Origin: Sphingobacteriaceae bacterium
Lineage (GTDB): Bacteria > Bacteroidota > Bacteroidia > B-17B0 > Aurantibacillaceae
DNA: 35,584 bases
Assembly: GCA_947453445.1 (NCBI GenBank)
Contig: CANGGP010000035.1
Coordinates: forward strand, 1 to 35,584
Reading direction: 5' to 3'
Shown here: one piece after another, positions 1 through 35,584 of the stretch
How positions within the stretch are numbered: the stretch's first letter is position 1
Layout of the letters: every line of letters starts with the position of its first letter
The notes under the pieces: model-generated
Databases searched by the model: none
Told to the model about the DNA's origin: nothing
What the model saw: only the letters and a program-made list of their open reading frames with translations
Program-made: the position numbers and the translations under genes

Positions 1-374
1 CAGGCGCTTCTGTAACAGTTACACCTGTCGGGCAGCAGAATTATACTGTAAGCGGAACCGACACTAACGGATGCAGCAATACAGCAATTGTATTTGTAAA
101 TACATCAGAGTGTACAAGTATAAAAGAAACGGAATTTAATAATGTCGAACTAATTATTTACCCGAACCCTAATCAGGGGGAATTTAAAATTGCACATGCT
201 TCAGATATCAACTTAACACTCGTCAATGCCCTTGGACAGCTGATCAGGTATATCAATCTTAGCGATCTGAATAATCACGAAGAGCATATTTCTCTTTTAG
301 CCCCCGGTGTTTATTTTATAGTTGGCAAGGGAAACAAGCATTGTTTCAGCCAAAAGATCCTTGTTGGGAAATAG
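1..374 (+). CDS. T9SS type A sorting domain protein, C-terminal fragment
   Basis: Only the last 124 codons are in the window; the frame runs from base 3 to the TAG at 372-374, and the start lies outside. Residues 1-36 look like the end of an Ig/PKD-like module (GTDTNGCSNTA, then a Cys). The final ~75 residues form a typical T9SS type A sorting domain: the IIYPNPNQGEF motif, a LTLVNALGQLI strand, LAPGVYFIVG, and a basic end. In this family the domain directs a Sec-exported protein through the outer membrane, where it is cleaved and the cargo is released or attached to the cell surface. The cargo's function cannot be told from this fragment. The gene converges on the DUF5606 gene across a shared terminator. 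Confidence 0.88.
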   Translation, partial: GASVTVTPVGQQNYTVSGTDTNGCSNTAIVFVNTSECTSIKETEFNNVELIIYPNPNQGEFKIAHASDINLTLVNALGQLIRYINLSDLNNHEEHISLLAPGVYFIVGKGNKHCFSQKILVGK

Positions 375-474
375 TTGGGTCACATCACAACTAAAAACAA
401 CGCGAATTAAAATTTGTAAGTCCTTGCAAAAGCTAGGGCATTTTTTGTCTGAATAAAACAATGTTGGGCACAAA

Positions 475-502
475 AAAACCGGACAAATTTTTATCCGGTT
501 TT
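475..502. terminator. Bidirectional rho-independent terminator
   Basis: A 9-bp perfect stem (aaaaccgga at 475-483, tccggtttt at 494-502) has a 10-nt loop. It is A-rich on the left (472-478) and T-rich on the right, so it can work on both strands. It lies between the convergent T9SS cargo gene and the DUF5606 gene, as expected for a shared terminator. Confidence 0.85.
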
Positions 503-526
503 GTGTATTGAATGTGGGGGGTAAAA

Positions 527-1066
527 TTATGCAGTTCCGGTTTTTCTTACACCGGTGGTTTTTTTAACGCCGGCGCTAATTTTTGGTTTGGTTGAATCTT
601 TGCTGGCAGAAGTTTTTGCTTTTGCTTTCTCTTCCACTTTTACAGCTTTAACTTTTTCTTCCGTTTCAGTTTTTTCTTCTTTCTTTTTTAAATTGCCGGT
701 TGTTTGCAAGGTATTATACCAATTAAACAATTTACGCATGTTGCTCACATATACACGTTCCTTATCGTATTCAGGCAATACTGCTTCAAAATAAGCGGCA
801 ATGGCTTTGTCATCGGCTTTATTATCTACAGCAGCTCCACCGTTTTCTTTTTCAAACACAGCAAACATAATTTCTTCAATCGGTTTATCATCTCCTGTGG
901 TATACATGCTAATTTCCGAAAGTGTTGAAACTTTGGTGGATGCATATACATTCACGCGTTTTTTATCTTGTAAACCTTCTACAATAATGCCATTTTTACT
1001 TTGTGCCACAATTTTGTATAAGCCTGATTGGCCTGAAATGGCAATAATTCCTGATAAGTCGATCAT
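527..1066 (-). CDS. DUF5606 family protein
   Basis: This 179-residue protein matches the Bacteroidota-specific DUF5606 family as I remember it. The N-terminus (MIDLSGIIAISGQSGLYKIV) reads like a small beta-barrel domain, and residues ~85-125 form a helical segment ending in MRKLFNWYNTL. From ~125 the tail is low-complexity, rich in Lys, Glu, Ala and Thr, and very basic at the end. There is no signal peptide or membrane segment, so it is probably cytoplasmic. The biochemical function is unknown; the basic tail would suit nucleic-acid or ribosome association, which is only inference. A near-consensus -7 box (TATCTTTA on the minus strand, 1090-1097) lies 24 nt upstream of the start, so the gene is probably monocistronic. 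Confidence 0.85.
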   Translation of the reverse strand: MIDLSGIIAISGQSGLYKIVAQSKNGIIVEGLQDKKRVNVYASTKVSTLSEISMYTTGDDKPIEEIMFAVFEKENGGAAVDNKADDKAIAAYFEAVLPEYDKERVYVSNMRKLFNWYNTLQTTGNLKKKEEKTETEEKVKAVKVEEKAKAKTSASKDSTKPKISAGVKKTTGVRKTGTA

Positions 1067-1162
1067 ATTTTGTTATTTTCTTTGGAGGGTAAAGATAGGC
1101 TTTTTTTATTAAAAATAGACCGTTTTTATGCAATCTATTTTTGCTGTTAATGCCTTTTGTTT

Positions 1163-1295
1163 GGGCGTTTCCCATGTATCAAAAAAAGCCACTCGAAACA
1201 TTTGGAAGCTTTTTTTGCTTCATGGGTCGGGCTGTCGCTACTCGCTTTGCGCCGAAAAGGCGCAAGAGCTCAAACAAACGCTCCATCCCTAACGC
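1163..1295 (+). repeat. Structured intergenic repeat, copy A
   Basis: This element fills most of the 356-nt gap between the divergent DUF5606 and aminopeptidase P genes. It starts GGGCGTT and ends CCCTAACGC. Three nested helices are visible: closing stem GCGTT (1165-1169)/AACGC (1291-1295); hairpin 1, CCCATG (1171-1176)/CATGGG (1221-1226) continued inside by AAAAAAAGC (1181-1189)/GCTTTTTTT (1208-1216); and hairpin 2, TTGCGCC (1247-1253)/GGCGCAA (1259-1265) with a GAAAA loop. Between the hairpins are GGGTCGGG and CGCTTTGC. A second copy at 15444-15591 has the same layout with different base pairs. An 89-codon reading frame here is not considered coding. It may be a non-coding RNA, a REP-like DNA element or a transcribed processing structure. 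Confidence 0.75.
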
Positions 1296-1372
1296 AAACA
1301 CCCTATTTTAGCTTTATTATCACAAGTAAATTAAAAAATTCTTGTCCTTACCATCATTATAAATTATGCTGT

Positions 1373-1403
1373 TTTGTTTTAAAACCGCAAATAAGTACCT
1401 TTC
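1373..1403 (+). promoter_or_regulatory. Bacteroidota-type promoter of the aminopeptidase P gene
   Basis: A -33 TTTG (1373-1376), a 19-nt spacer and a -7 box TACCTTTC (1396-1403; consensus TAnnTTTG, 7 of 8) put transcription start near 1410. This favours the ATG at 1423 over the ATG at 1366. Confidence 0.55.
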
Positions 1404-1422
1404 GATTTCTAAATTTTGCATT

Positions 1423-2712
1423 ATGAAATACGCCTCCATCGAAAATACCTTGTTTATTGATAACCGCCACAAATTTGCCAGCGCCATGAAACCAAACGCC
1501 TTGGCCATTTTTGTGAGCAATGATATTTTACCAACCAATGCCGATGGCAGCATGGGTTTTCGTCAAAACAGCGATTTGTTTTATCTCTGCGGTGTTGATC
1601 AGGAAGAAACCATTTTGGTCTTGTTCCCTGATGTAAAAGATGGCAAACACAAAGAAATTTTATTCGTTAAAGAAACAAGTGAACTCATTGCCATTTGGGA
1701 AGGCGCCAAATTAAACAAAAGCGAAGCCACAACGGTTAGCGGTATTGAGCATGTATATTGGGTGCATGAATTTGATAAAGTGATGCAGGCTTTTTATACA
1801 CAAGCCGAACACATTTATTTAAACAGCAACGAACACACACGCCGTTCAATTTTAACCGAAACAGCCCAAGACCGTTTTAACAAAGCTTTGATGGCCAAAT
1901 ACCCTTTGCACAAGTACGAGCGTTCAGCACCCATCATGCACCGCATCAGGGCCATTAAAAGCACCATCGAAATCGATTTAATACAACAAGCTTGCGACAT
2001 CACCGAAAAAGGATTTCGTCGCCTTTTAAATTTTATTAAACCCGGCGTTTGGGAGTACCAAATTGAAGCTGAGTTAATTCATGAATTCATCAGTAATCGT
2101 TCAGGTGGCTGGGCATACGGCCCCATTATCGCTTCCGGAAAAAACTCATGTGTTTTGCATTATGTTGAAAATAATCAACAATGTAAAGACGGTGACATTA
2201 TTTTGTTGGACGTTGCAGCACAATATGCCAATTATGCCAGTGATTTAACCCGCTGCTTGCCTGTGAACGGTAAATTTAGTAAGCGACAAAAAGAAGTATA
2301 CAATGCCGTATTGCGTGTTCACCGTGCAGCTACCAAAATGTTATTGCCCGGCATGACCTTCGAAAAATACAACAAAGCGGTAGGTGATTTAATGACAGAA
2401 GAATTATTGCAATTAAAATTAATCACCACTGAACAAGTAAAAAACCAAAATCCAAATTGGCCGGCATATAAAAAATATTTTATGCATGGCACTTCTCACT
2501 TCCTTGGCCTTGATGTGCATGATGTAGGTTTCTTTACCGAACCAATGCAAGCCGGCATGGTGTTTACCGTTGAACCGGGCATTTATATTCCAGAAGAAAA
2601 TTTAGGCATTCGCATCGAAAACAATATTTTAATTACAACCACCGGTCAAATGGATTTGATGAAAAACATTCCAATTGAATGTGATGAAATTGAGGCCCTC
2701 ATGGCAAAGTAA
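1423..2712 (+). CDS. pepP: Xaa-Pro aminopeptidase (aminopeptidase P, M24B)
   Basis: The protein has 429 residues from the ATG at 1423; the frame stays open to an ATG at 1366, but that lies upstream of the promoter. It removes N-terminal residues preceding proline. The first ~130 residues are the AMP_N domain (DLFYLCGVDQEE), followed by the pita-bread M24 peptidase fold. All five metal ligands are visible: D263 (LLDVAA), D274 (SDLTR), H355 (MHGTSHFLGLDVHD), E384 (VEPGIY) and E399 (RIENN), so a two-metal (usually Mn) active enzyme is expected. There is no signal peptide, so it is cytoplasmic. The PorP/SprF-like gene follows 91 nt later behind its own promoter, so the two are probably not coupled. 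Confidence 0.93.
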   Translation: MKYASIENTLFIDNRHKFASAMKPNALAIFVSNDILPTNADGSMGFRQNSDLFYLCGVDQEETILVLFPDVKDGKHKEILFVKETSELIAIWEGAKLNKSEATTVSGIEHVYWVHEFDKVMQAFYTQAEHIYLNSNEHTRRSILTETAQDRFNKALMAKYPLHKYERSAPIMHRIRAIKSTIEIDLIQQACDITEKGFRRLLNFIKPGVWEYQIEAELIHEFISNRSGGWAYGPIIASGKNSCVLHYVENNQQCKDGDIILLDVAAQYANYASDLTRCLPVNGKFSKRQKEVYNAVLRVHRAATKMLLPGMTFEKYNKAVGDLMTEELLQLKLITTEQVKNQNPNWPAYKKYFMHGTSHFLGLDVHDVGFFTEPMQAGMVFTVEPGIYIPEENLGIRIENNILITTTGQMDLMKNIPIECDEIEALMAK

Positions 2713-2754
2713 TTGTTTGCGCTTTAAATCGCATTGTTAAAAAGGATTCTCTTA

Positions 2755-2785
2755 TTTGTTTTTGCCCGAAAATTGGTTAAATTTA
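2755..2785 (+). promoter_or_regulatory. Promoter of the PorP/SprF-like gene
   Basis: TTTG (2755-2758), a 19-nt spacer and TAAATTTA (2778-2785; 7 of 8 to TAnnTTTG). It lies 18 nt before the ATG at 2804. An alternative upstream start at 2756 would fall inside this promoter, which supports the signal-peptide start. Confidence 0.5.
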
Positions 2786-2803
2786 ATTATCAAAAACCCG
2801 GTC

Positions 2804-3721
2804 ATGAAAACAAAAATTCTTTCCGTACTGTTTTGTCTCATTTTTTTGGGCGCAAAATCACAAGACCTACATTTTCTGAACAACAACCAATCATTACTTT
2901 TACTGAATCCCTCGTTTGCCGGAAGTAATAATGCTTGGCGAATACAATCAACAAGTGCGAATATTTATCCAAATTTAATTAGCAGCCAACAGAGCAATTA
3001 TTTGGGTGTAGATGCCATGATTAAACCGATAAAGGGTGCTGTTTCATTAAGTTTTGTTGGTAATAATTTTCATAGAGGCTTGTTAAAAGAACAGTTCATT
3101 CATCTGGCATATGCCCAACATTTTACATTGGGGGATAAAAAACTCAAGCTCATTCCTTCTTTTCAAATAGCTTACATGCAAAGGCAATTGGATTTGAATA
3201 GTCTAACTTTTGGTGGCCCATATTATCCTGTTCAATTCAATAGCCAACTTAATAATTCAAAAGCGAATCTCGATTTCAGCAGTGGATTATTGGCACAGTA
3301 TAAAAATTTTTATGGAGGCATTTCAGTGATGCACATCACGCAGCCTGATATCGGCATTAACGGCAAGAGTAATTTACCAAGTTCATTCAATGTGCACTCG
3401 GTTTATTCAATAAAATACAGTGAAAAATTGATGATGCAGTATTTTGCCTTGTACAATCAACAAGCATCGTATAAGGCATTGTTATTACAAATAAACACCT
3501 TACTGTATTCGCATCTTGTGTTTGGTGTAGGTACCGATACCCACGATCAATCTATGTTAAGCGCAGGATACCGAAACAATTACATTTCAACATTGCTTTC
3601 ATTTGGTTTTAATTGGAGCAAACTTGCGCGAACACCTTATCAAGCCATCAATCTGTCGCTGGCATTTAAATTACCAAAAGAAAAAGACGCCAATCCTAAT
3701 CAAAGCTTTGAGCGCTGGTAA
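2804..3721 (+). CDS. PorP/SprF-like type IX secretion membrane protein
   Basis: A 305-residue protein with a clear Sec signal peptide (MKTKILSVLFCLIFLGAKSQ). The mature part begins DLHFLNNNQSLLLLNPSFAGSN, the family hallmark (position of YxNPAxxG), followed by alternating beta-strands typical of an outer-membrane barrel. The end, FGFNWSKLARTPYQAINLSLAFKL, also fits. PorP/SprF proteins act with the T9SS, often in surface attachment of the adhesin encoded just upstream, for instance SprF with SprB. No adhesin gene is adjacent here, so its client is unknown. I started at codon 17 of the open frame because of the signal peptide and the promoter. It converges on the GT87 gene with a 16-nt gap. Confidence 0.82.
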   Translation: MKTKILSVLFCLIFLGAKSQDLHFLNNNQSLLLLNPSFAGSNNAWRIQSTSANIYPNLISSQQSNYLGVDAMIKPIKGAVSLSFVGNNFHRGLLKEQFIHLAYAQHFTLGDKKLKLIPSFQIAYMQRQLDLNSLTFGGPYYPVQFNSQLNNSKANLDFSSGLLAQYKNFYGGISVMHITQPDIGINGKSNLPSSFNVHSVYSIKYSEKLMMQYFALYNQQASYKALLLQINTLLYSHLVFGVGTDTHDQSMLSAGYRNNYISTLLSFGFNWSKLARTPYQAINLSLAFKLPKEKDANPNQSFERW

Positions 3722-3737
3722 TAAAGGCAAGGCTTGT

Positions 3738-4979
3738 TTAGTCTAACAGTGGATTGATTTTACTTGGCCTAAAAATAATTAATTGCCCCACGAGAAAAAG
3801 GCTGCCGATGGTGATAAAATTTAAATACTCACAATAATCACTTAAATAACGGCCTATTAAACCGTCGGTGCTTAGCGTTAATAGTATAAATGAAAGTGCG
3901 GGTAAAATAAGTTGCCGACCTAAACTTGTTTTTTTTGGTATTTGATCCAAGCTACTGATCACGTATGTGTATGCCGGAAGCAAATAGAAGAAGGCATATT
4001 TTCCTTGGTGTGGAAAGATTAATGGCGTACATAAACAAACCAAGGCAAGGGCATACAAGGCTTCGTGTTTATTTTTAACCGATTTAAATGGCTTCCCCAA
4101 AAGTAAGGCTACTAGCAACAATAGTCCCAATCGAACACAGCTTAAAATCAATTTTACAGTTGATGGATCAAGGCTCAACACATTTCTTTTTAAGTTGAAT
4201 TGAATTGGCGTGTCCATAAAGAGGGCCGGAATAAATGCCGACAAACTTTGACGTCCATAATCATCCAATATGCTGCTATTATTTGTGCTTAGAATGCTTT
4301 TTTGCCAATCTCCTAACAAGACAAAATTAAAATCAAAACCAATGATAAATCCCGGTAAAAACAAGCTTACCAAAACAAACATTATGGTAAGCACAGCAGT
4401 TTTAAATTCTCCCTTATAAATAAACAACACCAAAATCGCCAATGGGATTAATTTAATATTGATAATCAAAGCCAATATGGCCGCCGCAGCTATTTTCTGA
4501 TTTTTTAAATTCAGGTGCCATGCTTCTAAACTTCCCCAAACTAAAAAAATGTTCATTTGTCCTAGTTGCAAATTATCGAATACGAAACGGCTTACTGCCA
4601 GTATGCTTAAGGCAATAAGCCATTGTTTGTTTTTAATTTGTTTGGTTGACTCGGGTAAAAAGTATTGGAGTATTACACACAATCGCCATAAGAAAAATAA
4701 ATTAAATACAAACCAAACACTATTGTATACAATTTGTGGACTGTGGTTAATAGGAAACAATATCACGGCAAATAAAGGACTGTAGAAATATTTAAGCCCT
4801 GAACTGCCCGAATGCAACCATACCTCGTAACAAGTTTTGCCTGCTTGCACCAATTGCGAAGCGCCAATAAAAATGTCAAAATCTTTGTTTGGATTATTGA
4901 TGCAAACAACAACATACAGGCCAAGAAGCAGAATTACAAAAAGTATTTTGTAAGCCTTATTCAGCCCGCTGAAAATCAC
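3738..4979 (-). CDS. GT87-type polytopic glycosyltransferase (DUF2029)
   Basis: The 413-residue membrane protein has roughly 9-11 hydrophobic segments. After the first one comes NNPNKDFDIFIGASQLVQAGKTCYE and then YFYSPLFAVILFPI. This matches the GT87/DUF2029 layout of the GT-C fold, where an acidic residue after TM1 (D33 or D35) is the likely catalytic base. Known relatives transfer mannose from polyprenyl-phosphate donors; the substrate here is unknown. The start codon is GTG at 4979-4977, overlapping the TGA stop of the upstream peptidase gene by 4 nt (GTGA), and no alternative start lies nearby. This overlap makes translational coupling with the peptidase very likely, although the functional link is not obvious. 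Confidence 0.8.
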   Translation of the reverse strand: MIFSGLNKAYKILFVILLLGLYVVVCINNPNKDFDIFIGASQLVQAGKTCYEVWLHSGSSGLKYFYSPLFAVILFPINHSPQIVYNSVWFVFNLFFLWRLCVILQYFLPESTKQIKNKQWLIALSILAVSRFVFDNLQLGQMNIFLVWGSLEAWHLNLKNQKIAAAAILALIINIKLIPLAILVLFIYKGEFKTAVLTIMFVLVSLFLPGFIIGFDFNFVLLGDWQKSILSTNNSSILDDYGRQSLSAFIPALFMDTPIQFNLKRNVLSLDPSTVKLILSCVRLGLLLLVALLLGKPFKSVKNKHEALYALALVCLCTPLIFPHQGKYAFFYLLPAYTYVISSLDQIPKKTSLGRQLILPALSFILLTLSTDGLIGRYLSDYCEYLNFITIGSLFLVGQLIIFRPSKINPLLD

Positions 4980-7123
4980 AAATTATCAATAAAATAATTG
5001 GTCACCTTTTCCATTAGGTGCGCCCTGTCTTTTCCCAACACATTGTGTTCATGACCCGGATAAACATAATAATCCAATTGCACGCCTTTTTCAACGGCTT
5101 TCTTTTGATATAAAATACTATGTTGCCAAACCACCACATTGTCTTGCGCCCCATGTATCATCAATAATTTGCCTTTAAGTTTATCAACGTGGTTTAATAA
5201 ATTATTCTTGTCGTATCCTTCTTTATTTTCTTGCGGTGTATCCATGTAACGCTCGCCATACATTATTTCATAGTAACTCCAATCAATCACAGGTCCGCCA
5301 CAAACGCCTACTTTAAATACACCTGCATTTCTTGTCATTAATGAAGTGGTCATAAATCCACCATAACTCCATCCATGCACGCCCAAGCGGTTGGCATCTA
5401 CATATGGCAGTGACTTTAAATATTCAACACCCTTTAATTGATCTTCCATTTCAAGGGTGCCCAACTGACGGTGTATGGCTTGTTCAAAAGCCTTGCCTCT
5501 GTATGAAGTGCCTCTGCCATCCAAAGTAAACACAATAAATCCTTTTTGTGCCATGTACTGATACCACAATTCTCCGCCTGCCATCCATGTATTGGTAACC
5601 AATTGCGAATGTGGTCCATTGTATAAATAAACCAACACCGGATATTTTTTTGTGCTGTCGAAATTCACCGGTTTAAACATGCGGCAATACAAATCGGTGC
5701 CTTCATTGTTTTTAATGCTAAACAATCGCCATGTGCCCAATTGATAATCTTTAATAGGGTTTTCAGCTTTTAACAAGGAAAACACTTTTCCTGTTTTTGT
5801 TTGAATAATGCTGTATTCACGTGGTATTTGCGAGGAAGAAAAATTATCCACCAAACAATCACCGTTTTTATTCAATATGCCAATGTGGAAACCGTTACCT
5901 TGGCTAATGCGATTCATTTTACCTGATTTTAAATTTACAGCATAAACATCTTGGTTCACCGGACTTTGTTCATTGGCTTGAAAATACAATACATCACCTT
6001 TGTCATCAAAACCCAAAACAGATTTTACTTCCCAATTACCTTTGCTGAGTTGTTTTACAAGGCTGCCATCAATGTTGTACAAGTACAAATGATTGTATCC
6101 GTCTTGACGACTTTGCCAAATAAATTGTTTGGCATTGTTCTTCACGAATAACATAGGATTTGAAGGCTCTACATATTTTTCATCTTTTTCTTCAAACAAA
6201 GTTTTTACAAAATCGCCGCTGGCCACGTCGTATTCATTTAATTTGTAATGGTTTTGTTCACGGTTCAAAATGGCCATGTATATTTTTTTCTCATCCGGAC
6301 TCCAACTCACATTGGTAAGGTACTGGTCTTTTGGTCCTTCGGTTTTTATTTGAACACTGCTGCCGTTTTTGATGTTGTAAACATGCAGTGTAACATAGTG
6401 GCTTTTATTGCCGGCCATTGGGTATTTGATGTTTTTATTTTGAGCGGGATAAGTACTCCAATCAATAATTGGATAATCAGTCACGTCGCTTTGATCCATG
6501 CGGTAATAAGCCAAGGCATTGCCTTCAGGACTCCAATACAAACCTTTGTGGATGCCAAATTCATCGCGGTGCACACTTTTTCCGTTTACAATTTCGTACA
6601 AACCGTCGGTAGTTACTTGTTTTTCAACGCCACTTAAATTCACATATACATTGTTGTTTTTTGTGAAGGCAAATCTTTCCCCATCTTTAAATTCATCCAA
6701 ATCTTCATAAGCCGCTTCACTTGATTTGCGGGTCGATTTTTCGACTGATTTTTTGTTAATGGAATAGAGGTATTCGCCTTTTTTTGACACAAAATAAAAC
6801 TGGTGTGAATTTTTAAAACGCAAGCCGTCAAAAAACAAAATGCTGTCGTTATTATTTTTGCGAAGCACCTGATTGATGTCGTTTACATTAATCAAATCTG
6901 TTTCTAGTCCTGTTTCACAACTCACAATATGCAATTCATTTTTATCGGTATATGCCAAGTTTTTACTCTCGGGCACAAATGAAATATTCAATAAACGTTT
7001 AGGGGCTAAACTGCTACGGCCTTTTAAAATGGCATCTTGAATGTTGAGGAGTTTATTTTGTGCATCAATACCAAAAAAGAAGAGGCCCACAAAAGCCAAT
7101 ACAAAAGCAAGTCGTTTAATCAT
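4976..7123 (-). CDS. S9B dipeptidyl-peptidase IV family protein
   Basis: A 715-residue protein with a Sec signal peptide (MIKRLAFVLAFVGLFFFGIDAQ), so periplasmic or outer-membrane associated. Residues ~40-460 are the DPPIV N-terminal beta-propeller, including DEFGIHKGLYWSPEG, whose D-E pair may correspond to the Glu pair that anchors the substrate N-terminus in DPPIV. Residues ~480-715 are the alpha/beta-hydrolase peptidase domain. The triad is visible: S586 in GWSYGGFM, D661 in GAQDNVV and H693 in PGHEHNV. The family releases X-Pro or X-Ala dipeptides from peptides. It is the first gene of a two-gene unit with the GT87 gene, overlapping by 4 nt. Confidence 0.92.
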   Translation of the reverse strand: MIKRLAFVLAFVGLFFFGIDAQNKLLNIQDAILKGRSSLAPKRLLNISFVPESKNLAYTDKNELHIVSCETGLETDLINVNDINQVLRKNNNDSILFFDGLRFKNSHQFYFVSKKGEYLYSINKKSVEKSTRKSSEAAYEDLDEFKDGERFAFTKNNNVYVNLSGVEKQVTTDGLYEIVNGKSVHRDEFGIHKGLYWSPEGNALAYYRMDQSDVTDYPIIDWSTYPAQNKNIKYPMAGNKSHYVTLHVYNIKNGSSVQIKTEGPKDQYLTNVSWSPDEKKIYMAILNREQNHYKLNEYDVASGDFVKTLFEEKDEKYVEPSNPMLFVKNNAKQFIWQSRQDGYNHLYLYNIDGSLVKQLSKGNWEVKSVLGFDDKGDVLYFQANEQSPVNQDVYAVNLKSGKMNRISQGNGFHIGILNKNGDCLVDNFSSSQIPREYSIIQTKTGKVFSLLKAENPIKDYQLGTWRLFSIKNNEGTDLYCRMFKPVNFDSTKKYPVLVYLYNGPHSQLVTNTWMAGGELWYQYMAQKGFIVFTLDGRGTSYRGKAFEQAIHRQLGTLEMEDQLKGVEYLKSLPYVDANRLGVHGWSYGGFMTTSLMTRNAGVFKVGVCGGPVIDWSYYEIMYGERYMDTPQENKEGYDKNNLLNHVDKLKGKLLMIHGAQDNVVVWQHSILYQKKAVEKGVQLDYYVYPGHEHNVLGKDRAHLMEKVTNYFIDNL

Positions 7124-7207
7124 AAGATAAAATAATGGACAAGTTTAATACTTATTTTTAAGAATCAATAAAATTCAGGTCAAAATAAGACTAAGAAAAA
7201 CAATGGA

Positions 7208-8221
7208 TTAATATGGATCAAACTCCATCACGTTCGCGTTAATCACCATGAGGCCATCGGCATAATCGGTTTCGGTAACCCCTTCCCACAATTTAGATAC
7301 AAGTTGGTCTTTACTCGTTAGGGCATAATGAAAGGGGATGTCGCCATTGAGCATCTTTTTACAGAGTTCAACTTTCCACTCTTCTTTGGCTTCAGCCACC
7401 AAGGTGCCTACACTTTTGTTATAAGAAGCCACCGGCACTTTGGATGCGAGGGCACACAAGGCTGTTTGAATCACCAATTCGTTTTTCGGATTTTTTTCAG
7501 CCAAAATATATTCCTTCATCAAACTCACGTAATTGTCGCGCGAGTATATAGCGCAAAATACATCCTCGAGCATACACTCGTTTTTAAAGGTGTAAAGGTT
7601 TTTAGTGAGGTTTGCCGAAATAACCGTGTTTTGTGCAATCGATGAACACATACACACGTAATGGTTAAAAATATCAGGATTTTTAGCACTTAAAATAATG
7701 TTGCCTTGGGTAAATTTTTCAAGCTTTTTAATAGAAGCTTCACTGTTGAGCAAATCGGCCAAAAGCAAGGCAGATCCTGATAGTATGGCATCTTTTTTAA
7801 GATTTGAATCCACCACCTGAATTAATCCTTTGATGTCGTAATGCAAATCTTTCAAGCTTTTTTTGGTTTCTTGAAAAATGTACATTTTGCCCGAGTGATG
7901 ACTAAAATATGTTTGACGCGGCGGTAAATAATCGGCGCCAACAAAGGAATAGCCAATTTTTTTAAGCATTAAATAAAATATCTGCGCTTTTTCTTTTTCA
8001 TTGTAACGAATGTCCATTACAATTTTGCGAAGCATATTGTTAAAGAAGGCATCGTTTAAATACGACTCTTTGTCAAAACGGTCAACCGCGCCTCTGAGGG
8101 CAGGACTAATGGCCGTCATAAAATAGGTTTTCTCAACCGTTAGTTTGTTAGCCGCTCTGGTTTGTGAATAGCCGGCAAAAGATGAAAGTAACAGTAAAAT
8201 GAACAAAAATTGCTTTTTCAT
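7208..8221 (-). CDS. Secreted protein of unknown function
   Basis: I do not recognise this 337-residue protein. It starts with a signal peptide (MKKQFLFILLLLSSFAGYSQ); the frame extends 5 codons further up, but the MKK start is more natural. The mature part is mostly helical in appearance, with repeated Leu- and Lys-rich segments, and has a modest Cys content (CMCSS, CMLEDVFC, ALCAL, ELCKKM). No catalytic motif is evident and there is no T9SS tail, so it is probably periplasmic. A perfect -7 box (TATCTTTG on the minus strand, 8257-8264) lies 35 nt upstream, inside the end of the urocanase gap, suggesting its own promoter although no -33 element is seen. It stands 84 nt upstream of the DPPIV gene. 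Confidence 0.8.
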   Translation of the reverse strand: MKKQFLFILLLLSSFAGYSQTRAANKLTVEKTYFMTAISPALRGAVDRFDKESYLNDAFFNNMLRKIVMDIRYNEKEKAQIFYLMLKKIGYSFVGADYLPPRQTYFSHHSGKMYIFQETKKSLKDLHYDIKGLIQVVDSNLKKDAILSGSALLLADLLNSEASIKKLEKFTQGNIILSAKNPDIFNHYVCMCSSIAQNTVISANLTKNLYTFKNECMLEDVFCAIYSRDNYVSLMKEYILAEKNPKNELVIQTALCALASKVPVASYNKSVGTLVAEAKEEWKVELCKKMLNGDIPFHYALTSKDQLVSKLWEGVTETDYADGLMVINANVMEFDPY

Positions 8222-8269
8222 GGTTGAAGGCAACAAGGTTATTTTCTTGAGGATAACAAAGATAATATT

Positions 8270-10279
8270 TTATTCTAATGCATCTAATATGGCTTGGTCA
8301 ACCAAATTCGGCAAAGTAATTTTTAATTCAGGACTGCGCGACAACTCACGTTTAATGGCAAAGAGAGCTTCGTCATTACGGGCCCAAGCGCGTCGCGCAA
8401 TGCCATTGTTCACGTCCCAAAATAACATTTGTTGTAAACGTCTTTCTGCTTCGGCCGAACCATCGAGCACTAGGCCAAATCCGCCATTAATCACTTCACC
8501 CCATCCAACACCACCACCATTGTGCAAACTAATCCAAGTAGCGCCTCTAAAGGCATCGCCAACAAAATTTTGCACCGCCATGTCAGCCGTAAATTTACTG
8601 CCATCGTAAATGTTTGAGGTTTCACGATACGGACTATCAGTTCCGCTTACATCGTGGTGGTCTCTTCCTAAAACCACAGGCGCCGAAATTTTTCCTGCTG
8701 CAATGGCATTGTTAATGGCCAAGGCAATTTTAATGCGGCCTTCACTGTCGGCATACAATATTCGGGCTTGTGAGCCCACGACTAAATGATTGGCCTGTGC
8801 TTCACGAATCCACACTAAATTGTCGTGCAACTGTTGTTTAATTTCTTCCGGCGCATCCTTTAACATGTCTTCTAACACTTCGGCCGCCAATCGATCGGTA
8901 GTGGCCAAATCATCTGCTTTGCCTGAGGTGCAAACCCATCTAAAGGGACCAAAACCATAATCAAAACACATGGGGCCTAAAATATCTTGTACATATGAAT
9001 TGTATTTAAAATCAATCTTGTCGGCATTCTTAAACACATCGCCGCCTGCTCGTGATACTTCCAATAAAAAAGCATTCCCGTAATCAAAAAAGTACATGCC
9101 TTTTTCATGTAAAGTGTTAACGGCATTGATGTGACGCACCAAAGTGGTTTGCACTTCTTTTTTAAATTTAGTCGGTTCGTTCGCCATCATGGCATTGCTT
9201 TCTTCATATGAAAAACCGGCCGGGTAATAACCACCGGCCCATGGATTGTGCAACGACGATTGATCAGAACCAATATCAACTTGTATATTTTCTTTTACCA
9301 AACGTTCCCACAAATCCACCACATTGCCTTGATAAGCCAAGCTCACAGCTTCCTTATTTTGCATGGCTGCTTTTGTTCTTTGCATCAATTCATCCAAATT
9401 CACAAATACTTCATCCACCCACTTTTGTGAATGACGTGTGTGAACGGCTTTGGGATTAATTTCAGCCGTGATGGATACCAGTCCTGCAATTTTAGCAGCC
9501 TTGGGCTGTGCCCCGCTCATGCCGCCTAATCCGCAGGTGACAAACAACTTCCCTTTGCGCTCTAGTTCGGTTTTAAATTTTTTACGCGCGGCATTCATAA
9601 CGGTTATGGTTGTGCCGTGTACAATGCCTTGCGGACCAATGTACATAAACGAACCCGCAGTCATTTGTCCGTATTGGGTTACGCCCAAAGCATTGAATTT
9701 TTCCCAATCATCGGGCTTGCTGTAATTCGGTATCATCATGCCATTGGTAATCACCAAGCGTGGCGCATCTTTGTGCGAAGGAAATAAACCCATGGGGTGG
9801 CCGCTATACATTACCAAGGTTTGTTCATCGCTCATGTTGGCCAAATACTGCATGGTAATTAAGTATTGTGCCCAATTTTGAAACACAGCGCCGTTGCCTC
9901 CATAGGTAATTAATTCATGTGGGTGTTGTGCCACAGCATTGTCTAAATTATTGCTGAGCATGTGCATGATGGCTGCTGCTTGTAAGCTTTTGTGTGGGTA
10001 GTCTAAAATGGGCCTGGCATATATGCTATAATCGGGTTTAAAGCGAAACATGTAAATGCGGCCAAATGTTTTTAACTCGGCATAAAATTCAGGTGCTAAA
10101 ATGGCATGGTGTTTTTTATCAAAATACCTTAAGGCATTGCGCAGCGCTAATTTTTTTTCTTCCGCACTTAAAATGTCTTTCCTTTTTGGGGCGTGGTTAA
10201 TCGAAGGGTCGTATGCTTTGGTAGGCGGCAATTCGCTCGGAATGCCTTGTAAAACTAAATCTTTAAAATCTTTACTCAT
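8270..10279 (-). CDS. hutU: Urocanate hydratase
   Basis: The 669-residue enzyme converts urocanate to imidazolonepropionate, the second step of histidine breakdown, using a tightly bound NAD+. Recognisable blocks are YGGNGAVFQNWAQYL, VMYSGHPMGLFPSHKDAPR, YIGPQGIVHGTTITV, the NAD-binding TCGLGGMSGAQPKAA, and GFGPFRWVCTSG. C450 in the last block aligns with the active-site Cys of the classical GLPARICW signature. It is longer than the ~555-residue Pseudomonas form, and its variant signature points to the longer urocanase branch. hutH, hutI and hutG are not adjacent, so the pathway must be dispersed or incomplete here. It is probably cytoplasmic. It follows the DUF5522 gene by 67 nt and could share its transcript. 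Confidence 0.95.
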   Translation of the reverse strand: MSKDFKDLVLQGIPSELPPTKAYDPSINHAPKRKDILSAEEKKLALRNALRYFDKKHHAILAPEFYAELKTFGRIYMFRFKPDYSIYARPILDYPHKSLQAAAIMHMLSNNLDNAVAQHPHELITYGGNGAVFQNWAQYLITMQYLANMSDEQTLVMYSGHPMGLFPSHKDAPRLVITNGMMIPNYSKPDDWEKFNALGVTQYGQMTAGSFMYIGPQGIVHGTTITVMNAARKKFKTELERKGKLFVTCGLGGMSGAQPKAAKIAGLVSITAEINPKAVHTRHSQKWVDEVFVNLDELMQRTKAAMQNKEAVSLAYQGNVVDLWERLVKENIQVDIGSDQSSLHNPWAGGYYPAGFSYEESNAMMANEPTKFKKEVQTTLVRHINAVNTLHEKGMYFFDYGNAFLLEVSRAGGDVFKNADKIDFKYNSYVQDILGPMCFDYGFGPFRWVCTSGKADDLATTDRLAAEVLEDMLKDAPEEIKQQLHDNLVWIREAQANHLVVGSQARILYADSEGRIKIALAINNAIAAGKISAPVVLGRDHHDVSGTDSPYRETSNIYDGSKFTADMAVQNFVGDAFRGATWISLHNGGGVGWGEVINGGFGLVLDGSAEAERRLQQMLFWDVNNGIARRAWARNDEALFAIKRELSRSPELKITLPNLVDQAILDALE

Positions 10280-10346
10280 AGCTAATCAAATGGAATAACA
10301 AAACTCAACAAAAATTGTTGTCTGCACAAGGTTAAAAAACAAAGCT

Positions 10347-10532
<186 letters not shown>

Positions 10533-11150
10533 TTATTCGGCACGCTTAATGGTGCAGCCAATGGATTTGGTTTCTTGAATTTTAGGCAATTCATTTTTTA
10601 CCAAGGCATTTAAGGCATTTTTTAAATAGGCTTCTTTTACCTCATTCACATCTTTTACATTGTCATCAATGGCGCCTTTGTACATCAAACCTTTGGCATT
10701 AAACAAAAAGCATTGTGGTGTGCGTCCTGCGCCAAAGGCATTGGCCAAGGCACTTTTTTCATCTACACAATAAAAACATTTTAAGTTTTGTGCTGCGTAA
10801 TATTTTACCATTTCATCAAAACTATCGTCTTCGTTGCGTTCCGCTTCATTGCTGTTTACAATCACACAACCAATTTTGTTCTGCAAACAATAATCTGTAA
10901 ATTCTTTGATGCGTGTTTCGCTTAGGCGCACGTAAGGACAGGTATTGCAACTGAAAATAACCAATAAGCCTTTTTCGGTTTTTACCTCATTTAATGAAAT
11001 GCTTTTTCCCGACACATCCTTCATTTTGGTGTCGGCCATTGGAATGGCTGAATTTAAAGCTAGTTCGTTTAATACGGGATGTTTTGCAAATGACAACAAC
11101 AAAGCCGACATGCAAATTAAAGCGAGTGATAAGAAGTTTGTTTTTTTCAT
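10533..11150 (-). CDS. Thioredoxin-fold redoxin, exported
   Basis: A 205-residue protein beginning MKKTNFLSLALICMSALLLSFA, a signal peptide or N-terminal anchor. The frame is open 13 codons further up, but this start gives a classical export signal. The thioredoxin fold follows: MADTKMKDVSGKSISLNEV, then the redox motif C68-N-T-C71-PYV, VNSNEAER, and the cis-Pro region GRTPQCFLF. The C-terminal end SIGCTIK is typical of the PRX-like/AhpC-TSA-related subgroup. It probably acts as a periplasmic thiol oxidoreductase. The DUF5522 microprotein follows by 12 nt. FabH lies upstream with a 73-nt gap, so it could be part of the same transcript or separate; no clear promoter is seen. Confidence 0.85.
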   Translation of the reverse strand: MKKTNFLSLALICMSALLLSFAKHPVLNELALNSAIPMADTKMKDVSGKSISLNEVKTEKGLLVIFSCNTCPYVRLSETRIKEFTDYCLQNKIGCVIVNSNEAERNEDDSFDEMVKYYAAQNLKCFYCVDEKSALANAFGAGRTPQCFLFNAKGLMYKGAIDDNVKDVNEVKEAYLKNALNALVKNELPKIQETKSIGCTIKRAE

Positions 11151-11223
11151 GGCATTATTTATACAACAATTTAGCGCTTTCGCGAACAATGAAAAGGATT
11201 AGAAGGTAAAACCGAAAGAAAAA

Positions 11224-12228
11224 TTAATTCTTTACTTTATCACCGTCGTATGCCCACTTCACATAAATGGCACCCCAAGTAAAACCACCGCCAAAGGCCG
11301 ATAAAATAATGTTATCTCCCTTGCGCAATTGTTTTTCGTAATCCCACAAAAGCAAAGGAATGGTGCCGGCAGTTGTATTACCGTAGTTTTGAATGTTCAT
11401 CATCACTTTATCAGATCCAATACCCATGCGGCTTGCAGTGGCATCAATAATGCGTTTGTTGGCTTGATGGGCGGCCAACCATTGCACGTCTTCTGATTTT
11501 AAGTGGTTTTTTTCCATGATGCTGGCACTCACCTCAGCCATATTGTAAACGGCATTTTTAAAAACAGCTTGACCTTCTTGGTGTACGTAATGCATCTTAT
11601 TGTCAACTGTATCGTGCGAAGCAGGGTTTAATGATCCACCCGCTTTCATGTGTAAATGGTTTACACCGTTACCGTCGGCATGCAATATAAAATCCATGAT
11701 GCCATTATTATCTTCACTTGGTTCTAACAATACGGCGCCTGCACCATCACCAAAAATAACACAGGTGGTGCGGTCGGTATAATCAATAATGCGACTCATC
11801 ATGTCGGCACCTACAACTACCACTTTTTTGTATTTACCTGTTTCAATAAACTGTGAGCCGGTGGCCAAACCATATATGAAGCCCGAACAAGCAGCACTGA
11901 GGTCGTAACCCCAGGCCTTGGTGGCACCTAATTTAGCACAAATAAGATTTGAGGTAGAAGGAAACACCATGTCGGGTGTCACCGTGCCTACAATCAACAT
12001 ATCAATGTCGATGGGCTCTATACCGCGTTTTTTACAAAGTAATTTCACCGCTTCCACACACATGTCGGAAGTGGCTTTTTTAGGATCGTTTTCTAAATGC
12101 CTTTGTTTAATACCGGTGCGAGATGTAATCCACTCATCAGAGGTGTCAATAATTTTCTCTAAATCAACATTGGTCACTATATTTTCGGGCAAGTACCCCG
12201 CAACGGCTGTAATGGCTGCTTTAATCAT
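11224..12228 (-). CDS. fabH: Beta-ketoacyl-ACP synthase III (FabH)
   Basis: The 334-residue enzyme starts fatty-acid synthesis by condensing an acyl-CoA with malonyl-ACP. The Cys-His-Asn triad is present: C114 in SAACSGFIYG, H254 in AAHQANKRI and N284 in NYGNTTAGTIPL, near the positions of the E. coli enzyme (112/244/274). TSDEWITSRTGI near the N-terminus and FGGGFTWGA at the C-terminus are family blocks. The ATG overlaps the TAA of plsX by one base (TAATG), so translation is coupled to plsX. Together the genes link fatty-acid initiation to phospholipid synthesis. In many bacteria accB and accC follow fabH; here a thioredoxin-like gene follows instead. Confidence 0.97.
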   Translation of the reverse strand: MIKAAITAVAGYLPENIVTNVDLEKIIDTSDEWITSRTGIKQRHLENDPKKATSDMCVEAVKLLCKKRGIEPIDIDMLIVGTVTPDMVFPSTSNLICAKLGATKAWGYDLSAACSGFIYGLATGSQFIETGKYKKVVVVGADMMSRIIDYTDRTTCVIFGDGAGAVLLEPSEDNNGIMDFILHADGNGVNHLHMKAGGSLNPASHDTVDNKMHYVHQEGQAVFKNAVYNMAEVSASIMEKNHLKSEDVQWLAAHQANKRIIDATASRMGIGSDKVMMNIQNYGNTTAGTIPLLLWDYEKQLRKGDNIILSAFGGGFTWGAIYVKWAYDGDKVKN

Positions 12229-13166
12229 TACTGAAATATTTGAGTAATTTTATCATTCAATTTGGCATTCACCACATCTTTCGAAAGCAAAATCATGTTT
12301 TTAAATGCAAGTGAAGTTGAAATGCCGTGGCCAATCAATACATTCGAATTTACCCCAAGCACAGGCGTTCCGCCATATAATTCATAATTAAACTTATCAA
12401 AGTATTCATCGCTGCGGTTACGCGATTTAATCACTTCATAAAACGACTCGGCGGTTTTTAATAAAATATTGCCCACAAATCCCTCACAAACAATTACATC
12501 CGCTTTATCCGAAAAAACTTCGCGCCCTTCAATGTTCCCAACAAAATTAAAGTCCTTCGAATCTTTCATCAAAGCATAGGCTGCTTGTGCAACCAAATTA
12601 CCTTTTTCAGGCTCTTCGCCGATGTTTAAAAGACCTACTTTCGGATTTTCAATTTTATATACTTCCTTCGAAAAAATAGAACCTAAAATACCAAACTGGT
12701 ACAATACATCCGGCTTGCAATCTGCATTGGTTCCAACATCCAACAATAATCCAAAACCACCGTTTTCTTTTGGTAACAAGGTGGTAATGCAGGGTCTAAT
12801 CACACCCGGAATGGCTTTTACAGTAAACATTGAGCCTACCAACATGGCACCGGTATTGCCGGCACTGGCAAACACATCAATTTGTTTCTCTTTTAAAAGC
12901 TTAAAGCCTAAAAAAATGCTGCTATTCGGTTTTTGTGAGAAGGCCTTGGTTGGTGCTTCGCCCATTTCAATCACCTCAGTGGTATGCACATATTCGAATT
13001 GATTGGGATTAACACCCTTTTCCGTAAAAAAACTTTTGGCAATTTCACTGTCGCCAATTAAAACCAATTTAACATCTTCAGGCAATTCTTTGGCGGCCAA
13101 AATCACTCCTTCCAAACAATTCTGAGGGGCATAGTCACCACCTAAAATATCAAAGCCAATCTTCAT
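12228..13166 (-). CDS. plsX: Phosphate acyltransferase PlsX
   Basis: A 312-residue cytoplasmic enzyme that makes acyl-phosphate from acyl-ACP for the PlsY step of phosphatidic acid synthesis. Family blocks are MKIGFDILGGDYAPQ at the start, ASAGNTGAMLVGS, LLDVGTNADCKP, LNIGEEPEKGN, FVGNIEGREVF, VCEGFVGNILLKTAES, and the C-terminal GHGISTS. I place the start at the MKIG codon (13166); the frame runs three codons further to a TTG, which is unlikely to be used. It overlaps fabH by one base. The neighbour upstream is a histidine kinase rather than rpmF, the usual partner. Confidence 0.97.
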   Translation of the reverse strand: MKIGFDILGGDYAPQNCLEGVILAAKELPEDVKLVLIGDSEIAKSFFTEKGVNPNQFEYVHTTEVIEMGEAPTKAFSQKPNSSIFLGFKLLKEKQIDVFASAGNTGAMLVGSMFTVKAIPGVIRPCITTLLPKENGGFGLLLDVGTNADCKPDVLYQFGILGSIFSKEVYKIENPKVGLLNIGEEPEKGNLVAQAAYALMKDSKDFNFVGNIEGREVFSDKADVIVCEGFVGNILLKTAESFYEVIKSRNRSDEYFDKFNYELYGGTPVLGVNSNVLIGHGISTSLAFKNMILLSKDVVNAKLNDKITQIFQ

Positions 13167-13245
13167 ATACAACAATTTTAAACTAAGCTACAATAATACA
13201 ATTTTATATTTTTATATCACGGTAAAAAAATCAGCAATTATCAAA

Positions 13246-14493
13246 TTAATTGGCTAAAAACTGTAAGGCAATCTTAGCCCCTCCCTCGTTCGAAAACCGC
13301 ACCTCTCCGTCGATTTGCTCAGTTAATGATTTTATCAAGAAAATACCCAAGGTAAATTGTGTTTGCTCGGCATTAAAATCAAAAGGAAAACCCTGCCCAT
13401 GGTCGTTCATTTCGATCATCACCAAATTGTCAGTGCACTGAATTTGAATCTCGAACACCCCCTTGTTTTCTTCACTTTGGGCGTAAACATACTTAATGCT
13501 GTTGGTGATGATTTCGTTCAAAATGAGCCCCAGTGGAATTGATTTATTCACCGCCAAAATAATCGGGTCGAGCTTTTTTCGAATTTCCACCTTGGCATTG
13601 AGCTGATAGCTGCGAAACAACTCATCTATAAGCTCTGATACATAAGCACTTAGATTGATGTTTTTAAGATCTGCATTTTTGTACAACATCTTATGCACCA
13701 AGGCCATGCTGTTGATTCGGTTCTTGCTGTCGCCAATAATTTGTTTGGCCTCGTTGTTTTCGATGCTGCTTTCTTGCAGATTTAACAAACCGCTAATGAT
13801 GGCCAAATTGTTCTTTACGCGATGATTCAACTCGGCCAACAATACTTCCTTTTCTTTTAAGGAGGCATTGATGTTTTCCTTGGCCTGAATCAAATCTAAA
13901 TTCTGTAAAGTGATTTCTTTATTTTGGTTCGAAATTAAACGGGTTAACAAATAAACAATGGTGCCGGTAACGGTTGTTGAAATAACGATGTTCAACAGCC
14001 ACATTTTTTGAATCTGATCTTCACGTAAATTTAATATTCGCCATTCAGGAAAATCCAAAAATAAATTACTCAAGAAAAAAATCAAACAGGTTAAAAAATG
14101 GGTCAAGGCAAATCGATCGCGGGTTTGGGGATTGTTTAGCAACACCACACTCACAATCACCGGGTAATAATACAAATAAGCCCCAACCTCCACCGGATAG
14201 GTCTTGTTGATGTAAAATATTTCAACATTCATGTTGATGGTAAACAAGAGTGCCGATAGCGAACTTTGATGTATTTTATTAAGAAATAAGGAGGCTAAAC
14301 AAAGTGTAGTGAAAACAAAAAATGGCGTAAAATTGTAATCGTTTTTTAGAATAAAAAAATTAATCAATCCTGTCGCCAAAAAAAAGATAATCACCGCATT
14401 CAGCAAATTAACTGTTCTAATTCGCCTTTTTTCATGCGCATTTAAAGCATCGGTAATGCCCAAATTAATTAAACTGATTAACAGTGATTTCAT
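13246..14493 (-). CDS. Sensor histidine kinase with HisKA_2 domain
   Basis: The 415-residue membrane kinase has about six transmembrane segments (residues ~26-187), a short linker rich in Glu/Lys/Asn (~188-215, probably coiled coil), then a HisKA_2 dimerisation domain with the phospho-acceptor H224 in ELNHRVKNNLAIISGLLNLQ. The HATPase follows: N-box NEIITNSIKY, G1 DHGQGFP, and GIFLIKSL in place of G2. HisKA_2 kinases typically signal without the classical H-box. No response regulator lies next to it, so its partner is elsewhere. The membrane part has no recognised ligand domain. It stands between rpmF and plsX, with a strong terminator before it (14522-14548) and 79 nt between its stop and plsX. 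Confidence 0.92.
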   Translation of the reverse strand: MKSLLISLINLGITDALNAHEKRRIRTVNLLNAVIIFFLATGLINFFILKNDYNFTPFFVFTTLCLASLFLNKIHQSSLSALLFTINMNVEIFYINKTYPVEVGAYLYYYPVIVSVVLLNNPQTRDRFALTHFLTCLIFFLSNLFLDFPEWRILNLREDQIQKMWLLNIVISTTVTGTIVYLLTRLISNQNKEITLQNLDLIQAKENINASLKEKEVLLAELNHRVKNNLAIISGLLNLQESSIENNEAKQIIGDSKNRINSMALVHKMLYKNADLKNINLSAYVSELIDELFRSYQLNAKVEIRKKLDPIILAVNKSIPLGLILNEIITNSIKYVYAQSEENKGVFEIQIQCTDNLVMIEMNDHGQGFPFDFNAEQTQFTLGIFLIKSLTEQIDGEVRFSNEGGAKIALQFLAN

Positions 14494-14521
14494 GTATTAA
14501 AAGTAGGGATAAAAAATAAAA

Positions 14522-14548
14522 AAGCAGACCTTTATGCAAAGTCTGCTT
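14522..14548 (-). terminator. Rho-independent terminator after rpmF
   Basis: An 8-bp stem (aagcagac at 14522-14529, gtctgctt at 14541-14548) has an 11-nt loop. Read on the minus strand it is followed by a long T-rich run (14505-14521). It lies 21 nt past the rpmF stop and ends the yceD-rpmF unit before the kinase gene. Confidence 0.9.
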
Positions 14549-14569
14549 CATTAAATATGAAATTAAGCA

Positions 14570-14755
14570 TTAAGCTTTTTTCTCCATCACAACGGCACCC
14601 TTGTAATAAAGTTTGCCTTCAAACCAATGCGCACGGTGCATCAAATGTGCTTCGCCGGTAGTTGCATCTTTTGAAATAGTCATCGAAGGTGCTTTGTATG
14701 TGGCGCGACGAGAATCTCTACGTGAGCGCGATAGTTTTCGTTTAGGATTTGGCAT
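14570..14755 (-). CDS. rpmF: 50S ribosomal protein L32
   Basis: The 61-residue protein begins [22 protein letters not shown], the conserved basic N-terminus of L32, and ends with [22 protein letters not shown]. The four cysteines of the zinc-binding form are absent; the sequence between them reads [13 protein letters not shown]. This is therefore the zinc-free (C-) type, which in the L32 family replaces the zinc ribbon without loss of function. The gene follows DUF177/yceD by 11 nt and forms one operon with it, as in most bacteria. Confidence 0.96.
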
Positions 14756-14766
14756 GTTTTCTAATT

Positions 14767-15300
14767 TTAATTTTTATTAAACTTTATTTTATTCAATTGT
14801 TCCCACATGGGGTTGTTTGGCTCTTCCTCTTTTTCAGATTCAATTACCAAGTTATCTAATTTGCTCAGCGTTTCGGCATCACAAACAAATTCTTTTTTAT
14901 CTAATTCGCAAGGTACACGCCTGGCCGGAATGGCTAGAATAATGTACTCATACAAATATTGTGAAACATCAAACTCATCTTGTCCTTCAGGAATTACCAA
15001 TATTTCATCGGTACTTTCATCGGGGTTACCATGTTTAATCACCAAATGTTCTTCGGTTTCAACGGGGTAATCAAATGCTTTTAAACACCTGTCGCAATCA
15101 ACACCCACCGTACCTTCAATATTAAATTGCATTTGCAGCAAATTATTTTGTTTGGTAAGGGTGGCATCAACCAGCAAATGTGCTTTTTGAATGTCACTGT
15201 TTTCAATACTCTTAAAGAACGCATCGTTTACCTCAAACTCAAAGTCGTGTAAACCAACCGACAAACCGCCAAACTGAACTATGTACTGACTTTTGCCCAT
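14767..15300 (-). CDS. yceD: YceD/DUF177 family protein
   Basis: A 177-residue protein from the ATG at 15300. The frame extends 8 codons to a TTG at 15324, but that TTG lies inside the -7 promoter box, so it cannot be the start. The DUF177 hallmark is the block [17 protein letters not shown] (around residues 67-83), followed by an acidic stretch ([10 protein letters not shown]) and [15 protein letters not shown]. YceD is encoded beside rpmF across bacteria and in plants is implicated in 23S rRNA accumulation, so a role in large-subunit assembly is likely. Two CxxC-like cysteine pairs may bind metal. It heads the rpmF operon. Confidence 0.93.
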
Positions 15301-15321
15301 GCCTTTTTTTAAAAAGGACTG

Positions 15322-15349
15322 CAAATATACAGTTTTTTTTGATTTGCAA
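15322..15349 (-). promoter_or_regulatory. Promoter of the yceD-rpmF operon
   Basis: On the minus strand, TTG (15347-15349), a 17-nt spacer and a perfect -7 box TATATTTG (15322-15329). The transcription start would be near 15315, 15 nt before the ATG at 15300. The spacer is shorter than the 19 nt of other promoters here. Confidence 0.6.
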
Positions 15350-15443
15350 GTGAAAAAGAGGAATTATGGCCGCAATTTTTATTGTTGGGCGCCATATATA
15401 AGCCATAAAACCCATTTTTTTCCTGATGACAGAGTTATTTTTT

Positions 15444-15591
15444 GGGCGTGCCCCCCAATAAGCAAATTATTATTTTGTTTTAGGTATGCTTATTGGGGGT
15501 CGGGTCACTGCGGGCTCCGCTTTGCTCTGGTTTTTTGAGGCGATAAAAGAACATCGCCTCAAAAGAACTAAACCCTTCGTGCCCCTCACGC
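15444..15591 (+). repeat. Structured intergenic repeat, copy B
   Basis: This second copy of the element at 1163-1295 sits in the 426-nt gap 15301-15726. It runs from GGGCGTG to CCCTCACGC. The same three helices are present: closing stem GCGTG (15446-15450)/CACGC (15587-15591); hairpin 1, CCCCCAATAAGCA (15452-15464)/TGCTTATTGGGGG (15487-15499); and hairpin 2, TTTTGAGGCGAT (15533-15544)/ATCGCCTCAAAA (15553-15564). GGGTCGGG and CGCTTTGC lie between the hairpins as in copy A. All stems differ in sequence from copy A yet stay fully paired. In the rest of the gap I see only a 16-nt palindrome (aaaaacaattgttttt, 15603-15618). Confidence 0.8.
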
Positions 15592-15726
15592 AAGCAAAGT
15601 TCAAAAACAATTGTTTTTAAAGATTAACGAAAATAAAGGTATATTGAGTTATTTGTATGACTTTCAAATTGCAAGGTTAAAGCTTTGTTGCCGAAGTTCA
15701 GTAATGAAAATAAACTTAGGAAATAC

Positions 15727-17313
15727 TTATTCCTTCACAAACTTACCCGAATAAATGTTATAGTTTGTTTTTATTTCAAAAAAGTACAGGCCTTGCGGAA
15801 AGTAGGTAAGGGCTATTTTGTTGTAATTTATATATTGTTTGTTGTGATAGACACATTTCCCGTCAACACTCATAATTGAAATGGCATAACTGTATTCTAA
15901 AGGGCAATCAAATTGAATTTGCCCAGTGGCTGGATTTGGAAAAGCTTTAACCACATTTTTATTAATGCGGCCATTTTCGTGAATATTTACTGCATTATAA
16001 TTACCATTAGAATCTAATTTTAAAAGAAAAGACTCGCTTATACCCGGCATGCCTTTGATTGCCGAGGCGGTAGAATCAAAACGGATACCTGAAATTAAAT
16101 AACCCCCATCGGCGGTAAAAATTAAACTTCGTGGTTGGTAATACATATCCCCTCCATAATATTTCTTAAATAATACATTTCCCAAAGTGTCAATTTTCAC
16201 AAGCATTATTTTTGAGCGCATGTTTAAGGTAGGGTTAAAATTGCCAGAACCCAAGCTGTCAACTCTAGCGACAAATGCAATATTATTTTTATCAACATCA
16301 AAAAATTTTCCTACCTCGGAAAAAGTAGTTTCATAAAAATCGTTTCCGAAAAAGTGAGATTTTATCACGTTCTTATTTTGATCTTTTATAGCTAAAACTA
16401 TCCCATAATGAGAATTAAATTGGGGAAAATTTCCTTTAAAAAATCCCAATTGATTTCCAAAAATCAAATATTTAGTTTCACTGATTTGTGCCAGATATGG
16501 CATCGGATATGATTTACACTGAATTATTGCCGTTTGTAAGGGGGAAGTGTTAAAAGTGTACGTTCCTAAATTACTGTAAGTATCACAAGAAACTGCTATT
16601 AAATTCGTGTCTAAAATTAAACTAGTTCTATCGCCTGAATTTGGCTGAATTGGCTGACACGGAGCTGGTAAATCCTGTCCTGGAATAAATATTTTGCCCT
16701 GTACAAATGAAATTGGGTTTGCGTAAACAGAGCTAATTCTAATTGAATCAATTTTATTAAGTTGATTGCTAAGTTTGAATATTTTCTCTATTCCAAAAGG
16801 AAAATTAATAAAAGACTCATGACCATATAAAAAACCACCCGGATATTTTACAAGGCTCGGATGGTCATAATTATTATCTATTGTAATTCTATTTTTGGAA
16901 ACAACATGATAATTTAAATCGAAAGTAACTATAGACACTGAATCTCCATAGCATACATCAACACCTGTGTATCCGCAAGTGTAACTATTGTTAGCGCACG
17001 TCCAATAAAGTTTTGAATTAAATTCGATTGGCCCCGAAAAATTAAAAGCGTGATTTTTCGGTAAAACAATACTATCCTTCAATTGTAAATTTTTGCCAAA
17101 CACAAAGATGATAGGTTGTATAACATTTTGATTGGCCGAAATAGGGTAACGAATGGAATAGACCCTATACAAAGAGTCTTTAGGATATTTTAAAACTGAA
17201 TGGTAATAAATTCTTGGATTACTCTGACTTAAGCCAAAGAATTGTCCTTTTGTGTTATTTGAAATTAACAACAAAAAAAGTAAAACCTTCGCTGCAATAC
17301 TTTTAAGAGACAT
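15727..17313 (-). CDS. T9SS type A sorting domain protein, function unknown
   Basis: A 528-residue secreted protein with a signal peptide (MSLKSIAAKVLLFLLLISNNTKGQ) and a T9SS type A tail (VKAFPNPATGQIQFDCP, PQGLYFFEIKT, then the basic end SGKFVKE). Residues ~100-140 contain a Cys cluster (TCANNSYTCGYTGVDVC). The middle has beta-propeller-like segments of the kind common in T9SS cargo, such as LVKIDTLGNVLFKKYYGG followed by TADGGYLISG. No catalytic motif is seen. It should be exported to the cell surface or medium. It starts 3 nt after the stop of the lipoprotein gene, so the two form one operon. Base composition is AT-richer than the housekeeping genes nearby. Confidence 0.88.
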   Translation of the reverse strand: MSLKSIAAKVLLFLLLISNNTKGQFFGLSQSNPRIYYHSVLKYPKDSLYRVYSIRYPISANQNVIQPIIFVFGKNLQLKDSIVLPKNHAFNFSGPIEFNSKLYWTCANNSYTCGYTGVDVCYGDSVSIVTFDLNYHVVSKNRITIDNNYDHPSLVKYPGGFLYGHESFINFPFGIEKIFKLSNQLNKIDSIRISSVYANPISFVQGKIFIPGQDLPAPCQPIQPNSGDRTSLILDTNLIAVSCDTYSNLGTYTFNTSPLQTAIIQCKSYPMPYLAQISETKYLIFGNQLGFFKGNFPQFNSHYGIVLAIKDQNKNVIKSHFFGNDFYETTFSEVGKFFDVDKNNIAFVARVDSLGSGNFNPTLNMRSKIMLVKIDTLGNVLFKKYYGGDMYYQPRSLIFTADGGYLISGIRFDSTASAIKGMPGISESFLLKLDSNGNYNAVNIHENGRINKNVVKAFPNPATGQIQFDCPLEYSYAISIMSVDGKCVYHNKQYINYNKIALTYFPQGLYFFEIKTNYNIYSGKFVKE

Positions 17314-17316
17314 AGT

Positions 17317-18411
17317 TTATTGATCATTTTCTGAAACGCATTTTCTTATTGCATGTTGAATTAATAAGTCCCAGCCAAACTCAGATTGTGAACCTGTGTG
17401 TATTGCAATGCCTTGAGGGGCATACCCAAAAGCTAAAAGTACATATCCGCTTGGAGCAGTGCTATTACCTAGGCTGATTGCGCCATAATAATAATTATCT
17501 ACTTGCGTAGAAGTTAATGTAATTGGAGGACAAAAGGAACTATTGGATTGTTGTCCGCTATAAAATACAGCTGTTGTATAGTTATTGGTATGATTAGAAT
17601 AATCCGGATAATACGAAGCGCCAGGCGTAATGCTTGACCAAAACCAACGACCACATCCCCCTGAATAATAAGGTGAAAAGCAGTTAGCTGAATTGTTCAA
17701 AAGAGAACAAGCATTATAAACATTTCCAGTTGGGTTACAACCAAAATGAGTATTGTAATAAGCTGGACTAGTAGGAATAACGTATGGCGATGTGCCTGAA
17801 ATAAAATAACTTGGCACATGACATGTAATTACATTAGAGGAATTAATTAGTTGAACCTTTAATCCAAAAATCCCAGTACTTGTGCCAGGGTCAAAAACAT
17901 ATCCTTCAACATTAATGAATCCAACTTTTATTGAATCATTAATAAGACTATCTATTCTAGAGGTTAAGATTTCATAGACGCTTTCCAAGTCATTTGAATT
18001 TACTTTTAAGGAATTATCATTAATGGCAATTGTAGTACTTAAATTAAAATAAAACTTGTTATATGTTTCATTCGATTGAAAATCAAAATCATAATTTAAA
18101 ACTGCCTCCATTACCCAAGTTGCAGAATCTAAACTTAGGCTATCTATGTCTACTAGTCTTGCGGCTTGATCATGCGCCTTTCCTGCCGACTTAAATCGCT
18201 TAATTGTTAGTTCAAAATCACTAGAATTTAAGTTTAAAAATTTTTGAGGAACATGTTTAAGATTGTTAAACTGATAACTTGAATTTAAATCGTTTAAATT
18301 AAAGTTTTCTTGCATAGGATTAGGTTTCGAATCGGCATTTTTTTTACAGGCGATTATTATTAAGCATGTCGTAAAAGTGGCACATAGTGCAATTAATTTG
18401 AGTTTTTTCAT
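17317..18411 (-). CDS. Lipoprotein of unknown function, paired with T9SS cargo
   Basis: A 364-residue protein from MKKLKLIALCATFTT; the frame is open 11 codons further, but the promoter overlaps that stretch. The lipobox IIIAC gives lipidated C22, followed by KKNADSKP. The N-terminal third is rich in Asn, Leu and Ser (LNDLNSSYQFNNL) and contains DSATWVMEAVLNYDF, a segment I have seen in other Bacteroidota lipoproteins. The C-terminal half is rich in Tyr, Ser, Cys and Gly (HFGCNPTGNVYNACSLL, FSPYYSGGCGRWFW), with about eight Cys in total. I do not recognise the family. It is the first gene of a two-gene operon with the T9SS cargo gene 3 nt downstream, so a receptor, chaperone or immunity-like role for the partner is possible but unproven. 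Confidence 0.85.
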   Translation of the reverse strand: MKKLKLIALCATFTTCLIIIACKKNADSKPNPMQENFNLNDLNSSYQFNNLKHVPQKFLNLNSSDFELTIKRFKSAGKAHDQAARLVDIDSLSLDSATWVMEAVLNYDFDFQSNETYNKFYFNLSTTIAINDNSLKVNSNDLESVYEILTSRIDSLINDSIKVGFINVEGYVFDPGTSTGIFGLKVQLINSSNVITCHVPSYFISGTSPYVIPTSPAYYNTHFGCNPTGNVYNACSLLNNSANCFSPYYSGGCGRWFWSSITPGASYYPDYSNHTNNYTTAVFYSGQQSNSSFCPPITLTSTQVDNYYYGAISLGNSTAPSGYVLLAFGYAPQGIAIHTGSQSEFGWDLLIQHAIRKCVSENDQ

Positions 18412-18431
18412 TGGAATAGGTTTTACACTTC

Positions 18432-18462
18432 CAAACTTAAACAAAAATTTTAATGAAACAAA
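18432..18462 (-). promoter_or_regulatory. Consensus promoter of the lipoprotein/T9SS cargo operon
   Basis: On the minus strand, TTTG (18459-18462), exactly 19 nt, then TAAGTTTG (18432-18439), a perfect match to the Bacteroidota primary-sigma pattern TTTG-N19-TAnnTTTG. The ATG is 20 nt downstream of the -7 box. This suggests strong constitutive expression. Confidence 0.75.
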
Positions 18463-18478
18463 ATTTCACAAAGGTGAA

Positions 18479-20086
18479 CTAAAAATCCCGATAAGAATTC
18501 CAAAAACTGGTTTTAAAACCCAAATAGAAATAAGGGTTTTGTAATATATAACCCAGACTGTTTTTTTCTGAACGCTGAATATAACCCAACTCCAAGCGCA
18601 TATTCATATCGGGTACCAAATAATAGGTGAGTTTTAATGAGCTTTGCAATACAGTGGTTTTAATGCCCTGCGTGGTTTTATTGCCAAATTCCATTGAACG
18701 TGTATTGTAACTCACAAAAATATTTTGTCCAATGTTCGATTTGCTGTTGGCTGTGTCCTTGCCCACCAACACATGCATGCCCTGCCAGGCCAATTCAAAG
18801 CGCTTATGGCGGTAATTAACGAAGCCTAACAATTCCCTAAAATTAGCCCCGTATGGATGCGCCAATGGCATGCCGTAATGCGAATAATTTTGAACCACAA
18901 TACCGTGCGTGTAGGTAAATGGCCGAACTTCATTATACTCTGCCTGCAATTTTAAACCTTTTATACCCAAGGCGTTGATGTATTTTCCGCCCAATTGCCA
19001 ACCTTGTTTGTTAGCCCACCAACCACGATGCGCGCGAACCTCAGCCAGAAAAAATTCATCCACCGCCAACTGACCGTATAATTTTAAATGCTTAAACAAA
19101 GTGGCATTTAAATTTAATCCCAAAAACGAATTGTCCGACGAGCCAATGGAATACTCAACAGGACGGAAAAAAATAATCGGGTTTAAATAATTGGGATCAA
19201 AATTGCGCACCTGGTTGGTGTCGATACCACGCCAAATCACATTTTCAAACAAACCTACTTGTAACTCCTTTAAAATATTGTAACTCAAGTAATGAAAGCT
19301 GCCAAATTTGTTCTTGAATTTATCTTTAATGCCATTGGCATAAGTCACATCATACATCCACGTATACCAAACATTGTATTGAAAGCGCCAAAAATTAGAG
19401 TTGATTCTAAAAAAAGGATAAGCAGGGGCATAATCACTTAGCAGCAAACTTCTGTAGCCATCACCAATAAAATGTTTGTCGCGCCCCAATTGAAAATTAA
19501 ATATTTTGTTGTTGTTGGGCGAATAGGATACATAACCCATAAAATCGAAAAAGGTATAAGGACTCCCGGTTTTTCCATATGCTTGTCCGAGTTCAGGTAT
19601 CAGTCTTTTTTTGGCAATACTGGTATCTAAAAAAAACGGGAACTGGGATTTGCCGCCATACACTGTGCCGGCAAAAGTAAAATCGTTGTTGATGTTGACT
19701 TTAAGGTGCGTGCCCCCAAGCAACGATTGAATAGGCTTTTGCAGTAATAGGTCGTATCCGCTTTCAACATCCAAAACAGGATGGGCCTGCACATTATACC
19801 AAATGCGTTTTTCAGGTTTTTCGTTCAGCATTTTACTGAAGAAAAAATTCTTAAAAGCATAAAACTTAAAAGGAATAGCGCTATCATTTGCCTGCGAAAA
19901 AGTAGAACTTAAATAAGGTTTAAAGGAGGAGTGAAATTTTAAATTTGGTTGATTGATGTTCCAATAATCAAAGGCCTCTTGCATATCGGCATTGATAAAG
20001 GCATTGCGGGCCATTTGATCATACTGCGCATTGCTGACAAAGGCACAGAAAAAAAATATGCAAACAAAAAAATGTTTCACGGGCAT
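18479..20086 (-). CDS. RemB-like / Wzi-type outer-membrane protein
   Basis: The 535-residue protein has a signal peptide (MPVKHFFVCIFFFCAFVSNAQ); the frame runs 11 codons further up, but this Met gives the export signal. The mature protein has many alternating hydrophobic strands and ends in Phe (SFWNSYRDF), as outer-membrane barrels do. The block LGRDKHFIGDGYRSLLLSD, followed by YPFFRI, resembles the RemB gliding-motility/capsule-assembly (Wzi) family. In Flavobacterium johnsoniae RemB is a surface protein needed for normal gliding motility. The exact role here is not known; binding or assembly of surface polysaccharide is the likeliest. It lies 67 nt upstream of the lipoprotein operon's start but that operon has its own promoter. 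Confidence 0.75.
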   Translation of the reverse strand: MPVKHFFVCIFFFCAFVSNAQYDQMARNAFINADMQEAFDYWNINQPNLKFHSSFKPYLSSTFSQANDSAIPFKFYAFKNFFFSKMLNEKPEKRIWYNVQAHPVLDVESGYDLLLQKPIQSLLGGTHLKVNINNDFTFAGTVYGGKSQFPFFLDTSIAKKRLIPELGQAYGKTGSPYTFFDFMGYVSYSPNNNKIFNFQLGRDKHFIGDGYRSLLLSDYAPAYPFFRINSNFWRFQYNVWYTWMYDVTYANGIKDKFKNKFGSFHYLSYNILKELQVGLFENVIWRGIDTNQVRNFDPNYLNPIIFFRPVEYSIGSSDNSFLGLNLNATLFKHLKLYGQLAVDEFFLAEVRAHRGWWANKQGWQLGGKYINALGIKGLKLQAEYNEVRPFTYTHGIVVQNYSHYGMPLAHPYGANFRELLGFVNYRHKRFELAWQGMHVLVGKDTANSKSNIGQNIFVSYNTRSMEFGNKTTQGIKTTVLQSSLKLTYYLVPDMNMRLELGYIQRSEKNSLGYILQNPYFYLGFKTSFWNSYRDF

Positions 20087-20128
20087 CCAAAAATAAACAA
20101 AAAGTATGGGTATGCTCATCTTGTTTTA

Positions 20129-20145
20129 CCACGAATGCACGAATG
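20129..20145 (-). repeat. ATTCGTG-type intergenic repeat, single unit
   Basis: The 17-nt sequence ccacgaatgcacgaatg is an exact inverted copy of 21594-21610 (cattcgtgcattcgtgg). It belongs to the short ATTCGTGG-rich repeats of the 21400-21615 gap. The plus-strand T9SS gene lies between the two copies. Confidence 0.6.
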
Positions 20146-20272
20146 TTGTATTATTTTTTAGACATTTAGCTCCAAAGCATCTTACAGAGCAGATAAATTT
20201 ATTGTACAGTACATAGTAATGAGCAGGTGAAATTTTTTCTGATTCTCTTTTGGTTAATTTTGATATATATCC

Positions 20273-21376
20273 ATGAAGAAACTGTTTTTCATAATTGTAA
20301 CCTGGTTTTATGTGGGCATACTAACTGCTCAAACTTTATTTGTTGTTGCAAATCCTTCAGTGGTATGTTCGGGTTTTTCAAGCACATTAACTACTTTTTT
20401 AGGCAGTTCAACAAGCATCTCTTATACATGGACGGCATCTTCCAACCTGATACAATTTTCAAATCCAAATTCACAAACTACAACCGTTAGCGGCAATTTG
20501 CAAGGTCCCTATACTGTTACTTGTACAGCTGTATCAGGCACTACAAGCTATCAAGCACAAACCCAATTAATTTTTGGCCAAAATTTAATAATTCACTTAT
20601 CTGCAAGCCAAGCCACAACTTGTATTCAAGACAATCAATACAAATTATCGAAGCCGGTTACCTTGCTTGCAAGCGGTGCCAGTTCTTATGTGTGGTTTCC
20701 ATATTTGAACACGCCGACAATTCCATATCAATTAATTATTCGGCCAAGTTCAACAACTTGTTATACTGTGCTCGGAAGTAACAGCGTTTGTAGTGGTTCT
20801 GCAGTCATTTGCGTAACGGTAAACCCGCAATTTACTATTGATGTTGCACCAATTAACCCTACTATTTGTGCAGATGAACAGATTTCATTAGTAATGCGCA
20901 ATCCCGGACCGGGATATGCAGGACCATTAAGTGCCTGTATTTTTCGTTGGATCGATCCTCAGCCTATTTCGATGAGTCCCGCAAATGGGTATTCGTCGAG
21001 CGTGAATGTCTTTCCAATGTCAAATAGCACCTATACTGCTGAAATAGTTGATGCCGCCGGATGTGTTTCAATGCCTCAGAAAGTGAATGTTAACGTACAA
21101 AAATGCCTTGGCTTAAAAGATGAATCAAAGGATCGATTTGTGTTTTTTCAAAACAGTATTTCCGGTGAATTTTATTTGAATGGTCCAATTAGTAGTCTTC
21201 AATCAATCGACCTAATTGATTTAAATGGCCGCCTGCTGCTCGACATCAAGGAGCAGTTTAAAAAGGATGATGGTCCTGTACCGATAAATATTCAAGCTTT
21301 TCCAACAGGCATGTATTTATTAAAACTCAGCGGGCAAGATGGAAAAATATTTTACACCAAAATAAGTAAGCAGTAG
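20273..21376 (+). CDS. T9SS type A sorting domain protein with Ig-like repeats
   Basis: A 367-residue secreted protein with signal peptide MKKLFFIIVTWFYVGILTAQ. Two or three Ig/PKD-like beta modules follow, each with paired cysteines and Thr/Ser-rich strands: TVCTAVSG-type strands near residue 80, TTCYTVLGSNSVCSGSAVICVTV around 160, and STYTAEIVDAAGCVSMPQKVNVNV around 260. The T9SS tail runs from ~residue 290 (FYLNGPISSLQSIDLIDLNGRLLL, PTGMYLLKLSG, ending KISKQ), although the usual YPNP motif is degenerate (FQNSISGEF). A perfect -7 box TAATTTTG (20255-20262) sits only 10 nt before the ATG, so the message may have almost no leader. It is transcribed alone, divergent from the RemB-like gene. 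Confidence 0.85.
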   Translation: MKKLFFIIVTWFYVGILTAQTLFVVANPSVVCSGFSSTLTTFLGSSTSISYTWTASSNLIQFSNPNSQTTTVSGNLQGPYTVTCTAVSGTTSYQAQTQLIFGQNLIIHLSASQATTCIQDNQYKLSKPVTLLASGASSYVWFPYLNTPTIPYQLIIRPSSTTCYTVLGSNSVCSGSAVICVTVNPQFTIDVAPINPTICADEQISLVMRNPGPGYAGPLSACIFRWIDPQPISMSPANGYSSSVNVFPMSNSTYTAEIVDAAGCVSMPQKVNVNVQKCLGLKDESKDRFVFFQNSISGEFYLNGPISSLQSIDLIDLNGRLLLDIKEQFKKDDGPVPINIQAFPTGMYLLKLSGQDGKIFYTKISKQ

Positions 21377-21457
21377 TTTTCATCAATTTACATTTTTGCC
21401 TTCGTGGCAACAATCTGCATTCTGCAATTCTTGAATTCGTGTCAAATCGAACTAAAA

Positions 21458-21485
21458 AAGCCTGTCTCATTTCTGAAACAGGCTT
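21458..21485 (-). terminator. Terminator with GAAA loop, distal copy
   Basis: Read on the minus strand, a 12-bp stem (with one G-U pair) closes a GAAA tetraloop and is followed by a T-run (21454-21459). It is nearly identical to the terminator at 21627-21654. It may serve as a backup for mdh or end an older transcript. Confidence 0.8.
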
Positions 21486-21513
21486 CTTAAAAAAAATGAG
21501 CGGATTTCCTTTT

Positions 21514-21572
21514 GCCACTAATTGCACGAATTGGTTTGTACTCTATTCGTGAAAATTAGTGCAATTCGTGGC
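21514..21572. repeat. Imperfect inverted repeat of ATTCGTG family
   Basis: Arms 21514-21532 and 21554-21572 are 19 nt with two mismatches (gccactaattgcacgaatt against the complement of aattagtgcaattcgtggc). Further ATTCGTG units occur at 21410-21417, 21433-21441 and 21594-21610. This 299-nt gap (21377-21675) holds only these repeats and two terminators. Confidence 0.75.
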
Positions 21573-21593
21573 TAATTGTTGAACCTGTTCATG

Positions 21594-21610
21594 CATTCGT
21601 GCATTCGTGG
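21594..21610 (+). repeat. ATTCGTG-type intergenic repeat, single unit
   Basis: cattcgtgcattcgtgg, the exact inverted partner of 20129-20145. It contains two tandem cattcgtg units. Confidence 0.6.
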
Positions 21611-21626
21611 CGAATAGGCAACAAAA

Positions 21627-21654
21627 AAACCCGTCTCATTTCTGAAACAGGCTT
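21627..21654 (-). terminator. Terminator of mdh, GAAA loop
   Basis: On the minus strand the RNA pairs 12 bp around a GAAA tetraloop, with three G-U pairs in place of Watson-Crick pairs of its sister at 21458-21485, and is followed by a seven-T run. On the plus strand these positions would be C-A mismatches, so it works only for mdh. It lies 21 nt past the mdh stop. Confidence 0.88.
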
Positions 21655-21675
21655 TCATTATAAATTCAAATAAAA

Positions 21676-22614
21676 TTAAATCACTTTCATTTCCGATAAC
21701 ACGCTGTTCATGCTTCTTACAGCATCAGCACTCTTGTTAAAGGCTGCTTGTTCTTCAGCATTTAATTTATAGTCAACAATTTTCTCCCAACCGTTTTTGC
21801 CAATTACAACAGGAACACCCAAACAAATATCTTTTTGTCCGTATTCACCATCTAAATAAACACAACAAGGGAATAATTTTTTCTGATCATTTACGATGCT
21901 GTTTACCAAAGCAGCTACTGCTGCACCCGGTGCATACCAAGCACTGGTGCCCAACATACCGGTTAAGGTAGCGCCACCAACCATGGTGTCGGCTGCAACT
22001 TTTTGCAAAGTGGCGGCATCAATAAATTGAGAAACCGGTACACCTGTATTGGTTGCTAAACGTGTTAATGGAATCATGGTTGTATCGCCATGACCGCCAA
22101 TTACCACGCCATTGATATCGCTGGCAGGTGCATTTAAAGCGTTTGATAAATAAAATTTAAAACGGGCACTATCCAAAATACCACCCATACCAATGATTCT
22201 GTTTTTAGGCAATTTGCTGTCTTTTAAAGCCAAGTAAGTCATGGTATCCATTGGGTTACTTACCACAATAATGATCGCTTCAGGCGAATATTTTAAAATG
22301 TTTGCAGTTACATCTTTTACAATGCCGGCGTTAATGCCAATCAATTCTTCACGCGTCATGCCCGGCTTACGCGGAATACCGCTGGTAATTACCACCACAC
22401 TGCTGCCGGCTGTTTTGCTGTAATCGCCGGTACTACCGCTGATGCGCGTATTAAAACCATTTAAGGTAGCTGTTTGCATTAAATCAGTGGCTTTGCCTTC
22501 AGCAAAATTTGGTTTAATGTCAAGGATTACTACTTCACTTGCAATTTTGTTAAGCGCAATGTATTCTGCGCAGCTGGCGCCTACATTTCCTGCTCCGATA
22601 ACTGAAACTTTCAT
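21676..22614 (-). CDS. mdh: Malate dehydrogenase, LDH-like type
   Basis: The 312-residue enzyme interconverts malate and oxaloacetate with NAD in the TCA cycle. The Rossmann motif GAGNVG is at residues 7-12 and D32 (ILDIKP) favours NAD over NADP. The substrate loop carries IPRKPGMTREEL, whose arginines bind the dicarboxylate, and the catalytic His is H175 in GGHGDTTMIPL. The sequence follows the LDH-like MDH subgroup common in Bacteroidota. It is monocistronic, with a terminator behind it. A perfect -7 box (TACTTTTG, minus strand, 22745-22752) lies about 130 nt upstream and implies a long leader that contains the hairpin at 22644-22710. Confidence 0.97.
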   Translation of the reverse strand: MKVSVIGAGNVGASCAEYIALNKIASEVVILDIKPNFAEGKATDLMQTATLNGFNTRISGSTGDYSKTAGSSVVVITSGIPRKPGMTREELIGINAGIVKDVTANILKYSPEAIIIVVSNPMDTMTYLALKDSKLPKNRIIGMGGILDSARFKFYLSNALNAPASDINGVVIGGHGDTTMIPLTRLATNTGVPVSQFIDAATLQKVAADTMVGGATLTGMLGTSAWYAPGAAVAALVNSIVNDQKKLFPCCVYLDGEYGQKDICLGVPVVIGKNGWEKIVDYKLNAEEQAAFNKSADAVRSMNSVLSEMKVI

Positions 22615-22643
22615 ATGTCTATATTTATTTTGGTTTATTTGCC

Positions 22644-22710
22644 ATATGTTATACCCAAATCTTAATTGGCGTTTGCTTAAGCAAACTTTTTGTTAGTGGG
22701 TATTTCATAT
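22644..22710 (-). promoter_or_regulatory. Long hairpin in the mdh leader
   Basis: Outer arms ATATG (22644-22648)/CATAT (22706-22710), a symmetric 2-by-2 internal loop, then ATACCCA (22651-22657)/TGGGTAT (22697-22703), enclose a perfect 16-nt palindrome gtttgcttaagcaaac (22671-22686). It is 30 nt upstream of the mdh ATG and downstream of the likely promoter. It could be a regulatory RNA structure or a palindromic operator. Confidence 0.45.
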
Positions 22711-22744
22711 AATAATTTTTAAAGGTTAATTAGTCTTGAGAGAG

Positions 22745-22752
22745 CAAAAGTA
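22745..22752 (-). promoter_or_regulatory. Likely -7 box of mdh
   Basis: TACTTTTG on the minus strand is a perfect TAnnTTTG match. The closest TTTG is 15 nt upstream (22768-22771), shorter than the usual 19, so the -33 assignment is uncertain. Confidence 0.4.
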
Positions 22753-22806
22753 AAGGATTTACCAAGACAAATAAAATAAATTTTTCAGGACCAAATAGGT
22801 TTTAGA

Positions 22807-22839
22807 TGTCGAAAAAAATAAACAATCAAACTTTCGACA
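22807..22839 (-). terminator. Weak inverted repeat after gatA
   Basis: Arms tgtcgaaa (22807-22814) and tttcgaca (22832-22839), with a 17-nt loop, lie 25 nt past the gatA stop. There is no T-run after it on the minus strand, so this is at best a weak terminator. Confidence 0.3.
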
Positions 22840-22863
22840 CCCAATCAGTTTTGCGCTATACAA

Positions 22864-24285
22864 TTACAAAGGATTAATTTGTGCAGCCATTGCGAACAGT
22901 TTGGCCTCCTCAAAATAATCGGCCATCAATTGTATACCCATGGGCAAACCATTGCTGTGTAAGCCGCAAGGCACTGAAATGGCGGGCACACCGGCAATGT
23001 TGGCTTGTACGGTAAAGATATCTTCCAAATACATTTTAATTGGATCGGCGCTGTTTTTGCCAAATTCAAATGCTGTACCCGGTGTTGAAGGGGTAATGAT
23101 AAAATCAAAATCTTTTAAAATGGCCTTGGTTTTATCGTGAATGATTCTTCTCACTTTTTGACCTTTGCTGAAATAAGCATCGTAATAACCTGCACTTAAC
23201 ACAAAGGTTCCCAACATAATTCTTCTTTTCACTTCCTTGCCAAAGCCTTCGCTGCGTGTTTTTTTGTAAGTGCTTTCCAAATCACCGGCTTTATCACTGC
23301 GGTATCCATAATGAATGCCGGCAAAGCGCGAGAGGTTAGATGAAGCTTCTGCCGTTGTAATCACGTAATACACGGGCACCATAAAATCTAAATATGGAAA
23401 ACTCACAGGCTCAACGCTGTGTCCTTGTGATTTTAGAAATTCAATTTGTTTTAAAACAGCAGCTTTCACTTCAGGATCCAAACCATCGGCCTCAACACAT
23501 TCTTTTAAATAGGCGAATTTGAATTTTTTATCTGTGTTTAATAAATTTGAATATGCAGGCACTGCTTGCGACGATGAGGTATTGTCGTGGGCATCAAGCC
23601 CGCTAATGATTTCACAAATCAAGGCATTGTCGGCTACGGTTTTGGTAATAGGACCAATTTGATCGAATGAAGAAGCATAAGCAATTAAGCCATAACGCGA
23701 CACACGGCCGTAAGTTGGTTTAAAGCCAACAGTACCTGTAAAAGAAGCGGGTTGACGAATCGAACCGCCGGTATCAGAGCCCAAACTCACATGGCATAAA
23801 CCTGCAGCCACTGCAGCTGCTGCGCCACCCGAAGAACCGCCCGGCACACATTTTTCGTTTAAAGGGTTTAACACATTTCCAAAAGCAGAGTTTTCGTTGC
23901 TGCTGCCCATGGCAAATTCATCACAATTTAAACGGCCAATAATAATGGCATCTTCCGCCAACATTCTTTCTACAACTGTAGCAGAATAAAGCGATTCAAA
24001 GCCTTCTAAAATTTTTGAAGAAGCCGATACCTTATGGCCTTGGTAACAAATATTGTCTTTTAAGCCAACCAATACTCCGGCCAAACGACCGGCCTTTCCG
24101 GCTTTTAATTTTTCATCAATCGCTAGGGCTTGTTTTTTTGCCGAAGCTTCAAAAACTTCCAAAAAAGCATTGAGCTGTTTTTTTTGTTGAATGGCTGCAA
24201 TGCTTTCTTCAACAATGGATAAACATGAAATTTTCTTTTGCTTTAAATCCGATTGGAGCTCAGAAATGCTGGTAAATTGATACAC
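22864..24285 (-). CDS. gatA: Glu-tRNA(Gln)/Asp-tRNA(Asn) amidotransferase subunit A
   Basis: A 473-residue amidase-signature enzyme that releases ammonia from glutamine for GatB to amidate Glu-tRNA(Gln). The Ser-cisSer-Lys triad is visible: K76 in GLKDNI, S151 in GGSSGGAAAAVAAG and S175 in GSDTGGSIRQPA. Blocks GRLNCDEFAMGSSNENSAFG, GFKPTYGRVSRYGLIAYASS and FDQIGPI are specific to GatA among amidases, as is the C-terminal NIAGVPAISVPCG. gatB and gatC are not adjacent, so the subunits are encoded elsewhere. tatA lies upstream with its own terminator between the two, so gatA has a separate promoter (not clearly seen). Confidence 0.96.
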   Translation of the reverse strand: MYQFTSISELQSDLKQKKISCLSIVEESIAAIQQKKQLNAFLEVFEASAKKQALAIDEKLKAGKAGRLAGVLVGLKDNICYQGHKVSASSKILEGFESLYSATVVERMLAEDAIIIGRLNCDEFAMGSSNENSAFGNVLNPLNEKCVPGGSSGGAAAAVAAGLCHVSLGSDTGGSIRQPASFTGTVGFKPTYGRVSRYGLIAYASSFDQIGPITKTVADNALICEIISGLDAHDNTSSSQAVPAYSNLLNTDKKFKFAYLKECVEADGLDPEVKAAVLKQIEFLKSQGHSVEPVSFPYLDFMVPVYYVITTAEASSNLSRFAGIHYGYRSDKAGDLESTYKKTRSEGFGKEVKRRIMLGTFVLSAGYYDAYFSKGQKVRRIIHDKTKAILKDFDFIITPSTPGTAFEFGKNSADPIKMYLEDIFTVQANIAGVPAISVPCGLHSNGLPMGIQLMADYFEEAKLFAMAAQINPL

Positions 24286-24309
24286 TTTAAAAATATTTAA
24301 TAAACAACA

Positions 24310-24338
24310 AAAGCGTTATCCCTTAAGAATAACGCTTT
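24310..24338 (-). terminator. Rho-independent terminator after tatA
   Basis: A 10-bp stem (aaagcgttat at 24310-24319, ataacgcttt at 24329-24338) with a 9-nt loop. The following minus-strand sequence is T-rich but interrupted (ttgttgttta). It lies 17 nt past the tatA stop and separates tatA from gatA. Confidence 0.75.
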
Positions 24339-24355
24339 AAAATAATTTTAGGATC

Positions 24356-24547
24356 TTATTTTTTTTCTATACCCGAATCTTGATTGCCTTTGCTGGCATC
24401 TTTAAATTCCTTCATGCCTTGGCCTAAACCCTTCATTAATTCAGGAATTTTTTTGCCGCCAAACATTAACAACACAATAATTAAAATAATAATGATTTCA
24501 GGGGCACCAAGTCCGCCTAATAATCCAAGAATAAATGCTAAACTCAT
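24356..24547 (-). CDS. tatA: Twin-arginine translocase subunit TatA/TatE
   Basis: The 63-residue protein has a short N-terminus, one membrane helix ([16 protein letters not shown]), the FGGKKIPEL hinge, and an amphipathic helix ([14 protein letters not shown]), then a charged tail. This is the standard TatA/E design: TatA oligomerises to form the pore for folded proteins with twin-arginine signals. The N-terminal Gly-rich stretch [11 protein letters not shown] is common in Bacteroidota members. tatC is not adjacent in this window. It is probably a single-gene unit ended by the hairpin at 24310-24338. Confidence 0.94.
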
Positions 24548-24653
24548 GATAACAAATTAGAGTACAAATGTACTCAATTCAATCAAGTAAGCAAATCGCT
24601 TGTGAATTGTTAAAATACAAAGGTTAAACATGCGGCAATTTTGTTTGTTGTTT

Positions 24654-24684
24654 CTTGTAATTCAAAAGCTTTGAACTATATTTA
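24654..24684 (+). promoter_or_regulatory. Promoter of the Asp-box T9SS gene
   Basis: cTTG (24654-24657), a 19-nt spacer and TATATTTA (24677-24684; 7 of 8 to TAnnTTTG). The upstream ATG at 24684 overlaps this box, so translation should begin at the ATG at 24708. Confidence 0.55.
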
Positions 24685-24707
24685 TGTTCTTCAAAATTTT
24701 AAAAAAG

Positions 24708-27700
24708 ATGATTAAAAAGTCCTTCATGGCATTTTTGTTAATGCTCGCCTTCCAAAACAAAGTAGCCGCGCAAAAGTGGGCCGAAATGTTAAACGACACC
24801 AATGCCAATTTTTATGATATTGTGAAAGAATTCGATGCTTATTGGAAAGACAGACCTTATGAAAGAGGCAAAGGTTTTAAAGCTTTTAAAAGATGGCAAT
24901 GGTTTACCGAGCCTCGTGTTTATCCGAGCGGCGATATGCGCTTGGCTTCTCGTGGGCATGCCTTTGAAGAATACCAAAAGTTTATCAAACAAAATCCCCA
25001 ACAACGTTTAAACCACGGGGCCTCTGTTTCAAGTGGTACCGTTGCGAATTGGACGGCATTAGGACCTTTTGGCTCACCTTCGAATACAGGTGCAGGAAGG
25101 GTGCAAGTGATTAAAATTCACCCAACAAATCCAAATATGATATATGTGGGTACAGGCGCCGGCGGCTTTTGGATGTCGAATAACGGCGGTACCAGCTACA
25201 CCACCACCACCGACCAGTTAGCCTCTTTGGGCGTTTCAGATATTGCCATCGACCTCATCAACACAAACAACATTTATATTTCAACCGGTGATAGAGATGC
25301 CGGCGACACCCATTCAACCGGTATACTTAAATCAACAAACGGGGGTTTAACATGGACACAAACCGGCCTTAGCTGGACCACCTCACAACAACGCCGTATT
25401 TATCGCTTGCTAATTAACCCATTGAATCCAAATACACTTATAGCAGCCACTTCGGTAGGGATGTACAAAAGTTACAATGCAGGCGCTACATGGACTTTAA
25501 CACAAGGCGGTTCATACGTAGATGCCGAGTACCGTCCGAACGACACCACCACCGTTTTTGCCGTTGACAATGCCAGTGTTTATAAATCAACCAATGGCGG
25601 TATTAGTTTTACATCGGTTAGTTTAACTTCGGCTGCTACCTTAAATCGATTATCCTTGGCGGTTACGCCTGCTAACAACAATTATGTATATGTGTTGGCA
25701 AGCAATAACAGCAATGGTTTTGGCGGATTATACCGTTCAACCAACAATGGTGCGGCGTATAGTTTAATGAGCACTTCGCCGAATATTTTTGATTGGAGCA
25801 CTAACGGTTCGGGCTCAGGCGGACAAGGCTGGTATGATTTGGCTTTGGATGCTTCACCCACCAATGCGAATGAAATTATTGCCGGCGGAGTGAATAGCTG
25901 GAAATCAGCCAATGGCGGTGCTTCTTGGACTTTAAACACACACTGGACGGGCGGCGGCGGAAAGCCATATGTACATGCTGATTTACACCATGTATTGTAC
26001 ACATCCGGCACTACAGTTTATTTGGGCACCGATGGTGGAGTGGCGCGCACCGTAAACAGCGGCGCATCATATCAAACCATTAACGGCAACATGAACATTG
26101 CCCAAATTTATAAATTGGGTTTATCGGCCAGCAACCCCGGCAGAATTATTACCGGACACCAAGACAATGGCACCTGTTTATCGAATAGTACCACGTGGGC
26201 TGAGGTTTCAGGTGGCGATGGTATGGATTGTTTTATTGATTGGAGCAATAACAACACCATGGTATGTGCCTACACCAATGGGGCCTTTAGTCGTTCAATC
26301 AACGGTGGCGGTTCGTGGACAAACATCACATTTGGATTAACCGGTACGGGCGCTTGGGTGGCACCTATCCGTCAGGATTTAACCACGCCAAACACCTATT
26401 ATTGTGGTTATCAAAACGTGTTTAAATCTACTAACCAAGGTGCATCATGGTCACCAATCAGTAATTTTAATGCCACTTTGGATGAGATCAAAATTTCACC
26501 CATCAATTCAAACACCATTTTAGCCAGCAGTACTTCTGCTATTTGGAGAACCACCAATGGCGGCGCATCATGGAGCATTATTACAGGTCTTATTGCCACC
26601 TCTGGCGCTCAGATTACCGACATTTGTATGGACAATCAAAATCCAAACAATATTTTCGCCACAGTATCAGGGTATGTAAATGGCAATAAGGTTTATAAGT
26701 CGTTCGACGGCGGTGTGAATTGGATCAATTACTCAACCGGCTTACCCAACATTCCGGTAAATTGTATTGTTTATGTTAATAATAGTGCTCAAGGAGTTTA
26801 TGTTGGCACCGATGTAGGTGTTTATTACCGTGAAGCCAGTATGAGCAGCTGGATGCCTTTTTCAACCGGCTTACCGAATGTGATCGTTGACGATATGGAA
26901 ATTTATTACCCGACCGGAAAATTAAGAGCTGCTACTTATGGTCGCAGTGTTTGGGAAACCGACTTATATTCAGACCCATTGGGTTTACCAGTTGGTGCCT
27001 TTTACAGCGCTTTTAATGCGGCTTGTATTAACACGCCATTTGTTTTTAATGATGCCAGTTCAAACAATCCTGTAACATGGAATTGGATTTTTACAGGCGG
27101 CAGTCCTGCCACATCAACCCTTCAAAACCCTAGTGTGACATATAGTGCAACCGGAGTATACACCGTAGTATTAATGGCAGGCAATGCCAATGGTATGAGC
27201 ACGCCTTTCATTTCAACTGTGTCAGTTGTGAATGCGCCAACCGTTAGTCCGGTTCCATCTTCAATATGTATCGGCCAAAGCGCGCAATTGGTTGTAAATT
27301 CAAATGCCACCAATATTTTTTGGTCAAATGGTCAGCAAGGGCCTTCGATTTTTGTAACGCCAAGCAGTAATGCTGTGTACAATTTTACGGCAGCTTTGGG
27401 AGCATGCACCACGGCAGGGTCAAACACGGTATTTGTGAGCACCTCTGTTCCGCAAACACCAACGGTAATTAATTTGGGCGGTTTATTAACCACCACCACC
27501 ATTGCCAATTCGTACCAATGGTATTTAAATGCATCTGCTATTGCAAATGCTACTGCACAATCCATTGTTCCAACACAATATGGCTATTACTCGGTTTGGG
27601 TATCAAACGACGGTTGTATGGCTTCATCAGATGCTTATTTGTATGAGGCGCCAAGCAATACCACTTCTATTTTAAACAATGCCATCATCAACACTTTGCA

Positions 27701-27941
27701 AATTTCACCCAATCCGGTGCGTGATGAATTAAACTTGATTTTAGGTGCAAAATACAACACATCCATGACCATTGAAATTATCGATGGTTTGGGAAGACTG
27801 GTATATTCTACGCAAATCAATGCAAACGAAAAAGAAACAACATATAAACTGAGCACCAAAAATTTAAGTGCAGGGGTGTATTATATACAATTAAAAAACG
27901 AAAAAGGGAGCGCTCAGTATAAATTTATTAAGCAAGATTAG
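24708..27941 (+). CDS. Large secreted T9SS protein with Asp-box-like repeats and PKD domain
   Basis: A 1077-residue protein from MIKKSFMAFLLMLAFQNKVAAQ, a signal peptide; an ATG 8 codons earlier is possible but lies in the promoter. Residues ~110-740 carry at least ten copies of S/T-x-N-x-G-x-x-W/Y (STNGGLTWT, SYNAGATWT, SANGGASWT, STNQGASWS, TTNGGASWS, SFDGGVNW), the Asp-box motif of sialidase/sortilin-like beta-propellers, usually with Asn in place of Asp. A PKD domain follows (~760-845; SATGVYTVVLMAGN), then an Ig-like module, then the T9SS type A tail (LQISPNPVRDELNL, LSAGVYYIQLKNEKG, KFIKQD). No sialidase catalytic residues can be assigned. It is a likely surface adhesin, protease-like or glycan-binding propeller; relatives are often annotated as glycosyl hydrolases without proof. 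It stands alone, just before nuoA. Confidence 0.88.
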   Translation: MIKKSFMAFLLMLAFQNKVAAQKWAEMLNDTNANFYDIVKEFDAYWKDRPYERGKGFKAFKRWQWFTEPRVYPSGDMRLASRGHAFEEYQKFIKQNPQQRLNHGASVSSGTVANWTALGPFGSPSNTGAGRVQVIKIHPTNPNMIYVGTGAGGFWMSNNGGTSYTTTTDQLASLGVSDIAIDLINTNNIYISTGDRDAGDTHSTGILKSTNGGLTWTQTGLSWTTSQQRRIYRLLINPLNPNTLIAATSVGMYKSYNAGATWTLTQGGSYVDAEYRPNDTTTVFAVDNASVYKSTNGGISFTSVSLTSAATLNRLSLAVTPANNNYVYVLASNNSNGFGGLYRSTNNGAAYSLMSTSPNIFDWSTNGSGSGGQGWYDLALDASPTNANEIIAGGVNSWKSANGGASWTLNTHWTGGGGKPYVHADLHHVLYTSGTTVYLGTDGGVARTVNSGASYQTINGNMNIAQIYKLGLSASNPGRIITGHQDNGTCLSNSTTWAEVSGGDGMDCFIDWSNNNTMVCAYTNGAFSRSINGGGSWTNITFGLTGTGAWVAPIRQDLTTPNTYYCGYQNVFKSTNQGASWSPISNFNATLDEIKISPINSNTILASSTSAIWRTTNGGASWSIITGLIATSGAQITDICMDNQNPNNIFATVSGYVNGNKVYKSFDGGVNWINYSTGLPNIPVNCIVYVNNSAQGVYVGTDVGVYYREASMSSWMPFSTGLPNVIVDDMEIYYPTGKLRAATYGRSVWETDLYSDPLGLPVGAFYSAFNAACINTPFVFNDASSNNPVTWNWIFTGGSPATSTLQNPSVTYSATGVYTVVLMAGNANGMSTPFISTVSVVNAPTVSPVPSSICIGQSAQLVVNSNATNIFWSNGQQGPSIFVTPSSNAVYNFTAALGACTTAGSNTVFVSTSVPQTPTVINLGGLLTTTTIANSYQWYLNASAIANATAQSIVPTQYGYYSVWVSNDGCMASSDAYLYEAPSNTTSILNNAIINTLQISPNPVRDELNLILGAKYNTSMTIEIIDGLGRLVYSTQINANEKETTYKLSTKNLSAGVYYIQLKNEKGSAQYKFIKQD

Positions 27942-28015
27942 CGAACGATTTTTTTCAATAATTACTTGAAGAATATCTTAAAAATAGTTAATCTTACATT
28001 CTCAAATCTGCATAT

Positions 28016-28387
28016 ATGACTGCAAGCGTACCTCTCGATTATCTGCCAATTTTTATCATGTTTACAATTGCCGTTGGTTTTGCGGCAGTTTCATTATTGG
28101 CCACCCATAAATTGGGACCACTTCGTAAAACAAAAGTAAAATTAGAATCCTTCGAATGCGGCATTGAGACGCAGGGCAACGCACGCGTGCCTTTTTCAAT
28201 TAAATATTTTTTGGTAGCAATTTTATTTGTGCTCTTCGACATTGAAGTCATTTTTATGTATCCATGGGCTGCCAATTTTAAAGAATTGGGAATGTTGGGT
28301 GTTGTTGAAGTGTTTAGTTTTATTGCTTTATTATTGGTTGGTTTTTATTATATGCTCGCCAAAAAAGCGCTAAAATGGGAAGATTAA
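28016..28387 (+). CDS. nuoA: NADH-quinone oxidoreductase subunit A
   Basis: A 123-residue membrane subunit of complex I with three transmembrane helices (~residues 9-28, 62-85, 92-114). The conserved segment FECGIETQGNARVPFSIKYFLVAILFVLFDIEVIFMYPW is the NuoA signature; its Cys-bearing loop lies near the quinone cavity. It is the first gene of the nuo operon. I see no clear Bacteroidota promoter immediately upstream, so transcription may start further back or from a variant promoter; 74 nt separate it from the preceding stop. Confidence 0.97.
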   Translation: MTASVPLDYLPIFIMFTIAVGFAAVSLLATHKLGPLRKTKVKLESFECGIETQGNARVPFSIKYFLVAILFVLFDIEVIFMYPWAANFKELGMLGVVEVFSFIALLLVGFYYMLAKKALKWED

Positions 28388-28462
28388 CCAAGAAAATGAT
28401 AAGAATCATATACACTTGATTTTTTGTTCAATTAATAATAAGACCTAAAAAAATTTAAGAAC

Positions 28463-29026
28463 ATGTCGAAAGAAATTATAAAAAAATCAAAGCTTGAAAT
28501 TGCGAAACAACCCGATGGCCTCGAAGGTCCGGGTTTTTTTGCAACTAAGGTCGACGAAGTAATCGGTATGGCCCGCGCCAATTCATTGTGGCCTTTGCCT
28601 TTTGCAACCTCTTGTTGTGGTATTGAATTTATGGCCACCATGGGTTCGCACTACGATTTGGCCCGCTTCGGCATGGAGCGTTTAAGTTTTTCTCCGCGTC
28701 AAGCCGATTTATTGATGGTGATGGGTACCATTGCTAAAAAAATGGGACCAACTTTACGCCAGGTGTATGAACAAATGGCAGAACCGCGTTGGGTATTGTG
28801 TGTTGGTGCTTGCGCCAGCAGCGGTGGTATTTTCGATACTTATAGTGTATTGCAAGGCATCGACCGCATCATTCCGGTTGATGTGTATGTGCCCGGTTGC
28901 CCGCCACGTCCTGAACAAATCATCGACGGCATCTTAAAAATTCAAGAATTGGCCAAAAATGAATCAGGCCGCAGAAGAAATGCGCCTGAATACAAAAAAT
29001 TATTAAACAGTTACGGCATAGAATAA
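28463..29026 (+). CDS. nuoB: NADH-quinone oxidoreductase subunit B
   Basis: A 187-residue peripheral-arm subunit that holds cluster N2, the last Fe-S cluster before quinone. The four ligands are seen: C51 and C52 in FATSCCGIEFM, C117 in VGACASSGG and C146 in VPGCPPRPEQ. The family core is followed by a short basic C-terminal tail (ESGRRRNAPEYKK). A 75-nt gap separates it from nuoA and 7 nt from nuoC. Confidence 0.98.
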   Translation: MSKEIIKKSKLEIAKQPDGLEGPGFFATKVDEVIGMARANSLWPLPFATSCCGIEFMATMGSHYDLARFGMERLSFSPRQADLLMVMGTIAKKMGPTLRQVYEQMAEPRWVLCVGACASSGGIFDTYSVLQGIDRIIPVDVYVPGCPPRPEQIIDGILKIQELAKNESGRRRNAPEYKKLLNSYGIE

Positions 29027-29033
29027 TACAGCC

Positions 29034-29531
29034 ATGAACGACACATTAAAATTAATCAGTGATAAAATTGAAGAGTCTTTTAAAGGCGCTGTTCTTTCAG
29101 CTGAAGAACTTTACAACTTCAACGTTATCACGGTACAACATGAACACATTCATCCCATTTTAAAATTATTAAAAGAAGATGAAGCGCTAAATTTTCATTT
29201 CCTAACGGATCTCACCGGTATGCAAACAGCCGATGAAAAACAATTGGGTGTGATTTACCATTTGCACAATTTGTACAAAAACAACCGTGTACGCATTAAA
29301 ACCTATTTCGATATTAATAAGCCCGAAATACCAACCGTAACTGACTTGTGGCCCTCTTCCAATTGGATGGAAAGAGAAACCTTCGATTTTTATGGCGTAA
29401 GATTTAAAGGCCATCCGAATTTAAAACGCATTTTAAATGTAGATGAAATGGATATTTTTCCATTGCGCAAAGAATACCCGCTCGAAGATCAAACAAGAGA
29501 AGACAAGAGCGACAAAATGTTTGGCCGATAA
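29034..29531 (+). CDS. nuoC: NADH-quinone oxidoreductase subunit C
   Basis: A 165-residue subunit of the hydrophilic connecting fragment, with no cofactor. The signature ERETFDFYGVRFKGHPNLKRIL is complete, followed by FPLRKEYPLEDQ. It is separate from NuoD, unlike the NuoCD fusion of E. coli. It starts 7 nt after nuoB and ends 25 nt before nuoD. Confidence 0.97.
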   Translation: MNDTLKLISDKIEESFKGAVLSAEELYNFNVITVQHEHIHPILKLLKEDEALNFHFLTDLTGMQTADEKQLGVIYHLHNLYKNNRVRIKTYFDINKPEIPTVTDLWPSSNWMERETFDFYGVRFKGHPNLKRILNVDEMDIFPLRKEYPLEDQTREDKSDKMFGR

Positions 29532-29556
29532 TGTTTAAAGAAATTAAACTCAAACC

Positions 29557-30771
29557 ATGAGTAAAAAAGAAAATCAGCACCTAACGCCTCCTCCTGATAC
29601 CATGGAGAAGGAGTACACAACCCTAAACCTAGGGCCTACGCACCCTGCAACGCATGGTATTTTTCAGAATGTATTAAAAATGGATGGTGAAATTATTCAC
29701 GAAGCCGTGCCTACTTTAGGTTACATTCACCGCGCCTTCGAAAAATTAGCAGAGCGCAGACCCTATGCACAAATTACACCGCTCACCGACCGATTAAATT
29801 ATTGCTCATCGCCTATCAATAACATGGGATGGCACATGACGGTAGAAAAATTAATTAAAGCCGAAATTCCAAAACGCGCCGAATACCACCGCGTGATCAT
29901 CATGGAATTATCGCGTATTGCCGATCACATTATTTGCAACACCATCATTGGCCAAGATACCGGCGCTACCACAGGCTTCCTATATTTGTTTCAATGGCGC
30001 GAACACATTTACGATATTTTCGAAAGCATCTGCGGCGCACGATTAACCACAAACATTTGCCGCATCGGTGGTTTTGACAAAGAATGGAGTAAAGACACTT
30101 GGGATAAAATTCACAATTTCTTGAAAAATTTCCCGAAAGAACTTGAAGAGTTTAACGGACTACTCGAACGCAATAAAATTTTTATGGACCGTACCATTAA
30201 TTGCGGTCCCATCTCTTCAAAAATGGCATTGGAGTATAGCTTCACCGGTCCTAATTTAAGGGCTGCGGGAGTTGATTTTGATATTCGCGTTGCAACACCA
30301 TATTCTTCTTATCAAGATTTTGAATTCACCATTCCTATTGGCACCAGCGGCGACACTTACGATCGTTTTACGGTACGTCAAGAAGAAATGCGCCAATCAA
30401 TGAAAATTATTCATCAGGCCATTAAAAACATGCCTGAAGGAAAAATGCACGCCGATATTCCGAATTTCTTTTTACCGCCAAAAGAAAAAGTATACAACAA
30501 CATGGAAGCCTTGATTTACCATTTCAAAATTGTAATGGGGGAAACTGACGTGCCTGTTGGTGAAGTATATCACAGTGTTGAAGGTGGTAACGGTGAGTTG
30601 GGATTTTATTTAATTAGTGACGGCGGCCGCACACCATTTAGATTACATTTCAGAAGACCTTGTTTTATTTATTACCAAGCTTATCCTGAAATGATCAAAG
30701 GTGGTTTATTGTCGGATGCCATTATCACCATGAGTAGTATGAATGTAATTGCAGGAGAATTGGATGCGTAA
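29557..30771 (+). CDS. nuoD: NADH-quinone oxidoreductase subunit D
   Basis: A 404-residue subunit of the 49-kDa/NuoD family that forms the quinone-binding site with NuoB. Family blocks are LNLGPTHPATHGIFQNVLKMDGE, LGYIHRAFEKLAE, YCSSPINNMGWHM, AEYHRVIIMELSRIADH, and the C-terminal FRLHFRRPCFIYYQAYPEMIKGGLLSDAI with MSSMNVIAGELDA. The nickel cysteines of ancestral hydrogenases are absent, as in complex I. The N-terminal 17 residues are a short hydrophilic extension; a start at the internal Met of DTMEKEY (29602) is also possible. An 86-nt AT-rich gap with no gene separates it from nuoE. Confidence 0.97.
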   Translation: MSKKENQHLTPPPDTMEKEYTTLNLGPTHPATHGIFQNVLKMDGEIIHEAVPTLGYIHRAFEKLAERRPYAQITPLTDRLNYCSSPINNMGWHMTVEKLIKAEIPKRAEYHRVIIMELSRIADHIICNTIIGQDTGATTGFLYLFQWREHIYDIFESICGARLTTNICRIGGFDKEWSKDTWDKIHNFLKNFPKELEEFNGLLERNKIFMDRTINCGPISSKMALEYSFTGPNLRAAGVDFDIRVATPYSSYQDFEFTIPIGTSGDTYDRFTVRQEEMRQSMKIIHQAIKNMPEGKMHADIPNFFLPPKEKVYNNMEALIYHFKIVMGETDVPVGEVYHSVEGGNGELGFYLISDGGRTPFRLHFRRPCFIYYQAYPEMIKGGLLSDAIITMSSMNVIAGELDA

Positions 30772-30857
30772 AGAAATGTTGAATTAAAAAGGTTGAATGA
30801 TAAATTACCAATCGGAATTAATTTAAAATTCATCATTTAAAATTTATAATTATTAAA

Positions 30858-31439
30858 ATGGGAGCACAAGTACACGGCACACAAGAGTTTAATAAAAGCA
30901 AACGCGCTGGCATTAAGTTTAGCGACGATGCAATGCAAACGGTGCAAAAAATTATTTCGAATTATCCTGAAGGAAAACAAAAATCGGCATTGTTGCCTGT
31001 TTTACACATTGCACAAGCCGAGTTTGGCGGCTGGTTAAGCGCCGAAACGATGGATTATGTAGCGGCAGTATTAAACATCAAACCCATTGAAGTGTTTGAG
31101 GTAGCTTCCTTTTACACCATGTATAACTTAAAGCCTGTTGGCAAATGTGTGTTAGAAGTATGTCAAACTTCTTCATGTTGGTTGAATGGCGCTGAAGATA
31201 TTTTAAAATACATTGAAAAAAAATTAGGCATTAAAGTTGGCGAAACAACCAAAGACGGCATGTTTACACTCAAAACTGCCGAGTGTTTGGGTTCTTGCGG
31301 AACCGCACCAATGCTACAATGCGGAGCTAGCTATCACGAAAATTTAACCTACGAAAAGGTGGATAAAATTTTAAATGATTACAAGGCCGAAGGCAAACAA
31401 AAAAATTACACAGATCTAGATTATAAGAACACACTATAA
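30858..31439 (+). CDS. nuoE: NADH-quinone oxidoreductase subunit E
   Basis: A 193-residue thioredoxin-like subunit of the NADH module carrying cluster N1a [2Fe-2S]. Its ligands are C102 and C107 (EVCQTSSCW) and C143 and C147 (ECLGSCGTAPM). The N-terminal half is helical (YPEGKQKSALLPVLHIAQAEFG), and the segment VFEVASFYTMYNLKPVGK is typical. It is about 20 residues longer than the E. coli subunit owing to both ends. nuoF follows 10 nt later. Confidence 0.97.
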   Translation: MGAQVHGTQEFNKSKRAGIKFSDDAMQTVQKIISNYPEGKQKSALLPVLHIAQAEFGGWLSAETMDYVAAVLNIKPIEVFEVASFYTMYNLKPVGKCVLEVCQTSSCWLNGAEDILKYIEKKLGIKVGETTKDGMFTLKTAECLGSCGTAPMLQCGASYHENLTYEKVDKILNDYKAEGKQKNYTDLDYKNTL

Positions 31440-31449
31440 CCATTCAGTA

Positions 31450-32787
31450 ATGGGAAGAAAACTTTTAATACACAATGATAAAGTACCGGGCATCAATACA
31501 CTTGAAGTGTATCGTGCACACGGCGGTTACAGTTCGGTTGAAAAGGCCTTAAAAACCATGACACCCGATCAGGTAACGGATGAAGTAAAAAAATCCGGCT
31601 TGCGTGGCCGAGGCGGCGCAGGCTTTCCAACGGGATTAAAATGGAGTTTCTTAGCAAAACCCGAAGGTGTAGCCCGTTATTTGGTGTGCAACGCCGATGA
31701 ATCGGAGCCGGGAACTTTTAAAGACCGTTATTTGATGGAAAAAATTCCACATGCTTTAATTGAAGGCATGATCACTTCTTCATATGCATTGGGTGCAAAA
31801 CGTTCATACATTTATATCAGGGGTGAATATTTTTATGTGGCCCGCATCATTGAACAAGCCATTGCCGAAGCTTATGCTGCAGGTTGGTTGGGTGAAAATA
31901 TTTTAGGCTCTGGTTTTTCACACGATTGTTGTGTGCAAGTGGGCGGTGGTGCTTATATCTGTGGTGAAGAAACTGCCTTACTCGAATCACTTGAAGGTAA
32001 AAGAGGAAACCCCCGCATTAAACCACCATTCCCTGCCGTTGCCGGATTGTATGGCTGTCCTACCGTTGTAAACAATGTTGAAACCATTGCCGCAGTTTGT
32101 CCAATTATAAATATGGGCGGAGAAGAATATGCCAAAATAGGTATTGGAAAATCAACAGGCACAAAATTAATTTCAGCTTCAGGCCATATCAATAAACCGG
32201 GTGTTTATGAAATTGAATTGGGTTTGCCGGTAGAAGAATTTATTTTTAGTGAAGAATATTGTGGCGGCATTCGCAATGGTAAAAAATTAAAAGCAGTTGT
32301 GGCCGGTGGTTCTTCTGTGCCTATTTTACCAACTGAATTGATTTTAAAAACTGCCAAAGGTGAGCCACGTTTAATGACTTACGAAAGTTTAGGTGATGGC
32401 GGATTCATTACAGGCACTATGCTAGGTTCGGGCGGATTTATTGTGATGGACGAAGACACCAGCATCGTTAAAAATTTATTCACCTTCACACGTTTTTATC
32501 ACCATGAATCTTGTGGCCAATGTTCACCTTGTCGCGAAGGCACAGGTTGGATGGAAAAGGTACTCAAGAAATTCTTAGACGGCACCGCCGAAGAAAGTGA
32601 TGTTGATTTGTTGTGGGATATTCAAAGCAAAATTGAAGGAAAAACCATTTGTCCTTTGGGTGAAGCAGCAGCATGGCCTGTTGCAGCAGCCATTCGCCAT
32701 TTTAAACATGAGTTTTTGGAAATTGCTAAAAAGAAAAAATTTGATGACGTGAGTCATTACAATCGTTTAAATAAAATTCACGCCTAA
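31450..32787 (+). CDS. nuoF: NADH-quinone oxidoreductase subunit F
   Basis: The 445-residue subunit binds NADH and FMN and holds cluster N3. Seen are the NADH/FMN loop [27 protein letters not shown], the FMN block [22 protein letters not shown], and the N3 ligands C355, C358, C361 ([10 protein letters not shown]) and C401 ([11 protein letters not shown]). The stop codon overlaps the nuoG ATG by one base (TAATG), so their synthesis is coupled. Confidence 0.98.
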
Positions 32788-33770
32788 TGAAAGTAACTAT
32801 TGATGGAATAGAAATTGATGTGCCAAAGGGAACCACCATTTTACAGGCGGCCCGCATGATTGGCCCTCAAGTGGCACCACCTGCCATGTGTTATTATTCT
32901 AAATTAAAAACCAGCGGTGGATATTGTAGAACTTGCATTGTAAAAGTTACACAAGGCAGTACTGCAAATCCTACACCAATGCCTAAACCGGTGGCATCAT
33001 GCCGCACCGAAGTAATGGATGGCATGGTGGTTCAAAATTATACCAGCCCCGAAATTATCGAAGCACGCAAAGGCATCGTTGAATTTTTATTGGTAAATCA
33101 TCCGCTCGATTGTCCTGTTTGCGATCAAGCCGGCGAATGCAAATTACAAGATTTGGGTTACGAAAATGGTTCTGCCAATACACGCTATGAGTTTAAACGC
33201 CGCGAATATGAAGTAATTGACATTGGCGATAAAATTAAATTGCACATGAACCGTTGCATTTTGTGTTACCGTTGTGTTAAAACAGCCGAACAAATTACTA
33301 ACGGTCGCGTACATGGCGTATTGCATCGTGGTGATGCTTCCGAAATTTCAACCTATATTGAACAAGCCATTAGCAATGATTTTTCTGGTAACGTTATTGA
33401 TGTTTGTCCTGTTGGGGCTTTAACCGATAAAACTTTCCGATTCAAGCAACGTGTTTGGTTTACCAAGCCAGTTGAGGCACACCGTCATTGTACCAAGTGT
33501 TCGGGCAAAGCACGCGTTTGGTTAAAAGGTGAGGAGGTATTAAGGGTTACGGCGCGAAAAGACCAATGGGATGAAGTGGAAGAATTTATTTGCAACGATT
33601 GCCGTTTTGAAAACAAACGCACGAGTGATTGGGTAATTGAAGGGCCAACGCAAGTAAGCCGTCAATCGGTGATTTCGCAAAACCACTACAACCATTTAAA
33701 TGAGTTAAAAGTTGAAGCCATGAAGCACCAAAAAGCTTTGGGTTTTATGCCATTAGATAAAAAACCATAA
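32787..33770 (+). CDS. nuoG: Short NuoG-type 2Fe-2S subunit of complex I
   Basis: Only 327 residues, against ~900 in E. coli NuoG: the C-terminal molybdopterin-oxidoreductase-like domain is absent. Ligands for N1b are C35, C47, C50 and C72; for N5, H105, C109, C112 and C118 (HPLDCPVCDQAGECK); for N4, C157, C160, C163 and C207. A fourth cluster region resembling N7 has C235 and C238 (HCTKCS), A242 where a third Cys would be, and C269 plus an extra C272 (ICNDCR). The gene is complete: it ends with its own stop and nuoH begins 5 nt later, so this is not a frameshift. Short NuoG forms are, as I recall, common in Bacteroidota. Confidence 0.93.
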   Translation: MKVTIDGIEIDVPKGTTILQAARMIGPQVAPPAMCYYSKLKTSGGYCRTCIVKVTQGSTANPTPMPKPVASCRTEVMDGMVVQNYTSPEIIEARKGIVEFLLVNHPLDCPVCDQAGECKLQDLGYENGSANTRYEFKRREYEVIDIGDKIKLHMNRCILCYRCVKTAEQITNGRVHGVLHRGDASEISTYIEQAISNDFSGNVIDVCPVGALTDKTFRFKQRVWFTKPVEAHRHCTKCSGKARVWLKGEEVLRVTARKDQWDEVEEFICNDCRFENKRTSDWVIEGPTQVSRQSVISQNHYNHLNELKVEAMKHQKALGFMPLDKKP

Positions 33771-33775
33771 ACATT

Positions 33776-34831
33776 ATGTTTACATACATTATATATAAAT
33801 CGATTTTTTGTGTTGTTATTTTTGCCATCTCTTTGGGTGTGGCAGCTTATTCAACATGGTGGGAAAGAAAATTTGCAGGCTTGCTGCAAGACCGTTGGGG
33901 GCCAAGTCGCGCCGGATGGGCTGGTTTATTGCAGCCATTGGCCGATGGCGGAAAAATGCTTTTCAAAGAAGAAATTATTCCCAATGTGGCCAACAAATTT
34001 TTATTTGTACTGGCACCGGGATTGTTTATTGTTACAGCCATCATGGCGGGAGTACTTATTCCTTGGGGCGCACCAATGACCATTGGCGGCGTGTCATATC
34101 CCTTGCAAGTGGCTGATGTAAATGTTGGTGTGATTTTTCTTTTGGCAGTAACTTCAATAGGTGTGTATGGTATCATGATTGGTGGTTGGTCGTCAAACAA
34201 TAAGTATTCATTGTTGGGCGCCATTCGTTCTTCGGCACAAATGATTAGTTACGAATTGGCCATGGGCATTGCATTGATTGCATTGATTATTTCATCAGGA
34301 GGATCTTTGAGTTTTGGCGAAATGTTGGCCAAACAAGATGCCGGAGTAGCGAATGTTGTATGGCAACCTTTGGGTTTTATTATTTTCTTTGTTTGTGCCT
34401 TGGCCGAAACAAACCGTGCACCTTTCGATTTAGCAGAATGTGAAACTGAATTGGTTGGTGGATACCACACCGAATATTCTGCTTTTAAACTGGGTTTATT
34501 TTTGTTTGCCGAATACATCAACATGTTTGTGTCTTCAGCAGTAATGGCCGGGTTTTATTTTGGCGGATACAATTTCCCTTTTGCTCACGAAATTTATCAA
34601 GCCATCGGATTGCAAGAAGGCTCGTGGATGATTAGCATGATTGGCTTTGGCGTTTACTTTGTAAAGACCTTAATCTTTATTTCGGTGTTTATGTGGATTC
34701 GTTGGACCATCCCAAGATTCCGTTATGATCAATTGATGAATTTGGGTTGGAAAAGTTTATTGCCACTGTCGTTGTTGAACTTGGCAATTACAGTTGTAGT
34801 AGAATATTTTAGAGGAAACATTAAGTTTTAA
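33776..34831 (+). CDS. nuoH: NADH-quinone oxidoreductase subunit H
   Basis: A 351-residue membrane subunit with about eight helices that lines the quinone entry chamber. Signatures are WWERKFAGLLQDRWGPSRAGWAGLLQPLADGGKMLFKEEI near the start and AETNRAPFDLAECETELVGGYHTEYSAFKLGLFLFAEYIN in the middle, with the charged residues that connect to proton transfer. It follows nuoG by 5 nt. The 94-nt gap to nuoI contains an 11-bp stem-loop (34845-34886). Confidence 0.97.
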   Translation: MFTYIIYKSIFCVVIFAISLGVAAYSTWWERKFAGLLQDRWGPSRAGWAGLLQPLADGGKMLFKEEIIPNVANKFLFVLAPGLFIVTAIMAGVLIPWGAPMTIGGVSYPLQVADVNVGVIFLLAVTSIGVYGIMIGGWSSNNKYSLLGAIRSSAQMISYELAMGIALIALIISSGGSLSFGEMLAKQDAGVANVVWQPLGFIIFFVCALAETNRAPFDLAECETELVGGYHTEYSAFKLGLFLFAEYINMFVSSAVMAGFYFGGYNFPFAHEIYQAIGLQEGSWMISMIGFGVYFVKTLIFISVFMWIRWTIPRFRYDQLMNLGWKSLLPLSLLNLAITVVVEYFRGNIKF

Positions 34832-34844
34832 TAGAAAAAAGCAA

Positions 34845-34886
34845 ACAAAATCACTGCGCATTTGAAAATAAGAATAGTGATTTTGT
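34845..34886 (+). other. Stem-loop between nuoH and nuoI
   Basis: Arms acaaaatcact (34845-34855) and agtgattttgt (34876-34886) are perfectly complementary over 11 bp with a 20-nt loop. No T-run follows, so it is unlikely to be a terminator. It may be an mRNA processing or stabilising site within the nuo transcript. Confidence 0.5.
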
Positions 34887-34925
34887 GAGTTTTGAAAATA
34901 ATAATTGAAATATAAAATTTAGTTC

Positions 34926-35525
34926 ATGCCATTAACAAACAGAAGTGTGGTAGTATCACACAAGGAACAAAGTTTTTCAGAGAAAATTTATTTTCCTGCC
35001 ATTGTAAAGGGCATGGCTGTTACATTCAGCCATTTGTTCAAAAAACGCCCTACCATTATGTATCCCGAACAAAAGCGTGAATACGCTGCGGTATATCGTG
35101 GACAACATGTTTTAAAACGCGATGAAAATGGCGCCGAACGCTGTACAGCTTGTGGCATGTGTGCCGTAGCTTGTCCGGCCGAAGCCATCACCATGGAAAG
35201 CGCTGAACGCAAAAAGGGAGAAGAAAATTTGTACCGCGAAGAAAAATATGCAAAGACATATGAAATAAACATGTTGCGTTGCATCTTCTGTGGATTGTGC
35301 GAAGAGGCTTGCCCTAAAGAAGCCATTTTCTTAACCGATCGCATTGTTGCCTCAGAATATGAAAGAGATGTATTTGTTTACGGTAAAGATAAATTGGTAG
35401 AGAAAATTGGATTGCCAATTGATGTGAGCAAACGTCAAACACCGGAAGTGTTGGCTTTCAAAAAAATACCCGGTTTAAAACACAACCAATTGCACCAGGA
35501 AAAAATCAGCAAAGGAAAACACTAA
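34926..35525 (+). CDS. nuoI: NADH-quinone oxidoreductase subunit I
   Basis: A 199-residue ferredoxin-like subunit holding clusters N6a and N6b. The two motifs are C73-x2-C76-x2-C79-x3-C83 (CTACGMCAVACPAEAI) and C119-x2-C122-x2-C125-x3-C129 (CIFCGLCEEACPKEAI). Upstream, FSEKIYFPAIVKGMAVTFSHLFKK is the amphipathic anchor that docks to the membrane arm; RPTIMYPEQKREYA is also conserved. The C-terminus is longer and more basic than in E. coli. Confidence 0.97.
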   Translation: MPLTNRSVVVSHKEQSFSEKIYFPAIVKGMAVTFSHLFKKRPTIMYPEQKREYAAVYRGQHVLKRDENGAERCTACGMCAVACPAEAITMESAERKKGEENLYREEKYAKTYEINMLRCIFCGLCEEACPKEAIFLTDRIVASEYERDVFVYGKDKLVEKIGLPIDVSKRQTPEVLAFKKIPGLKHNQLHQEKISKGKH

Positions 35526-35547
35526 ACAGATTTAGAGAATAGATTTT

Positions 35548-35584
35548 ATGTTAGGATATACAATTACACAATGGCTTTTCGGAA
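35548..35584 (+). CDS. nuoJ: Start of the next nuo gene, probably nuoJ (partial)
   Basis: An ATG at 35548, 22 nt after the nuoI stop, opens a frame MLGYTITQWLFG that runs off the window. Gene order (A to I so far) makes NuoJ, a membrane subunit of complex I, the expected product. The twelve visible residues are too few to confirm this from sequence alone. Confidence 0.5.
   Translation, partial: MLGYTITQWLFG

Follow-up and report, generated by a model that had tools for sequence, protein, structure and literature searches.

The window, that is, the whole stretch of 35,584 nucleotides that was analysed, carries two copies of a folded intergenic element, at 1163-1295 and 15444-15591, both read on the + strand and both where the first-pass annotation had located them. 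By Pfam assignment of the neighbours, copy 1 separates two divergent genes, one of DUF5606/DUF6852 (527-1066, − strand) and one aminopeptidase P-like (1366-2712, + strand), and copy 2 is flanked by a YceD gene (14767-15324, − strand) and by one whose product has a T9SS sorting tail (15727-17313, − strand). The parts of the two copies are as follows, with the evidence for each in parentheses; R1 and R2 are covariance models, both of which include copy 1.

1163-1295, +: copy 1, class A, whole unit GGGCGTT...CCCTAACGC (sequence; R1 and R2 matches)
1165-1169, +: copy 1, 5′ strand of stem P1, GCGTT, with its partner at 1291-1295 (stem covariation across copies)
1171-1226, +: copy 1, hairpin 1 (P2), CCCATG/CATGGG and then 9 bp, AAAAAAAGC/GCTTTTTTT (sequence, covariation, DNA fold)
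1229-1234, +: copy 1, 5′ strand of P3, GGG-C-T-G; C1232 is opposite T1286 (the constant C.T mismatch) and G1234 pairs with C1284 (the X-Y pair) (X-Y pairing and C.T counts)
1244-1269, +: copy 1, hairpin 2 (P4), GCT-TTGCGCC/GGCGCAA-G-AGC, with extrahelical G1266 (sequence, covariation)
1291-1295, +: copy 1, 3′ strand of P1, AACGC, the 3′ end of the unit (covariation)
15444-15591, +: copy 2, class B (R1 without copy 2 in the model, E 4e-9; R2 with copy 2 in the model, E 5e-5; window search)
15446-15450, +: copy 2, 5′ strand of P1, GCGTG, with its partner CACGC at 15587-15591 (sequence, covariation)
15452-15499, +: copy 2, hairpin 1 (P2), 13 bp, CCCCCAATAAGCA/TGCTTATTGGGGG (sequence, DNA fold)
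15502-15508, +: copy 2, 5′ strand of P3, GGG-T-CAC, with its partner GTG-C-CCC at 15579-15585; T15505 opposite C15582 is the swapped form of the C.T mismatch (sequence, DNA fold)
15530-15568, +: copy 2, hairpin 2 (P4), GTT-TTTTGAGGCGAT/ATCGCCTCAAAA-G-AAC, with extrahelical G15565 (sequence)
15587-15591, +: copy 2, 3′ strand of P1, CACGC, the 3′ end of the unit (sequence, covariation)

The three-way junction

The first-pass annotation had quoted the closing stems (GCGTT/AACGC versus GCGTG/CACGC), hairpin 1 (6 + 9 bp versus 13 bp) and hairpin 2 (TTGCGCC/GGCGCAA versus 12 bp) correctly. Its layout overlooked the P3 helix (GGG-C-T-G/C-A-T-CCC in copy 1, GGG-T-CAC/GTG-C-CCC in copy 2), which makes the fold a three-way junction: P1 (5 bp) is its closing stem, hairpin 1 is one arm, and P3, which ends in hairpin 2, is the other. 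An unpaired GG precedes P1, one base leads from P1 to hairpin 1, and TC leads from hairpin 1 to P3. The P3 helix consists of GGG/CCC, a constant C.T mismatch (C.T in 40 and T.C in two of 42 aligned mixed copies), a T-A pair and a variable X-Y pair; in copy 2 it is formed in the DNA fold but with the GGG shifted by one base. The internal loop between P3 and hairpin 2 has CGCTNC on both strands in classes A, C and D. The extrahelical G of hairpin 2, three base pairs above the base in both window copies, is present in class A and class B copies and in 24 of 30 class D copies, where it is an extra G on the 3′ strand; none of the 30 was seen without it, three being other and three lacking the motif. 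The sequence CGCTTTGC, which had been taken as part of the shared layout, is common to copies 1 and 2 by coincidence: their inner classes differ, and it is absent from seven other full class B copies.

The element is about 75-230 nt long. Its outer stems in this genome include GCGTT/AACGC, GCGCA/TGCGC, GCGTG/CACGC, GCCTG/CAGGC, GCGCC/GGCGC, GCACA/TGTGC, GCGCT/AGCGC and GCGAG/CTCGC, and elsewhere, in genome G017, the constant GGG/CCC of P3 is replaced by GCG/CGC.

Covariation of the paired bases

The covariance model R1 was built from eight class A copies, with copy 1 included and copy 2 left out, and it finds the class B copy 2 in the window. In the alignment of the eight copies (A2), 93.3% of the cells pair, both sides have changed in 15 of 27 pairs, and none of 500 shuffles reaches any of five covariation measures. 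In 42 mixed copies, 95.8% of the cells pair and both sides have changed in 69 cells, where shuffles average 24; pair types are no more numerous than in the shuffles. For P1, the statistics of the mixed-copy alignment (A4) are biased, since presence of this stem was a condition for extracting the rows (92 passed). An unbiased test was made with a core pattern that is silent on P1 and on Y. It has 133 matches, from which 14 were dropped because the 3′ end was missing or there was too little upstream sequence, leaving 119 that belong mainly to classes C and D. The X-Y pair is Watson-Crick in 116 of the 119 (AT 58, TA 51, GC 4, CG 3; the others are AA, CT and GT), against a mean of 52 and a maximum of 68 in 1000 shuffles, and an exact P1 partner is present in 106 of them (13 different stem sequences), where 500 shuffles average 35 and never exceed 47; the copies are kin, so these counts are not to be read as probabilities. 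Each strand of both window copies folds better than all 200 of its dinucleotide shuffles (z-scores of −3.5 and −6.5 with DNA parameters, −3.8 and −5.2 with RNA parameters).

The fold of the element is under selection: paired bases change together, and the fold is therefore the preserved feature. The earlier proposal of a selected structure of RNA or single-stranded DNA, as opposed to a decaying repeat, is upheld by many compensatory changes in this genome and in other species, where genome-wide copies could have shown none.

Distribution, junctions and genomic context

The search by covariance model that the first-pass annotation had suggested turned up many copies in this genome and in other Bacteroidota. 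BLAST of this genome finds 13 places with copy 1 as the query and 19 with copy 2. Among the best 150 of 1478 candidates in this genome, R1 gives 60 rows at E ≤1; 17 of these overlap a better hit on the opposite strand, and of the 43 places that remain, 39 are at E ≤0.001. Together with seven full-length class B places outside the R1 set, copy 2 among them, this makes about 50 places in the genome, 46 of them strong. Matches to R2 are present in 50 of 80 genomes, this one included, and in at least 45 of 296 genomes drawn from the phylum (best 12 candidates per genome); copy numbers are patchy within the genus. In the named species collection, the core pattern occurs in at least 120 stretches, nearly all from Bacteroidota, with hosts that include Flavobacterium, Algibacter, Aquimarina, Pedobacter and Chitinophagaceae, and the first-pass annotation was thus right that similar elements occur in this phylum. 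The genome of the window is itself assigned to Bacteroidota by the T9SS genes in the window and by the named genomes that have the element in common with it.

Five of the core-pattern matches are in Spirochaete MAGs (L141, L148, L157, L165, L193), by either horizontal transfer or binning error. Two other odd hosts are probably due to chance or contamination: the match in a Rickettsiales MAG (L104) lacks the structure, and that in a Limnohabitans MAG (L219) is cut by the end of the stretch. Ten viral contigs match the core pattern, one of which (L228) has the same unstructured sequence as L104. Another (L226) carries two copies of the element, one near each end, and reads by eye as a Mu-type phage with transposase and ATPase genes. 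No match to window copy 1 was found in the plasmid and phage collections. The suggested comparison with Rfam families such as Flavo-1 came out negative: neither Flavo-1 nor any other family matched the window at the gathering score, and a scan of ten loci at E ≤1 gave only two miRNA matches, far below the cut-offs. A description of the family was not found in the open-access literature searched (the PMC open library, in which most subscription papers are missing), including passages of PMC3733652, PMC2864571 and PMC5771137.

Among 47 elements of ten genomes, there are 30 pairs within a genome that have an internal identity of at least 80%; they come from seven genomes, and 21 of the 30 come from one Aquimarina genome. 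The identity of their 5′ flanks, 0.41-0.64, is at the random level (random mean 0.53, maximum 0.65), and the 3′ flank is above the random level in six of the 30. In the genome of the window, the class A copies L003-L005 have unrelated flanks. The 5′ junction of 92 copies is A(.61)T(.78)T(.80)T(.77)|GG, the 3′ junction is A or G in.92, and the flanks do not covary. No target duplication of 3-9 nt was found in any of the 92. Similar copies at unrelated 5′ flanks and the absence of target duplication indicate a dispersed mobile repeat. It begins sharply at T-rich|GG and usually ends at P1, the 3′ boundary being leaky in some cases, an asymmetry consistent with a process initiated at the 5′ end. 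No pair of empty and filled orthologous sites was found in the DNA compared, and so insertion without duplication rests on the statistics of the flanks.

Doublets of the element in this genus, counted by eye among the matches listed, are tail-to-tail in at least 13 cases (14 to about 150 nt apart) and direct in at least two (tandem arrays), with none head-to-head within 300 nt. No clear doublet was found in 120 named loci of other genera searched with a strict descriptor (112 hits, three on reversed sequence). In two tandem arrays, L023 (G000:C2, near 35.6-36.1 kb, in the genome of the window) and L251 (G009:C244), each repeat comprises the element and the 3′ end of the gene upstream of it, and the tails of these genes are thereby duplicated.

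Two of 108 copies in named loci fall inside genes. The 92 copies with both neighbours known comprise 25 in convergent, 42 in tandem and 25 in divergent contexts, the corresponding gaps numbering 84, 310 and 98. In a larger set of 173 elements, a minority of which may be false since the descriptor that selected them has 198 hits versus 28 on reversed sequence, tandem contexts place the element in the same orientation as the genes in 53 cases and in the opposite orientation in 42 (p 0.30). No replication-strand bias was seen against GC-skew replichores in a test of low power with noisy skew (10 of 18 concordant in G001 and 11 of 21 in G274; G179 was left out because its skew is too irregular). 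The orientations on contig G274:C1 come in long runs, eight minus at 0.92-2.21 Mb followed by six plus, that do not match the GC-skew replichores.

No gene recurs beside the copies in the sets searched. Among 126 neighbour proteins (from 126 of 187 stretches, cut to at most 330 aa), 183 Pfam families were found, none in more than three. An all-against-all BLAST of 650 stop-free stretches of at least 70 aa from 71 loci gave no recurrent neighbour; the larger clusters are the element itself, duplicate loci, secretion tails (by eye) and one orthologous locus. No gene carried inside split copies was found among the orphan half-elements listed, many of which are misses of the strict pattern. At two pairs of matching sites in different genera (L375/L379 and L374/L386), inner or outer hairpins differ, and one hairpin 1 was found with different inner classes. 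From these comparisons of sequence, hairpin modules seem to have been swapped while the fold was kept, an alternative for the matching sites being independent insertion at the same place.

Mobilisation and known systems

The explanation preferred here, with roughly even confidence, is that the copies are mobile repeats, non-autonomous and dispersed between genes, in which the conserved three-way junction defines the unit, and that an enzyme acts on them in trans as folded single-stranded DNA, as in REP/IS200-type systems. Such an enzyme would recognise the folded strand by the P1 foot, P2, and the mismatch and loop of P3, would cut after the T-rich (ATTT) junction, and might then move or copy the strand, by analogy with REP/IS200-type elements. 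Several observations count against this explanation: no enzyme was found; the 3′ flank is shared in six of 30 pairs; in G017 a larger unit with inverted termini carries the element along; and a lagging-strand mechanism would predict a replication-strand bias, whereas none was seen in the two chromosomes compared, in the low-power test above. A role of the Y1/RAYT proteins of these genomes as the mobilising enzyme is not supported. It can be proposed tentatively, at well below even confidence, that the mobiliser is neither a Y1/RAYT nor a DDE protein and that the element is a new, structure-addressed mobile repeat found across the phylum, with a covarying single-stranded DNA three-way junction as its sole conserved identity and with hairpin modules swapped in place.

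The alternative that survives best, unlikely as it is, is that the element is an atypical REP of a Y1 transposase (TnpA-REP/RAYT), for example of subclass 2.6 of the Bacteroidetes, and is mobilised by that protein. According to PMC6006769, subclass 2.6 is mostly from Bacteroidetes and is flanked by atypical secondary structures, of which copies occur elsewhere in the genome. The T-rich 5′ foot, the absence of target duplication and the tail-to-tail doublets would all suit such a protein. The sole element found in genome G062 (L100, G062:C3) is 192 nt from a Y1 gene, and in G017 one element precedes a RAYT match by about 310 nt. However, L100 is the only such pair among 31 Y1 loci searched with R1 and R2 for an element within about 1.5 kb, a search of 30 RAYT loci with R2 gave one weak hit (E 0.87), and the element is present in three of 20 wider stretches, at 0.3-2.4 kb. 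The RAYT model NF047646 has a match in 16 of 17 genomes with at least ten copies matched versus 49 of 63 others, a weak lean in favour of the Y1/RAYT alternative; PF01797 is present in 14 of the 17 high-copy genomes versus 45 of the 63 others, and G057 (33 matches) and G063 (nine) have neither family. A Y1 gene may have been lost after the element spread.

The RAYTs that were sampled own other, simple palindromes, which lie beside the gene in G000 (the genome of the window), G017 and G002 and inside the gene in G002, G036, G038 and G039. Those inside the gene are of the CCCT..AGGG type, as in subclass 2.4, for which PMC6006769 describes a palindrome inserted inside the gene. In the genome of the window, a RAYT-like gene (L018, G000:C1:24879-28139, at 1435-2168) lies between palindromes GCGTTGCGGTTCCAAA.. 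and GCGTAGGTTTCCAAAG.., and a 156-aa Y1 protein with the motif Y---Q--HH (L017, G000:C25:33209-36553, at 1387-1857, − strand) resembles the orphan TnpA subclass 1.2 as described in PMC6006769.

It is less likely again that the element is a structured RNA, either a small RNA or a cis-regulatory element, that is multicopy by happenstance. The strong covariation, the conserved loop sequences, the matching locations in two pairs of genera and the RNA z-scores of the window copies would all be expected of an RNA. Against it, similar copies sit at unrelated sites, Rfam has no match in the window or the ten loci, and orientation to genes is not fixed, as the tandem contexts show. The few wobble pairs and the equal numbers of G.T and A.C mismatches favour folded DNA over RNA. 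The X-Y pair is a wobble in one of 119 copies, and 1802 stem pairs of 151 clustered elements, chosen with the descriptor described above and likewise including a possible minority of false ones, have 52 mismatches (G.T 17, A.C 17, others 18); in an RNA transcribed from one strand, G.U should be better tolerated than A.C. Of the two options left by the first-pass annotation, RNA is accordingly the less supported on the grounds of wobbles, mismatches and orientation. Predicted folding energies lean weakly to DNA. The P1 stem is in the minimum-energy fold of four of five copies with DNA parameters (both window copies, L105 and L120) and of two of five with RNA parameters (L105 and L002), and so is missing from the RNA fold of both window copies. 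This support is weak because P1 is missing from the DNA centroid of copy 1, L002 has P1 in its RNA but not its DNA minimum-energy fold, and L120 (class C) folds no better than shuffles with either set of parameters.

The element is very unlikely to be an ordinary MITE of a DDE transposase in which the fold is incidental cargo. In G017, one or both flanks of a larger unit are retained in 23 of the 24 fetched loci (L313-L336); the unit has imperfect inverted termini of about 26 bp, and four or five sites have an 8-bp or near-8-bp duplication (both by eye). The termini of the G017 unit are GGGTCAAGCGGAAAAG../..TTCCGATTGATCC, and the element there is hitchhiking in a MITE-like unit. In contrast, bare copies in the genome of the window, in Aquimarina and in other genomes have neither such termini nor a duplication, and an end stem with 13 sequences and compensatory changes is not what selection by a DDE enzyme would be expected to yield.

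The notion of a bidirectional intrinsic terminator or attC-like recombination site is scarcely credible, despite GC-rich stems located in gaps and a mild convergent excess (25 elements in 84 gaps versus 42 in 310 tandem gaps). In 92 copies, the + strand has a T run before the stem and A or G after it, the A run after the stem being on the − strand; there is thus no U tract behind the stem on either strand, and an intrinsic terminator was rejected. Integron attC sites are folded single strands with extrahelical bases and have the consensus RYYYAAC...GTTRRRY. An attC site was rejected because P1 is variable (13 stems) and GTT and AAC, where present, are in the reverse order of this consensus; moreover, copies in named loci are mostly solitary.

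The element, on the preferred explanation REP-like and mobilised in trans, is a widespread component of Bacteroidota genomes, undescribed as far as the searches reach, with very clean covariation and signs of a DNA fold. If it is recognised by an unknown enzyme, the copies are natural substrates, their ends defined and a foot motif present, with which the enzyme could be fished out; if instead RAYTs act on it and this has gone unrecognised, the biology of REPs extends to branched folds.

Compared to known systems, the element is like Flavo-1 and other Rfam RNAs of Bacteroidetes in phylum, intergenic position and possession of a structure, and differs in having no match in the Rfam scans. It is like attC in being a folded strand with extrahelical bases, which serve attC as a recognition feature, whereas its end motifs are variable and in reverse order, its fold is branched and no cassette arrays were seen. 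It is like MITEs in being a small, non-autonomous, dispersed unit, of which the G017 subfamily is carried in a MITE-like unit, whereas the bare element is without ordinary inverted termini and target duplication. With the atypical structures of TnpA-REP subclass 2.6, as far as the description in PMC6006769 allows comparison, it shares Bacteroidetes hosts, a non-canonical structure and multiple copies, whereas the RAYT loci tested in this clade are not regularly flanked by it. A REP is a hairpin of 20-40 nt with the foot GT[AG]G, and RAYT-linked REPs have their cognate transposase; the element is a three-way junction of a much greater size with the flank ATTT|GG, and no cognate transposase gene is regularly beside its copies. 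The defining features that were tested for RAYT-linked REPs (foot and flanking gene), MITEs and attC are thus absent, and the element nevertheless works like a REP/REPIN: as with the REPs and REPINs of TnpA-REP (RAYT), its copies are short, folded, intergenic dispersed repeats with a conserved 5′ foot and no target duplication seen, and in this genus they form tail-to-tail inverted doublets as REPINs do.
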